A DNA stretch of 64,000 nt from Bacteroidota bacterium. GTDB lineage: Bacteria; Bacteroidota; Bacteroidia; Chitinophagales; Chitinophagaceae. Below are positions 1-64,000 of this stretch, one piece after another; the stretch's first letter is position 1; each line of letters opens with the position of its first letter. The position numbers were made by a program, and so were the translations under genes. Below the pieces are notes generated by a model. That model ran no database searches and had not been told where the DNA came from. It worked only from the letters and a program-made list of their open reading frames with translations. The stretch lies in contig CANFOM010000006.1 in the NCBI GenBank assembly GCA_947448725.1, positions 62,001 to 126,000 of the forward strand, written 5' to 3'.

Positions 1-2073
1 AAAAAAGTTTCGTTGTGCCAATATTTTAGTGGAGAAATAACTCAAATTGATATTATTCGTATAACTTCTTTTTAAATCGGGATTACCAATGGTTTGATTG
101 TTAATATTACTTTGGTCCAACACTGGTTGTAATTGTGTTAAAGAGGGTTGATTGGTGGAAGTGCGGTAGTTAAATCTAAAATTTTGGGTTTGTGAAAAAT
201 TGTAAACAAAATTGGCAGATGGTAAGATGTCTTTAAAATCATGTTGAATTTTAGAATTGACACTGGTATTGATGCCATTTAACATGGCGTCTTGCAAAGA
301 AAATCCGGTTGAAAAATTATACTTTTTTTGATTATAACGAAAATTCATTCCGCCACCTGCGTAGGTATATTCGCTACTGTATTCGTTGGTTAGTCTTGTG
401 TTTAAAGCGTCATACAAATTATTAATGCCATTTTTATCATACACTTTTTTACTAGTAGACCCAATATTTTTATTGATGAAAGTATTAAACTCAAGTAAAG
501 ATTTTTTACCCAATGGTTCTGTATACACCAAATTGGCCGAATAGGATTCGGTTAGCCCTTTTCTACTGCTTTTTTGATCTAAAATTGAATCTTTTATAAC
601 ACCATAAGAATAAAATAACTGATCTGTGTATTGATTACTATTAGCACTTGAATTATTATACCCTTGTGTTATTGTGGAGGAAATGGTTCTGCCTTTTTTC
701 GTAAACTTTTTTCTAAGTAAGAGTGTGTTGCTAATATTCACCGCATCAGTAACACTAGCAGAATTGGTACTACTCGAATTGGTTAAAGTACCATCAGGCA
801 ATAAGGTACTACTCGAGGAAGCCCCTAAAGAAGTATTTTGTTGATTGGTGATACTTGGCGTGTACTTATAAGAAAAAGTTTCGGACACTTTATTGTCAAT
901 CGTAAATCCTATTTTTTGTTGTTGATTTCTATTGGTGTTATTGGATTCATTGCTGCGATTGAATAAATTACCCGGCGTTAAATTTTGAGTAAAGGAATTA
1001 GTTATGGTATTCCTCTCCACATCACTACTATTCGCATTGGCATTGAAATCCATTTTTTTATCATTCAATACATTGGAATAATTTCCACCCAATGAATAAG
1101 TATTGGCCACTCCCTGCGAGTTGGCATCCGTTCCGCCGCCACCCCCATTAAAATTAAGCATCATGCCTCCACCACCTCTTCCACCACCGCCCCCAGAAAA
1201 ATTAGCCATATCTCCATTAGAAAAAGCTTGACGATTGGTATTATTGGCAGTACCAATTAAGGAAAATTGTTCGTCATTATTAATCCGATTAATATTTCCT
1301 TGTGCATCAAATCGGCCTGGAGAACCTGCACTACCATTTATTTTTCCAAAAGTGGATTGTTTGCGGTCTTTTTTTGTTTTGATATTAATTGCAGTTTCTT
1401 CATTGCCATCATCAATGCCTGTAAACATCGCTTGATCTGATTTGCGATCATACACTTGAATTTTATCAACGGCATCTGCTGGTAAATTTTTAGTAGCCAT
1501 TTTAGGATCTCCTGTAAAAAATTCTTTTCCATTAACAAATACCTTGGTTACTGATTTCCCATTAACGGTAATAGCTCCAGCCTTATCTACTTCTACCCCT
1601 GGCATTTTTTTTAACATATCCTCCACTACTGCATTGGGTACTGTTTTAAAATTTTCAGAGTTAAATTCAATAGAGTCTCCATTAATCACCACTGGAGGCC
1701 TACGGGCCGTGACCGTTACCGTACTTACTTTGTTGGCATCTTCTAAATAAATATTATTTAAGTTAAGTGTAGGATTGGCGCCTGTTTTAAAAGCCACCCA
1801 TTGTTGTTGATAGCCTACATAGGAAATAGATAGCAAATATTTTCCGGCAGCTATGTTCTTTAGTACAAATCCGCCTTCCTCATTGCTTCTTGCAAAACTT
1901 ACCAAAGAAGAGTCTTTGGCACGAACCAGTGAAATGGTTGCATAGGGCAGCGTTCTTTTAGCTGAACTATCTAGGATAATGCCCTGCACTTGAAAATTTT
2001 GAGCAAAACCCACATAACTCATTAATAAGAAGCTAGTTATTGAGAATAATTTTTTGATACTTGTTTTTTTCAT
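1..2073 (-). CDS. Outer membrane beta-barrel / TonB-receptor-like protein with N-terminal carboxypeptidase-regulatory-like domain (partial, C-terminus runs off the left edge)
   Basis: Frame read by hand from ATG at 2073-2071 (MKKTSIKKLFSITSFLLMSYVGFAQNFQVQGIILDSS...) and spot-checked open at the left edge; motif VNGKEFFTGDPKMATKNLPADAVDKIQVYDRKSDQAMFTGIDDGNEE is typical of the family; Gly-rich insert at about 1130-1200. Confidence 0.85.
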   Translation of the reverse strand, partial: MKKTSIKKLFSITSFLLMSYVGFAQNFQVQGIILDSSAKRTLPYATISLVRAKDSSLVSFARSNEEGGFVLKNIAAGKYLLSISYVGYQQQWVAFKTGANPTLNLNNIYLEDANKVSTVTVTARRPPVVINGDSIEFNSENFKTVPNAVVEDMLKKMPGVEVDKAGAITVNGKSVTKVFVNGKEFFTGDPKMATKNLPADAVDKIQVYDRKSDQAMFTGIDDGNEETAINIKTKKDRKQSTFGKINGSAGSPGRFDAQGNINRINNDEQFSLIGTANNTNRQAFSNGDMANFSGGGGGRGGGGMMLNFNGGGGGTDANSQGVANTYSLGGNYSNVLNDKKMDFNANANSSDVERNTITNSFTQNLTPGNLFNRSNESNNTNRNQQQKIGFTIDNKVSETFSYKYTPSITNQQNTSLGASSSSTLLPDGTLTNSSSTNSASVTDAVNISNTLLLRKKFTKKGRTISSTITQGYNNSSANSNQYTDQLFYSYGVIKDSILDQKSSRKGLTESYSANLVYTEPLGKKSLLEFNTFINKNIGSTSKKVYDKNGINNLYDALNTRLTNEYSSEYTYAGGGMNFRYNQKKYNFSTGFSLQDAMLNGINTSVNSKIQHDFKDILPSANFVYNFSQTQNFRFNYRTSTNQPSLTQLQPVLDQSNINNQTIGNPDLKRSYTNNINLSYFSTKILAQRNFF

Positions 2074-2244
2074 GTTATTAAAAATACAACTCATTTACTA
2101 AGCAGGCATTTATCGTGTATGAAAATACACCTTTTATGATGTTTTTTGTATAAATGTAAATAGTTGATGATGAATGGCAATATGGCTATTAAAAGGTTAA
2201 AAAAATTTGATTGAATTAAGTACCTTCCATAAAATTTTACAAAT

Positions 2245-5200
2245 ATGAGAGTTATTATTCTGATGCTTTTTATGGCCCTTGGTTTAACGCAGGCAAATGC
2301 ACAAATTAAAGCCACTCCTCAAAAAGACAGCACCCAATTTTCTAGTTTCAAAGGATTGCCTTTAAAAGCAACTAGGGCTATCCCTATTAAAACCAGCGAA
2401 GGTACCTGGACTTCACTTAGTATTAGTCCAGATGGTAAAACCATTTTATTTGATTTAATGGGAGATATTTATAGTCTTCCTATGGAAGGCGGTAAAGCCA
2501 CTGCTGTTACAAAGGGTATTGCCTATGACAATCATCCAAGTTTTAGCCCTGATGGTAAAAGAATTTTATTTATCTCCGATAGAGGTGGTGCTGAAAACTT
2601 ATGGTATATAGATATTGCCAAAAAAGATACCGTCGCATTAACCGAAGAAAATAATCAAAATTTTCCAGGTGCTATTTATACACCAGATGGTAACTATATA
2701 GTTTATACCAAAGGTAGAAGAAATACAAAATTGTATTTGATGCATAAAAATGGCGGAGCAGGCACACAACTAATTGCTACTCCCGCTAGTTTAAAAACTA
2801 TTGACCCTGCTGTAAGTGCAGATGGTCGTTATATTTATTACTCTGCAAGAACAAGTGCTTGGAATTACAATGCCATGTTACCACAATATAGCATTGGTAT
2901 GTATGATAGAGAAAAAGGAATAACTCGTGTGATTGCATCAAGATATGGTTCTGCTTTTACACCCGTACTTTCTAAAGATGGTAAATGGATGGTTTATGGT
3001 ACAAGATTTGAAGACAAAACTGGATTGGTAAAACGTAATTTAGCAACAGGAGAAGAAAACTGGTTGGCTTATCCAGTGCAAAGAGACGATCAGGAATCGA
3101 TTGCAGTATTAGGTGTATTACCTACGATGGCTTTTACGCCTGATAGTAAATCTTTATTGGCCTCTTATGGTGGAAAAATACACAGTATTAATATTGAAAC
3201 GGCAGAACAAAAAGAAATTAATTACACGGTAGATGCCACCATTGAAATGGGGCCTGAGGTATTATTTAAATACCCTGTAAAAGATACCAGTGCGGCACAA
3301 GCCACACAAATAAGAGATGCAGTGCCTTCTCCCGATGGAAAAAAATTAGCCTTTACCGTATTAAATAAATTATACGTGATGGACTATCCCAATGGTACTC
3401 CTAAAAAAATAACCAATAATAATTTTACAGAAGCACAGCCTTGTTGGAGTATGGACGGCAACCTTATTTACTTTGCCACCTGGAATGAGGATGGCGGTAG
3501 CATTAGACTCATTGACTTAGCTAGCAACAAAGAAACTACACTAACCAAAGAAAATGCATTATACCAAGGATTGGCAATGGATCCTACAGGTAAAAAATTA
3601 GTTTTTAATAGAACTGCAACTCAAAAATTTAAAGATTCCAAAGATCCTACTTACAATGATGATGAAGATGAATTGTGTTGGTTAGATGTAAGTAATGGCA
3701 GCGTTCATGTTATTGACAAAGCCAATGGAAGAAACAATGCTCATTTTGTAAATGGAGAGAATCGCATTTACTTAAATAATAATGGAAAATTAATTTCTAT
3801 TCAATGGGATGGTGGAGATGAAAAAGAAATTGTAAAAATTACGGGTATTACTACATTTGGTAGCATTGCACAACACAAAGGAAAACCTGTGGCGGATGTC
3901 CTTGATATGGTGGATGAAGACGAGGATGCAGCTAAAGAAAATAATCCTGCATCAAGCGCGAATACCATTTTAATGTCTCCTTTAGGCAAAGTGGCAATTG
4001 CACAAGTAAATAATAATATTTATTATATCACTATTCCACAAGCTGGCAAAATAGTTGATATTTCTGTAGCAGATGCAAAAAATGCAGCCTTCCCAAGTAA
4101 ATTATTAACAGAGATGGGTGGAGAATTTCCAAGTTGGGAAGCCAATGGAAAAATTATTCACTACAGCTTAGGCGCCGCACATTTTACTTATGATGTTGAT
4201 GCCTCTTATGCCTTTGACGATAGCTTAGCAACTGCAAAAAAAGCCGAAGCTGCTATGAAAAAAGAAGTGGTTATCAAAGACAGCAGTATGAAAGACAGTA
4301 CTAAAAAAGAAATTGTTGCGAAGAAAGCCGAAAAGAAAGAAGATCCAAAATACAAAGCCGCTGAAAACTGGGTAAAAGTATTTTATGAAAAAGATATGCC
4401 TACCACACACCTCCTTTTAACCAATGCAAGAATCATCACCATGAAAGGCGATGAAGTAATTACTAGAGGTGATATTTATATAGTGAACAATCGTATCAAA
4501 GCCATTGGAAAATCGGGAAGTTTAAAAGTGGCTGCAGAAACTCAAAAAGTAAATGTAGCAGGCAAAACTATTATTCCTGGTTTTGTAGATACCCATTCAC
4601 ATATGTGGCCAAGCTGGGGCATTCATAAAACCCAAGCTTGGGTATATGCCGCTAATTTAGCTTATGGTGTTACCACTACACGTGATCCTCAAACCGCTAC
4701 TACAGATGTACTTACTTATAGCGACATGGTGGATGCCGGTATGATGGTTGGACCAAGAGTTTATTCAACAGGACCTGGTGTTGGCTATTGGGCCTACAAC
4801 TTAAAAGATTCTGCACAAGCAGAGTCGGTATTAAGTCAATACAGCAAATACTACAATACAAAATATATTAAAATGTATTTAGTAGGTAATCGTAAACATA
4901 GACAATGGGTTATTCAAGCTGCTAAAAATCAGCAATTGATGCCTACTACCGAAGGTGGTCTTGATTTTAAATTAAACATGACTAATTTATTAGATGGCTA
5001 TCCTGGACACGAACATTCTATTCCAATTTATCCATTATACAATGATGTTATCAAAACTATTTCGGCATCTAAAATGATCGTAACGCCAACTTTACTAGTT
5101 TCTTATGGTGGACCATGGGCAGAAAATTATTACTACGAAAATGAAAATCCATACAGCAATGAGAAGATGCAATTTTTTACACCTTATGAAGAATTAGCTG

Positions 5201-5661
5201 CTAAATCTCGTCGTCGTGCTACTTGGTTTTTACCGGAAGAACATGTATTCCAAAAGCATGCAAAAAGTATGAAAAAGTTAGTAGAAGATGGTGGCTTGGC
5301 TGGTATTGGTAGTCATGGACAATTACAAGGCTTAGGTTATCATTGGGAACTATGGTCTATGCAAAGTGGTGGTATGCGCAATATTGACGCCTTAAAAACC
5401 GCCACTATTTTAGGCGCTACTGGTTTGGGATTAGATAAAGACTTAGGCAGTTTGGAAGCGGGTAAATTGGCCGACTTAATTATATTGGATAAAAATCCTT
5501 TGGATAATATACGCAATACCAACACAATTGATTTTGTGATGAAAAATGGTCGTTTGTACAATGGCAATACCTTGGATGAAGTAAAAACCGGCAATCATAA
5601 ATTAGATCGTAAAGAATGGATTGAAAAAAAGCCAAAGAAAAATACTCAAGTAGAAGATTAA
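2245..5661 (+). CDS. Amidohydrolase with N-terminal TolB/PD40-type beta-propeller
   Basis: 1138 aa ORF; signal peptide; repeated SPDGK propeller motifs; C-terminal amidohydrolase motif GFVDTHSHMWP and LEAGKLADLIILDKNPL. Confidence 0.88.
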   Translation: MRVIILMLFMALGLTQANAQIKATPQKDSTQFSSFKGLPLKATRAIPIKTSEGTWTSLSISPDGKTILFDLMGDIYSLPMEGGKATAVTKGIAYDNHPSFSPDGKRILFISDRGGAENLWYIDIAKKDTVALTEENNQNFPGAIYTPDGNYIVYTKGRRNTKLYLMHKNGGAGTQLIATPASLKTIDPAVSADGRYIYYSARTSAWNYNAMLPQYSIGMYDREKGITRVIASRYGSAFTPVLSKDGKWMVYGTRFEDKTGLVKRNLATGEENWLAYPVQRDDQESIAVLGVLPTMAFTPDSKSLLASYGGKIHSINIETAEQKEINYTVDATIEMGPEVLFKYPVKDTSAAQATQIRDAVPSPDGKKLAFTVLNKLYVMDYPNGTPKKITNNNFTEAQPCWSMDGNLIYFATWNEDGGSIRLIDLASNKETTLTKENALYQGLAMDPTGKKLVFNRTATQKFKDSKDPTYNDDEDELCWLDVSNGSVHVIDKANGRNNAHFVNGENRIYLNNNGKLISIQWDGGDEKEIVKITGITTFGSIAQHKGKPVADVLDMVDEDEDAAKENNPASSANTILMSPLGKVAIAQVNNNIYYITIPQAGKIVDISVADAKNAAFPSKLLTEMGGEFPSWEANGKIIHYSLGAAHFTYDVDASYAFDDSLATAKKAEAAMKKEVVIKDSSMKDSTKKEIVAKKAEKKEDPKYKAAENWVKVFYEKDMPTTHLLLTNARIITMKGDEVITRGDIYIVNNRIKAIGKSGSLKVAAETQKVNVAGKTIIPGFVDTHSHMWPSWGIHKTQAWVYAANLAYGVTTTRDPQTATTDVLTYSDMVDAGMMVGPRVYSTGPGVGYWAYNLKDSAQAESVLSQYSKYYNTKYIKMYLVGNRKHRQWVIQAAKNQQLMPTTEGGLDFKLNMTNLLDGYPGHEHSIPIYPLYNDVIKTISASKMIVTPTLLVSYGGPWAENYYYENENPYSNEKMQFFTPYEELAAKSRRRATWFLPEEHVFQKHAKSMKKLVEDGGLAGIGSHGQLQGLGYHWELWSMQSGGMRNIDALKTATILGATGLGLDKDLGSLEAGKLADLIILDKNPLDNIRNTNTIDFVMKNGRLYNGNTLDEVKTGNHKLDRKEWIEKKPKKNTQVED

Positions 5662-5680
5662 ATTTTAAAAAATATTAGAT

Positions 5681-6607
5681 ATGCAAAATTCAAGAAGAAA
5701 ATTTATTCAAAACGCATCCCTTGCCATTGTAGGAGCAAGTTTAAAGCCTAGCTACTTATGGTCAAACACAAACCTAACGGCAGATGTAAAAAAATTAATT
5801 GGTATTCAATTGTATTCGGTTCGTGATGATATGGGAAAAAATCCATTGAGCACTTTAACCGCTTTGTCAAAAATGGGTTACCAATATGTCGAACACGCCA
5901 ATTATATTAATCGAAAGTTTTATGGTTGGACCGCAACCGAATTTAAAAAAATATTAAATGATCTAGGATTAAAAATGCCAAGCGGACATACCGTGATGAC
6001 CTCAAAGCATTGGGATAATACCCTTAAAGATTTTACGAAGGAATGGAAATATACCGTAGAAGATGCTGCCGTTTTAGGACAGACCTATGTAATTAGTCCT
6101 TCTATCGATGATAAATTAAGAAGCACTTATGATGGCTTAATGTTGCAACTAGATGTATTTAATAAATCCGGAGAATTGTGTAAAGCAAGTGGTATGAAAT
6201 TTGGTTACCACAATCATGATTTCGAATTCAAAGAAAAAATGAATGGCAGTTTACTGTATGATATTATACTACAACATACCGATCCAAATTTAGTGATACA
6301 TCAATTAGACTTTGGTAATATGTATGGGGCTGGTGGCAGGGCAGCGCAATGGATTAGTAAATATCCAGGTCGCTTTAAATCTTTGCATATTAAAGATGAA
6401 ATTAAAGCAGAAAAAGGTGAAATGAACGATGGATACGAAAGCACCATTTTAGGCACCGGTGTTGTAGATCCTAAAGCAATCGCTTTATTGGCTAAAAAAA
6501 TAGGAGGCTCTATTCACTTTATCATTGAACAAGAGTCTTACCAAGGCCTTACTCCATTGGAATGTGCTAAAAAAGATTTAGAAATTATAAAAACCTGGGG
6601 TATATAA
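5681..6607 (+). CDS. Sugar phosphate isomerase/epimerase (TIM barrel)
   Basis: 308 aa; SRRKFIQNASLAIVGA Tat-like N-terminus; KFGYHNHDFEF and HQLDFGNMYGAGG motifs. Confidence 0.85.
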   Translation: MQNSRRKFIQNASLAIVGASLKPSYLWSNTNLTADVKKLIGIQLYSVRDDMGKNPLSTLTALSKMGYQYVEHANYINRKFYGWTATEFKKILNDLGLKMPSGHTVMTSKHWDNTLKDFTKEWKYTVEDAAVLGQTYVISPSIDDKLRSTYDGLMLQLDVFNKSGELCKASGMKFGYHNHDFEFKEKMNGSLLYDIILQHTDPNLVIHQLDFGNMYGAGGRAAQWISKYPGRFKSLHIKDEIKAEKGEMNDGYESTILGTGVVDPKAIALLAKKIGGSIHFIIEQESYQGLTPLECAKKDLEIIKTWGI

Positions 6608-6627
6608 TACACCACTTAAATGGTATA

Positions 6628-6660
6628 AAAGCACAAACCTAAAACGTTTGTGCTTTTTTT
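6628..6660 (+). terminator. Intrinsic terminator after the isomerase
   Basis: GCACAAAC-ctaaaac-GTTTGTGC followed by TTTTTTT. Confidence 0.85.
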
Positions 6661-6708
6661 ATGCTTAACTTTAAATAAGCAATTTGCGCTTCATTCAATT
6701 CATCTTCT

Positions 6709-8901
6709 ATGAAAAATATTTTAATGGGTTTGCTTAGTTTACTAGTATTGACCTGCATTAATGATGTTGCGCAAGCTCAACAAATTAATGCAGTAGATTT
6801 AGCCAGATGGAATAAGCATGCCAATCAAGTTAAAATTATTAGAGACGAATGGGATATCCCTCATATTTATGGCAAGACAGATGCCGATGCCATTTTTGGT
6901 TTAATGTATGCCCAATGCGAAGAGAATTTTGATCAAATAGAATTGAACTACTTAGAAATGCTAGGACGTACTGCCGAAGTTAAAGGGGATAAAGCTATCT
7001 ATGAGGATTTAATGATGCGTCTGATTCAAGATAGTGCCGAAGCGATTAAAGATTTTAACAATAGCCCTATTTGGTTTAAAAATTTACTACAAGCACATGC
7101 CGATGGTTTAAATTATTATTTATACAAACATCCCAAAGTGCATCCTAAAGCGATTGCCTATTTTAAGCCCTGGTATCATTTAATGTGGACCGATGGAAGT
7201 GTCTCTCCAACAAGAACAGGTGGTATCACCACAGAAGATGTTGCTGGTTTTTATGGAGAAAAAAATAAGCTAGCCATTCATTCCAGCCCAAATTTTGAAG
7301 AAAAAGTAAGTACAGGTTCCAATGGCTTTGCGATTGCACCCATGCATAGTAAAAATGGAAATGCATTATTGTACATTAACCCACATGTACCTTTTTATTT
7401 TAGAACTGAAATGCATATGAATAGCGAAGAGGGTTTAAATGTTTATGGTGCAGTTACCTGGGGTCAAATGTTTATTTACCAAGGTTTCAATGAAAAATGT
7501 GGATGGATGCATACCAGCAGCTATGCAGATGTAGCCGATGTCTATGAAGAAAAAATTAAACAAAATAAAAAAGGCTGGGTATCTATCTATGAAAAAGAAG
7601 AAAAAGAAATTACCCAAAGAACCATACATATAAAATATAGCGAAGCAGGCCTGATGCAATCAAAATCATTTAATACTTATAAAACAATTCATGGCCCGGT
7701 GATGGGCAGTAAAAATGGCAATTGGTTAAGCCTTCAAGAAAACAATCGTTCTTTAAATGCTTTAATGGAGTGTTGGATTAGAACCAAAGCAAGCAATTTA
7801 AAATCCTATCAAAAAGCATTGTCCTTACTAGCCAATAATAGCAACAACACAGTTTTTGCAGATGGAGAAGGCAATATTGCTTATTGGCATGGAAATTATA
7901 TGCCTAAAAGAAATACCAATTACGATTATAGCTTGCCCTTAGATGGATCTATTGCAAGCACCAACTGGAAAGGCATTCATTCCTTAAATGAAATCGTACA
8001 AAGCATCAATCCACCCAATGGATGGTTGCAAAATTGCAATGCCACTCCTTTTACAGTAGCCGGAATCAATAGTCCCAAGGCCAATCAGTATCCCGCTTAC
8101 ATGGCCCCAGAGGGTGAAAATGGCCGAGGCATTACTGCTGTAAAGCTGTTAGAAAAAATTGATAAAATAAGTTTGGAGGAATTAATCCATCTTGGATACA
8201 ATAAACACATGTCGGCCTTTGACGTTTTATTGCCTTCTTTTTTAGACTTTGTAAAAACTATTTCGCTCAATGAAAAAGAAAAGAAAGCCATTCAATATTT
8301 AAGCAATTGGAATCATGATGGTGATACGGCTTCCATTGCAACCACCATTGCAATTGAATGGGCTACCGAATGGGTCAAAGAATTACCTCCAGCACCTACC
8401 GAAGAAACAAGCACCCATATTTGGAAAAAATATGAACGAATGGTTACTGCCATATCCAATGAAAAAAAATTAGAACTTTTAAATAAAACATTGGCGCAAT
8501 TAGAAAAAATATATGGTACCTGGGAAATAAGTTGGGGTAGCATTAATAGATATCAAAGAGTTGATCCAGGAGAAAAGTTTGATGATCAATTGCCTAGTTT
8601 AGCAGTTGCTCAAGCTTCTTCCAAATGGGGTACCCTTCCAGCTTTTGAGAGTAAAAGACAAGAGTATACCCATAAAAGATATGGTTATTCGGGAAGTAGT
8701 TTTATTGCAGCTATTAGTTTTGGGAAAAAACTAGAAGCTAAAACAATCATCACTGGAGGACAAAGTCGTTTTGCTAAGTCAAGTCATTTCACGGATCAAG
8801 CTCAAAAATACCTGGAAGGTGATTTTAAAACCATTCACTTTTATAAAGAAGATGTTTTAGCACATGAAGTAATATCATATAAACCTGGATTCACAAGGTA
8901 A
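6709..8901 (+). CDS. Penicillin acylase family protein (Ntn hydrolase)
   Basis: 730 aa; RDEWDIPHIYGKTDADAIFGLMYAQCEENFDQIE and STGSNGFAIAPMHSKNGNALLYINPHVPF (nucleophile Ser region). Confidence 0.88.
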   Translation: MKNILMGLLSLLVLTCINDVAQAQQINAVDLARWNKHANQVKIIRDEWDIPHIYGKTDADAIFGLMYAQCEENFDQIELNYLEMLGRTAEVKGDKAIYEDLMMRLIQDSAEAIKDFNNSPIWFKNLLQAHADGLNYYLYKHPKVHPKAIAYFKPWYHLMWTDGSVSPTRTGGITTEDVAGFYGEKNKLAIHSSPNFEEKVSTGSNGFAIAPMHSKNGNALLYINPHVPFYFRTEMHMNSEEGLNVYGAVTWGQMFIYQGFNEKCGWMHTSSYADVADVYEEKIKQNKKGWVSIYEKEEKEITQRTIHIKYSEAGLMQSKSFNTYKTIHGPVMGSKNGNWLSLQENNRSLNALMECWIRTKASNLKSYQKALSLLANNSNNTVFADGEGNIAYWHGNYMPKRNTNYDYSLPLDGSIASTNWKGIHSLNEIVQSINPPNGWLQNCNATPFTVAGINSPKANQYPAYMAPEGENGRGITAVKLLEKIDKISLEELIHLGYNKHMSAFDVLLPSFLDFVKTISLNEKEKKAIQYLSNWNHDGDTASIATTIAIEWATEWVKELPPAPTEETSTHIWKKYERMVTAISNEKKLELLNKTLAQLEKIYGTWEISWGSINRYQRVDPGEKFDDQLPSLAVAQASSKWGTLPAFESKRQEYTHKRYGYSGSSFIAAISFGKKLEAKTIITGGQSRFAKSSHFTDQAQKYLEGDFKTIHFYKEDVLAHEVISYKPGFTR

Positions 8902-9560
8902 TGATCATACAACTTAGATATAAATGCCACTTTAACCAATCCTGCTAAATTTTTTACTTCTAACTTTTGCATCATTTTAGTTCGATGCCCTTCAACGGTT
9001 CTTTTACTATGCCCTACTTCATAAGCAATTTGCTTACTAGAAGCTTCTTCACAAATACGAACCAGGATGTATTTATCATAGGTATGCAATTGATGTACTT
9101 TTTGGGTTAATTTAATTTTTTCCATATGATGAGCCATGGAAAATAGCTTGTCTGCAATGATAGGACAGAAATATATTTTATTAAGTCGGGTCATTTCTAA
9201 GGCCTTGGACCATTCCTGCTTCGTAACATTTCGGGAGATGACCACCGAGATGCCATTGTCAATGAGTTGATACAAATGAGCGTCATCTTGCTCATTAAAG
9301 ATCACCATAATAGACATTTTTTTCCTTAACGCATTTATTTGGGCCATGGCATCAGAATGACCATAATCAAATAAGGAGCTATCCACTACTAAAAGCAAGG
9401 GTAAAGCTTGTTGGTTTTTATCTTTGGCCATAAAACCATCCAACTCTTTTAAGCTTTTAATGATATGATAGCCCATTAACATTGGATTGTCTTTAATAAG
9501 TAAGCCACAACCCATAGCATACACATTTTGTTGATCGCATAATATAACTTGACTTTGCAT
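8841..9560 (-). CDS. LuxR/NarL-type response-regulator-like transcription factor, degenerate receiver
   Basis: 239 aa; C-terminal HTH ASSKQIAYEVGHSKRTVEGHRTKMMQKLEVKNLAGLVKVAF; N-terminal receiver-like fold with partial motif conservation. Confidence 0.8.
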   Translation of the reverse strand: MQSQVILCDQQNVYAMGCGLLIKDNPMLMGYHIIKSLKELDGFMAKDKNQQALPLLLVVDSSLFDYGHSDAMAQINALRKKMSIMVIFNEQDDAHLYQLIDNGISVVISRNVTKQEWSKALEMTRLNKIYFCPIIADKLFSMAHHMEKIKLTQKVHQLHTYDKYILVRICEEASSKQIAYEVGHSKRTVEGHRTKMMQKLEVKNLAGLVKVAFISKLYDHYLVNPGLYDITSCAKTSSL

Positions 9561-9821
9561 AAATTATTGATTGGATGATTGATACTGCAATAAAACAATA
9601 TTTTTATAACCTATTGATATACAAAGTACTATCTTTTATAAATGGCTTTTAAAACCATTGTAATTGGCCCCATTCATGTATTTTCTAATTTAGAATTGGG
9701 TTGCATATAAAAAAAGAAAATTAATAGAAACAAGTAGTTATTAAATAAACCCTATAATTATTTGTCAGTATTATATATTTTATAACTTCATTGTATATTA
9801 TACTAACCCCTTTGCATAGCG

Positions 9822-10940
9822 TTGACATCAATTCGTAACTTATTTTACCCTTTTGTTCCAGTAGGACATTTGAAAGTGTGGGTCTTAGCCCCAGCCTTGG
9901 ATAATCCAGATCCCAATTTGGCCTACTATTATGACTTTAGTCAAAGTATTGAAGAATATACACGCGTATTTGAACAATTAGATTTGCCCTGGAAATGGCA
10001 ACCCGTTTCTTTAGAAACTTATAAAACCGTTGTTCAAGAAATTGCACATGAAAGAGAAAAAGGAATTTACTTTCCTGTTGTTTTAAATTTATGTGATGGA
10101 GATGAAATTAATGGCGCTCCTGGGGTATCTGTCATTAAAGCATTAGATGCAAAGCAATTGGTGTACACTGGAGCCAATGATTATTTTTACGATATCACTA
10201 CTTCTAAAATTCCAATGAAAGAGGCTTTTGATATAGCTGGTGTAGCTACTCCAAAATGGGAAGCCATTAGAACCAATGATGTAAATGTGCACGATGTGCT
10301 TGAAAATTTAGGCAGCCCTGTGATTGTGAAGCCTGCTGTTTCTGGAGGAAGTTTAGGTGTAGGTGTAAAAAATGTAGTAGAAACACCCAAAGAATTAAAA
10401 GTGCAATTAGCAAAAATGTTCGAAGGCTATCGAGGCTGGAACCTAGCATCAGATGGAATCTTAGCAGAATCCTTTATCGAAGGGCCAGAGTATACCGTGA
10501 TGATTGTAGGTAGCCATACCCATCCAGAATACGCAAAAATTTATCCGCCCATTGAAAGAGTATTTCATGCATCTCTTCCTGAAAAAGAAAAGTTTTTATC
10601 TTTTGATCGTTTATGGGAAATATATGAAGAAGAAACCCCTATGCCTGAGGAAGAAAATTTTTATCAATATCAATTAGGGGATGAATCCATTCAAATGGCG
10701 GTTCAAAAAATTTCTTGGGATGCTTATGTGGCTGTAAATGGCACTGGCTATACCAGGGTAGATGTTCGTATTTGTAATAAAACAGGCATCCCCTATGTTT
10801 TAGAAGTGAATGCACAATGCGGTATCAGTGAAGATGAAAATTTTACTTCTATTGGTGCTATTTTAAGATATGCCAATCAAAGTTTCACAGAATTAGTAGT
10901 ACATATTATTAATGACGCATTTGTAAGAAGAAAAAATTAA
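9822..10940 (+). CDS. ATP-grasp ligase, D-Ala-D-Ala ligase-like
   Basis: 372 aa; SPVIVKPAVSGGSLGVGVKNV, ILAESFIEGPEYTVMI, GYTRVDVRICNKTGIPYVLEVNAQCG; TTG start. Confidence 0.82.
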   Translation: MTSIRNLFYPFVPVGHLKVWVLAPALDNPDPNLAYYYDFSQSIEEYTRVFEQLDLPWKWQPVSLETYKTVVQEIAHEREKGIYFPVVLNLCDGDEINGAPGVSVIKALDAKQLVYTGANDYFYDITTSKIPMKEAFDIAGVATPKWEAIRTNDVNVHDVLENLGSPVIVKPAVSGGSLGVGVKNVVETPKELKVQLAKMFEGYRGWNLASDGILAESFIEGPEYTVMIVGSHTHPEYAKIYPPIERVFHASLPEKEKFLSFDRLWEIYEEETPMPEEENFYQYQLGDESIQMAVQKISWDAYVAVNGTGYTRVDVRICNKTGIPYVLEVNAQCGISEDENFTSIGAILRYANQSFTELVVHIINDAFVRRKN

Positions 10941-10944
10941 AATT

Positions 10945-12390
10945 ATGCGTGCCCTTCCCATATTGAATCAAACAGAAAGTTTTAAAGATTTAAAAATTTG
11001 CGTTCTTCAACCCGACTATTCTACATCTGGTGTCGATTATCAATATTACGATCCCAAGAGAGACTTGTCGGCTATTATGCCAGAAGCACATATCGATCAT
11101 ATTTATTTAAATAAGTTAACCACCTACCAGCAGTTAAAAGAATTAAAGGATAAAAACTATGATATCTATATTAATCTATGTGAAGGTTATTTAGAATGGA
11201 AAGTGCCTTCTATTGATGTTATTATAAGCATGGATTTATTAGGATTGCCTTATACTGGGCCCAATGCGAACTTATATGACCCGCCAAAAACCATTATGAA
11301 GTATTTGGCTTTTTGTGAAGATGTGGTTACCCCAGCGCATGTGCTTATTGAATCTTTGGAAGATTTAGATCAATTGCCTGGTAATTTAAAATTTCCATTA
11401 TTTGTAAAACCTGCTAAAGCGGGAGATAGCTTAGGAGTGGATGACGCTTCTAAAGCAAACAATATCGAGGACTTAGTAGTAAAGGTAAAGAACATAGTGT
11501 CCGAATTTGGTTCGGCCTTGGTGGAAGAATACATTGATGGACGAGAATTTACCGTATTGGTTTGTGGCAATGCAGATGGAAAAACTTGTACCAGTTTTGT
11601 TCCGGTTGAATATATTTTCCCTGAAGGTTTTAGTTTTAAAACCTACGCTTTAAAAACATCCGAATTACATCCTACAGCCAATATCCCTGTTACGGAAACG
11701 GCCTTAGCCAATCAATTAAAAAGTATTGCAGAGCAAGTTTTTATGTCTTTTAATGGAGTGGGTTACGGAAGAATGGATTTTAGAATGAATGACAAAGGCG
11801 AAATTTTCTTCTTAGAAATAAATTTTACCTGCTCCGTTTTTTATGCGAAAGGTTATGAAGGATCGGCCGATTATATTTTACTACATGATGGTATTGGACA
11901 AAGAGGCTTCTTAGAAAGAATTATTATTGAGGGCATGTCAAGGTATAGTAGAAAAGAAAAATTATTTACGATTAAAGGAAATGCCATTGCTGGTTATGGT
12001 ATGTATGCAAAATGGGATTTGCCTAAAAATACTTTATTGTTTAAAGGGGAAGAAAAATCACAACGCATTGTAAGTAAAAAATTCGTTGATGAAAATTGGG
12101 ACGAAAGAGAAAAATTAAATTTCAGAAGATACGCCTACCCTATTAGTTCAGAAGTATATATTTTATGGGATTTGCAACCCGAAGAGTGGTCGCCACAAAA
12201 TCATCACTGCGATGCTAATTGTACATACAAAGGATTGAACTTATATGTCAATAGAGACATTAAAAAAGGAGAAGAACTTACTTTGGATTATGGTAGTTTC
12301 TTAGATGAAACCATGGAGCCTTTTAATTGCCATTGTGGTGCTCCTAATTGCCGTGGGCTTATTAAGGGTACGGCTAAAATAAAAGGATAG
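10945..12390 (+). CDS. ATP-grasp ligase fused to C-terminal SET methyltransferase domain
   Basis: 481 aa; ATP-grasp motifs FPLFVKPAKAGDSLGVDD, LVEEYIDGREFTVLVCG, GYGRMDFRMNDKGEIFFLEINFTC; SET motifs GYGMYAKWDLPKNTLLFKGE, NHHCDANCTY, GEELTLDYGSF and post-SET CHCGAPNCRG. Confidence 0.85.
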   Translation: MRALPILNQTESFKDLKICVLQPDYSTSGVDYQYYDPKRDLSAIMPEAHIDHIYLNKLTTYQQLKELKDKNYDIYINLCEGYLEWKVPSIDVIISMDLLGLPYTGPNANLYDPPKTIMKYLAFCEDVVTPAHVLIESLEDLDQLPGNLKFPLFVKPAKAGDSLGVDDASKANNIEDLVVKVKNIVSEFGSALVEEYIDGREFTVLVCGNADGKTCTSFVPVEYIFPEGFSFKTYALKTSELHPTANIPVTETALANQLKSIAEQVFMSFNGVGYGRMDFRMNDKGEIFFLEINFTCSVFYAKGYEGSADYILLHDGIGQRGFLERIIIEGMSRYSRKEKLFTIKGNAIAGYGMYAKWDLPKNTLLFKGEEKSQRIVSKKFVDENWDEREKLNFRRYAYPISSEVYILWDLQPEEWSPQNHHCDANCTYKGLNLYVNRDIKKGEELTLDYGSFLDETMEPFNCHCGAPNCRGLIKGTAKIKG

Positions 12391-12483
12391 TGCGCTCTGT
12401 TTAAGCTACTTATTTTTTAAAAATATATTGCGTTTTATTTATTGTGCATTTTCACGTAACTTAATAGTAACGATTGCTTGCTT

Positions 12484-13191
12484 ATGGGTAAATATCAACC
12501 ACCTGCTTTTATTGAACCCTTCTCTCCTTTTTGGTGGGAATGTATGCTGGTGGTTACCTTAATTATTGTTTTGGTAGTAAGGCTTCCTCTGCATTTTAAA
12601 AAATTACAGCATAAAAATTACGCTACCTTTTTAGCCATTTTTTTTATGATTAGTTTTATTATCGAAAACTATTATAATTTGATACATGGTTTTTGGAATC
12701 TTAAACAACATTTGCCAGTTCACTTATGTTGCATTAGTTATTTTATGTGTGTTGCTTTACTACTAAATTACAAACAGTGGCTAGCAGAATGTCTTTATTA
12801 TTGGGGATTGGCTGGGGGCATTCATGCTATGCTTACACCAGAATTTACTGTGGGGATGGAGGGGTATAATTTTTATGCTTATTTTATTGACCATGGAGGC
12901 CTCTTACTCGTGGTTGCCTATATGATTGTTCATTTAAATTTTAGGCCAAGGCCAAGATCTTGGATTTGGGTATTGGGCTATACCCAATTAGTAGCCATTG
13001 GTGTAAGTGTTGTCAATTATAGTGTTGGGGCCAATTATATGTATTTATCTGCAAAGCCCGCAGTCAACAATCCATTTGTAATTGGCGAATGGCCCTATTA
13101 TATTCTTATACTTGAGGCTGTTGCAGTACTTCATTTTTTGGCTTTCTATTGGCCCTTTCATAAAAAGAATAAAGCCCTAATAAAGGCTTAA
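12484..13191 (+). CDS. TIGR02206/YwaF-like integral membrane protein
   Basis: ORF track start 12478 is TTG; in-frame ATG at 12484; multiple TM helices with HGFWNLKQHLPVHLCCISYFMCVALLL and LAGGIHAMLTPE. Confidence 0.7.
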   Translation: MGKYQPPAFIEPFSPFWWECMLVVTLIIVLVVRLPLHFKKLQHKNYATFLAIFFMISFIIENYYNLIHGFWNLKQHLPVHLCCISYFMCVALLLNYKQWLAECLYYWGLAGGIHAMLTPEFTVGMEGYNFYAYFIDHGGLLLVVAYMIVHLNFRPRPRSWIWVLGYTQLVAIGVSVVNYSVGANYMYLSAKPAVNNPFVIGEWPYYILILEAVAVLHFLAFYWPFHKKNKALIKA

Positions 13192-13533
13192 TTAAATTTC
13201 TTCAATCCTTTTGGCTTTATCATCTATCACTAAATCAAAATTAGGTTTGGTAGGACTTCCATTGGGGCAATAGCCAGTAATTAATTCATTAAATTTACAC
13301 CCCCATTGATTTAATTGACTAAGTGTTAATGCTCTTAAATCTCTTTTGGAGCTTTCCCCACGTCCCGTCCAATAAGTAATATGCCAGCCTTCCTCAAACA
13401 ACTTATTAATTTTAGCAATATGTTCAAAATTGGGCTCGGCTAATTCATAGACCCGCTTATCCGAGTAAAAGCAGATAGTTTCATCAATATCAACTAAAGC
13501 TTTCTTAGAACCAAACCTTTTAGACTCGATCAT
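13192..13533 (-). CDS. Small HAD-superfamily phosphatase-like protein
   Basis: 113 aa; KKALVDIDETICFYSD (DxDxT-like), WHITYWTGRGESSKRD, DLVIDDKAKRI. Confidence 0.72.
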   Translation of the reverse strand: MIESKRFGSKKALVDIDETICFYSDKRVYELAEPNFEHIAKINKLFEEGWHITYWTGRGESSKRDLRALTLSQLNQWGCKFNELITGYCPNGSPTKPNFDLVIDDKAKRIEEI

Positions 13534-13672
13534 TGTTATGTATTTTAAATGTATTAAACTGAGGCAAATTTAGATAGTTTCTATAAATTACAGCTTGCAT
13601 TTTATTGCCCACTAAAATCATATATAAAAAACTAGCCCTTTTCAAATTTTGAACAAAATTAACCCTTCCATT

Positions 13673-15748
13673 ATGAGATTATTTTTTTTATCACTTTTTG
13701 TAGGTCTACTACAATTAGCCTCTGCTCAAAACACTAGCAATCCTACTATAAGAACTGATAAAATCACCATTGCACGGGATGCCTATGGCGTCCCTCATAT
13801 TTTTGCACCCACCGACCCAGAAGTAGCGTATGGATTGGCTTGGGCGCATGCCGAAGATGATTTTACCACCATTCAAACCCTGATGCTTACTGGTAAAGGA
13901 AAGTTGGCCACCTATCTTGGAAAAAAAGGAGCACCTATTGATTATGTAGTAGGCTTACTTAATACCAAGGCTACTGTGATGGCACAAATAGATCAAATGG
14001 ATCCCGCTTTTTTACAATTGGTTCGTGGGTATTTATTGGGTTTAGAGGCTTATGCAAAAGCACACCCAAAGGATATACTCAATAAGAATGTATTTCCTAT
14101 TAGCATAGAAGAATATTTATCAGCCACTGTTTTTTCAGTAGCTGTATTTTGTGGTGTAGATAAAGCCTTGCCAAAAATCTTAAATGGTACCATCCCAGCT
14201 TTACCTGGTTTTACAGGAGAAGGAAGCAATTCCATTGCAGTGCATTCCAGCAAATCCGCTTCTGGTGAAAATATGTTACTCATTAATGCGCATCAACCCA
14301 TTGAAGGCGCTACTGCTTTTTATGAAGCACATCTTCAAAGTGAAGAAGGATGGAATATTTTAGGAGGATTGTTTCCAGGTGCGCCCTTAATATTTCATGG
14401 TGTTACCCCAAATTTAGCATGGGCGCATACAGTGAACTTGCAAGATAAAATTGATGTCTATCAATTGCAAACCGATAAACAACATCCAGGACAATACAAA
14501 GTGGATGGAGAATGGCTGAAGCTTGAAAAAAGAAAAATAAAATTAAGTATCAAGGGTATTCCATTTCCAATTTATAAAACAGCCTATACTTCTATCTATG
14601 GGCCAACTGCAGCCACACCTAGTGGTGAATATTTTTCGATGCGCTTACCTTCTTTAATGGATGCGGGTGCTTTGCAACAATGGTATGGGATGAATAAGGC
14701 ACAAAATTTTACGCAATTCAAAGCTGCCTTAACACAGAACCATTTACCTATGTTTAATATTGTATACGCCGACAAAAGCGATACTATCTTTTATATTTCC
14801 AATGGGAAAATGCCCTATCGTAATGCAGATACCAGCTACCATTGGAATTCCACTTTGCCGGGTAATACTCGAGCAACACTTTGGACTAAGTTTAAACCTT
14901 TAAGTGCATTGCCTCAATACTTAAATCCAAAAAGTGGTTACTTATTTAATACCAATCATTCGCCTTTTTTAGCCACTGCCGAAAATGAAAATTTAAACCC
15001 TGCCAATTTTGACGCTTACGATGGATATGAATTGGTCCATAACAACCGCAGTCGACGTGCCAAAGATTTAATTGACCAATTAGATAAGTTTAGTTACGCC
15101 GATTTAAAACGCATCAAATTTGATCGTCAACTTCCTGCTACAATTTTATACCCTTATGGATATACAGCAGATACTTTATTTATGCTGGATGAAAATAAGT
15201 ATCCGCAGTTAGCACCCCTTATTGCAAGTTTAAAAAAATGGGACCATCAAGCCATTGCCGAAAGCAATGGTGCACTCATTTATAATCTAGCCTATTATTA
15301 TGTACCTAAATTAATGAAAGACCATAAGAATGATAAATTGACTACCGAAGAAGCGGTGGCTACTTTTGAGTACATCTATCAATTCTTAATGAAAAATTAC
15401 CAACGCTTAGATGTTACCCTTGGAGAAGTACAACGCTTGGTAAGAGGAGAGGAGAACTGGCCACAAAGCGGCATGCCCGATGTTTTGGCTGCTGTACAAA
15501 CTGAACCTTTTGGTGAAGCACAACGTAAAATGAATAGCGGAGATGCTTATATTGGATTTGTTCGCTTTCCCAAAGATGGCAGCTTGCCTTTAATTGAAAC
15601 AGTGAATACTTTTGGTGCAAGCTCCGTAAAAGGTAGTCCACATTATGCCGATCAAAGAGCCATGTACCAAGCACAACAAGTAAAAAAAATGACTTTGGAT
15701 AAAGAGGAAGTACTCAAAAAGGCAGAACGGACTTATCATCCTCAATAA
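13673..15748 (+). CDS. Penicillin acylase family protein (second copy)
   Basis: ORF from TTG 13649; likely ATG (MRLFFLSLFVG signal peptide) at 13673; RDAYGVPHIFAPTDPEVAYGLAWAHAEDDF; GEGSNSIAVHSSKSASGENMLLINAHQP. Confidence 0.88.
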   Translation: MRLFFLSLFVGLLQLASAQNTSNPTIRTDKITIARDAYGVPHIFAPTDPEVAYGLAWAHAEDDFTTIQTLMLTGKGKLATYLGKKGAPIDYVVGLLNTKATVMAQIDQMDPAFLQLVRGYLLGLEAYAKAHPKDILNKNVFPISIEEYLSATVFSVAVFCGVDKALPKILNGTIPALPGFTGEGSNSIAVHSSKSASGENMLLINAHQPIEGATAFYEAHLQSEEGWNILGGLFPGAPLIFHGVTPNLAWAHTVNLQDKIDVYQLQTDKQHPGQYKVDGEWLKLEKRKIKLSIKGIPFPIYKTAYTSIYGPTAATPSGEYFSMRLPSLMDAGALQQWYGMNKAQNFTQFKAALTQNHLPMFNIVYADKSDTIFYISNGKMPYRNADTSYHWNSTLPGNTRATLWTKFKPLSALPQYLNPKSGYLFNTNHSPFLATAENENLNPANFDAYDGYELVHNNRSRRAKDLIDQLDKFSYADLKRIKFDRQLPATILYPYGYTADTLFMLDENKYPQLAPLIASLKKWDHQAIAESNGALIYNLAYYYVPKLMKDHKNDKLTTEEAVATFEYIYQFLMKNYQRLDVTLGEVQRLVRGEENWPQSGMPDVLAAVQTEPFGEAQRKMNSGDAYIGFVRFPKDGSLPLIETVNTFGASSVKGSPHYADQRAMYQAQQVKKMTLDKEEVLKKAERTYHPQ

Positions 15749-15802
15749 ATTAAATTAACTTTTAAATAAATTGCTTCTTTGTAATTAGAGCCGAGTTGGT
15801 CA

Positions 15803-17074
15803 TTAGAGCCTTGCGGTAATAATGCTTTTGTCTAAAAAAGCCTTCGTATCATAGATAACCGTATCCTTGGAATTTTTCAAACTTGGATAATTCAATGATT
15901 TAAAAAAGTCGTGCGCTACGGTTAATACAATAGCATCATAAGTACTTAATTCATGAATTAATTTTATTTGATGCTTTTCAAGTACTTCATTCGCATTAGC
16001 AAAAGGATCAAAAGCAAATACTTGTAGTCCTTGCTTTTCTAATAATTCATAAATTTCAAAAACTTTAGAGTTTCTGATGTCTGGGCAATTCTCTTTAAAA
16101 GTAACACCCAGCAATAAAACCTTCGCTCCTTTTATGGCAACTTTTTTGGCTATTAAAAGTTGTATAATTTTATTAGTAACAAAAGAGCTCATTTGATCAT
16201 TTACATGACGCCCCGATAAAATAACTTGAGGATGATAGCCTAAGCTGGTGGCTTTATGCGCTAAATAATAAGGATCCACGCCAATGCAATGACCGCCTAC
16301 TAAGCCCGGCTTAAAAGATAAAAAATTCCACTTCGTTGCAGCAGCAGCTAAAACATCCTGTGTATCAATATTCATTTTATCAAAAATGAGTGCCAATTCA
16401 TTGACAAAGGAAATATTAATATCTCTCTGTGCATTTTCAATAGATTTGGCTGCTTCTGCTACTTTTATATTGGGTGCTTTATGCGTACCCGCAATAATGA
16501 TGCTTGCATACAAGGCATCCACCTTATTGGCTATTTCGGGCGTAGAGCCCGAAGTAACTTTTATAATTTTAGTAAGGGTATTAATTTTATCTCCTGGATT
16601 AATTCTTTCGGGAGAATAGCCACAAAAAAAATCTTGATTAAATTGTAAATTACTTGCTTTTTCTAAAACCGGTACGCAATCTTCCTCAGTACAACCTGGA
16701 TAAACAGTACTCTCATAAATAACTAAATCTCCTTTTTTTAAAACAGCGCCTACCATCTCAGAGGCTTTTAACAAAGGACTTAGGTCTGGTTGTTTTAATG
16801 CATCTACAGGTGTAGGCACGGTGACAATAAAAACAGTACAGTTTTTTATTTCGTTTAATGTATTGCTAAAAATTAATTGATTAGCGGCTTTAATTTCTTC
16901 AGTAGTGCATTGTAAGGTAGTATCCACTCCTTTTGTTAATGCATCAATTCTACGCACATCAATATCAAATCCAATGACTTTGTATTTTTTACCCAATTCC
17001 ACGGCTAATGGCAAGCCCACATAACCTAACCCTATAACGGCAATAGCATCGAATGTAAATTGTTGATTGTCCAT
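15803..17074 (-). CDS. Nucleotide-sugar dehydrogenase (UDP-GalNAc/GlcNAc dehydrogenase-like)
   Basis: 423 aa; AVIGLGYVGLPLAVELGKKYKVIGFDID, YESTVYPGCTEEDCVPVLE, PGLVGGHCIGVDPYYLAHKA. Confidence 0.92.
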   Translation of the reverse strand: MDNQQFTFDAIAVIGLGYVGLPLAVELGKKYKVIGFDIDVRRIDALTKGVDTTLQCTTEEIKAANQLIFSNTLNEIKNCTVFIVTVPTPVDALKQPDLSPLLKASEMVGAVLKKGDLVIYESTVYPGCTEEDCVPVLEKASNLQFNQDFFCGYSPERINPGDKINTLTKIIKVTSGSTPEIANKVDALYASIIIAGTHKAPNIKVAEAAKSIENAQRDINISFVNELALIFDKMNIDTQDVLAAAATKWNFLSFKPGLVGGHCIGVDPYYLAHKATSLGYHPQVILSGRHVNDQMSSFVTNKIIQLLIAKKVAIKGAKVLLLGVTFKENCPDIRNSKVFEIYELLEKQGLQVFAFDPFANANEVLEKHQIKLIHELSTYDAIVLTVAHDFFKSLNYPSLKNSKDTVIYDTKAFLDKSIITARL

Positions 17075-17098
17075 TTCAAACCAAAGTTAATGGTCTAC

Positions 17099-17989
17099 TT
17101 AGTGATGACCATAATTTTTTTCTCCAGCAGTAATACTCACTTTTAATCTATTTTGAGCAGGAGGTAAAGGACAAGTAGCAAATGCTGTAAATGCACAAGG
17201 AGGATTGTAGGCTTTGTTAAAATCTATTTCTGTATTACCACTAGCATCTGGCCTAGGAATATCAATAAAACGGCCTGCTCCGTAAGTAGTTTTACCTGCG
17301 GTTTCATCACCAAATACTATAAATAAGTTTGGTCCGCCTTCGTCGATAACATCTAAAGTATATTCTTTATTATTAATAGTAAACAATAATCGACCCGCAC
17401 TTTTTTGTGCCGTAGTTTGGCCTAATACATTGGTGATCATTAATAAACTTTGAGCAGGTTGAACCAATACTGCTTTTAGGCGCCAATTAGAATCAACAGG
17501 AAAACGATTGATCCCTTTAAATTCTTTCAATGTTGCTGCTTGTAAATTTCTAAATCTGATGCCTACTTTATCTTCTCGCTTGATCACTGCCCATCTAAAG
17601 TGAGACCAATCCATCGTTTTGGCAGGCGCTTCATTTTTAAATACAAGATTAGCTGCTGTCCCTTTTATTTCTTTATTATCAATTTTTACAATATTATTAT
17701 TCTTATTCACCCAGGTAACAGAATCGCCCTCGTAGATAAAATCACCTAAATAATCAGGGAACTCATTGTTATTGTATTTACTATCATTCCCTTCTCCTTT
17801 ACCAAATGTATTGACCCCCTTATGCAGCCAAAAAAGGCCCTCTAAATTTAGCCAGCCATTGGGTTGTTTTAAATCATTTTCTCTTTTGGCATGCCAATCA
17901 TTAATGGATTGGGTATATTGTTTACTTCCCTGGCCAAAAAGGTTAGTTAGGAATAAAGTACAGATAATAAGTAATATATTTTTTTTCAT
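17099..17989 (-). CDS. DUF1684 domain-containing protein
   Basis: 296 aa; W.A.RE..LKQPNGWLNLEGLFWL, INRFPVDSNWRLKAVL, DFNKAYNPPCAFTAFATCPLPP. Confidence 0.85.
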   Translation of the reverse strand: MKKNILLIICTLFLTNLFGQGSKQYTQSINDWHAKRENDLKQPNGWLNLEGLFWLHKGVNTFGKGEGNDSKYNNNEFPDYLGDFIYEGDSVTWVNKNNNIVKIDNKEIKGTAANLVFKNEAPAKTMDWSHFRWAVIKREDKVGIRFRNLQAATLKEFKGINRFPVDSNWRLKAVLVQPAQSLLMITNVLGQTTAQKSAGRLLFTINNKEYTLDVIDEGGPNLFIVFGDETAGKTTYGAGRFIDIPRPDASGNTEIDFNKAYNPPCAFTAFATCPLPPAQNRLKVSITAGEKNYGHH

Positions 17990-18092
17990 ATCGTTCAGTT
18001 AAGGTGACGGATGGTAATTAAAGTAGGCAAAATTAAGCTTTTAAACTGGCCTTTCAAAAAGACAAGCTTTAAATAAGCTTAAAATATTAAAA

Positions 18093-19553
18093 ATGAAATC
18101 AAACATAGTTTTTATTAAATTTATGGTAAGATTAATGACCATGAATTTTAAAAAAATATTTTTCGCTTTTTTAGTTTCGCTAATTCTGTTTTCTTGTAAA
18201 AAAGATCTAACAGTAAACGCTACTGCTACTCCCACTACCGTTACCAGCGCCACGGTCAATAATTGGATATATCAAACCATGAGTAACTATTATTTATGGT
18301 CTACCAATATGCCCACTTTGGCTAAGACCAATGTAAACTTAGACCCCATGAATTATTTTACTTCCATTTTATATGATCATGGTAATACAGATCGATTTTC
18401 ATGGATTGATAGCAGTTCCAGTAATTTAATCAATCAACTTAATGGAGTGAATAAAATTTTAGGAGTAAAAATTAATGCATTCCTTATTGACAATTCTAAA
18501 CCCGATGGCGACATTGCTTTGGTGATTGCTTATGTTTTAAAGGGAAGCCCTGCAGAAAAAGGCGGAATAAAAAGAGGAGATATTATTTTGAAAGTAGATG
18601 GTCAAACAGTTACTGCAAAAAATTACAGCACTATTTTACAAAATGAAATTTTGACTTTAAGCTTTGGAGCCTTTGCCAACAATACATTTAGTGCCATAGA
18701 TAAAACTTTAAAACTTACTAAGGTCGAATTACAAACCAATCCTATTTTAATAGATACGGTCATTAACTGGTCTGGTAAAAAAGTAGGTTACTTTTCCTAT
18801 ACTCAGTTTTTAACAAGTTTTGATGATAGCTTAAGAGCCATCTTTGGACGTTTTAAATCTAAAGGCGTAAATGAATTGATTGTTGATTTGCGCTACAATG
18901 GTGGTGGCTATGTTACCTCCTCCAATATTCTTACCGAATTAATGGTGAAAGATTTGGGTGTAAGACTAAATACGGTGATGAACAAAAAAGTTTATAACGC
19001 AATCTATACGGAGTATCTAACAAAACAAAACGACAATACCGCCTTTGTAACAAAATTTCAGAACGAGTCTAACAATATTGGTAATTTAAATAGAGTGTTT
19101 ATTCTTACTTCCAATAATACTGCCTCTGCAAGCGAGTTGATCATCAATAATTTAAAACCCTTTATGGATGTCATACTGGTGGGAGAACATACTTATGGAA
19201 AAAATGTAGGCTCCTTTACCATTACAGATGATAAAAATAGATGGAACTATGGCCTGCAACCAATAACCTTTAAAATTGCTAACTCCTTAGACCAATCTGA
19301 ATATGGAACCGTCAATGGATTTATACCTAATTATCAAGTTGTAGACAATGTATTGCCTTATAAATTATTAGGCGACCCTACCGAAACGCTATTGAATGCT
19401 GCTTTAAACGTAATTGGACCAGTAGCCTATAAAGCTAATAGTACATTGCAAAATTCAAAAATTACTAGAAAGCTAATACAACCAGAAGCGCTCTCCGACA
19501 ATCGAAACCTGGATAGACATGATATGTTTGATCGTCCTCATAAGCAACCATAA
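18093..19553 (+). CDS. S41-family C-terminal processing peptidase-like lipoprotein with PDZ
   Basis: 486 aa; lipobox-like LILFSCKKD; PDZ GSPAEKGGIKRGDIILKVDG; VDLRYNGGGYV and NNTASASELIINNL. Confidence 0.88.
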   Translation: MKSNIVFIKFMVRLMTMNFKKIFFAFLVSLILFSCKKDLTVNATATPTTVTSATVNNWIYQTMSNYYLWSTNMPTLAKTNVNLDPMNYFTSILYDHGNTDRFSWIDSSSSNLINQLNGVNKILGVKINAFLIDNSKPDGDIALVIAYVLKGSPAEKGGIKRGDIILKVDGQTVTAKNYSTILQNEILTLSFGAFANNTFSAIDKTLKLTKVELQTNPILIDTVINWSGKKVGYFSYTQFLTSFDDSLRAIFGRFKSKGVNELIVDLRYNGGGYVTSSNILTELMVKDLGVRLNTVMNKKVYNAIYTEYLTKQNDNTAFVTKFQNESNNIGNLNRVFILTSNNTASASELIINNLKPFMDVILVGEHTYGKNVGSFTITDDKNRWNYGLQPITFKIANSLDQSEYGTVNGFIPNYQVVDNVLPYKLLGDPTETLLNAALNVIGPVAYKANSTLQNSKITRKLIQPEALSDNRNLDRHDMFDRPHKQP

Positions 19554-19613
19554 AATAATTTAATCGCAACAATTTGTTTGTAGTATCTTAGGATTATAAA
19601 AATAAAACCTTCT

Positions 19614-20063
19614 ATGAAAATTATTTCTTCCTTCCTATTCTTATTTATGGCGCTCCACTTAAATGCACAACAAAAAAACACAAAAGCACATATTAACCAT
19701 ACGGCTATTTATGTCATTGATATAGAAAAGACAGGAAATTTTTATAGCAAAATAATTGGGATTGATTCTATCGCTGAACCATTTCACGATGGAAAGCATA
19801 TATGGTATAAAACTGCGGATCACATTATGCTACATGTGATTCAAGGGGCCAATGAAAAAAAGGAATATTATAAAAATCAACACACCTGCTTTACAGAACC
19901 CGACTTTAATGGCTTTATTACTAAATTAAAGGGAATCAATTGGCCTTATGAAGATGTCAATGGAAATAAAAATGCCATTACCACCAGAATTGATGGCGTT
20001 CATCAAATATGGTTACAAGATCCAGATGGTTATTGGATTGAAATTAATGACGACAATTATTAA
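19614..20063 (+). CDS. VOC/glyoxalase family protein, secreted
   Basis: 149 aa; signal peptide; INHTAIYVIDIEKTGNFYSKIIG and WLQDPDGYWIEIND. Confidence 0.85.
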   Translation: MKIISSFLFLFMALHLNAQQKNTKAHINHTAIYVIDIEKTGNFYSKIIGIDSIAEPFHDGKHIWYKTADHIMLHVIQGANEKKEYYKNQHTCFTEPDFNGFITKLKGINWPYEDVNGNKNAITTRIDGVHQIWLQDPDGYWIEINDDNY

Positions 20064-20074
20064 AATTAAATTGC

Positions 20075-20566
20075 ATGCAATCGGAAATAAAAGTTTTTAT
20101 AACTGGTGGCACTTTTGATAAAGAGTACAATGAATTAAATGGAACCCTGTATTTTAATGAAACCCATTTATTTGAAATGCTCACCTTGGGTAGAAGTCGT
20201 TTAGATTTATCTATTCATACTTTAATGTTAAAAGACAGTCTTGACTTTGAAGAATCCGACAGACAATTAATTGCAACTGCTTGCAATGAAGCCAAAGAGC
20301 ATAAGCTATTAATCACCCATGGTACCGACACCATGGCCATTACAGCTTCTTATTTAGCCAAACACTGTCCTTATAAAACGATTGTTTTGACTGGCGCTAT
20401 GGTACCTTATAAATTTGGCAGCTCTGATGGATTGTTTAATTTAGGCAGCGCCCTTGCCTTTGTGCAAGTATTGCCCATAGGCGTTTTCATTGCCATGAAT
20501 GGTAAAATATTTGAAGCAGATAAAGTGAAAAAAAATACAAATAGGGGCGAATTTGAAAGTATTTAA
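20075..20566 (+). CDS. Asparaginase N-terminal-domain protein (single-domain)
   Basis: 163 aa; ITGGTFDKEYN and LLITHGTDTMAITASYLA; no C-terminal domain. Confidence 0.82.
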   Translation: MQSEIKVFITGGTFDKEYNELNGTLYFNETHLFEMLTLGRSRLDLSIHTLMLKDSLDFEESDRQLIATACNEAKEHKLLITHGTDTMAITASYLAKHCPYKTIVLTGAMVPYKFGSSDGLFNLGSALAFVQVLPIGVFIAMNGKIFEADKVKKNTNRGEFESI

Positions 20567-20599
20567 AAAAAATTTATTAATATTATAAAAAAAATATTA

Positions 20600-20971
20600 A
20601 TGAAAAGTACAAAAATTATTTATTGGGTTACCACCAGCATTATTTGCTTATTTGCTTCCACCGCTATTTTTATGAATACTAAAATGGCCATTGATGGAGC
20701 CACTCATTTAGGTATCCCCCATTACCTTGGACTAGAAGTAAGTATTGGACAATTAATTGGATTGGTTTTATTAATTATTCCTGCCGTGCCAGCTCGCTTT
20801 AAAGAATGGGCCTATGTTGGTTTTGGTATCATGTATTTAACCGCATTAAATGCGCATCTTTCTGTTAGCGACCCCATCGCTAATAGTATTATGGCTATTG
20901 TGTTTTTTATTCTATTACTTGTTTCTTATACAAGTTATCATAAAATACTAGCTGCTAAAAAAGCATCATAA
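20600..20971 (+). CDS. DoxX-like membrane protein
   Basis: 123 aa; four predicted TM; HLGIPHYLGLEVSIGQLIGLVLLIIPAVPARFKEWAYVGFG. Confidence 0.75.
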   Translation: MKSTKIIYWVTTSIICLFASTAIFMNTKMAIDGATHLGIPHYLGLEVSIGQLIGLVLLIIPAVPARFKEWAYVGFGIMYLTALNAHLSVSDPIANSIMAIVFFILLLVSYTSYHKILAAKKAS

Positions 20972-20976
20972 ATATT

Positions 20977-21020
20977 AAAACAAAAAAGCCATCCTAAATT
21001 AGTGATGGCTTTTTTGTTTT
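20977..21020. terminator. Bidirectional intrinsic terminator between convergent genes
   Basis: Perfect 17-bp arms AAAACAAAAAAGCCATC / GATGGCTTTTTTGTTTT, 10-nt loop. Confidence 0.88.
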
Positions 21021-21029
21021 TGGACCTTA

Positions 21030-22244
21030 TTATTTTTTAGGTAAAGCGCTAAGCATTTTTTTCAAAAACTCATCCGAAGCTTTATCTTCTATCCATCTTA
21101 CTACTGCAACTATATCATTCTCGCCATCTACATAAATCATATTGGTCCCATTGCCTATATGTGCATAGGCCGTTTCGGGCGCTGATGGATATAATTTTTT
21201 ATTGGTATTTAAAAAATAATTCATAAAGCCATACCCTTCATTGGCAGCAGTGGGTGTGGTAGCTTTTTTAAACCAATCTTCCGCAATCAATTGCTTGCCA
21301 TTCCAGTTTCCTTTCCGTAAGGTTAATAATCCAAACCTTGCCATATCATAAGCATTAATAAATAGTCCACCACCAAAATGACCGCCCCCACTTACCGATT
21401 GAATCAATTTACCATCTAATACAATCCATGAATTCTTATACCCTGTCCACAACCAAGTAGTAGAGGCTCCAATAGGGTTCATAATATTATCTCTAAGTAC
21501 CTGCGGTAATGGTTGATGCCAGACAGTTGTTGCTGCTAAAGCCAATGCATTAACCCTAGTATCATTGTATTTATAGCTAGTACCTGGTTCGTTACGTTTT
21601 CTGGTTAACCACTCCTCCGATTTATCGGAAGGTCTATCTGCCCAATCTGGCTTGCCCCACAAAGTACCTTCCCAATCGCTTGTTTGTCTTAACATATTAT
21701 CCCAACTAATTTTTCTATTATGCTCGGTTTCAAATGGATAAATAAAAGAACTTTGATGGATTGGATTTTGAACAATCTTTTCCTCATTACTCCAAACTTC
21801 AATGGGTGGCAAATAAGTATACACTTTGTCGTTTAAGGAAGCAATTAAACCTTTTTGATAAGCTAAGCCTACCACGGTTGATAAAAAACTCTTCGTAACA
21901 CTATTGGACATTTCGACGCTATTGGGATTTCCCCATTCTGCTATGATATACCCTTTGTAGATAATGATCCCGGCCGCAGGACCTCGGCTGGCCATGGGTC
22001 CAACTGGATCAGAAAAGGGTTCTTTACCAAATTGCATCGCTTGAGAAAGCCACAAATTTTTAGGCAATTTTGTTTCATTGTTTATAGCAAATTGAATAGC
22101 CTCTTGCAACTTAATGGTATCAATATGATAATAGGCTGGAGATTTTTTTTCCCAATTAGACGCTGTTGGAAAGTAGAGATTACTTTGCGCCCTCAAGAAA
22201 AATAAGGACAATAAAAGACCAGTGGTTATTAATAGTTTTTTCAT
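21030..22244 (-). CDS. Serine hydrolase, beta-lactamase/class C family
   Basis: 404 aa; SNSVTKSFLSTVVGLAYQKG (SxxK); YKYNDTRVNALAL; HIGNGTNMIYVD. Confidence 0.85.
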   Translation of the reverse strand: MKKLLITTGLLLSLFFLRAQSNLYFPTASNWEKKSPAYYHIDTIKLQEAIQFAINNETKLPKNLWLSQAMQFGKEPFSDPVGPMASRGPAAGIIIYKGYIIAEWGNPNSVEMSNSVTKSFLSTVVGLAYQKGLIASLNDKVYTYLPPIEVWSNEEKIVQNPIHQSSFIYPFETEHNRKISWDNMLRQTSDWEGTLWGKPDWADRPSDKSEEWLTRKRNEPGTSYKYNDTRVNALALAATTVWHQPLPQVLRDNIMNPIGASTTWLWTGYKNSWIVLDGKLIQSVSGGGHFGGGLFINAYDMARFGLLTLRKGNWNGKQLIAEDWFKKATTPTAANEGYGFMNYFLNTNKKLYPSAPETAYAHIGNGTNMIYVDGENDIVAVVRWIEDKASDEFLKKMLSALPKK

Positions 22245-22367
22245 TTTTATATAATAAGTTATTAATTTATATTTTGCCCCTTAAAGATAAAGCCTAATTG
22301 AATGCCAATAAGGGTGGTTAGTAAAAATGTACGATTTCTAACCAACAATTGTCTAAATTAGCGTTGT

Positions 22368-22910
22368 ATGCCAAGTGACCAAGAACTTATTATTCAATTC
22401 CAACAATCCATCAATAAAGAAGCTGTGTTTACCCAATTATTGCGTAAGCATCAGCAAAAAGTTTATTACCAAATTAAAAGAATGGTTTTGGAACATGCAG
22501 ATGCTGATGACATTGCCCAATTGGTATGGATTAAAGTTTGGAATAAGTTAGATGGGTTTAAAATGGAAAGCGAATTTAGTACTTGGATATTCAGAATCGC
22601 TTACAATGAAACCTTAAACTACCTACAGAAACAAAAAAAGCAAAGCACCCGATTGTCGAATGATGATTTATTTACTTATGAAAACGCTTCTGGGAGCTCC
22701 GATGAACCAAAAACTACCGAAATTCAAATTGCTTTAGAAAGCGCTATTAAACAACTCCCTGAAAAACAAAGGATTGTATTTATGTTAAGGTACTTTGACG
22801 GTTACGAATATGAAAAAATTGCCGGAATAATGGGCACTACTGTGGGTGGGGCCAAAGCCAATTTTCATCAAGCAGTAAAAAAAATTGAGAAATTTGTAAA
22901 AAAGCTTTAA
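22368..22910 (+). CDS. RNA polymerase sigma factor, sigma-70/ECF family
   Basis: 180 aa; DADDIAQLVWIKVWNKLDGFKMESEFSTWIFRIAYNETLNYL; LPEKQRIVFMLRYFDGYEYEKIAGIMGTTVGGAKANFHQAVKKI. Confidence 0.9.
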   Translation: MPSDQELIIQFQQSINKEAVFTQLLRKHQQKVYYQIKRMVLEHADADDIAQLVWIKVWNKLDGFKMESEFSTWIFRIAYNETLNYLQKQKKQSTRLSNDDLFTYENASGSSDEPKTTEIQIALESAIKQLPEKQRIVFMLRYFDGYEYEKIAGIMGTTVGGAKANFHQAVKKIEKFVKKL

Positions 22911-22943
22911 ACTTAAACACCTATTGACTATCAAATTAAAACT

Positions 22944-23414
22944 ATGGAATTATTAAAGGAAAAGGAATCACTACTTCAAGACCAAGCATGGGTAGAATCT
23001 ATTGTAAAAAAAGATCATTTAAACCGATTTAATTTAACCAATACAGATGCGCCTTTTAATTATTTTGAATCCTTCCCCGATCAAATATTGACACGCATAC
23101 AATTAGAAAATAATAATAGGACAAATAAATCTGGTGTTAAAACATTTTTTATTAACCATTATGCTAAAATCGCAGTTGCTGCAAGTTTTATTTTGTTAGT
23201 TGCTGGCGCTTATTTGTATAATAACACTAATATAAAAAAGAATACTGTAGTTTCGATTCAAGAAATTCCAAATGAAGAAATGACCAATTACGTCAATACC
23301 TATGAAGCAATTGCCGAACTAGATTTTGATCTTATTATTAAAAAAGAGAATGCCTCTCTTGAAAATTTAGAAGAAACAGAAATTCAGAAAATACAAAAAG
23401 CCATAACTCATTAA
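22944..23414 (+). CDS. Putative single-TM anti-sigma-like protein
   Basis: 156 aa, directly downstream of the sigma factor; one TM (YAKIAVAASFILLVAGAYLY). Confidence 0.55.
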   Translation: MELLKEKESLLQDQAWVESIVKKDHLNRFNLTNTDAPFNYFESFPDQILTRIQLENNNRTNKSGVKTFFINHYAKIAVAASFILLVAGAYLYNNTNIKKNTVVSIQEIPNEEMTNYVNTYEAIAELDFDLIIKKENASLENLEETEIQKIQKAITH

Positions 23415-23437
23415 TTCAGCTATTAGATAACTATATT

Positions 23438-23911
23438 ATGAAAAAAATAATTTTTAGCACTTTATTTACTTTATTACTATTTAGTGGCTACGCCCAACCC
23501 AATCCTCCAAGAAGACCACCACCACCTCCTCCACCAAGAGAAGATCAAGAAATGGATGAAAGAAGAGGGCCTCGAATGAGGGGGGAAGACAGGCAAGAGC
23601 ATAAAGAACGTATTGAATTATTCAAGGTTCAGTTTATTACCGAAAAATTAGCTTTGACTACCCCTGAAGCAGAAGCTTTTTGGCCCGTTTATGAAGAATA
23701 TAAAAAAGTGGTTAAAGACATTGTAAAAACAAAATCAGAGGATGAGATATTGTTTCAAGAAGCGATGCTCAACGCAAGAAAAAAATACAAAACAGATTTA
23801 AAGCCAGTATTAAAGTCAGATGAAAGAGTGAATGATGCTTTAAAAATAGAAAGGGAATTTTTAAACAAAATTCGTTTTGAAATGAATAGAAGAAGAGGGT
23901 TTAAGGACTAA
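23438..23911 (+). CDS. Spy/CpxP-like periplasmic protein with Pro/Arg-rich N-terminal segment
   Basis: 157 aa; signal peptide; PNPPRRPPPPPPPRE; helical ...ERIELFKVQFITEKLALTTPEAEAFWPVYEEYKK. Confidence 0.6.
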   Translation: MKKIIFSTLFTLLLFSGYAQPNPPRRPPPPPPPREDQEMDERRGPRMRGEDRQEHKERIELFKVQFITEKLALTTPEAEAFWPVYEEYKKVVKDIVKTKSEDEILFQEAMLNARKKYKTDLKPVLKSDERVNDALKIEREFLNKIRFEMNRRRGFKD

Positions 23912-23934
23912 AAACAACTCATTAATAAGCATTT

Positions 23935-23970
23935 GCGCCCCAGGTTAACTACCTGGGGCGCTTTTATTTT
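23935..23970 (+). terminator. Strong intrinsic terminator
   Basis: GCGCCCCAGG-ttaacta-CCTGGGGCGC-TTTTATTTT. Confidence 0.93.
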
Positions 23971-24017
23971 ATAGCGTAGTTTTCGTATATTACAGTTCAT
24001 AATTAAATGCCTCTTCT

Positions 24018-25460
24018 ATGAAAAAAATTGCTTTATTAATAGCTGCTGTTGTTTTAATCCTTGCCATTATTGTAGTAAGTAAAACAATAACTAATTCACC
24101 AGGTGCCCATCAAAAAAGCACTACATTAGAAATATTGCCAACAGAGGCAATCGCCCATATGAGTCAGGCGATTCAAATTAAAACAGAAACGCCCAATGAC
24201 GCCTATGAATTTGACACCGCTACTTTTTTTGCTTACCGAAAATTTATAGAAAAAGCTTACCCTTTGGTACATAAAAATTTACCCCGTACTGTAATAGATA
24301 GTTTTAATTATGTATACGAATGGAAAGGTACCGATACCAGCATACTGCCCATGGTTTTAATGGCACATTATGATGTTGTTCCCGTAGAAGCTTCTGCAGT
24401 TAAATTATGGCATGCAGTACCTTATGGTGGCGAAGTGAAAGATGGGTATATATGGGGAAGAGGCGTATTAGATGATAAATCTAGTATGATCAGTATTTTA
24501 GAAGCAGCGGAATTACAATTAGCGAAAGGGTTTCAACCTAAGCAAACTATTTTATTATGTTTTGGAGCCGATGAAGAATCAAGTGGAAATGGCGCTACAG
24601 CTGTGGTAAAATATTTTAAATCTAAAAATAAAAGATTTGATTTAGTAGTAGATGAAGGTGGCGAAATTTCTACGGAAGACATGAAAGACATTAAAAGACC
24701 CATCGCTTCTATAGGCGTTGGAGAAAAAGGATATGTGACTTTAATTCTTACTGCTCAAAAAGCAGGTGGTCATTCCTCTATTCCTGGAAAAACCACTGTT
24801 ATAGATATTCTAAGTAAAGGCTTGTATCAATTAAGAGAAAAGCAAATGCCTGCAAAATTAATTCCTCCTATCAAAGCATATTTAGAAAGAGTAAGTGGCT
24901 ACACAGAAAATTTTGGTAAAAAAATGGCTTTATCCAACCTGTGGCTTTTTGAAAAGCAAGTACTCAATAACTTATCAGAATCTCCTTCAAGCAATGCATT
25001 GATTAGAACCACCATTGTACCAACTATTATAAACAGCGGTGTAAGAGACAATGTTATTCCAACCTTTGCTACTGCTTATGTAAATAGTCGTATTCTGCCA
25101 GGAGAATCACAAAAAGATGTATACAATTTTGTTGAAAAAACAATCAATGATACCAATATAAAAATTACCTATTACCACAATTACAGTACCATGCCTTCGC
25201 CAACCACTGATATCAATAGTAAGGCCTTCCAAAGAGTGGAAACAGTAATTAATGCCATTGTGGATGATGTAATTGTAGCCCCTATGTTAATGGTGGGGGC
25301 CACCGATTCTAGAAACTATAGAGAAATTAGCGATGGTGTTGTTAATTTTACACCCATTACAAATGCCAAGGGTTATCATGGTATTGACGAACGTTTGATG
25401 GTTTCTGATTTTCAAAAATGTATCAACTTTTACAGCTTATTAATTCAAGGATCAAAATAA
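24018..25460 (+). CDS. M20 family metallopeptidase, carboxypeptidase S-like
   Basis: 480 aa; VLMAHYDVVPVE, WGRGVLDDKSSMISILEAAE, CFGADEESSGNGA. Confidence 0.9.
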   Translation: MKKIALLIAAVVLILAIIVVSKTITNSPGAHQKSTTLEILPTEAIAHMSQAIQIKTETPNDAYEFDTATFFAYRKFIEKAYPLVHKNLPRTVIDSFNYVYEWKGTDTSILPMVLMAHYDVVPVEASAVKLWHAVPYGGEVKDGYIWGRGVLDDKSSMISILEAAELQLAKGFQPKQTILLCFGADEESSGNGATAVVKYFKSKNKRFDLVVDEGGEISTEDMKDIKRPIASIGVGEKGYVTLILTAQKAGGHSSIPGKTTVIDILSKGLYQLREKQMPAKLIPPIKAYLERVSGYTENFGKKMALSNLWLFEKQVLNNLSESPSSNALIRTTIVPTIINSGVRDNVIPTFATAYVNSRILPGESQKDVYNFVEKTINDTNIKITYYHNYSTMPSPTTDINSKAFQRVETVINAIVDDVIVAPMLMVGATDSRNYREISDGVVNFTPITNAKGYHGIDERLMVSDFQKCINFYSLLIQGSK

Positions 25461-25466
25461 TTTTTT

Positions 25467-26387
25467 ATGAAAACAAAAAACAGTTGCCGCTTCTTTTTTT
25501 TAATTTTATTTACTTTTTTAAAACTGAACATTACTATGGCACAATTTCAGCCTTTATACAAGGTTACACCCAATTATATCCAACAGGAAAATAAAGAGGC
25601 TTCCAGTAGTGCAACAGGAATTTTAATTATTGAAAAAGTTTCGGAGCCTGCCTATCAATATTATAGAGCAGCCAATGACAATGAAAAAAGACCCTGTGTA
25701 ATTGTTTGCCCAGGTGGCGGCTATGGTATTTTAGCTGCTAGCCATGAAGGTTCCGACTTAGCTAAATTTTTTAACAGCATTGGCGTTAATGCCTTAGTTT
25801 TAAAATACCGTATTCCCAATAAGGCCAATCAAATTGATAAATCCATTGCTCCTTTACAAGATGCTCAACAAGCCATGTATTTATGTAGATTACACGCAGC
25901 AGATTGGGGTATAGATGCTAAAAAAATTGGCGTCATGGGCTTTTCTGCAGGGGGACATTTGGCTGCGAGTTTAGCAACACATTACGATGATGTTAAAATC
26001 AATAATCCAGAAAATATTTCATTAAGACCCGACTTTCAATTGCTTATATACCCAGTGATCACTTTCAATGACTTCGGCCATGGTGGTTCTAGAAACAATC
26101 TTATAGGCCCAGTGATGACCGAAGAAGCCATTCATTATTTTAGTAACGAAGAACACGTTAATCAGGATTCTCCTCCTGCATTTTTAGTGCACGCGAAAGA
26201 TGATGGTGCAGTACCTGTATCCAATTCTACCACTTATTTTAAAGAACTACAATTAAATAAAGTGCCTGCCGAAATTTATTTATATGAAAAAGGAGGCCAC
26301 GGCTTTGGAATGAAAAACCCAACCAGCGAAGTGTATTGGCCGAATTTATTAAAACAGTGGATGCAAAAACAACAACTAATTCAATAA
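25467..26387 (+). CDS. Alpha/beta hydrolase (BD-FAE/esterase-like)
   Basis: 306 aa; VCPGGGYGILAASHEG, MGFSAGGHLAASLATHYD, EKGGHGFGM. Confidence 0.87.
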   Translation: MKTKNSCRFFFLILFTFLKLNITMAQFQPLYKVTPNYIQQENKEASSSATGILIIEKVSEPAYQYYRAANDNEKRPCVIVCPGGGYGILAASHEGSDLAKFFNSIGVNALVLKYRIPNKANQIDKSIAPLQDAQQAMYLCRLHAADWGIDAKKIGVMGFSAGGHLAASLATHYDDVKINNPENISLRPDFQLLIYPVITFNDFGHGGSRNNLIGPVMTEEAIHYFSNEEHVNQDSPPAFLVHAKDDGAVPVSNSTTYFKELQLNKVPAEIYLYEKGGHGFGMKNPTSEVYWPNLLKQWMQKQQLIQ

Positions 26388-26452
26388 AACTTTTGGTATA
26401 GTAAGCTTGTCTCAGACTCGATTCATTCTAATTAAAAATAAATCTAAAATAA

Positions 26453-27730
26453 ATGTATATGCGTTTTTTAACTCTTGGCTTGTCCTTATTTTTTTGTATT
26501 ACCCTATCAGCACAAAAAACAATTTTAATAAAGTGTGGTAAATTATTGGATAGTAAAACGGGTGTCGTTTCAGAAAAGCAAAATATTTTTATTAAGGGCA
26601 ATCAAGTGGTTTCCATTAGTACCACTACCTTACAAGCCGACTCTATCATAGATTTAAGTAATTATTTTGTAATGCCTGGTATGATAGATTGTCATACGCA
26701 TGTGTTATTGCAAGGAGACATCACTTCGGAAGATTATGATGTACAAGTTTTAAAAGAATCTATTCCTTATAGAACCATACGAGCTACCAAAAGTGCCGAA
26801 AAAGCTTTAATGAATGGATTTACTACCCTACGTGACTTAGGCACGGAAGGCGCTGGCTACGCAGATGTGGATGTAAAAAAAGCAATCAATAAAGGTGTAA
26901 TTAATGGACCAAGAATGTTCGTTTCTACCCTTGCTATGAATACCACCGGGCATTATCCTTTAAAAGCTGCTGATTACTCATGGGAATTGCATCTACCAAA
27001 AGGCGTTATAGAAATTACGGGTGCAGATGAAGCCCGAAGAGCCGTAAGACAACAATTAGAGCAAGGATCAGATTGGATTAAAATTTATGCCGACCGTGGT
27101 TATTATCGTTTAGCTGATGGTTCTTTCAGATCTGTTCCTAATTTTACCAATGAAGAAATTAAAGCCATTGGAGATGAAACTATACTTAGTAGAAAAAAAC
27201 TAGCTGCGCATGCTATGACCAGAGATGGTATCATTGCTGCTATTAATGCTGGTGCAAGTACTATTGAACATGGTAGTGGAATGGATGAAGAGTGTATGCG
27301 CTTAATGGTAGAGAAAGGCGTTTATTGGTGCCCTACTTTATTTGTAAATGAATATGTGGCAGAAGGTCGTGCAAAATTAGGAAGTCCTATTAATCAATAC
27401 TTTCAACAATCCATTCAAGCCACTTTTAAAAAAGCAATGAAGATGGGTGTTAAACTAGCTTATGGAACTGATATTGGAGGTTATGATTGGAATTTAGCAG
27501 AAGCCAAAGACTTTACTTATTTTGTAGATTGGGGATTAAGTCCCATTCAAGCCATACAAACAGCTACTACCACTGCTGCAGAATTATTAGGCATGCAAGG
27601 TAAAATTGGTGAAATAAAAGAAGGCAGCTTTGCTGATATTATCGCATTGAAAAAAGATCCTACGAAAGATATAAGTGCTTTACAAAATATTGATTGGGTA
27701 ATGAAAGACGGAAAAGTGTACAAACATTAA
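26453..27730 (+). CDS. Secreted amidohydrolase, Xaa-Pro dipeptidase-like
   Basis: 425 aa; MPGMIDCHTHVLLQGD, TLRDLGTEGAGYADVDVKKAI, AHAMTRDGI, YGTDIGGYDW. Confidence 0.9.
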   Translation: MYMRFLTLGLSLFFCITLSAQKTILIKCGKLLDSKTGVVSEKQNIFIKGNQVVSISTTTLQADSIIDLSNYFVMPGMIDCHTHVLLQGDITSEDYDVQVLKESIPYRTIRATKSAEKALMNGFTTLRDLGTEGAGYADVDVKKAINKGVINGPRMFVSTLAMNTTGHYPLKAADYSWELHLPKGVIEITGADEARRAVRQQLEQGSDWIKIYADRGYYRLADGSFRSVPNFTNEEIKAIGDETILSRKKLAAHAMTRDGIIAAINAGASTIEHGSGMDEECMRLMVEKGVYWCPTLFVNEYVAEGRAKLGSPINQYFQQSIQATFKKAMKMGVKLAYGTDIGGYDWNLAEAKDFTYFVDWGLSPIQAIQTATTTAAELLGMQGKIGEIKEGSFADIIALKKDPTKDISALQNIDWVMKDGKVYKH

Positions 27731-27737
27731 TAAAAAA

Positions 27738-28976
27738 TTATTCTTTTACTACACTTCCCTTCCATCCAAAATAAGCGACCACCAAAAAAGCAATAAGCGG
27801 TACAATATAGCCCATTTGAATATTGCCTGTAGCATCACTTATTAAACCAAAGATGCGCGGTAAAACAGCGCCGCCTGCAATAGCCATAATAATCAAGCTG
27901 CTGCCCATTTCCGTATCTGTGCCTAATTGCTTGATACCTAATGAAAAAATTGTCGGGAACATAATAGACATGAAAAAGCAAATTCCAATTAACGAATATA
28001 TGGTAAGCATACCATGAGTAGCAATCGCCACTGAACAAAGTAAAGCAGCCATGATACCATAAGCCGTTAATAATTTATTAGGGGCAATATAATTCATTAA
28101 AAAAGTACCCGTAAATCGGCCAATCAAAAAAGCCAGGGTTCCAAAACTTAAAAATTGAGCTGCTTGAAACTGATTGATGCCCGCAGATTCAGTTGCAAAT
28201 AAAATAAATAAACTTAGTACACATACTTGTGCACCCACATAAAAAAATTGAGCAATAACAGCCCATCTTAAATGGGAATGACTAAAAGTTGCAGCCACAG
28301 TGGCCTTACTAGACTGTGTATTTTTGGCCCTTATATCTGGGAGTTTCACTAAATAAAATAATACGGCAATGATTAATAAAACAATACCTAAAATAGTATA
28401 AGGCATTTTTACTGTGGAGGCTTCTGAGGCCAACGCCGCTTGTCTTACCGAAGCAGACATCGCATTTAATGTTTCAGGAGAATTACCTTGCGTAAAAATA
28501 ACCTTAGCGCCAATAAGTGGTGCTACAAAAGCAGCCAAACCATTAAAAGATTGAGCTAAGTTTAAACGTTGTGTAGAAGAAGCAGGGTCCCCTAAAGCAG
28601 ATGCATAAGGATTGGCAGCTGTCTCTAGAATAGTAAGGCCGCAAGCAATGACAAAGGAAGCAAACAAAAAATAGATATATGATTGGTTATTGGCTGCAGG
28701 TATAAACAAAAATGCCCCCATCGCAAATAATAATAAACCAATGATGATGCCCATTTTATACCCAAATCTTTTCATGATGAGCCCCGCTGGTAAAGCCATA
28801 AAAAAGTATGCAATATAAACAGCCGAATCCACTAAGGTAGATTGAGTGGTGGTGAGCGTAAATGATTTTTTCAGATGGGGAATCAAAATAGGGACTAAAT
28901 TATTCGCAAAGCCCCATAAAAAAAACAAACAAGTAATTAATACAAAAGGGATTAGGTCAGATTTGGTTTTTTGCAT
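27738..28976 (-). CDS. Sugar MFS transporter, FucP-like
   Basis: 412 aa; 12 TM; FVLITCLFFLWGFANNLVPILIPHLKKSF; ETAANPYASALGDPASSTQRLNLAQSFNGLA. Confidence 0.9.
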   Translation of the reverse strand: MQKTKSDLIPFVLITCLFFLWGFANNLVPILIPHLKKSFTLTTTQSTLVDSAVYIAYFFMALPAGLIMKRFGYKMGIIIGLLLFAMGAFLFIPAANNQSYIYFLFASFVIACGLTILETAANPYASALGDPASSTQRLNLAQSFNGLAAFVAPLIGAKVIFTQGNSPETLNAMSASVRQAALASEASTVKMPYTILGIVLLIIAVLFYLVKLPDIRAKNTQSSKATVAATFSHSHLRWAVIAQFFYVGAQVCVLSLFILFATESAGINQFQAAQFLSFGTLAFLIGRFTGTFLMNYIAPNKLLTAYGIMAALLCSVAIATHGMLTIYSLIGICFFMSIMFPTIFSLGIKQLGTDTEMGSSLIIMAIAGGAVLPRIFGLISDATGNIQMGYIVPLIAFLVVAYFGWKGSVVKE

Positions 28977-29065
28977 GGTTGTTTAAATTATATTTAAATA
29001 TAATCCATCCATTACATTTTAGCAAAAAATACCCATAAAGCACAGTTTTTAGAAAGTTAAATACT

Positions 29066-29073
29066 TAAATTTG
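29066..29073 (+). promoter_or_regulatory. Bacteroidota-type -7 element (TAAATTTG)
   Basis: TAnnTTTG 33 bp before ATG at 29107; no clear -33 TTTG. Confidence 0.4.
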
Positions 29074-29106
29074 GTAACATTTAAATTCTCAAAACCACCA
29101 AACAAC

Positions 29107-29889
29107 ATGAAAAAATTATTGCTGTTGATTACTTTTTCCTTTCTTGTGCTTGTAAATTTTGCAGCCGCACCAAAAAATTTACCTCGCGATTACTATTTAA
29201 TTCAAGTATTCCATTGTTCTAAAACAACTCAGATTGAAAACATTGATGCCTATTTAAAAAGTACCTTGCTCCCTTATTTGCATCAAAACGGTATCTCAAA
29301 AGTGGGCGTATTTGCACCCATTGATAATGATACTGCAGTGGACAAACGTTTATTTGTTTGGATCCCTTTGAAATCAATTAATGAAGTAGAGGTATTAGAT
29401 CAAAAAATTGAAAAATTAAACCCAATGGGGCAAGACGCTGTAATTCATTTAGAAAATGCAGATAGTAGTTTGCCTTACAATAGAATTGAAAAAATCTTAA
29501 CCAAAGCTTTTAAGTTTCAACCTCAATATGCGACTAAGACAAGTTTAACTAAATCTAGTAGCCGTATTTACGAATTTAGAAGTTACGAAAGTGCCACCGA
29601 GGATATGCATTTGAGAAAAGTACATATGTTTAACGAAGGAGGAGAAGTAACCTTATTTGCTAAGCTTAATTTTAATGCCATATTTTATTCAAAAGTAATT
29701 GCTGGAAGCAGAATGCCTAATTTGATTTATATGACCAGCTTTAACAACATGGATGATCGCAATGAACATTGGAAAGCTTTTTCGGCAGATCCACTTTGGA
29801 AAAAAATATCTGCAGCTCCTGAATATTTAAAAACAGTGAATAGAAATGAAACTATATTAATGAGTGCACGTGATTATGCCGATTTTTAA
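29107..29889 (+). CDS. NIPSNAP family protein, secreted
   Basis: ORF track 29071 starts at TTG inside the promoter-like motif; ATG (MKKLLLLITFSFLVLVNFAAA) at 29107; RIYEFRSYESATEDMHLRKVHMFNEGGEV... Confidence 0.82.
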   Translation: MKKLLLLITFSFLVLVNFAAAPKNLPRDYYLIQVFHCSKTTQIENIDAYLKSTLLPYLHQNGISKVGVFAPIDNDTAVDKRLFVWIPLKSINEVEVLDQKIEKLNPMGQDAVIHLENADSSLPYNRIEKILTKAFKFQPQYATKTSLTKSSSRIYEFRSYESATEDMHLRKVHMFNEGGEVTLFAKLNFNAIFYSKVIAGSRMPNLIYMTSFNNMDDRNEHWKAFSADPLWKKISAAPEYLKTVNRNETILMSARDYADF

Positions 29890-31169
29890 TCGAATAATTC
29901 AACACCCATTAATTTAATTAACTCTAATTGCGCATTACAAAGTTGATATTGATATTGTAATTGATTCAATAATGCCCTTTGATAATCGGAATTAGTAGAA
30001 GTAATTTCAATAGGAGTAGTAGTACCATTCTTTAATTTACTTACACTTAATTTTTGTGCCAATGCAGCTTGCTCAATTTGAGAAGCTGCATTTTTTATTC
30101 TGCTATTATTGCTATTGATATCTATAATAGCTGCTTGAATGTCTTTTTCAAAATCATGCAATTGAGAAACAACATTGGTTTCATTTAAAGCAACACTTCT
30201 TTCATGAATCTTAACTTGTTGCTTTGTTTTACCGCCATTAAATAAAGGCACCGAAAACCCAATACCTGCATTGTAATTGAATCTTGGGTCTTGTATGTTG
30301 GGCAAATAACCATTTCTTGAACCCACGCTTGCTTTTAAGCCAACATAAGGAAGCTCATTTAACTTGGTGATAGCCACTTCTGCCTTGGCTACACTTACTT
30401 TGTCTTTGGCAATGGCTAAACTAGGATTGTGTAGTATGGCCATTTGCATCGCTTCGTCAAGCGTATAATTTTTAAGCGTAATAGCCAATTGACCTTCTTG
30501 AATAGTACCAACACCAGTGGCATACTTTAATAAGTTAAGCAGTTTTTGCAAATTGGTTTCTACATCTATCTTGCGATTGATTTCATTGTCTATTTTAGAT
30601 TGAATCGTAAGCAGATCCAATTGTATGGCATTGCCATTTTTTAGTTGCACTTCTACTACCGATTTATTTTCGGCAAGCAATTGAATTACTTGATTTTGAA
30701 TCTCGATGGCTTTTTTTGCATAAATAATTTGATAATACAATTGACTTATTTGAAAAAACAAACTGTGTTTTAATTGCTCTGCTACATGTTTAGAAGTTTG
30801 TAATTCTAATTTTGCTTTTTCAATACTCGATTGTAATCGACCAAAATCAAATAAAGTATAAGATCCGTTTAATGCACCTGAAACATTGTGTTCTGGTGAA
30901 AATTGAAAAGTTTTTTCTCCAAAAGCTACTTCAATTTTAGGTTGCACATAGGCATAACTTGCATCGATGGTTACATCTGGATATTTATTTAGCTCTGTTA
31001 AAGCCAATTTATCTTCGGCCAATTGCACAGACTGTTGCACTTCTTTCACTTTTGGAAAATAAATCAAAGATTGATTTAATAAATTTTTAAGCTCGCCATT
31101 AATTAAATTTTGCGAAAAAGTATTGTTGTAAACAACAACAGCTAATAACAATAAGATTATTTTTTTCAT
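29886..31169 (-). CDS. TolC-family outer membrane efflux protein
   Basis: 427 aa; YTLFDFGRLQSSIEKAKLELQ; FSVPLFNGGKTKQQVKIHE. Confidence 0.88.
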   Translation of the reverse strand: MKKIILLLLAVVVYNNTFSQNLINGELKNLLNQSLIYFPKVKEVQQSVQLAEDKLALTELNKYPDVTIDASYAYVQPKIEVAFGEKTFQFSPEHNVSGALNGSYTLFDFGRLQSSIEKAKLELQTSKHVAEQLKHSLFFQISQLYYQIIYAKKAIEIQNQVIQLLAENKSVVEVQLKNGNAIQLDLLTIQSKIDNEINRKIDVETNLQKLLNLLKYATGVGTIQEGQLAITLKNYTLDEAMQMAILHNPSLAIAKDKVSVAKAEVAITKLNELPYVGLKASVGSRNGYLPNIQDPRFNYNAGIGFSVPLFNGGKTKQQVKIHERSVALNETNVVSQLHDFEKDIQAAIIDINSNNSRIKNAASQIEQAALAQKLSVSKLKNGTTTPIEITSTNSDYQRALLNQLQYQYQLCNAQLELIKLMGVELFD

Positions 31170-31206
31170 AACTCGTTTACTTTAAAGTGTAACAACTCTA
31201 TATATT

Positions 31207-32781
31207 TTAATGCGCTTCGGAAGCAGCTTCTGCTGCAGCCTTGTCCATTTTTTTACTGGTTCTAAGAAAAAACACAAGTGGAATAACTACTAAAAAGAAA
31301 ATACCCACTAACCTAAACGTATCCAAATAAGATAAATAATAGGCCTGCCTATCCACCGACATATCAATCATTTTAAGAGCGGTTTGTTTAGCTCCAGGTA
31401 AATCACCTGTTTTGGAAGCAATGCCTTGTGTTACCGCTGTAACCCTTTCCTGCCAAGCTGCCCCGTCAGAAGGCATATGTGCGATTAAGTTGGTACGGTG
31501 CTGAAAATATTGCTTCGCAACATAGTTGTTGGCCATGGCAATTCCAAATGCACCCCCCAATTGACGAATCATATTATTTAAGGAAATACCTGCTGCATAA
31601 TCTTTTGGCGCTAACCCTACCACTGCTTGGTTAATCAATGGTAATTGACTCAATGAAATTCCAAAAGCTCTAATTAATAAAGGCCAAAAGAAATCCCATT
31701 TGCCAGCATCCAAAGGCATGGCCGCACTATAAAAAGCATAGACGGCAAATAAGCTAAATCCTACAATCACAAAGGGTATAGGGGATACCCCCTTGCTCAT
31801 TAATTTACCTATAATAGGCATCATAATGACCCCTGCCAAAGTAGGAGGCAATAAGGAAATGCCTGTTTCGAAGGCAGTATACCCCATAATTCTTTGGGCC
31901 AATACGGGATAGACAAATACAGAAGTAAATAAACCAAAACCTGCTACAAAAGTAAAGATGGTAGTAAAGGCTAAATTTCTATTTTTTAATACCCGCAAAT
32001 TCACCGCAGGTTGCTTGATATTCAATTCATACAATACAAAAGAAATAAGCCCAATTATCGCTATTCCAGAGCAATAACGAATGGTTTCACTATTAAACCA
32101 CTCCTCCGATTCTCCTCTTTCTAATACGTACTGCAAACAACCAATCCCTGCCATGAGCAGCATGATACCAGTATAATCAATCTTAATGGCATCCTTGCCT
32201 TTACCCTCCCCAACTTTTTTATCAATGAAAGTGAAGGATAAAAATGTAGCTATAATTCCAATAGGAATATTGATCATAAAAATTAAAGGCCAGCTATTGT
32301 GTTCGATAATCCAACCGCCTAAGGTAGGACCTAAGGTTGGACCTAAAACGATTCCCATCCCAAACATACCGGCTGCAATAGGTCGATCCTTGGGTTCAAA
32401 AGCATCAAATAATATGGCTTGCGAAGTAGATAATAAAGCACCGCCGCCAATACCTTGGACAAACCTCCAAATAATTAATTCAATTAAACTATCTGATTGC
32501 CCGCATAAATAAGAGGCCGCTGTAAAAATAATCATCGACACGATGTAATAATTTTTACGGCCAAAGTATTCTGCTAAGAATCCAGTAAGTGGAATGATAA
32601 TCACATTAGCAATCGCATAGGAAGTAATCACCCAACTTACATCTTCAATACTCACGCCCAAACTTCCAGAAATATCGTTTAAGGCGACATTGACAATAGA
32701 AGTATCTATCAACTCCATAATGGCAGCTGATACAGTGGTAATTACAATGATGGTTCTTGCTAAGCCCTTAAGCGCTGCCAT
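31207..32781 (-). CDS. DHA2-family drug:H+ MFS permease (EmrB-like)
   Basis: 524 aa; 14 TM; MELIDTSIVNVALNDISGSLGVSIEDVSWVITSYAIAN; FVQGIGGGALL; GMGIVLGPTLGPTLGGWI. Confidence 0.92.
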   Translation of the reverse strand: MAALKGLARTIIVITTVSAAIMELIDTSIVNVALNDISGSLGVSIEDVSWVITSYAIANVIIIPLTGFLAEYFGRKNYYIVSMIIFTAASYLCGQSDSLIELIIWRFVQGIGGGALLSTSQAILFDAFEPKDRPIAAGMFGMGIVLGPTLGPTLGGWIIEHNSWPLIFMINIPIGIIATFLSFTFIDKKVGEGKGKDAIKIDYTGIMLLMAGIGCLQYVLERGESEEWFNSETIRYCSGIAIIGLISFVLYELNIKQPAVNLRVLKNRNLAFTTIFTFVAGFGLFTSVFVYPVLAQRIMGYTAFETGISLLPPTLAGVIMMPIIGKLMSKGVSPIPFVIVGFSLFAVYAFYSAAMPLDAGKWDFFWPLLIRAFGISLSQLPLINQAVVGLAPKDYAAGISLNNMIRQLGGAFGIAMANNYVAKQYFQHRTNLIAHMPSDGAAWQERVTAVTQGIASKTGDLPGAKQTALKMIDMSVDRQAYYLSYLDTFRLVGIFFLVVIPLVFFLRTSKKMDKAAAEAASEAH

Positions 32782-32786
32782 GCAAA

Positions 32787-33824
32787 CTATTTGTCAACGG
32801 TGATAAATACACTCATTCCTGCTCTCAATTTATTTTTGAAGGCAGCTTGATTGTTAATGGCAATTTTTACAGGAATTCTTTGGGTTACTTTAATAAAGTT
32901 TCCACTTGAATTGTCTGGAGGCAATAATGAAAATTTTGCTCCAGTGGCATCACTTAAACTAAGTATGGTTCCTTCTACAACAAGGTCTGGATAAGCATCT
33001 ATACGAATAGTTGCTTTTTTACCTTCTTGTAAACTTTCTAATTGGCTTTCTTTAAAATTAGCGACAATCCAATAACTGCTATCATTTACAATGGAGAATA
33101 AAGGAGTTCCTGCTTGAACAAATTGTCCAATATTAATATTCTTTTTCCCAATTTTACCAGCACTTGGCGTGATTATTTTAGTATAAGATAATTTTAATTC
33201 CGTCTCTTTAATTTTAGTTTTTTTCATGTCAATAAGCGCTAAAGCTCTATTTACATTTTCTTTTAAAACGGCAATTCTATTATTCGCTGTGGCCAATTCA
33301 GTTTGCGCATTACTTAATTCTTGATTAGAAGATGACAATTGAAATTCAGTTTCTTCTAATTGTTTTCTAGTAATGGCTTGTTCTTTAAATAAATTTTGAT
33401 CGCGTGCTAGATCCGTAGTAGTCTTTTTTTGTTTGATTGTTTTTAAATCAATGACTCCTTTATTATTTTTTAAAGATAAAATAGCATTTTCTAATTGTGC
33501 TTTAGCATTAGATACTTCGGCAAATGATTGTTGTAAATCTGCTTTTTGTTCTTCCAATTGCATTTGTAATTCTGCATCATCAATTTCAGCTACCAATTGA
33601 TTTTGTCCCACAGAATCATAATCTTTGATGGCTATTGTTTTCACATAACCCCCAATTCTGGTTAATACCGGCACAATAGAAGTCTCGATTTGCGCATTAT
33701 CGGTGGTTTCGTGTGTGATAGAAAAAACCACTTTTTTGCCCCCAAAATAAAGGGCAACGACCAAAAGTACGCTGATGACTACTTTACGAATATTGGCTTG
33801 TTTTTTAAGTTTTTGTTCCTCCAT
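32787..33824 (-). CDS. HlyD/EmrA-type membrane fusion protein
   Basis: 345 aa; TDNAQIETSIVPVLTRIGGYVKTIAIKDYDSVGQNQLVAEID; ITPSAGKIGKKNINIGQFVQAGTPLF. Confidence 0.9.
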   Translation of the reverse strand: MEEQKLKKQANIRKVVISVLLVVALYFGGKKVVFSITHETTDNAQIETSIVPVLTRIGGYVKTIAIKDYDSVGQNQLVAEIDDAELQMQLEEQKADLQQSFAEVSNAKAQLENAILSLKNNKGVIDLKTIKQKKTTTDLARDQNLFKEQAITRKQLEETEFQLSSSNQELSNAQTELATANNRIAVLKENVNRALALIDMKKTKIKETELKLSYTKIITPSAGKIGKKNINIGQFVQAGTPLFSIVNDSSYWIVANFKESQLESLQEGKKATIRIDAYPDLVVEGTILSLSDATGAKFSLLPPDNSSGNFIKVTQRIPVKIAINNQAAFKNKLRAGMSVFITVDK

Positions 33825-33905
33825 ATAGGTATATTAATTAAGGTGCTAAATTAGGCTGCAAATTAATTGATTTAAGTTGAAAAGTCATATTAATTTGATC
33901 TACGT

Positions 33906-35168
33906 CTATAGGGCAAAGTGAAGCCTCATTGAATAGATACACAATGGGCCTTTTCTGTCAGCATTAAAGCCAGGATTGAGTATGGTTTGATAATCCAAAG
34001 TCCCAAATAATTGATCTTTAATGATACTTTTTAAAACATACAACTCAAAAACATTTTCTGCAGCATAGTTGAGTTTACCATCACCTAATGTAAATCCCAA
34101 ACCCCCTTTTGATAAATAATTTTGATGTTCCTTAGATAACCCTGCGTTAATATAGGCCAATCCAATTTTGTCTAATTTATTCCCCCAGGTTCGTCCGTTT
34201 AATTCTACACCCATACTTAAACTTTTATCAATTTCCGTAAAAGCCCATGTTTCATTCTTACCATCATTCCAGCTAGTTTTAAAAAAGCCGCCCAAATGAT
34301 CATTGAATTGCTGTTCTAGATTTATTCCAAAGCCAAATTTTTGATTATGATAGCTCCTAGTTACTTCAATCGCAGTGTCAAGTGCCCTAGTATAATTACC
34401 CATAAACGCTCTATTTAGAAATACCAGTAATCGAATTGCCCCTGGATTACCAATTAAATTATATTTATTTACCCACTCACCGCTAAAGCCCCCACTTTTT
34501 GAAATATTCCAGTCCATCATAGACCCATTGGGCAGGGTGGGCATTAATGAATAGGCCAACCTAAACTCTTGATGCTTGTTAAAGTATTCAACCAATAGCG
34601 AAGGGGTATAGCCTTTAGTGTCTGCTGGATAATCCCATGCCCCATTACTCATCAAACCCCAATTTAAAAATTGAGTTCTTGGGTCATGACTGAATTTATT
34701 GTTATCAAAAAAATCGGCCAATGAAATCTTGCCAACAATCAAATCAAAATAATTATTTATATTTTTTTGATTTGAAAATATTTTTTTAAAATAAACTCTA
34801 GCAATATACAATCTCGGTTCGGTAGTGGTCACTCTAAAGGTTTCGCCATTAGGGGCGTCCCCAAGCCCAAGAACTTTACTTAATCCAGCACCAGCAGCAA
34901 TTTCAGGAGTCGCATATATAAATGTAGTTTTATTCAATTTTGCACCTAGGTATACGGTGCTTGTAAATGAAGTTGCATTTTCTTCTTGGTTAGTGAAACT
35001 ATTGGTCCCTGAATAAGGAACTGAAAAAGAAGGTTTGTATTGATTCACGATAGTCCCTTGTACATGAAAAAAATACTTCTTATTTTTTAAGACAGTATCT
35101 ATTTCTTGAGCCAATAGGGCGGCCGTCGAAAAAGAAATTAAAAGTATAGATAAAATATATTTTTTCAA
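33906..35168 (-). CDS. Carbohydrate-selective-porin-like (OprB-like) outer membrane protein
   Basis: 420 aa; signal peptide; FDLIVGKISLADFFDNNKFSHDPRTQFLNWGLMSNGAWDYPADTKGYTPSLLVEY. Confidence 0.7.
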   Translation of the reverse strand: MKKYILSILLISFSTAALLAQEIDTVLKNKKYFFHVQGTIVNQYKPSFSVPYSGTNSFTNQEENATSFTSTVYLGAKLNKTTFIYATPEIAAGAGLSKVLGLGDAPNGETFRVTTTEPRLYIARVYFKKIFSNQKNINNYFDLIVGKISLADFFDNNKFSHDPRTQFLNWGLMSNGAWDYPADTKGYTPSLLVEYFNKHQEFRLAYSLMPTLPNGSMMDWNISKSGGFSGEWVNKYNLIGNPGAIRLLVFLNRAFMGNYTRALDTAIEVTRSYHNQKFGFGINLEQQFNDHLGGFFKTSWNDGKNETWAFTEIDKSLSMGVELNGRTWGNKLDKIGLAYINAGLSKEHQNYLSKGGLGFTLGDGKLNYAAENVFELYVLKSIIKDQLFGTLDYQTILNPGFNADRKGPLCIYSMRLHFAL

Positions 35169-35216
35169 AAGAGGGCAAAAATAAAATAAATATATGATTA
35201 ACTATTTTAAAGTAAA

Positions 35217-38200
35217 TTAATTTAGTGTTGCCTTATGTTTATTTCTATTAAAGACCCAAAAGATGATAGGGAATACTAGCAAGGTCATCACCGTAGCTGT
35301 TACCAACCCGCCAATAATAACAATGGCCAAAGGCTTTTGTGATTCCGAGCCTATACCAGTGCTTATGGCAGCAGGCATCAGCCCAATAGAAGCCATTAAA
35401 GCGGTCATCACTACTGGTCTTGTTCTAACGATTACCGCATTTAATATAGAATCATTCAAAGAAAATTTCAGTTTTAAGTTATTGTGAAATTCCGAAATTA
35501 AAATAACTCCATTTTGAATGCATATACCAAATAGGGCTATAAATCCAACACCTGCAGATATTCCAAAATTCATACCAGTAAGGTGCAAAGCAATAATGCC
35601 CCCGATGATGGCAAAAGGTACATTGGTTAAAACCAATAAGGAGTCTTTTATATTACCAAACAATATAAATAATAAAACAAAAATGCCTATTAAGCTAATA
35701 GGAACCATTTGTCCTAGACGGCCAGTAGCTCTTACTTGGTTTTCAAACTCACCCGTCCAGCCAATAGAATAACCATCTGGTAATTTGATATTGTTTTCTA
35801 CATTTTTTTGTGATTCAGCAATGGTACCCCCTAAGTCTCTATCTCTTACTGAAAATTTAACGCCTATAAAACGTTTGGTATTATCACGATAAATAAAAGC
35901 AGGTCCGGTTACTTTTTTAATTTCTGCAATTTGTTTTAAAGGAATTTTAGCCCCTTGCATGGTAGGTACTTTTAACTCTGCAATATCTTTTTCATTTTTT
36001 CTAAATTCTTCTTGATAACGAACTCTTACTGCAAATTTCTTTTCTCCTTCAAATTTTTCAGTAGCTGTTTTACCGCCCACTGCCATTTCTAACACTGCTT
36101 GCGCATCGGCCACTTTTACGCCAAATGCAGCCATTTTTTCTCGATCTAAAATAACGGACAATTCTGGTTGTCCTAAATTTCTTAATATACCTACATCTTT
36201 GATACCACGTACATGTTCAATTTGTTTAATTACCTGATTGGCTATTTCGTCTAATTTATCTAAATCATCTCCATAAATTTTTACTGCATTTGATGCATTA
36301 ATGCCCGCTACTGCTTCAGCAACATTATCGATAATGGGTTGTGAATAATTATACCCGATTCCCTGATATTTACTTAAAGAATCATCCATTTCTCGTACTA
36401 AATCATCCATGGATATTTTTCTTCCCCATTTTTCTTTGGGCTTTAAATTTACTTGCATTTGTACATAATAAAAACCGCTAGGATCAGTTCCATCATTGCT
36501 TCTTCCTACCTGAGAAAGTACCCCATTTACTTCTGGAAATTGTTGTAGCTCTTTCCTTAATGAAGTAGTTTTAGCTACCGTTTCGGTTAAACTTTGACTC
36601 ATTGGAAATTTAGCTTCTACCCAAAGGGCCCCTTCATTTAATTGAGGTAAAAATTCAGTGCCTAATAAGGAAGCTGAGAAAAAAGTAATAAGCATAAAAG
36701 CCAATGAAGCCAATAGGGTTAATCGTTTATTTTTAAACGTCCACTGAAAGCCTTTTTTTACAGCATTGTTCCAAAAATTTACAAATCGATTATTTTTTTC
36801 TTTTACGTTTTTATTCAACAGTAGGTGGCATAAAACTGGGACTAAAGTAAGTGTAAATAATAAGGCCCCTAATAAAGCAAAACCTAGAGTATAGGCCAAT
36901 GGAGAAAACATTTTTCCCTCCACTTTTTGAAAAGAAAAAATGGGAAGTAAAGCCGTGATGATAATTAGCTTTGAAAAGAATATAGCTTTCCCTAAGCCTG
37001 TGCCTGTTTTTTTAATCACACTTCCAATGGCCAACTTATTAAATACGGCCATTCCTTTTTTATGAGCAATATGATCCAATGTCACAAAAATACCTTCCAC
37101 CATCACTACCGCACCGTCTATGATAATTCCAAAGTCCACCGCTCCTAATGACAATAAATTAGCCGACATCCCTTTTAATCTTAAGCATAAAAATGCAAAC
37201 AAAAGCGACAATGGAATGATGATGGATACCGTTACGGTTGTTCTCCAATCGGCCATGAATAGAAATACGATTACTGTTACAAATAAAATTCCTTCAAACA
37301 TATTATGCATCACCGTATCCGTAGTGTAATCCATTAAATTATCTCTGTCATAAAAAGTTTCCATTTTTACATCCTTAGGCAAAACATGCTCGTTTAAGTT
37401 TTTAATTTTTTCTTTAACTCGAGCTAAAACTTCTTTAGGATTTTCCCCTTTTCTCATCACCACAATGCCCTCTACCACATCATCATTACTATTCAAACCA
37501 ACCTGGCCTACTCTAGGCATGGCACTTTCCTTAACCACTGCTACATTCTTCACTAAAATTGGATTGCCATTGGCTTGATCTACAATAATATTTTCTATAT
37601 CCTTTATGGACTTTAATAAACCTACTCCTCTTACTACGTAGGCTTGCTTATTTTTTTCGATAACATCCCCTCCAACATTCACATTACTTTGTGTAACTGC
37701 TTCATACACTTTCGTAGGCGTAATGTCATATTTGGCTAACTTATTAGGATCTACACTTACCTCGTAAGTTTTTTCTTGTCCGCCAAAGGCTACCAAATCT
37801 GCTACCCCTGGAACAGCCCTTAATTGCCTATCAATGACCCAGGTTTGTAGCGTTAGCAAGTCTCTGGTGTCTCTTTTATCTGATTTTAAAACATATCTAA
37901 AAATTTCGCCAGTAGGCCCATAAGGAGGCTGTACGTCAGGCTCCACATTATCGGGTAGAGATACATTTCTTAATTGATTGTTTACCTGCTGTCTCGCAAA
38001 AAAATCGTCAACCTCGTCCTCAAAAATTATTTTAATTACAGAAAGGCCAAACATGGTAATACTTCTTACGCTTGTTTTTTTCTGCACTGAGTTCATGGAG
38101 ATTTCAATAGGCGTAGTTACAAACCTTTCTATTTCTTCGGCACTTCGTCCATTCCACTGAGTAACAATAATAATTTGCGTATTGGTCACATCAGGAAAGG

Positions 38201-38321
38201 CTTCAATAGGCATGTTTTTAAAGGCAACAAAACCCGCTATCACCAAAATTCCCACCCAGAAGAAAGTAAATGCTTTATTCTTAATGGAAAAAGCAATAAT
38301 ATTTTTAATAAATTTATTCAT
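35217..38321 (-). CDS. CusA/CzcA-family heavy-metal RND efflux pump
   Basis: 1034 aa; AFPDVTNTQIIIVTQWNGRSAEEIERFVTTPIE; GAVDFGIIIDGAVVMVEG; GISAGVGFIALFGICIQNGVILISEF. Confidence 0.95.
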   Translation of the reverse strand: MNKFIKNIIAFSIKNKAFTFFWVGILVIAGFVAFKNMPIEAFPDVTNTQIIIVTQWNGRSAEEIERFVTTPIEISMNSVQKKTSVRSITMFGLSVIKIIFEDEVDDFFARQQVNNQLRNVSLPDNVEPDVQPPYGPTGEIFRYVLKSDKRDTRDLLTLQTWVIDRQLRAVPGVADLVAFGGQEKTYEVSVDPNKLAKYDITPTKVYEAVTQSNVNVGGDVIEKNKQAYVVRGVGLLKSIKDIENIIVDQANGNPILVKNVAVVKESAMPRVGQVGLNSNDDVVEGIVVMRKGENPKEVLARVKEKIKNLNEHVLPKDVKMETFYDRDNLMDYTTDTVMHNMFEGILFVTVIVFLFMADWRTTVTVSIIIPLSLLFAFLCLRLKGMSANLLSLGAVDFGIIIDGAVVMVEGIFVTLDHIAHKKGMAVFNKLAIGSVIKKTGTGLGKAIFFSKLIIITALLPIFSFQKVEGKMFSPLAYTLGFALLGALLFTLTLVPVLCHLLLNKNVKEKNNRFVNFWNNAVKKGFQWTFKNKRLTLLASLAFMLITFFSASLLGTEFLPQLNEGALWVEAKFPMSQSLTETVAKTTSLRKELQQFPEVNGVLSQVGRSNDGTDPSGFYYVQMQVNLKPKEKWGRKISMDDLVREMDDSLSKYQGIGYNYSQPIIDNVAEAVAGINASNAVKIYGDDLDKLDEIANQVIKQIEHVRGIKDVGILRNLGQPELSVILDREKMAAFGVKVADAQAVLEMAVGGKTATEKFEGEKKFAVRVRYQEEFRKNEKDIAELKVPTMQGAKIPLKQIAEIKKVTGPAFIYRDNTKRFIGVKFSVRDRDLGGTIAESQKNVENNIKLPDGYSIGWTGEFENQVRATGRLGQMVPISLIGIFVLLFILFGNIKDSLLVLTNVPFAIIGGIIALHLTGMNFGISAGVGFIALFGICIQNGVILISEFHNNLKLKFSLNDSILNAVIVRTRPVVMTALMASIGLMPAAISTGIGSESQKPLAIVIIGGLVTATVMTLLVFPIIFWVFNRNKHKATLN

Positions 38322-38353
38322 TAATGTGCTTGTGTAAGATTTAAAAAAAGGAA

Positions 38354-39439
38354 TTAATCATTTAAGGCATCATACACCAACAATTGATTATTAGTCATGA
38401 TTTTTTCGCCATTTTTTAAACCGCTAGTGATATAGGCTATACCACCTACTTGTCTAAAAACCTCAACCTGTCTTGTTTCAATATTACTTCTATCTTTAAA
38501 AATCATTACATAGTTTTTACTTTTATCAAAAATAATTGCGGCAGAAGGAATGGCAATCATTTGTTTTGATTCATTGTAAGAAAGCTTAATACTTGCACTC
38601 ATTTCTGGTTTTAAAATAAAGTCAGGATTATTCAATTTAATAATTGCTTTCATTGCCTTAGTTTCAGGATCAATGATATTAAATATTTTATCTAACTTTC
38701 CTTTGAATACTTTATCTGGGTAACTTAAAGTGGTCACTTCCGCATCCACACCAACTTTAATATTATTGATATCACTTTCATTGATGTTGGCCACAGCCCA
38801 TACTTCATTGATTTCTGCTATGTCAAAAATATTGTCAGTTCGATCATTTCTTAACAACATGTCCTGATTAATTTTCTTTTCGATGATAAAACCATTCATA
38901 GGGGCTCTTACCTCGTAGATAGCGCCCTTGTTCATATGATAAATTTGATAAGTTTCTTGAATTCTATTTAACTGTGATAAGGCTTTCTCATATTCACTTT
39001 TAGCTTCTACCACATCTCTTTCGGCGTTTAACTTCCCTTCAAAAAGTTCCTGAATCACTTTATAATTGTTCTTTTTAACAATAACATCATTTTTCGCGTC
39101 TTCTAAATCTTTTTCATACCCTGCTACTTCAGTACTACGAATTGACGCTAGTAATTGTCCTTTTTTAACATAGTCGCCTAGTTCTACATATACCTTAGTA
39201 ACGTTTCCGCCTACAACAGGAAACACTTCAATTAATTTCTTATTGTCCGCAGTAATTTTACCAAAAAAACTTAGCTCATTTTTTAATTGCTGCGTAGAAA
39301 CTGTATCAAAGCTACTTGTTGAAAGCATTTTATTGCTCATGACATAGCCTTCTTTGATTTGTTTATTTTCAGTATCCGATTTACAACTAGTTATTAAAAA
39401 AAGATTTATTAATAATATAGTGGTTAAAATATTTTTCAT
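38354..39439 (-). CDS. RND efflux periplasmic adaptor (CusB/CzcB-like), lipoprotein
   Basis: 361 aa; LITSCKSD; GGNVTKVYVELGDYVKKGQLLASI; RAPMNGFIIEKKINQDMLL. Confidence 0.92.
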   Translation of the reverse strand: MKNILTTILLINLFLITSCKSDTENKQIKEGYVMSNKMLSTSSFDTVSTQQLKNELSFFGKITADNKKLIEVFPVVGGNVTKVYVELGDYVKKGQLLASIRSTEVAGYEKDLEDAKNDVIVKKNNYKVIQELFEGKLNAERDVVEAKSEYEKALSQLNRIQETYQIYHMNKGAIYEVRAPMNGFIIEKKINQDMLLRNDRTDNIFDIAEINEVWAVANINESDINNIKVGVDAEVTTLSYPDKVFKGKLDKIFNIIDPETKAMKAIIKLNNPDFILKPEMSASIKLSYNESKQMIAIPSAAIIFDKSKNYVMIFKDRSNIETRQVEVFRQVGGIAYITSGLKNGEKIMTNNQLLVYDALND

Positions 39440-39477
39440 TAATTGGTATTTATAGTTATTGATGATGATAGTAAAAA

Positions 39478-40752
39478 TTAAAATAAATCTTTATTGACAA
39501 CACTATTGAGGGCTTCACTGGATAGAACCATTGTTTTCTTAATTTCATTGAAGTGCGCCCTCATTTGATTGTAACTTTCTAAAAAATCAGTAAAATCAAG
39601 AATCCCGATATTCCCTTTTTTGAAATTATTTAGTACGCCTTGGTAAACAGATTCATAATTATCGATATTGGATTCTAATAATTGCTTATAATTGGTGTTG
39701 GCATCTAACCATTTTTTGTAGGTACTTACTACTTCCGCTTTTAATTTTAATTCCTCAGATTGACGATCTGTTTTAGCGACCGAAGTCATAGACTCTGCAA
39801 ATTTAATATTGCCTTGATTTTTATTCCATAATATTAGAGGTAAGCCTAAGGTTAAATTAATTTGATTATTAAAAGCGCCTCCATGTTGATCCCAAGAAGA
39901 ACCTAGGGTAATATCTGGAACCCTCATTGCTTTTTGAAGATTTATATTAATTTCATTGGTTCGTACATTTTGAATAGAAACACTATAATCTGGTCTGAGC
40001 AATAAGGCTTGTTGCTCGAGATCAAATAAATTCAACGGTAATGAAACTATATATTTATTAAAAAGTTTTTCATTGACAGAGGGTTTCAACTGAATACTAT
40101 CAGCTAGTAAAATATTTAAAGTGGCTTCTTCTTCTATATTACTTTTGATGGTTTCCATTCTTTCATTTTTTAAATCAAAAAGAAGCGATTGTAAACGTAC
40201 ATAATCTTTTATAGGAACATTCCCTTTGGCTGACTGGATTCCATAAGCTTTAACCAATGTATCTAAATTGTTGATTTGCTGTGTTGTTACATCCAGTTTT
40301 TTATTATTAAAATAGAGTGTATAAAAAGATCGCCTTAATTCAAATTTTAAATTTCTTAGTAAATCTTGAAATTCCAAAGTGGCAATCAGTTGGTTATTTT
40401 TTGCTAATTCAATTTGTGCTTTCTTTTTTCCGCCTAAGTAAATAAGTTGTTGGATGGAAGCTGCCTTTTGACCAGATTTTCCAATATCAAAATATTTTCC
40501 ATTATCCGGATTTCTGGCATTAAATTCAGAAGACAAATAAGGGTTATCCCACAATTTTGCCTGTATGGTTAAGGCTTTGGATCCTTCAATATTAAATTGT
40601 GCAGCTAATAAACTAAGGTTATTTTTTAAAAATATACTTTCACAATCACTTAGACTAGTTACTGTTTGTGCATTCGAATGATAACTTATTAATAATGAAT
40701 TGAATAAGAATAAATATTTGAACATGTAAAGCAAGCTTGATTTAAGTTGCAA
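39478..40752 (-). CDS. TolC-family (CusC/CzcC-like) outer membrane protein
   Basis: 424 aa; RDWDNPYL-like KLWDNPYLSSEFNARNPDNGKYFD; NLTLGLPLILWNKNQGNIKFAE. Confidence 0.88.
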   Translation of the reverse strand: MQLKSSLLYMFKYLFLFNSLLISYHSNAQTVTSLSDCESIFLKNNLSLLAAQFNIEGSKALTIQAKLWDNPYLSSEFNARNPDNGKYFDIGKSGQKAASIQQLIYLGGKKKAQIELAKNNQLIATLEFQDLLRNLKFELRRSFYTLYFNNKKLDVTTQQINNLDTLVKAYGIQSAKGNVPIKDYVRLQSLLFDLKNERMETIKSNIEEEATLNILLADSIQLKPSVNEKLFNKYIVSLPLNLFDLEQQALLLRPDYSVSIQNVRTNEININLQKAMRVPDITLGSSWDQHGGAFNNQINLTLGLPLILWNKNQGNIKFAESMTSVAKTDRQSEELKLKAEVVSTYKKWLDANTNYKQLLESNIDNYESVYQGVLNNFKKGNIGILDFTDFLESYNQMRAHFNEIKKTMVLSSEALNSVVNKDLF

Positions 40753-40777
40753 AGGTTAGTATTCTTCCTTTAGTAAC

Positions 40778-40807
40778 CCTTAAATATTACCTTAAATATG
40801 CCTTAAT
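40778..40807. promoter_or_regulatory. Candidate OmpR-family binding repeats upstream of RND operon
   Basis: CTTAAA-N6-CTTAAA-N5-CTTAAT (CCTTAAATATTACCTTAAATATGCCTTAAT), 26-55 bp upstream of the TolC start. Confidence 0.55.
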
Positions 40808-40821
40808 TTTTGAATTTTTAG

Positions 40822-42183
40822 CTAAATGTAAAACGTTAGTTTAAATTGATTGATGGAATCATCAACAATTGAATAAGTAATTTTAGCATGATGGATAGCT
40901 AAAATTCGCTCTACAATTCTTAAGCCTAAACCAAAACCAGCTGTACCCAATGCGTTTTGACCTCTCATAAAGGGTTCAAATAAGCGCTTTTGATCCGATT
41001 CACTTATTACCATCCCATTATTTGAGATCGTACAATGTATTTGATCTTGTTCTTGATCAATGCGAATTTTAACTTCTTTATTACTACTATAATTATAGGC
41101 ATTTTTTAATAAGTTCATAAAAACAATTTCAAGCATTATTTTATTCCCCCTAACTTCTCTTATATCATCTGATTCATTTTCAATATGAATATCAAAATAA
41201 ATCTTACCATCGGAATGTTGTTGGTTAATTTTTTCAATACAATTATACAATATTTCATCTAGTCTTTGCATTTCTTCCAGATCGGAAATTGATTTTTGAT
41301 TCTTAGATAAAATCAACAATGAATGTATCAATTCGGAAATTTGATTGGTATCTGATAAAATTTTATTTAAAAAGTCTTTTGTATCTAAGGAAATAGTAGG
41401 ATCAATTATTTTATTTTCTATTTGCGCCATCATTCTTGAAATAGGCGTTCTTAACTCATGGGAAGCATTGGCGGTAAACTCTAATTGATCTTTTAAAGAG
41501 TCATCAATACGCTTAAGCATTAGGTTAAACTCATTCGCTAATAAATCAATTTCATTTTTTTCAGATTTTATTTCTATACGTTCACCTAAATTATTTTCAT
41601 TGATAGATTTTATTTTCTTATGAAAAAAATGCAGAGGTATCAGTAGTCTATCTATGGTAATTCTGGTTAAAAATAAAGCGAGCAATGTAAAAATGACAAA
41701 GGAAAAAGATAAAACATAAATCAAATATTGTAATTTTCTGAGGCCTGACGTGTCTTTTGCAGAAATTAAAATATAGTAGGGTTCATTTTTTAAATTATAA
41801 TAGCTGCCAAAAATTTCTGTATCATTTACTCTTTTAAAAAATTGCTTCTGCTTACCTAATGCTAGCAGATCGCGTTTTTCCCAGGTGAATAAGGAATCAT
41901 ATAGGCTACTATAGATTAATTTGAAATCTTTGTTAAAAACCAATGTTTTTTCATCAAAAAGATTGTCTACTTTTTGCCTATCTAAATTTTTAATTAATTC
42001 CTGATCAGTTTCTTTCAATTCAATTAATAGTTCAACAGTAGACAAGGCCTTTTGCCTTAGTCTATCTTGAAATTCTTCAGATCTAAAATCAGAAAAAAGT
42101 AAGACTACCGTGATACCTATGATAGCATAGAGTACAGAAAATAGTATGGTTACGAATAATGAAATTCTTGACTTTAATGTCAT
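40822..42183 (-). CDS. Sensor histidine kinase
   Basis: 453 aa; two TM; ELRTPISRMMAQIE H-box in FTANASHELRTPIS; GTAGFGLGLRIVERI. Confidence 0.93.
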   Translation of the reverse strand: MTLKSRISLFVTILFSVLYAIIGITVVLLFSDFRSEEFQDRLRQKALSTVELLIELKETDQELIKNLDRQKVDNLFDEKTLVFNKDFKLIYSSLYDSLFTWEKRDLLALGKQKQFFKRVNDTEIFGSYYNLKNEPYYILISAKDTSGLRKLQYLIYVLSFSFVIFTLLALFLTRITIDRLLIPLHFFHKKIKSINENNLGERIEIKSEKNEIDLLANEFNLMLKRIDDSLKDQLEFTANASHELRTPISRMMAQIENKIIDPTISLDTKDFLNKILSDTNQISELIHSLLILSKNQKSISDLEEMQRLDEILYNCIEKINQQHSDGKIYFDIHIENESDDIREVRGNKIMLEIVFMNLLKNAYNYSSNKEVKIRIDQEQDQIHCTISNNGMVISESDQKRLFEPFMRGQNALGTAGFGLGLRIVERILAIHHAKITYSIVDDSINQFKLTFYI

Positions 42184-42857
42184 ATATCATTCTTTAAAAA
42201 ATAGCCAAATCCAACTTTGGTATGGATTAATTTTATTGCTGAATTTTTATCAATTTTCTTTCTAAGTGAATTGATGTAGACTTCGATAGTATTTTGATTG
42301 GTGATGACTTGATAATCCCATAGTTTTTCGCTAATGGTTGTTTTGGAAACCACTTTGCCATTGGCCGATGCTAAAATATTCAACAATTTAAACTCTTTGG
42401 GGGTTAATTGTATTTCAATTCCTGAACGTTTTACACTCATTTCAGAATTAGATATGATCAAATCTTCAACTACTAAATCCACTTCTTGCTGTGGAACATC
42501 TTTGCGTTTTAACAAGGAATTTATTCTTGCAAAAAGTTCTTCAAAATGAAATGGCTTTAATAAATAATCATCCGCCCCATTATGGAATGCTTTTAATTTA
42601 TCTTCAATTTCTCCAAAAGCGGTAAGCATTAAAATAGGCACTTTTTTATCCTTAGCTCTAATGGCCATGCAAACTTCTAATCCATTTTGACCCGGTACAT
42701 TAATGTCTAATATGACCAAATCATACAACTCATTATTAAATTGATGTATCGCCATAGTTCCGTCCAATACTGCGGAGCAATCGAAACCTTTGGTTTTAAG
42801 AAATTTTTCAATTTCTTTAGAAAGTGTATGGTCGTCCTCCAATAAAAGTATTTTCAT
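42180..42857 (-). CDS. OmpR/PhoB-family response regulator
   Basis: 225 aa; MKILLLEDDHTLSKEI, DLVILDINVPGQNGLEV, PILMLTAFG, DYLLKPF; winged helix ELTPKEFKLL-like; ATGA overlap with the kinase. Confidence 0.95.
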   Translation of the reverse strand: MKILLLEDDHTLSKEIEKFLKTKGFDCSAVLDGTMAIHQFNNELYDLVILDINVPGQNGLEVCMAIRAKDKKVPILMLTAFGEIEDKLKAFHNGADDYLLKPFHFEELFARINSLLKRKDVPQQEVDLVVEDLIISNSEMSVKRSGIEIQLTPKEFKLLNILASANGKVVSKTTISEKLWDYQVITNQNTIEVYINSLRKKIDKNSAIKLIHTKVGFGYFLKNDI

Positions 42858-42941
42858 AATATTAATCTTAAAACGAAGTTACAACATATCAATTTAGTCA
42901 AATACGTCCATTTCTATATTTAACATTCTACTATAATCTTC

Positions 42942-42958
42942 CTTAAAAATTCCTTAAT
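42942..42958. promoter_or_regulatory. Candidate OmpR-family binding repeat upstream of response regulator gene
   Basis: CTTAAA-aattc-CTTAAT, same CTTAAA-N5-CTTAAT pattern as at 40791-40807. Confidence 0.55.
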
Positions 42959-43035
42959 TTGACTAGGATGGGCATTGGTTTACAATTCTTAGCAGGTTTA
43001 CCGAGTAGGACTGTGGTCAAAATAGGAACTAAATC

Positions 43036-43944
43036 CTATTTCCAACAAGCCAATAAGATTCCAACAATTGCTTTTACTACCATAAGTCCATCTATGAGTA
43101 ATATATTCTCATCAATGGCTTTTCGTTTTTGAATAAGATATGTCACTAATAAAATTAGAATAGAAATTAAAAAAGGAATTACTAAATAAATAAAAGATTG
43201 TTGTAATCTAAAAAATAACGATAGCGCTAAATATAAAAATAATAACGGGAAAACTAATTTATACATAGTGGGTTTGATGCCATATTTTACTATAAGCGTT
43301 TTCACTTTTTCATCGCTGTCTCTGTTTAAATCTTTTATATCAAATAAAATAGCTAGTATTAAAATGAATAAAAATAATTGTAGCAAATACATAAATATAT
43401 AATTACGAAAAGAATTTAAAATAATTGGCCCATTAGCCTTCAATAGCAAGGGCGTAAGTCCACACATTACTACCCATACCCATGCAATACTTAAAGATTT
43501 TAGCAAGCCTTTATGTCTAATTTGTAGTCTTTTAAATAGCAAATGAGCATATTGATAAAAAAATGAAATAAGTAATGTTAGGATTAAAATACACTTTAGC
43601 AGGGGCGTTAAAGAAAAAAATACTTCAATTACTTTCAGTTTAATAAAGGCAATATATAAACCTACCCCTATTAAAACAAACTGTCTTAATTTTAGATAGC
43701 GCTTATTTTGTATATACCATTGCGACCTTTCATTATAGATACCTATTTCTATTTCATCAAAATATGCATAAGTATAATAAACTACTGTACTAGTATAAAT
43801 AAATACAACTAAATATAAGGAAGGTGCTGTTTTAAAAATAGCTAAGTGGGTTTCCACACTTAATAATGCTGCGGCAATTCCATAAAAGTGATTGCTCCAC
43901 AATAACAAACCCTTCCAGTTAAAAAATGTTTTTCCTTTCAACAC
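43036..43944 (-). CDS. UbiA prenyltransferase-like integral membrane protein
   Basis: 302 aa; many TM helices; FDIKDLNRDSDEKVKTLIVKYGIKPT resembles the second Asp-rich UbiA motif; first motif not clearly conserved. Confidence 0.5.
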   Translation of the reverse strand: MLKGKTFFNWKGLLLWSNHFYGIAAALLSVETHLAIFKTAPSLYLVVFIYTSTVVYYTYAYFDEIEIGIYNERSQWYIQNKRYLKLRQFVLIGVGLYIAFIKLKVIEVFFSLTPLLKCILILTLLISFFYQYAHLLFKRLQIRHKGLLKSLSIAWVWVVMCGLTPLLLKANGPIILNSFRNYIFMYLLQLFLFILILAILFDIKDLNRDSDEKVKTLIVKYGIKPTMYKLVFPLLFLYLALSLFFRLQQSFIYLVIPFLISILILLVTYLIQKRKAIDENILLIDGLMVVKAIVGILLACWK

Positions 43945-44012
43945 AATAAAATTAGGCCATCCCAGTCATGATAAGATAAGTGATGCATAAAAATAAAATA
44001 GATTTAAATTGA

Positions 44013-46169
44013 TTACTCTAAAGCATAAGCAACATAAGCATCCCCCGATTTAGTGCCTAATTTACCGCCTCCACAGGCTATAACTACATATTGTTTGCCC
44101 TTATAACTATACACAGTGGGTGTTGCAAAGCCTGGTGCTGGTAAAGTGGTTTCCCAAAGTAACTTGCCATTATTTTTATTAAACGCTCTAAACTTACCAT
44201 CTCTAGTAGCCGCTATAAACAAAACCCCACCTGCGGTAACTACTGGTCCACCATAATTTTCGGTTCCTGAATGAATGCCTTTAGCAAGTAATTCAGGATA
44301 ATCCCCTAAAGTATCTTTCCATATAATTTTTCCTGTATTTAAATTAATAGCATTCAATGTTCCCCAAGGGGGTGTTACGGCAGGATAGCCTTCTTTGGTT
44401 AAAAATTTATTATACCCTGTTGAAGTATAAGGCATTTTCCAATAAGGGTCTTCCATTTTAATCGGAGGTGTATAAACCAATTTTTGCTTTTCTTTAATAT
44501 CCAGTACATAAGTAGAAAGCGCATCTACTTCTTCTTTTTTTAAGCGCTTAAAAGAGGGCATCATTCTTCTTCCACTTGCCAACAATTCACTAAAACTTGT
44601 TGTGGTATATTTTTTTTCTGCGCCAATAATTGTAGGATAATTACCCGAACCTTTTCTTTCTAATCCATGGCAGGCAGCACAATTATTCATGTAAATTCTT
44701 TTACCTGCCAATTCATTGGTCTCTTTTTTAGGTGCTTCATTTTTGTTTTCAATCATTGTTAATATCCAAGGCATTTCATTGGCATTGACATACAATACAC
44801 CAGTGGTCGGATCATATGCAGGCCCGCCCCATTCCGCACCGCCATCAAATCCTGGAAAAATAACAGTCCCTTTTTTGGAAGTAGGATTAAATATAAAACC
44901 AGAATTTACTTTTGATAATCTTACTTTGATATCTGCATATGAACTATCAGGTATAAAATGATTCAAATCTTTTTCCGTTAAAGATTGTCTCGCAAAGGGT
45001 TCTATAAAAGTAGGCCATGGTTGGGTGGGTGATAATTTTTCCCCTACCAATTCAGACTCATGTGGCACTGGCCTTTCTTCCACAGGATAAATGGGCTTAC
45101 CCGTAAGTCTATCTAATAAAAATATAAAACCCGACTTAGTAGGTTGCGCAACAGCTTCAATTTTTTTACCATCCTTAGTAATTGTAACTAAAGCCGGAGG
45201 CGTTGGTAAATCTCGGTCCCACACATCATGGTGTACCGTTTGAAAATGCCAGATTCTTTTTCCTGTAGCAGCATCCAAAGCCAATAAACTATTAGCAAAT
45301 AAATCATTCCCTAAACGCTTGCCTCCATAAAAATCATAAGAGGCAGACCCAATGGGTGCATAAACAATTCCCTTGGCTTCATCCATGCTAAACCCTGACC
45401 AGGCATTGGCTCCACCAATATGTTTCCATGCTTCTTTATCTTCCCAGCTTTCATATCCTACTTCACCAGGCTGTGGAATGGTATGAAATATCCAACGCAA
45501 TTTACCAGTGTGTACATCATAAGCTCTAATAAAACCAGGCGCTGCTGCTGCAATTTCATCTACTCTTGTGCTAAGAATAATTAAATCTTTATAAATAATT
45601 CCAGGACTAGTCATAGCAAGATATAAGTCTTGTACTCCTCGGCCTAAATCATTATGTAAATCCAATTTACCTGCATTGCCAAATTCTTTAATAGGCTTTC
45701 CTGTGATGGCATCTATACAATATAAATTAGACCCTACGCCATAAAACAATCTCTTTGTTTTATCATCTGCATAATAGGTAACTCCTCTACAAACATTCAT
45801 TGAAAAATAGCCAGCACCTTTATAATCATTGTTATTAATATCAAATGGATCAAAAATCCAATTTTGAATTCCTGAAGCTGCATTCAATGCAATTAATTTT
45901 AAAGTGGGGGACACAGCATACAATAAATCATTTACAACAATTGAATTAACCTGCATCTGGGTATGCTCACTTGTATCTCCTGTATGAAATTCCCAGGCTT
46001 TGGTTAAATGCATTACATTATTGGTATCAATTTCGGTCAGTCCCGAATACCTCCTATTTTCTTTACTTCCTCCATACACCTCCCATTTGCCTAATGAGGT
46101 GTTTTTTGTAGTACAAGAAATCATTAAAAAAATAAATAAAACAAAATGGAAGTAGTCAATTTTTTTCAT
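44013..46169 (-). CDS. PQQ-dependent dehydrogenase with internal cytochrome c domain, lipoprotein
   Basis: 718 aa; KWEVYGGSKENRRYSGLTEIDTNNV; repeated LDAATGKRIWHFQT-type blades; NCAACHGLERKGSGNYP. Confidence 0.9.
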   Translation of the reverse strand: MKKIDYFHFVLFIFLMISCTTKNTSLGKWEVYGGSKENRRYSGLTEIDTNNVMHLTKAWEFHTGDTSEHTQMQVNSIVVNDLLYAVSPTLKLIALNAASGIQNWIFDPFDINNNDYKGAGYFSMNVCRGVTYYADDKTKRLFYGVGSNLYCIDAITGKPIKEFGNAGKLDLHNDLGRGVQDLYLAMTSPGIIYKDLIILSTRVDEIAAAAPGFIRAYDVHTGKLRWIFHTIPQPGEVGYESWEDKEAWKHIGGANAWSGFSMDEAKGIVYAPIGSASYDFYGGKRLGNDLFANSLLALDAATGKRIWHFQTVHHDVWDRDLPTPPALVTITKDGKKIEAVAQPTKSGFIFLLDRLTGKPIYPVEERPVPHESELVGEKLSPTQPWPTFIEPFARQSLTEKDLNHFIPDSSYADIKVRLSKVNSGFIFNPTSKKGTVIFPGFDGGAEWGGPAYDPTTGVLYVNANEMPWILTMIENKNEAPKKETNELAGKRIYMNNCAACHGLERKGSGNYPTIIGAEKKYTTTSFSELLASGRRMMPSFKRLKKEEVDALSTYVLDIKEKQKLVYTPPIKMEDPYWKMPYTSTGYNKFLTKEGYPAVTPPWGTLNAINLNTGKIIWKDTLGDYPELLAKGIHSGTENYGGPVVTAGGVLFIAATRDGKFRAFNKNNGKLLWETTLPAPGFATPTVYSYKGKQYVVIACGGGKLGTKSGDAYVAYALE

Positions 46170-46263
46170 AGGACGTTTATATAAGATATTTCAAATGTAA
46201 TTATTTTAATGCTTTACAGGGATTCACTTAACGTGAATTAAATACTCATAAGGCTACCTTAAA

Positions 46264-46303
46264 TTAATAAAAAATAGCCACCCGATGCACCCAGGATGGC
46301 TAT
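46264..46303 (-). terminator. Intrinsic terminator downstream of the MBL/rhodanese gene
   Basis: Minus strand ATAGCCATCC...GGGTGGCTAT followed by T-rich tract. Confidence 0.7.
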
Positions 46304-46342
46304 TATACAAGTATATTTTATAATTAGGGCTAACTACTTGAT

Positions 46343-47776
46343 TTATAGTAGTAAACTAGTAGGTAGGGAGTAGTCTGTTAACTTAAATTGTTTAGACTCT
46401 TTTAATTCTTTAAACCCGCCTTTGATGTCTATTAAGTTTTTAAAGCCGCGGGCTTTTAAAATAGAGATAAAAATCATGGAACGATAGCCACCTGCACAAT
46501 GAACATAGTAGGTTTTATCTTTATCGATGGAAGCCATACTTTCATTGATAAAATCAAGTGGCGCATTTTGTGCTCCAATAATATGTTCGCTTTTAAATTC
46601 AGAAGCTTTTCTTACATCTAAAATTGTCATTGCAGCATCATTGGATTTAATAGCAACCAATGCTTGCGTATCTATAGAACTAATATGATCTATTTCTTTG
46701 CCTGCTTTTACCCAAGCTTCAAATCCGCCTTCTAAAAAGCCGATGGTATAATCATAACCTACGCGCGCTAATCTGGTAATAATTTCCATTGCTCTTCCTT
46801 CTTCAGCGACCAATAATATTTTTTGTTTGATGTCTGGTATCATGGCCCCTACCCATGGCGCAAAACTTCCATCTATGCCAATATTAATAGAATTGGGAAT
46901 AAATCCTTTTGCAAATGTTTGTGCATCGCGCGTATCTAAAATTAAGGCGCTGGTTTCATTGGCTGCTACTTCAAAAGCTGCAGCACTTAGTGCCTGCTGT
47001 CCTCTTTCCAACACCTGGTCAATACTTTCATAGCCTTGAATATTCATCATTACATTTAATGGGAAATAGCCAGGAGGCGCTACCAGCCCATCTAATACTG
47101 CCGTAATAAATTCTTCTTTACTTAATTTTGGATCCAATGCATAATTGGTTTGTTTTTGATGCCCTAAGGTATCTTGGGTTTCTGTACTCATTTTTTTTCC
47201 GCAAGCACTTCCCGCACCATGCGCTGGATAAATAACAATCGAATCTGACAATGGCATTATTTTATTTTGCAAGGAATCAAATAAATAACCTGCTAAAATT
47301 TCTTGTGTAAGTTCTGATTTTATTTTTTGTGCTAAGTCCGGGCGACCCACATCTCCAATAAATAAAGTATCGCCACTAAATAAGGCTGTTTCTTTCCCTT
47401 GCTCATCTATCAATAAATAACAAGTGCTTTCCATCGTATGGCCTGGTGTATGCAACACTTTTATTTTAACTTTTCCTAGTGTGATTTCTTCCCCATCTTT
47501 GGCGGCATAAAATTCAAAAGCTGGCGCAGCATTCGGACCATAAACAATTTTAGCCCCCGTTTTTTTAGCGAGGTCGATATGCCCCGAAACAAAATCAGCA
47601 TGGAAATGTGTCTCTAAAACATATTTAATTTTTGCTTTGTCCAAAGCCGCTTTATGGATATAAGGTTGCACTTCTCTTAGTGGGTCAATTATGGCCACTT
47701 CGCCATCACTCATAATATAATAGGCCCCTTGTGCCAAACATCCCGTATAAATTTGTTCTACTTTCATAATTATCAA
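46343..47776 (-). CDS. MBL-fold persulfide dioxygenase-like protein with rhodanese domains
   Basis: 477 aa; ETHFHADFVSGHIDLA, VLHTPGHTMESTCYLL, FSGDTLFIGDVGRPDL; rhodanese YYVHCAGGYRSMI. Confidence 0.92.
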   Translation of the reverse strand: MIIMKVEQIYTGCLAQGAYYIMSDGEVAIIDPLREVQPYIHKAALDKAKIKYVLETHFHADFVSGHIDLAKKTGAKIVYGPNAAPAFEFYAAKDGEEITLGKVKIKVLHTPGHTMESTCYLLIDEQGKETALFSGDTLFIGDVGRPDLAQKIKSELTQEILAGYLFDSLQNKIMPLSDSIVIYPAHGAGSACGKKMSTETQDTLGHQKQTNYALDPKLSKEEFITAVLDGLVAPPGYFPLNVMMNIQGYESIDQVLERGQQALSAAAFEVAANETSALILDTRDAQTFAKGFIPNSINIGIDGSFAPWVGAMIPDIKQKILLVAEEGRAMEIITRLARVGYDYTIGFLEGGFEAWVKAGKEIDHISSIDTQALVAIKSNDAAMTILDVRKASEFKSEHIIGAQNAPLDFINESMASIDKDKTYYVHCAGGYRSMIFISILKARGFKNLIDIKGGFKELKESKQFKLTDYSLPTSLLL

Positions 47777-47815
47777 TTAACCTTTCAAAGTTGCCTTATA
47801 AAATTAGCAAATACC

Positions 47816-47829
47816 GTGACAAAAATCAC
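47816..47829. promoter_or_regulatory. Candidate Crp/Fnr-type operator
   Basis: GTGA-caaaaa-TCAC palindrome about 40 bp upstream of the MBL/rhodanese start codon. Confidence 0.4.
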
Positions 47830-47942
47830 TTTTAATAGAAAAATATAAATTTCTAATTGGATCCCTTAATAAAAAGCACTTAAGTGACAATTAGTACTTA
47901 AATTGTAACTCGGTTTTCGGAGATTTGTTAAAAATTAATTAA

Positions 47943-48746
47943 ATGCATTTTCTAGGCTATCTCGCTTCAATACTTATCGGCATTTCTTTAGGGCTTATTG
48001 GGAGCGGAGGTTCCATTTTAACAGTTCCCGTATTGGTATATCTTTTTCAGGTTGAACCCTTACTAGCCACCACATATTCATTGTGTATTGTTGGCTTAAG
48101 TAGCATTGCTGGAGTTATTTCTCGATTAAAACAAAATTTAGTTGATTTTAAAACACTTTTTGTTTTTGGTATTCCTTCCATTGTTGGTGTCTTTTTAGCT
48201 AGAAAATTTTTACTGCCTAATATTCCAGAAGCTATGCATCTCACCAACAATATCCTGCTTACTAAAAGCCATTTTATTATGTTGTTTTTTGCTACCCTCA
48301 TGTTGGTATCTGCCTTGTCCATGATTATTGGAAAAAATAAAAAAGATCAAGAAGGGGTTATACCTATTTACGGATTTAGCTTGATGATTGTAGGATTCGG
48401 AGAAGGCTTATTAACCGGCATTGTTGGTGCAGGTGGTGGTTTTTTGATTATTCCAGCCCTAGTCATTTTAGCAAAATTGCCTATGAAAAAAGCAATCGCC
48501 TCCTCTTTGGTTATTATTAGTATTAAATCATTGGTTGGCTTTACAGGTGACTTATTCCATACGACTGTAGATTGGGCATTTTTATATAAAATTATTGTTT
48601 TAGCCACCCTCGGCATCATTACTGGCAATTACTTAAATAAGAAAATGGATGGGGCTAAGTTAAAAAAAGGATTTGGCGTATTTGTGCTTGGCATGTCCTT
48701 GTTCATTCTTATTGAACAATTTTTCTTTTCTAATTTAATCAAATAG
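47943..48746 (+). CDS. TauE/SafE-family sulfite exporter-like protein
   Basis: 267 aa; SILIGISLGLIGSGGSILTVPVLVYLF and GFGEGLLTGIVGAGGGFLIIPALVIL repeats. Confidence 0.92.
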   Translation: MHFLGYLASILIGISLGLIGSGGSILTVPVLVYLFQVEPLLATTYSLCIVGLSSIAGVISRLKQNLVDFKTLFVFGIPSIVGVFLARKFLLPNIPEAMHLTNNILLTKSHFIMLFFATLMLVSALSMIIGKNKKDQEGVIPIYGFSLMIVGFGEGLLTGIVGAGGGFLIIPALVILAKLPMKKAIASSLVIISIKSLVGFTGDLFHTTVDWAFLYKIIVLATLGIITGNYLNKKMDGAKLKKGFGVFVLGMSLFILIEQFFFSNLIK

Positions 48747-48752
48747 AACTTA

Positions 48753-48783
48753 TTGGGGAAATGATAGTAATCTACTATATTTG
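48753..48783 (+). promoter_or_regulatory. Bacteroidota-type promoter
   Basis: TTG (48753) - 20 bp - TATATTTG (48776-48783), 25 bp before the YeeE/YedE ATG. Confidence 0.55.
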
Positions 48784-48807
48784 TAGACTTATAAATATAG
48801 TTTTACT

Positions 48808-49383
48808 ATGAACGAACTCATCCAAACAATTTCTGCACCTTGGCCCTGGTATGTAGCTGGAACCCTAATAGGGCTTACAGTTCCCACTTTATTGATTATT
48901 GGGAATAAAACTTTTGGAATATCCTCCAATTTGCGTCATTTATGTGCCGCTTGTTTTCCTGCCAATATTACTTTTTTTAAATACGATTGGAAAAAGGAAA
49001 CTTGGAATCTATTTTTTGTTGTTGGTGTTATCATAGGTGCTTTTATTGCAACTCATTATTTATCCAACCCAACATTAATAAAAATCAATCCTGTCTTACA
49101 ACAAGAATTAGCCAAAGAGGGCATCACCGATTTTAAAAATTTATTACCTAAGGATCTTTTTAGTTTTGAAGCCCTTTTTACTTTAAGAGGTTTTATATTA
49201 ATGGTAGTAGGTGGATTTTTAGTAGGGTTTGGCACTAGATATGCCAATGGATGTACTTCGGGTCACTCTATCATGGGCTTAAGTAATTTACAATGGCCTT
49301 CCTTAGTAGCCACCATTTGTTTCATGATAGGAGGTTTTGTAATGACCAATTTTATATTGCCTTATATTTTACAATTAAAATAA
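48808..49383 (+). CDS. YeeE/YedE-family thiosulfate transporter half-protein
   Basis: 191 aa; [40 protein letters not shown]. Confidence 0.9.
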
Positions 49384-49390
49384 AATTATT

Positions 49391-49876
49391 ATGTCAGAGA
49401 ATAAAGAAATAACTAATTCAGATAAATCAATAGCACACAACAATTCTGCAAAAAAAGAAAATGGTAGAAGCTTAATTAAATACAGCTTGGTGGGCATTGT
49501 ATTTGGAATCGTTTTTGTAAAAGCAGAAATTATTTCTTGGTTTAGAATTCAAGAAATGTTTAAACTTCAAAGCTTTCATATGTATGGGGTCATTGGAACT
49601 GCGGTAGTAGTAGGTGCCCTATCTGTTGCACTCATCAAAAAATTTAAAATAAAAACTTTACAAAAAGAAGCCATCGTTATTACTAATAAACCCTTTACGA
49701 AAGGAAATATTTACGGAGGATTAGTTTTTGGTTTAGGTTGGGCTATGACAGGCGCCTGCCCTGGGCCATTGTTTGCTCAAATAGGCGCGGGTATTGGTTC
49801 TATAAGCATTGTGATAGTAAGTGCACTATTAGGCACTTGGACCTATGGCTATTTTAAAGAAAAGCTCCCACACTAA
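49391..49876 (+). CDS. YeeE/YedE-family half-protein (DUF6691-like)
   Basis: 161 aa; GGLVFGLGWAMTGACPGPLFAQIGAG. Confidence 0.9.
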   Translation: MSENKEITNSDKSIAHNNSAKKENGRSLIKYSLVGIVFGIVFVKAEIISWFRIQEMFKLQSFHMYGVIGTAVVVGALSVALIKKFKIKTLQKEAIVITNKPFTKGNIYGGLVFGLGWAMTGACPGPLFAQIGAGIGSISIVIVSALLGTWTYGYFKEKLPH

Positions 49877-49878
49877 TT

Positions 49879-50208
49879 TTATAGTGAAAATATCTGTTGC
49901 ATCAGCACCCACTTCTCTCCTGGTTTTGCTGTAGGCAATGCTTGTTGGTAATCCCATAACATTTGCTCCCATTGTACTACAATTTCATTATTGGCATCCA
50001 TAGCTGCTTTTTTCTCAAAACTAAAATCATTTCCCACTTCCATAATCATAAATAAACGATTGGCGACTCTGTAAATATCCATGACTTTAATATCAGCATC
50101 TTTAATAGATTTAATAATTTCTGGCCATACCACTTGATGGTACTGCTCATAAGCTGCAATTACTTGCGGATCGTCTTTCAAGTCTACTGCAAAACAATAT
50201 CTAATCAT
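49879..50208 (-). CDS. L-rhamnose mutarotase
   Basis: 109 aa; RYCFAVDLKDDPQVIAAYEQYHQVVWPEIIKSI; MDIYRVANRLFMIMEV. Confidence 0.92.
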   Translation of the reverse strand: MIRYCFAVDLKDDPQVIAAYEQYHQVVWPEIIKSIKDADIKVMDIYRVANRLFMIMEVGNDFSFEKKAAMDANNEIVVQWEQMLWDYQQALPTAKPGEKWVLMQQIFSL

Positions 50209-50227
50209 AGATTTTTATTTAACGTAA

Positions 50228-51205
50228 TTATTTATTATTGGCATATACAAAACTTTCCATTACCCGCATGGATTGTAAAGCATCCTCTGCACTACAAGGA
50301 TTTGGTCCTTGTCCCAAAAAATAAGGAACTATTTGGCTAATTAAATTTTGTTGATTGTGCATGGGTGGATCAAAATGAATGATTTTAGTTATGCCATCCT
50401 GCTCAAGGGTAATATCGTGCCCAAATACCGGAAATGAAATTTTTCCGCCGGTTCCTACAATTTCAAATACATCTTTAGCTTCCTCTTCGGCTGCACAAAA
50501 ACACCAATCCCCTTTAAATGGTATATCATGCTCTAAAAGCATGGTGCCTGTAACGGTATCTTCTGCTTCGTACAAACCAGCTTGATTGCTTGCCTTTCCT
50601 TGATAGGAAATGGCGCTGCCAAAAAAATAAAAAACTAAGTCCAATTGATGTGGCGCTAAATCATAAAAATAGCCAGCCCCCGCAACCTTAGGATCTATTC
50701 TCCAATTTTCATTTGGATTTAAATTGCCTCCTGCTTGTTTTAACATTTCAATGCGAACTCCAGTAATTTTTCCTATGGCTTTAGATTCAAGTAATTTTTT
50801 TACTTCTATAAATAAAGGCAATGCGCGACGATAATGCGCTATCACCATTTTAACTCCGCTTTGTTTCGAGAATGCTTCCATGCGCATACATGCAGCAACA
50901 TCCAATGCCATTGGCTTTTCTACATACACTGGCTTCCCTGCTTGCATGGCCGCTATAGCATACGCTTCATGAAATTTTGGTGGTGTAGCAATATAGACAG
51001 CATCTACTGCTGGGTGCTGAATTAATTCATTGGCATCCGTAAAATAATAAGGTACCTGATGTCTGTTTGCATAGTCTTTTACTTTTTGAGCATCTCTTCG
51101 CATCACAGCCACTAGCTTAGATCCTGGAACCTTATTAAAGGCAGGGCCACTTTTTACTTCAGTGACACTGCCGCATCCTATCATCCCCCAACGAATTGTA
51201 TTCAT
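50228..51205 (-). CDS. Gfo/Idh/MocA-family oxidoreductase
   Basis: 325 aa; RWGMIGCGSVTEVKSGPAF; VDAVYIATPPKFH; KPVYVEKPMALD. Confidence 0.93.
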   Translation of the reverse strand: MNTIRWGMIGCGSVTEVKSGPAFNKVPGSKLVAVMRRDAQKVKDYANRHQVPYYFTDANELIQHPAVDAVYIATPPKFHEAYAIAAMQAGKPVYVEKPMALDVAACMRMEAFSKQSGVKMVIAHYRRALPLFIEVKKLLESKAIGKITGVRIEMLKQAGGNLNPNENWRIDPKVAGAGYFYDLAPHQLDLVFYFFGSAISYQGKASNQAGLYEAEDTVTGTMLLEHDIPFKGDWCFCAAEEEAKDVFEIVGTGGKISFPVFGHDITLEQDGITKIIHFDPPMHNQQNLISQIVPYFLGQGPNPCSAEDALQSMRVMESFVYANNK

Positions 51206-51223
51206 TACCTATTTCATAAAAAA

Positions 51224-54200
51224 TTAATTTTCAACCCCTACAAAATTCCAATTGGCTTTTCTACAAGCTTCATTGAAATTTTTTATTTCATTCGCTAACA
51301 AATCTTGTTTTTGCTTTTCCAATAATATCCACTCTGCATGTAGCTCATCATAACGCTTTAATTGTCCTTCTGTTACATAAGGGATACTTGCACTTCCTTC
51401 TATTTCTCCTTTTAAGAATATAAAATTAGCGCTTAACTTATTGATAAAATTAATCACATCATCATTGCTTTGCGACTTGGGTTGAATTAAATTATCTTCC
51501 CAAGCTTTGATGATTTTATTAATTTCTTTAGCTTTTGCCGATAAGGAATCTAGCGCTTTATTTCCCTCTGCTCTTTTCGTAAATTGATTCAATTGATCCT
51601 GCACTTTACGCATTTGAACCACCGATACATGAATAGCTGAAACATCGTCTGATGCTAATTTTGATAAATGATCTTGTGCTTCAAATTCTGCCGCAGTGGC
51701 ATTAAATCTAGGATCGGCCAATACTTTGAATTTAGTAGTTTGTTCCTCTTCATTTATTTTTAGTCGAATGGTGTATTCGCCTGGAACTACTTTTCTTCCC
51801 GCATTACTTCCCTCTATGTATACGTTTTCTATAGAAGGTAAATTGGAATGGCGTAAATCCCATACAAATCTATTTAAACCATTTCTAAGTTCTACTTTTG
51901 GATCTCCGTCTTTGCTATTATTACTGGTTACTAAAGTTGGTTTTTCATTGTAAAAACTACGAATAACATTATTAGCTGCATCTACTATTTCAATGGTTAA
52001 TTTTTTAACTGAGTCTTTGTTTTGAATGTGATAATAAATAACCGCGCCGCTTGCAGGATTCACCATGGTAGTGTTTATCTTAATAGGATCTTCTTCTTCC
52101 TTAAACTGTCTGTCTAATGGACTTCCCATATTTAATCTGTATACATTGGTTACTGGCAATAAGGTAAATGCATTTTTTAAATTAGCGGCTGCTTTTCTTA
52201 GCGGAGCTAAATCATCTAAAATCCAAAAAGCTCTACCTTGTGTGGATGCCAATAATTTATCATGATGTAACTTTAAATCGGTGATGGCCACAATAGGTAA
52301 ATTTAATTGTACTTGTTTCCAATTAACACCACCATTGTAAGAGATATAAAATCCTGTTTCAGTTCCTGCATACAATAAATCTTTGATGGTATTATCTTCT
52401 CGCACTACTCTTACGAAAGCACCATAAGGAATTCCATCTACCAATTTGGTCCAAGTTTTACCATAATCGGTTGTCTTATACATCAATGGTGTGAAGTCAT
52501 TAAATTTATATTTTGTTACTGCGATATAGGCTGTTCCTTTATCAAATGGAGAAACTTCAATTGAATTCACTAATGCACCTTTCACCCCATCAGGAGTGAT
52601 ATTGGTCCAAGTAACCCCTCCATCTTTAGTGATGTTTACCAATCCATCATCACTTCCTGTATAGATAACGCCCTTCTCCTGTGGAGACTCTATCACATAA
52701 GCGATGGTGCAATAATTTTCTCCGCCTGCGCCTTCATTGGTATAAGGTGTTCCGCTCATACCCATTTTGGAAGTATCATGTGTAGTTAAATCTGGAGAAA
52801 TTGCTTTCCAAGATTTACCCATATCAGTTGTTTTGAATAAAATATTTCCTGCATGGTAATAAGCATCTTCATGCATGGATCTAACAATGGGTGCATTCCA
52901 ATTAAAACGATACTTCATGTCCTTGGGTTGCAAGGATTGATATTGTATGGGTGCTACCATCACACTTACTTCTTCATTTGTTTTGGTATCTAATACGCCA
53001 ATAGTCCCTTGATAAGATCCACCTAAAACATATCTTGGATTGTTGGGATCAAAGGCTATAAAAGCAGATTCACCTCCTGCACTTGCACTCCAATCACGAT
53101 CGGTAATACCCCATGAGGTAGTCTGGCTGGCAATTTTTACGCTACTATTGTCTTGTTGTCCACCATAAATATTAAATGGAAATAAATTGTCTGCGTTGAC
53201 TCTGTAAAATTGAGCGGTAGGTTGATTGTTTTGAGTACTCCATGTTTCCCCGCCATTAAAAGAAATTGCAGCCCCACCGTCATTGGAAACAATCATATTT
53301 TTATTATTCTTTGGATTGATCCACAATTGATGATAGTCGCCATGAGGTGCTCTAAAACTTTGCCAAGTCTTTCCACCATCTGTACTTTTCACAGCAGGAG
53401 AACTTAAAACATACACTGTATTTTCATCCACCGGATCTGCAATAGCTTCAATATAATACCAAGCACGTTGAACCAATCTGTGGTCTTTGCTAATTCTGTT
53501 CCATGATTTTCCTGCATCTTCAGAAACAAATAAACCACCTTGTTCTTTTTCTGAATCACTCTCTACCACTAAATAAATTTTATCTGAATTAGCTTGCGAA
53601 ACAGACACACTCATTTTACCTAATTCCTTAGGCAAGCCGTTTTGAATTTTTTCCCAAGTATCTCCACCATCTGTACTTTTATACAAACCACTTCCCTTAC
53701 CTCCACTTCTAACTTCCCATGGCAAACGACGATAGTCCCACATGGCAGCATATAAAATTCTAGGATTATTCATATCCATACTCAAATCCACACAACCTGA
53801 ATTATCATCCACAAATAAAGTTTTAGTCCAAGTTTTTCCACCATCCACCGATTTGTAAACGCCTCTTTCAGGACTTGCACCATGTATTGCACCTTGTGCA
53901 GCCACATAAACAATATCTGGATTGGTTGGATGTATTCGGATATTGGCTGTCTGTCTGGTTAATTCTAAACCTAAATGTTTCCAAGTTTTTCCTGCATCTG
54001 TACTTTTATAAATACCATCACCATAACTTGAGGTTACTCCTCTTGGAGGATGTTCTCCCATGCCCACATAAACTATATTAGGATCTGATGCAGCAACTGC
54101 AACAGCCCCTACTGATCCAGTTTTAAAATAACCATCAGAAACATTATTCCATGTTTGGCCTGCATCTTCTGTTTTCCAAATTCCACCGCCTGTAGTACCC

Positions 54201-54418
54201 ATATAATAAGTATACATATTTCCAGCAACCCCAATGGAAGTAACGGAACGACCTCCTCTCATGGGTCCCACATTTCTCCATAACAATGGTTTATAGTATT
54301 CGGTTTCATTAACTGTGTTCACTGTGCTTACTGGTTTCGAAGTTTCTTTTTTCTTTTGTGCAAAAACAATGGTAGGCAATAAAAAGAAAAATAAACTGCG
54401 TAAAATGATCTGTTTCAT
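51224..54418 (-). CDS. BNR/sortilin-like beta-propeller protein (WD40/YVTN/BNR-like glycosidase family)
   Basis: 1064 aa; signal peptide; repeated STDGGKTW / SEDAGKSW Asp-box motifs. Confidence 0.9.
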
Positions 54419-54470
54419 AATAGCTATTTTAAAAGTTGATATACTGATTGGAAGGATCTAATTTAATACA

Positions 54471-54505
54471 AATAGGCGAACCCGTCAAAGACTAGTTCGC
54501 CTATT
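54471..54505 (-). terminator. Hairpin terminator downstream of DUF3570 gene
   Basis: AATAGGCGAAC / GTTCGCCTATT 11-bp arms; weak T tract on minus strand. Confidence 0.6.
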
Positions 54506-54538
54506 CAATATAAAAACTTATAACTGGCTAGATTCTAC

Positions 54539-55849
54539 TTATTTAAGCGTAAAATGCAATGAAATAACATTGGAATTTAGGTCGGTACTTTGAGCATAAT
54601 GACCATATCTTAACTCTAAAGCAGACAAAAAAGAATTTGAAAACCCTCCAGGAGGTGCCGATCTCAATCCAAGCCCAAAATAATTGCTATTAAAAGCGGC
54701 CGAAGAATAATTACTTGTAAAATATGTATCCGTAACTGTATGCATGCCTAAGGGTGCAAAATACTTGGTTGCTGTTTGAGTATAAAACCTATAAAAAGGA
54801 GAAATAGAGAAAAAAGGCGTAAACTTATAAGGTAATTCGATACTAGCCGTATGAGAAACCAATCCCCAATCATCTGTGTAAAAACGATAATAGGTTCTTA
54901 CGATAATATCATCACCAATAAAATAATTAAAACGCGCTCCTATAGGAATTTTTAATCTAGAATGGGGTAGATTTTCAATTTTTTCAGTGCCATTGTTAAA
55001 AAATACTCTATGAAAAGGTAAGCCTAACCAACCATCTTGTTTTACAATATCTAACAACAAAGAAAATTGTGTGCTTTTATTAATTACTTGAGAATAGGTT
55101 AAAGAACCAGTATAAGTATTCCTTGGTGAACTGGGAATAGATGGTGTACTAGCTTCTCCTGAACCATAATATCCACCCCCGCCTGCACTTCCACCTCTAC
55201 TAGCATTTGATTTAATAATGTTTACATCGTAAGGAGTCACACCTGCAGTAGCAGTAGTTGGAATTAATTCTGATGGATAAATTAATTTTACTTGATCAAA
55301 ATAGGCAGACACTTTTCCGCTAAACTCACCGCCTGTTTTATTTTTAAAACCATAATGACCATCTAATGCAAATGAATTGTAATTGTATTCATGGGAATAA
55401 TAAGAACCAAATCCAAATTCCGTTCCTTTGGCTTCATTTTCTGCTGTCCAATTTAAAGAAGGATAAACTCTTGTACCTTCTGGAGAAGAGGCCCCCGTAT
55501 TTGAAATCCATCTTTGAGATGCTGCAGTATGATGGTCTACCCCCAAACCTGCAAGAATAGTATGTTTTATACCAGTTTCACTATAGCCTACTAATTTTAA
55601 TTCCAACATGTTGGCAAAATCGGTTAATTGTTCAGAACCATTTAAAGTTTGAGCGCCCATCACTAAAGTGCCGCCACCAGTTACTGCCGAATGGCTACCG
55701 TTTTGAGAATAGTAACTTGTCACTAAATTAATCTCTTCCAATTTTAATGGCTTCGATTTAAATATTTGAGTATAATGTTCCGTTACCTGAGAAAACCCAT
55801 GTAGAAATAATAAATAAAGACCAATAAGTGTGAGCGATATTTTTTTCAT
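54539..55849 (-). CDS. DUF3570 domain-containing outer membrane protein
   Basis: 436 aa; signal peptide; ends ...ELRYGHYAQSTDLNSNVISLHFTLK; position directly after a DUF4266 gene. Confidence 0.82.
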   Translation of the reverse strand: MKKISLTLIGLYLLFLHGFSQVTEHYTQIFKSKPLKLEEINLVTSYYSQNGSHSAVTGGGTLVMGAQTLNGSEQLTDFANMLELKLVGYSETGIKHTILAGLGVDHHTAASQRWISNTGASSPEGTRVYPSLNWTAENEAKGTEFGFGSYYSHEYNYNSFALDGHYGFKNKTGGEFSGKVSAYFDQVKLIYPSELIPTTATAGVTPYDVNIIKSNASRGGSAGGGGYYGSGEASTPSIPSSPRNTYTGSLTYSQVINKSTQFSLLLDIVKQDGWLGLPFHRVFFNNGTEKIENLPHSRLKIPIGARFNYFIGDDIIVRTYYRFYTDDWGLVSHTASIELPYKFTPFFSISPFYRFYTQTATKYFAPLGMHTVTDTYFTSNYSSAAFNSNYFGLGLRSAPPGGFSNSFLSALELRYGHYAQSTDLNSNVISLHFTLK

Positions 55850-55875
55850 TAAGAACTAAATAATATTAAATAAAA

Positions 55876-56094
55876 TTAATTGCAACCACAACCGCCGCCT
55901 GTTTTTCCACCATTCGCGCCGGATGCTCCTTCTTTATAGGATTGAAAATTAAGTTCGTTCTTTTCAACCTTTCTTGCATTTAATGCCATTTCGGAATCGT
56001 TCAATCTATTTTTTTGATACTCTTTTACTGCTTCACAAGAACTAGCAAAAATTAGCATCAATACTGTTGAAATAAATAACTGCGTTTTTTTCAT
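55876..56094 (-). CDS. DUF4266 domain-containing small lipoprotein
   Basis: 72 aa; lipobox-like FASSC; VKEYQKNRLNDSEMALN; C-terminal EGASGANGGKTGGGCGCN. Confidence 0.87.
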   Translation of the reverse strand: MKKTQLFISTVLMLIFASSCEAVKEYQKNRLNDSEMALNARKVEKNELNFQSYKEGASGANGGKTGGGCGCN

Positions 56095-56119
56095 TTTATT
56101 TTTTTAACTATTTAATTTA

Positions 56120-57055
56120 TTATTTCGTCAACTTAATATTATGAGAAGTATACAATCGATTGTCATCGTCTATAACAATAGCTTCAATGTCTTTTATTTG
56201 ATTGATCATATCTAAACCTGCATTAATACCCATAATCATTACTGGAGTAGCCATCGCATCTGCAATTTCCGCATTGGTAGACACGATGGTAACACTTTTA
56301 ATGCCTTTGACAGGCAAACCGGTTCTAGGATTAATGGTATGTGAATATTTTTCGCCATCAATCATAATAAATTTTTCATAATTGCCCGAAGTAGCAACAG
56401 ACAATTCACTGATGTTCATGTAAGAAAAAATGGCAGAAGACAATTCGGGATGAACAATTCCAATATTCCATTTTTCGCCATTGGCTTGTTTACCCCAGGT
56501 AGTCAGATCACCCGAAGCATTCACCACACCACTTTTAACACCAGCTGCTTGCATGATTCTTTTAGCATTTTCGGCAGCATATCCTTTGCCAATGCCTCCA
56601 AATCCAATGCGCATTCCTTTCTCTTTTAAAAATACTGTCGATTTTTCAGTATCAATAATGATATGTTTATAATTAATCAACCGAACGCTTTTTTTGGCAA
56701 GCTCTTTGCTTGGTAAAGAAGTCATAGTGGTATCAAAATTCCAAAGAGTTTTGTCTACAGACCCATAAGAAAGATCAAATGCCCCTTGAGTAACGGAGGA
56801 GATTTTTAAAGCTCTTTGTATAAGCTCAATTATTTCAGTACTCACTTTCACCGCAGCTATGCCTGCGCTGTTATTAATTAAATTGGTTTCGCTATTTTCT
56901 GAAAACGTAGTAAGTAATTGTTCGATTCTTTGTATTTCTTTTACCCCTTTGTCTATTTGTACATAGGCCCATCCTTCGTCTTCAGCCACCACTGTTATTT
57001 CAAAGTGATTGCCCATCAACTTCATCTCCTTTTTATACATTGACAAATTAGCCAT
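56120..57055 (-). CDS. apbE: FAD:protein FMN transferase (ApbE family)
   Basis: 311 aa; MGNHFEITV, VVNASGDLTTWG, HTINPRTGLPVKGIKSVTIV; no obvious N-terminal signal peptide. Confidence 0.92.
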   Translation of the reverse strand: MANLSMYKKEMKLMGNHFEITVVAEDEGWAYVQIDKGVKEIQRIEQLLTTFSENSETNLINNSAGIAAVKVSTEIIELIQRALKISSVTQGAFDLSYGSVDKTLWNFDTTMTSLPSKELAKKSVRLINYKHIIIDTEKSTVFLKEKGMRIGFGGIGKGYAAENAKRIMQAAGVKSGVVNASGDLTTWGKQANGEKWNIGIVHPELSSAIFSYMNISELSVATSGNYEKFIMIDGEKYSHTINPRTGLPVKGIKSVTIVSTNAEIADAMATPVMIMGINAGLDMINQIKDIEAIVIDDDNRLYTSHNIKLTK

Positions 57056-57057
57056 GC

Positions 57058-57504
57058 TTATTGATTGTCTTGAATGGTTTGTAGTAAATCTTCATTGAAT
57101 GCATCAATGGAAGAAGGAAATCCATCCCAACTTTTTATAACCTTACCTTCGGATGAAACTAATACGGTTAATGGAAAAATACCTTTATTATTAAATTGAT
57201 CCGCCAAGGATTCATTTATTTTTTGCTGTGCTATTGGTAACTGATTTTTTTTCAATCTTGGAAAATCGGCATTCAACAAGACTAGTTTTTCATTGGCCAC
57301 TTTTATAAATACATCTGTTGTAAAAACTTCTTTATGTAACCTAATACAAGGACCACACCAATCTGATCCAGAAAAATTGACTAAAATAAGTTTATGTTCT
57401 TTTAGTGCAGTAGCGGTGGCTTGGGTATAATTATGACTCCAGTCCTGAGCAAATGAAGTAATGGTAATCCACAAGGTTAAAAAAGCAACTAATAAAGTTT
57501 TCAT
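57058..57504 (-). CDS. Secreted thioredoxin-family protein
   Basis: 148 aa; signal peptide; VNFSGSDWCGPCIRLHKEVF. Confidence 0.92.
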   Translation of the reverse strand: MKTLLVAFLTLWITITSFAQDWSHNYTQATATALKEHKLILVNFSGSDWCGPCIRLHKEVFTTDVFIKVANEKLVLLNADFPRLKKNQLPIAQQKINESLADQFNNKGIFPLTVLVSSEGKVIKSWDGFPSSIDAFNEDLLQTIQDNQ

Positions 57505-57728
57505 CGAATAAATTTGAAAGTTAAACTTGCTTCAAATATCGTTTAATTTAAATGTTAAAACATCAATTAGTAATTTATTAACTAATCTATACAATAATTA
57601 AGCCCTTTTTAAGCTTAGTTAATATATTTAATTAATATAATATATTATTTTGACCTTGGTAGGTAAAAAGTATTGATAATAGAGTTCAGTATCTTTAGGT
57701 GGAAATATTCAATCACATACTATAATTT

Positions 57729-58301
57729 ATGGAAACAATAGATATTGCCGGAAGCATTGGTTTAATAGCCATGTTGCTTTTAACTGTAAACATTATCATG
57801 GGTATAGGGATTAGTACTTCCTATAAAAAAACTTCGATTTGGCAAAAATTGCCTCCAAAAGTAAAAGCCATTAAATTAATTGACCTACACAACTACACTG
57901 CCTATATAGCATTGGGCTTGGTCTTGGTCCACTTTCTAATCATTCCATTGGACCCCAGCTCAAAATTTTCCTATACGCATTTAATTCAACCATGGACAGC
58001 CCCTCATCAAGCCTTATTTGTAACGATTGGGGTTATTTCATTTTTAGCTTTATTAGTGGTTATTATTACCACACAGAAAGTCATTAAAAAGAAAATAGGA
58101 ACGCGTACTTGGAAAAATATACATGTCATTTCCTATGGTACAGGGCTTTTATTTATTGTGCATGGACTCGTAATGGATCCCTTATTAAAAGATAGGCCCA
58201 TAGATTTTATCGATCCTGAAAAAATATTAGTTGAAATTTGTGCCCTACTTTTAATAATGGCCTTTGTATATAGATATCAATACAAAAAAAATAGTAAATA
58301 A
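57729..58301 (+). CDS. Ferric reductase-like/cytochrome b-type transmembrane protein
   Basis: 190 aa; several TM helices with paired His (DLHNYTAYIALGLVLVHF; HVISYGTGLLFIVHGLVMD). Confidence 0.72.
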   Translation: METIDIAGSIGLIAMLLLTVNIIMGIGISTSYKKTSIWQKLPPKVKAIKLIDLHNYTAYIALGLVLVHFLIIPLDPSSKFSYTHLIQPWTAPHQALFVTIGVISFLALLVVIITTQKVIKKKIGTRTWKNIHVISYGTGLLFIVHGLVMDPLLKDRPIDFIDPEKILVEICALLLIMAFVYRYQYKKNSK

Positions 58302-58330
58302 AAAAAAGGGCAGTGTAGAAACACCGCCCC
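58300..58330 (-). terminator. Intrinsic terminator of the tRNA-like transcript
   Basis: Minus strand GGGCGGTGT-ttct-ACACTGCCC-TTTTTTTT. Confidence 0.88.
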
Positions 58331-58354
58331 GTATAACGATTGCCTGCATAGGAG

Positions 58355-58425
58355 CTGTCATAGATGGATTTGAACCATCGTTAAGGGTTTTGCTGACCCT
58401 TGCCTCGCCACTCGGCCACATGACA
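58355..58425 (-). tRNA. tRNA-Cys(GCA)-like gene, atypical (A33, G73, no CCA)
   Basis: Minus strand TGTCATG TG GCC GAGTGGCGA GGC A AGGGT CAGCAAA ACCCT TAAC GATGG TTCAAAT CCATC TATGACA G; all four stems pair, variable loop 4 nt. Confidence 0.8.
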
Positions 58426-58459
58426 ATATTTTTATAATAAAGGATGCTTGTTGATAAAA

Positions 58460-58467
58460 CAAAGATA
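58460..58467 (-). promoter_or_regulatory. Putative -7 element of the tRNA-like gene
   Basis: Minus strand TATCTTTG (TAnnTTTG) 35 bp upstream of the tRNA 5' end. Confidence 0.45.
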
Positions 58468-58471
58468 AGGT

Positions 58472-58514
58472 ATTAAAATATAAGTCTACTAATTTTATAG
58501 ACTTATATTTTAAT
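58472..58514. repeat. Perfect 17-bp inverted repeat
   Basis: ATTAAAATATAAGTCTA-ctaatttta-TAGACTTATATTTTAAT. Confidence 0.9.
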
Positions 58515-58575
58515 TAGTTCTTATTAGCACGCTAACTATCTGTATTACAGTCATTTATAAAGATATTGGTTATAA

Positions 58576-59460
58576 GTGATTAAAGGGACTCCATGGCTTC
58601 CTTCCCATTGGATTGTAAAAAAACATGTAGTTTCATTGTGGAATTTAATTTTTATGCTAAGCTTTATCTACTTGAAAAAAATTATTGCAATATTTTTTGT
58701 TTGCTTTTTTACAACAAGCTTAACTGCTCAAATATTAAATACGGATAAAACTGTCGCAATGGATTCTACAAAAAAAATTCAAAGTTTGGTTTCTATATCT
58801 ATTGCAACAGATCAACAAAAAAAGAGTTTAGTAGATTTTTTTTATACTGGTGATTTTACATTTATTAAAAAAAATAATAGCACTACTTTTTATTCTAAAA
58901 TAGATAAAGTAACCAATGGAGGTCAGTCCATCCAAGATATTGGAACTTTTCAATTAAAAAATAATAGTACTTTAAATAAAAAATTGCACCTTGAAAGTTT
59001 TGTTCAATATCAATGGGATGGTGCATTGGGATTAGAATATAGAAACTTAGCTGGATTCAATTTGGTGCATTATTTTAAAAATACACAAACAGAAGATTTC
59101 TTTTGGGGTGCTGGTGTGTTTTTAGAAAATGAAAGATGGAATTGGTCAGCAGTGAATAATACTACCCTTATTGGCGGTACACCAATCAATGTGACCCATC
59201 CTAAATTAAATATTACAGCAAAATATTCGGTAATCAACCCTGTAAATAATTTCGAATTTATTATTCGTGTTTTTAATCAATCTGGTACCTACCAAAATAA
59301 TTTTAGTAATAGAACTTCTGTATTTAATCAAGTGCAATTACCCATAAGTAAAAAATTAATGACTTCGTTTAATTTTGACTTCTTATATGATACTTCGCCC
59401 CTTGTTCCAATAGATCATTTTCATTACAATTATTATCAAACACTTTCTTTTAGTTTTTAA
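58576..59460 (+). CDS. Outer-membrane beta-barrel protein, DUF481-like
   Basis: 294 aa; signal peptide after an internal Met; alternating beta-strand pattern; terminal aromatic (SFSF). Confidence 0.6.
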   Translation: MIKGTPWLPSHWIVKKHVVSLWNLIFMLSFIYLKKIIAIFFVCFFTTSLTAQILNTDKTVAMDSTKKIQSLVSISIATDQQKKSLVDFFYTGDFTFIKKNNSTTFYSKIDKVTNGGQSIQDIGTFQLKNNSTLNKKLHLESFVQYQWDGALGLEYRNLAGFNLVHYFKNTQTEDFFWGAGVFLENERWNWSAVNNTTLIGGTPINVTHPKLNITAKYSVINPVNNFEFIIRVFNQSGTYQNNFSNRTSVFNQVQLPISKKLMTSFNFDFLYDTSPLVPIDHFHYNYYQTLSFSF

Positions 59461-59509
59461 AGTGCTCCTATTTATTGGTAACTTTATAGAAGTCTAAAAA
59501 GACAGCCTT

Positions 59510-60544
59510 ATGGATTTCAACAATTGGCCCAGTTTACTTCTTCTAATTATTTTTTTAATCGCAACCATTTCTATTTGGGTAAGTGGTATTAAACTTACAA
59601 AGGCCATTGATGCAATAACTACGCACTATGGGCTAGGCGAAGCTTTTGGCGGGATGGTATTTTTAGCCATTGTTACCAACTTACCTGAAATTGCTATTAC
59701 TGGAGTGGCTGCTTATCATAGAGATTATGATATTGCCATTAGTAATATTTTAGGAGGCATTGCCATACAAACGGTGGTATTATCCTTGATAGATGTTTTT
59801 GGAGTGGGGAGATCGGCACCATTAACACAAAAAGGACATTCCAAAATTTTAATCTTAGAAGGCGTTGCCTTAATTTTTATTCTTTCAATAGTAATTATAG
59901 CCAAGCAGTTTCCTAGTTCATTTATTTATTATAGAACAACTCCTTTTGAATGGTTAATATTATTCATTTGGTTGGGGACCATTTTTTTAATTTCAAAAAT
60001 GGTTGACCCTAAGAAAAAAGCAAGTCCTGAAAATTTAATGCATCAATTAAAATTTCCAAAATCTACTTTCAAGGGTAGCATTAAGGGTGCCATTATTGTT
60101 CTTGTTGTGGGCGCCATCATTACTTTATTTGCTGGCTGGGCATTAGAAATTACTGGCGAAACCTTAGCCAATCGTTGGGGTATTAGTGGTGTATTATTTG
60201 GAGGAACCATTTTAGCTTTGTGTACTGCCCTTCCTGAAATCTCTACTGGTATTGCCTCTGCAAAAATTCGTGATTACAATATGGCGGTGAGCGACATCTT
60301 TGGTGGAAATGCTTTTTTACCTGTATTGTTTTTAATGGCATCTGCCATTGGAGGAGATGCTATTTTACCCAACCTTAAGCCTTCTGATATCTATTTGACC
60401 GTATTGGGTATAATATTAACTGGCATCTACATGGCCGGTATGGTGATTCATTCAAAAAAGCAAATTTTTAGAATGGGGATTGATTCCTTGATAGTGGTAA
60501 TCGTTTACCTAGTGGGGCTTTGGGGTTTATTGAAGCTGATATAG
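59510..60544 (+). CDS. Sodium/calcium exchanger family (CaCA) protein
   Basis: 344 aa; two alpha-repeats GMVFLAIVTNLPEIAITG...SNILGGIA and GGTILALCTALPEISTGI...SDIFGGNA. Confidence 0.9.
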   Translation: MDFNNWPSLLLLIIFLIATISIWVSGIKLTKAIDAITTHYGLGEAFGGMVFLAIVTNLPEIAITGVAAYHRDYDIAISNILGGIAIQTVVLSLIDVFGVGRSAPLTQKGHSKILILEGVALIFILSIVIIAKQFPSSFIYYRTTPFEWLILFIWLGTIFLISKMVDPKKKASPENLMHQLKFPKSTFKGSIKGAIIVLVVGAIITLFAGWALEITGETLANRWGISGVLFGGTILALCTALPEISTGIASAKIRDYNMAVSDIFGGNAFLPVLFLMASAIGGDAILPNLKPSDIYLTVLGIILTGIYMAGMVIHSKKQIFRMGIDSLIVVIVYLVGLWGLLKLI

Positions 60545-60670
60545 CTTAAACCTTTTTTTCAATGGTATGTCCTATACTATTGAGTAACCCTATTATCTAA
60601 AAATTACCTTTTATATAAATCATCACCAAAGTAGACTCAATTAATTACTTTTACAATTCAAATTAATAAA

Positions 60671-61684
60671 ATGAAAGCCAATTTTCAAACTACATTCCTA
60701 ATCCTTTTGATAAGCATTTGTGCTACTTCAACTATGGCCCAAAATAAAAACTTCAGAGTAAAGCAGGAGTTCTCCATTAAGAGTACTGGAGGATGGGATT
60801 ATTTAAGTGTCAACGAAGATAAATTATATGTTTCCCATGGTTCTCAAGTAAACATACTTAATAAAACAACGGGAGATTCCATAAGTTTTATACCTAATAC
60901 TACGGGTATTCATGGAATCGCATTTGATCCAATTCATAAATTAGGTTTCACAAGTAATGGCCGATTAAATAATGTGTTTGCTTTTGACATTCATACAAAT
61001 GAAGTGAAAGCAACCATCGCTACAGGAGAGAATCCTGATGCAATTATGTATGATCCTTTTTCTAAAACCATTATCACTTGTAATGGAAGAAGTAAAGATT
61101 TAACATTTATTGATGCTACTACTTTGCAAGTAATTGCAACAGTGGCAGTGGGTGGCAAACCCGAAACAGCCGTTTCCAATGAAGCTGGTAAAATATTTGT
61201 AAACGTTGAAGATAAAAATGAAATTGTAGTAATTAATGCTAAAACATTTTTAGTAGAAGCACACTGGAGCATTGCACCTATCGAATCTCCTACAGGCTTG
61301 GCCATTGACATAGCTACCAAAAGACTTTTTGCTGGTGGTGAAAAATTATTGGGTGTGATTAATGCAGAAACAGGCAAAATGGTTACTACGATTGCTATTG
61401 GTAATGGGTGTGATGGAGTTGCATTTAATAATAAAACCAAGTTACTATTTACTTCAAATGGCGAAGGCACGATGAGTATTATTAAAGAAGAAGATGCAAA
61501 CCATTTTAATTTAATTGAAAATATCCCCACTTTAAAAAGTGCAAGAACCATTGCTTTAGATGAATCTACGAATAAAATATATTTACCCGCTGCAAATTTC
61601 GAACCTTTACCTGCAGATGCAAAACCAAATACGAGAGCTAAAATGATTCCGGGTAGTTTTAAAATTTTAGTAGTAAATAAATAA
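60671..61684 (+). CDS. YncE-like beta-propeller protein
   Basis: 337 aa; signal peptide; YVTN-type repeats (DPFSKTIITCNGRSKDLTFIDATTLQVIATVAVGGKPETAV). Confidence 0.87.
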   Translation: MKANFQTTFLILLISICATSTMAQNKNFRVKQEFSIKSTGGWDYLSVNEDKLYVSHGSQVNILNKTTGDSISFIPNTTGIHGIAFDPIHKLGFTSNGRLNNVFAFDIHTNEVKATIATGENPDAIMYDPFSKTIITCNGRSKDLTFIDATTLQVIATVAVGGKPETAVSNEAGKIFVNVEDKNEIVVINAKTFLVEAHWSIAPIESPTGLAIDIATKRLFAGGEKLLGVINAETGKMVTTIAIGNGCDGVAFNNKTKLLFTSNGEGTMSIIKEEDANHFNLIENIPTLKSARTIALDESTNKIYLPAANFEPLPADAKPNTRAKMIPGSFKILVVNK

Positions 61685-61702
61685 TTCTAGAAAATATTTT
61701 AA

Positions 61703-63919
61703 ATGTTTAGCAAAATAAATAGCGTTTTACTCCTAGTCTTATTTACTTTATTTGCTATTCAAGTAAACGCGCAGGAATTACATGGCACCATCATTGACAA
61801 AATAGAAGGCACCCCCCTAACAGGCGTTTCTATTAAATTGGCAGGCACCAATAAAGGAGTAGTTAGTAATGAAAAAGGTGTTTTTGTTATTCAAAATGTA
61901 CACTACGGCAATATACATTTAATTATAAGTCATACTGGATTTGAGTTAATGGACACTAGCTTTGAATTTACAGAAAAAAATAGTAGCCCCATATTGATTA
62001 GTTTAATCGCAGCAAAAGAAGAATTAGAAGAAGTGATTATCGTATCCTCCTCCAGAACTAATTCAAGAATTGAAGACATGCCTACGAAAGTAGAAGTATT
62101 AGGTGCGGAAGAAGTAAAAGAAGAAAATGGAATTAAACCTGGTAACATAGCAAGTTTATTGGGCGATATTGCTGGCATTCAAATTCAACAAACCAATGCC
62201 GCCACAGGCAATGCCGATATGCGTATTCAAGGTTTGCAAGGAAAATATACACAGATTTTAAGAGATGGTATGCCTTTATTTGGAGGCTATGCAGGTAGCT
62301 TTAGTATTTTACAGATACCCCCTTTAGACTTACAACAAATCGAGTTGGTCAAAGGCGCTAGCTCTACTTTATATGGAGGAGGCGCCATTGCTGGTATGTT
62401 AAATTTAATTTCAAAAAAACCTAAACTGGGCAAACCTGAAAAAAGCTTAACACTTAATTACTCTAGTTTAAAAGAAACCAATTTTAATACTTTCTTTTCT
62501 GGAAGAAATGAAAAAACTGGTTATTCAATTTATGCAGGGACCACCCAACAAAAAGAAGTAGATGTTGATAAGGATGGATTTTCGGATGTACCTGCAGTAA
62601 AAAGTGTTTTTATACATCCTAGATTTTTTATTTATGGGAAAAATAATAGCAATATAACATTGGGTTATACTTTAAATTATGAAGATAGAAATGGAGGGGA
62701 TATGACTGTATTAAATGGAACACCCTCTGCAACGCATCAATTTTTTAATCAAAACAAAACATTACGTAATACCGTTGATGGGGTTTGGGAAAAAAAATTA
62801 GCTAACGGTGGCACACTAACCACCAAAGCCAATTATAGTATGATGAATAGAGCTATCATCACCAATGTATTTGGCATGTCTGGAAAACAAGCAAGCTGGT
62901 ATTCGGAAATGGCTTATGCAAAAAAATATACAGCACATAATTTAGTATTGGGTATTAATTTCAATGGAGAAAATTTTACGAAACAATTACCTGATAGTAG
63001 TCTATTACCCAATGATGCTTTCACCACCCTGGGTGCCTTTGTACAGGACGATTGGAAATTAAATGACTTACTAACCCTGCAATCTGGTATAAGATTAGAC
63101 CATAATAATACCTATGGTAATTTTTTATTGCCTAGAATGTCTCTAATGTATAAGGTGAATAGTCAGGTAACCATGCGAATGGGCGGTGGTGCTGGTTATA
63201 AAACACCAAGCTTATTCAATTCCGAAATGGACGAAAGAGATTATCATTATTTGCAAGGATTTTTACCGGGAATTCAATCTGAAAAATCGGTGGGATATAA
63301 TTATGATATAAATTATAAAACAAGATTAAATAGTTGGGAACTTACCTTAAACCAAACTGTTTTTTATAACGAAGTAAATCATCCTATAATTTACAACTCT
63401 AACAGGTATTATCTTCCGCTTTATCCTGGCTATATTCCTACTTCCCCTATTTATCAATATACCAATGAATCTAATGCTATTAGCTCTAAAGGCATGGAGA
63501 GTTATATTCAAGCAATGAAAGCACCCTATGAAATATATTTTGGATACGTATATACCGATGCAAGAAGAAATTACAATGCTACAAGCCCTCATTTACCCTT
63601 AATAGCCAAGCATAAATTCGCCACTGTTATTGCTTACGAGTTGAGCGAAAATTTTAAAATAGGCATAGAATCATCTTTTACAGGTAAGCAATACTTAGAC
63701 AATGGCAGCAGCACCGACCCTTATTTATTCATGGCAGCGATGATGAGGTATAATATAGGGAAAGCTAGTTTTGTATTGAATTGCGAAAACTTATTTGATC
63801 AACGCCAGAACAAAAATGGCTCGCTAGTGATCCCGCCATATACCAACCCTAGTTTTCCAGAAATTTGGGCTCCTTTAGATGGCAGGGTAGTTAATCTGTC
63901 TATGCATTTAAAATGGTAG
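61703..63919 (+). CDS. TonB-dependent receptor with carboxypeptidase-regulatory-like N-domain
   Basis: 738 aa; GTIIDKIEGTPLTGVSIKLAGTNKGVVSNEKG; plug ...MRIQGLQGKYTQILRDGMPLFGG...IELVKGASSTLYGGGAIAGMLNLISK; terminal VNLSMHLKW. Confidence 0.93.
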   Translation: MFSKINSVLLLVLFTLFAIQVNAQELHGTIIDKIEGTPLTGVSIKLAGTNKGVVSNEKGVFVIQNVHYGNIHLIISHTGFELMDTSFEFTEKNSSPILISLIAAKEELEEVIIVSSSRTNSRIEDMPTKVEVLGAEEVKEENGIKPGNIASLLGDIAGIQIQQTNAATGNADMRIQGLQGKYTQILRDGMPLFGGYAGSFSILQIPPLDLQQIELVKGASSTLYGGGAIAGMLNLISKKPKLGKPEKSLTLNYSSLKETNFNTFFSGRNEKTGYSIYAGTTQQKEVDVDKDGFSDVPAVKSVFIHPRFFIYGKNNSNITLGYTLNYEDRNGGDMTVLNGTPSATHQFFNQNKTLRNTVDGVWEKKLANGGTLTTKANYSMMNRAIITNVFGMSGKQASWYSEMAYAKKYTAHNLVLGINFNGENFTKQLPDSSLLPNDAFTTLGAFVQDDWKLNDLLTLQSGIRLDHNNTYGNFLLPRMSLMYKVNSQVTMRMGGGAGYKTPSLFNSEMDERDYHYLQGFLPGIQSEKSVGYNYDINYKTRLNSWELTLNQTVFYNEVNHPIIYNSNRYYLPLYPGYIPTSPIYQYTNESNAISSKGMESYIQAMKAPYEIYFGYVYTDARRNYNATSPHLPLIAKHKFATVIAYELSENFKIGIESSFTGKQYLDNGSSTDPYLFMAAMMRYNIGKASFVLNCENLFDQRQNKNGSLVIPPYTNPSFPEIWAPLDGRVVNLSMHLKW

Positions 63920-64000
63920 AAAATGCATCCTAAATGTAGGATAATCATTAAAAGTAAATTTTAAATTAAAAGCTAGATTTGTTATATTTAACATAGCTTA

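Follow-up and report, generated by a model that had tools for sequence, protein, structure and literature searches.

An ATP-grasp ligase gene paired with a ligase-SET fusion gene in Chitinophagaceae and other bacteria, and the standalone SET protein that co-occurs with them

The gene pair and its encoded domains

The window (the entire 64,000-nucleotide stretch of Chitinophagaceae DNA that was analyzed) carries two adjacent genes, here called LG1 and LGSET, whose features are given in Table 1. A preliminary description made from the sequence alone had read them as two ORFs 4 bp apart, both with ATP-grasp motifs; coordinates and strand were verified, and the Pfam domain Dala_Dala_lig_C was identified in each product (LG1, E = 1.1e-16; LGSET, E = 6.5e-22). 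The start codon of LG1 is TTG, and because the aligned codon in close relatives is either TTG or ATG, the 372-amino-acid model is credible.

Table 1. Features of the LG1-LGSET locus, in window coordinates
Feature	Position	Strand	Basis
LG1, stand-alone ATP-grasp ligase, 372 aa, D-Ala-D-Ala ligase superfamily, not Ddl	9822..10940	+	
LG1/LGSET intergenic gap, 4 bp	10941..10944		Adjacency of genes kept in relatives
LGSET, ATP-grasp ligase with predicted C-terminal SET methyltransferase domain, 481 aa	10945..12390	+	Pfam, AF2, 72 loci
LGSET ATP-grasp catalytic region	11362..11823	+	Pfam match, residues 140-293
LGSET SET domain, residues 350-450 (GxG, NHxCxxN, Tyr449)	11992..12294	+	PF00856 full profile
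LGSET post-SET zinc-type cysteine motif CHCGAPNCRG, residues 462-471	12328..12357	+	C462, C464, C469 invariant

All of the SET signature elements previously described (GYGMYA, NHHCDANC, GEELTLDYG and the post-SET motif) were found in LGSET. The SET profile PF00856, named beforehand as the test of this assignment, matched the C terminus at 40.5 bits (E = 4e-10; cut-off, 22.4 bits) over profile positions 1 to 105. Across 23 divergent homologues, K170, R312, D314, E328 and N330 of LG1 were invariant, as were K155, E194, R276, D278, E291 and N293 of the LGSET ATP-grasp domain and G350, G352, N419, H420, C422 and Y449 of its SET domain. The post-SET CxCx4C motif was intact in these homologues, and N425, nearly invariant, was the sole exception among the SET and post-SET signature residues. 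Judged by these conserved catalytic residues, both halves of LGSET therefore look like active enzymes.

Confident AF2 models were obtained for LG1 (pLDDT, 86.5; pTM, 0.88) and LGSET (pLDDT, 83; pTM, 0.75). All of the best Foldseek matches to LG1 were structures of Ddl or D-Ala-D-Lac ligases. The top 50 matches to LGSET were of Ddl type only, and the identification of its SET half therefore rests on sequence, in which PF00856, GxG, NHxCxxN, the Tyr and the post-SET CxCx4C together point to a SET-domain methyltransferase. The Pfam gathering score, the fold and the ATP/Mg residues place both LG1 and LGSET in the Ddl-type ATP-grasp superfamily.

Both proteins resemble Ddl (PF07478) in fold (Foldseek E values, 1e-18 to 1e-19) and in the conserved ATP and Mg residues (Lys, Glu, RxD and ExN) but differ where Ddl contacts its substrates. 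The N-terminal Ddl signature (GGxSxExxxS/GGxSxEHEVS) is absent from LG1 and LGSET, as previously described, whereas the genome's own housekeeping Ddl, located away from the pair on contig 29 (169.8 bits), has the first-substrate signature GGLSSEAQIS. In addition, LHGxxGEDG of Ddl is replaced by NLC(D/E)G in both proteins. The Ddl loop NTxPG (NTxPGxT), which binds the carboxylate of the second substrate, is replaced by NAQCGxSEDE in LG1 and by NFTCSVFYxxGxEGSAD in LGSET. Invariant acidic residues occupy this loop in both proteins (D338/E339 in LG1; E305 and D309 in LGSET), which may imply a basic or cationic second substrate.

LG1 and LGSET scored 77.6 and 77.9 bits, respectively, against TIGR01205 (cut-off, 245.65 bits) and at most 92 bits against the NCBIfam Ddl models, which require at least 243. 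In a maximum likelihood tree, where nesting within Ddl had been proposed as a refuting test, LG1, LGSET and the more distant class II fusions described below grouped in a single clade (100/99) apart from every Ddl sequence. LG1 and the fusions appeared as sisters, a relationship that is likely but not secure because long branches meet there. A housekeeping or Van-type ligase was rejected on scores, signature and tree, which together with the separate genomic Ddl agree with the earlier judgment that neither protein is likely to act on the cell wall.

Distribution and partners of the fusion

A scan for LGSET relatives, using one genome per species, identified 72 loci with homologues of 54 to 98% identity. 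These were mostly from Chitinophagaceae (many of them freshwater MAGs), with others from Saprospiraceae and one from a Gemmatimonadota MAG. LG1 lay directly upstream of LGSET in 71 of the 71 loci with readable upstream sequence (70 counted by script; in L050 the contig ends within LG1, leaving a fragment), bearing out the operon-like pairing of the 372- and 481-amino-acid proteins. Pairwise comparisons of the ligase part of LGSET gave dN of 0.02 to 0.09 and dS of at least 0.4, with several dS values saturated; in the SET part dN was likewise far below dS where computable, which excluded two comparisons. Given this adjacency, the low dN relative to dS and the occurrence in several groups, the LG1-LGSET pair is real and not a product of chance or artifact. 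Among 396 genomes of the phylum, LG1 was confined to exactly the 6 with an LG1-associated (class I) LGSET. In a separate set of 150 Gemmatimonadota genomes, 15 carried the fusion. Carriage on plasmids or phages was considered and rejected, as matches there were to ATP-grasp only, at low identity (about 23 to 32%) and without the fusion. Anti-phage defense was likewise set aside, with no PADLOC matches for LG1, LGSET or the standalone SET protein described below.

A more distant fusion without LG1 (class II) was found in 11 of the 396 genomes (E values, about 1e-135 to 1e-143). Nine of these 11 are members of a single genus with the FMO antenna protein and are therefore green sulfur bacteria. 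In the three green sulfur genomes that were read, the cluster order was SET-LGSET-ABC transporter-second short SET (118 to 120 amino acids), the transporter here being a full one; in G205 the ABC frame was masked by a longer overlapping ORF. The extra SET gene, at 10756-11112 in L123 and 5812-6174 in L124, gives three SET modules per green sulfur cluster. Solitary fusions with no LG1 nearby were found in G211, G341 and three distant Gemmatimonadota genomes, and a strong standalone SET was absent from G211 and G341. From the class II and solitary forms, it follows that the fusion is the core, accompanied by LG1, the standalone SET and the transporter in combinations that vary by lineage.

In 13 divergent loci a gene for a standalone SET protein of ∼167 amino acids lies directly upstream of the pair, giving the order SET-LG1-LGSET. 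The genome that contains the window encodes an orthologue of 170 amino acids (209 bits) outside the window, on contig 23 (positions 4058-4570, minus strand). The standalone SET is likewise unlinked from the pair in G293 and further genomes, and in G212 SET-LG1 is at one locus and LGSET at another. The standalone SET was detected in 16 of the 396 genomes of the phylum, 15 of which carry LGSET, unlinked cases included. This co-occurrence was significant by genome (Fisher P = 4e-24) and by genus (P = 4e-10), the latter being the fairer figure because the genomes are related. In about ten class I MAGs the standalone SET was undetected, possibly owing to genome incompleteness. The earlier two-ORF reading thus holds for the pair itself but overlooked a standalone SET that travels with it, and the three proteins apparently form a conserved enzyme set across three bacterial groups.

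An ABC_membrane_3 gene (transmembrane part only) was found downstream of the pair in nine loci and also in G033 and G115; the Gemmatimonadota locus L190 has the order LG1-LGSET-ABC_membrane_3-SET. It is absent from the window's own genome. The same subfamily occurs in 3 of the 6 class I genomes yet also in G065, which lacks LGSET, and it is therefore regarded as accessory. Its presence suggests that some lineages, but not others, export a product or handle it at the membrane. Near 22 divergent loci, no conserved small ORF (precursor peptide) was found, and no dedicated amino-acid-modifying enzyme was consistently linked to the pair.

In the window's own lineage, flanking genes (among them a LuxR regulator, penicillin-acylase genes and a TMEM164-like acyltransferase) were not counted as parts of the system, their synteny being mainly in close relatives. 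Two genes of the penicillin-amidase family (PF01804) lie one on either side of the pair (window positions 6709-8901 and 13649-15748); they are syntenic in close relatives, and distant loci showed none in the pair's neighborhood. Directly downstream, positions 12478-13191 encode a TMEM164-related integral membrane acyltransferase (PF14808, TIGR02206) kept only in close relatives. The next ORF (13192-13533; 113 amino acids) has a HAD-like DIDETICF motif and no Pfam match and is syntenic in about 36 loci.

Proposed function and alternative explanations

On balance it seems probable, if not by much, that LG1, LGSET and the unlinked standalone SET constitute one small-molecule biosynthetic system. 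This proposal builds on the domains, invariant catalytic residues, conserved pairing and phyletic co-occurrence observed above, from which we infer a single shared pathway, free small-molecule substrates and an order of steps. The two Ddl-like ATP-grasp domains would activate a carboxylate with ATP to give an acyl phosphate, which would be joined to an amine, so that free substrates, probably similar to amino acids, become linked by one or two amide bonds. With S-adenosylmethionine as donor, the SET enzymes would methylate a side-chain N or S of either a free substrate or the amide product. The outcome would be a small metabolite resembling a methylated dipeptide or tripeptide, which the ABC transporter may export in lineages that have one. 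A small molecule is favored because both ligase domains match Ddl-type ligases of free amino acids in sequence and predicted fold, because the standalone SET profile is best matched by BurB, a free-methionine methyltransferase, and because ABC transporter genes are present in the clusters and a conserved small ORF is not. The three-part set is not universal, since class II fusions have no LG1 nearby and a strong standalone SET is missing from G211 and G341. Also counting against the proposal are the class I MAGs in which the standalone SET was undetected, the missing ABC_membrane_3 gene in the window's genome, the modest identity to BurB and the failure to find a consistently linked amino-acid-modifying enzyme.

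The preliminary description had allowed for either a small peptide or amino acid or a protein as the target; the evidence now favors the former, with the protein as the main alternative. Protein lysines are the substrates of most SET enzymes, and the gene for a protein target could be anywhere in the genome. On this view a cellular protein would receive an amino acid or peptide from the ATP-grasp domains, and the SET domains would methylate either the lysine so added or one close by, giving a composite post-translational mark; TTL-type ligases and the eukaryotic protein tubulin tyrosine ligase-like 12 (TTLL12) invite comparison. A eukaryotic fusion of SET-like and TTL domains is indeed known in TTLL12, but its domain order is reversed and inactivity in vitro has been reported (PMC3520985). 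This explanation is nonetheless unlikely, as the ATP-grasp domains are of Ddl rather than TTL or RimK type, the nearest solved relative of the standalone SET acts on a free amino acid, and the clusters contain ABC transporter genes.

Alternatively, only LG1 and LGSET could form a pathway, the standalone SET and ABC genes being functionally separate and carried along by lineage history. The counts do include related genomes, nine of them from one green sulfur genus, and some class I MAGs have no standalone SET. However, the association survives unlinking in the window's genome, G293 and G212, and it spans Chitinophagaceae, Saprospiraceae, green sulfur bacteria and Gemmatimonadota, making such independence quite improbable.

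Graspetides are defined by their ATP-grasp ligases (PMC8939145). Together with the clustered ABC transporter genes, this would accommodate RiPP maturation, in which a ribosomal peptide is macrocyclized or lengthened by the ligases and methylated by the SET domains. The lack of a conserved small ORF across the 22 divergent loci, and best family matches that were of Ddl type only, leave this with little probability. That the pair, as members of the Ddl superfamily, makes an altered peptidoglycan terminus in the manner of Van-type D-Ala-D-Lac or D-Ala-D-Ser ligases is least credible of all, given the separate true Ddl, the low Ddl model scores, the replaced N-terminal signature and NTxPGxT loop, and the tree position outside Ddl.

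Comparison with known systems

In openly accessible literature, the combination of ATP-grasp and SET domains was found only for TTLL12 and in one unrelated drug-target paper, and nothing was found for a D-Ala-D-Ala ligase with a SET domain. The enzyme superfamilies are known, and it is their combination and the conserved set that appear new. We propose, tentatively and at less than even confidence, that LGSET combines ligase and methyltransferase functions and stands at the center of a pathway conserved in Bacteroidota, green sulfur bacteria and Gemmatimonadota, one that would use only Ddl-like ligases and SET enzymes and lead to a new class of methylated amide-linked metabolites. To our knowledge, SET domains have been studied almost entirely as histone or protein lysine methyltransferases. 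If this bifunctional reading of LGSET is right, they would play a substantial further part in the metabolism of small molecules, and a second SET family tied to amino-acid ligases across phyla would broaden their known roles. The three proteins would offer a pathway open to direct testing, and because the system is carried by many freshwater Chitinophagaceae MAGs and by green sulfur bacteria, its product may be common in the environment.

Neighboring Ddl-like ATP-grasp genes of comparable length were also found as pairs in other genomes of the phylum (L104 and L107), but these have no SET domain and fall in separate clades of the tree. In L102, L104 and L107, SET-less tandem pairs of this kind stand beside a gene for a GNAT acetyltransferase, one for a lysine-2,3-aminomutase-like radical SAM protein, or both, and may represent a second family of amino-acid-ligase clusters. 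In seven further loci (L100, L101, L103, L105, L109, L110 and L111), a single Ddl-like ATP-grasp gene adjoins the gene for a protein starting SFYPQPNxYxCGPFALKYALVMLG, which looks like a candidate C39-type cysteine peptidase. On a Thioflavicoccus mobilis plasmid, an ATP-grasp gene (L114, 3812-4813) occurs with genes for SbnA, an ornithine-cyclodeaminase-like protein, a diaminobutyrate aminotransferase and KamA, possibly forming a diamino-acid peptide pathway.

TTLL12 likewise joins a SET-like domain and an ATP-grasp-type ligase domain in one polypeptide, with the SET-like domain N-terminal and the TTL-family domain C-terminal; in LGSET the SET domain is C-terminal and the ligase is of Ddl type. 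TTLL12 also lacks critical residues and activity in vitro (PMC3520985), whereas the catalytic residues of LGSET are invariant.

BurB (PDB 9l4t) is a SET-domain enzyme that converts free methionine to S-methylmethionine (PMC12542666) and was the sole characterized free-amino-acid SET enzyme found in the literature consulted. It was the best solved relative of the standalone SET profile (3.4e-19) over nearly its whole length (positions 18 to 145); MLL1 followed (6e-10), aligning over the post-SET part only. For the SET domain of LGSET, BurB was the best single SET match (2.5e-10), barely ahead of KMT2D (1.4e-9), which makes a kinship with BurB there only tentative. Like the standalone SET, which matches it over 128 profile positions at 26 to 32% identity, BurB is a short SET protein with post-SET cysteines. 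However, BurB has LHSC where the standalone SET keeps the canonical NHSC, and its His72 (a SAM contact) and Ser88 are not conserved, the aligned positions being mostly Leu. By these alignments the standalone SET appears similar in kind to BurB but not the same enzyme, and it differs further in that it belongs with ATP-grasp ligases.
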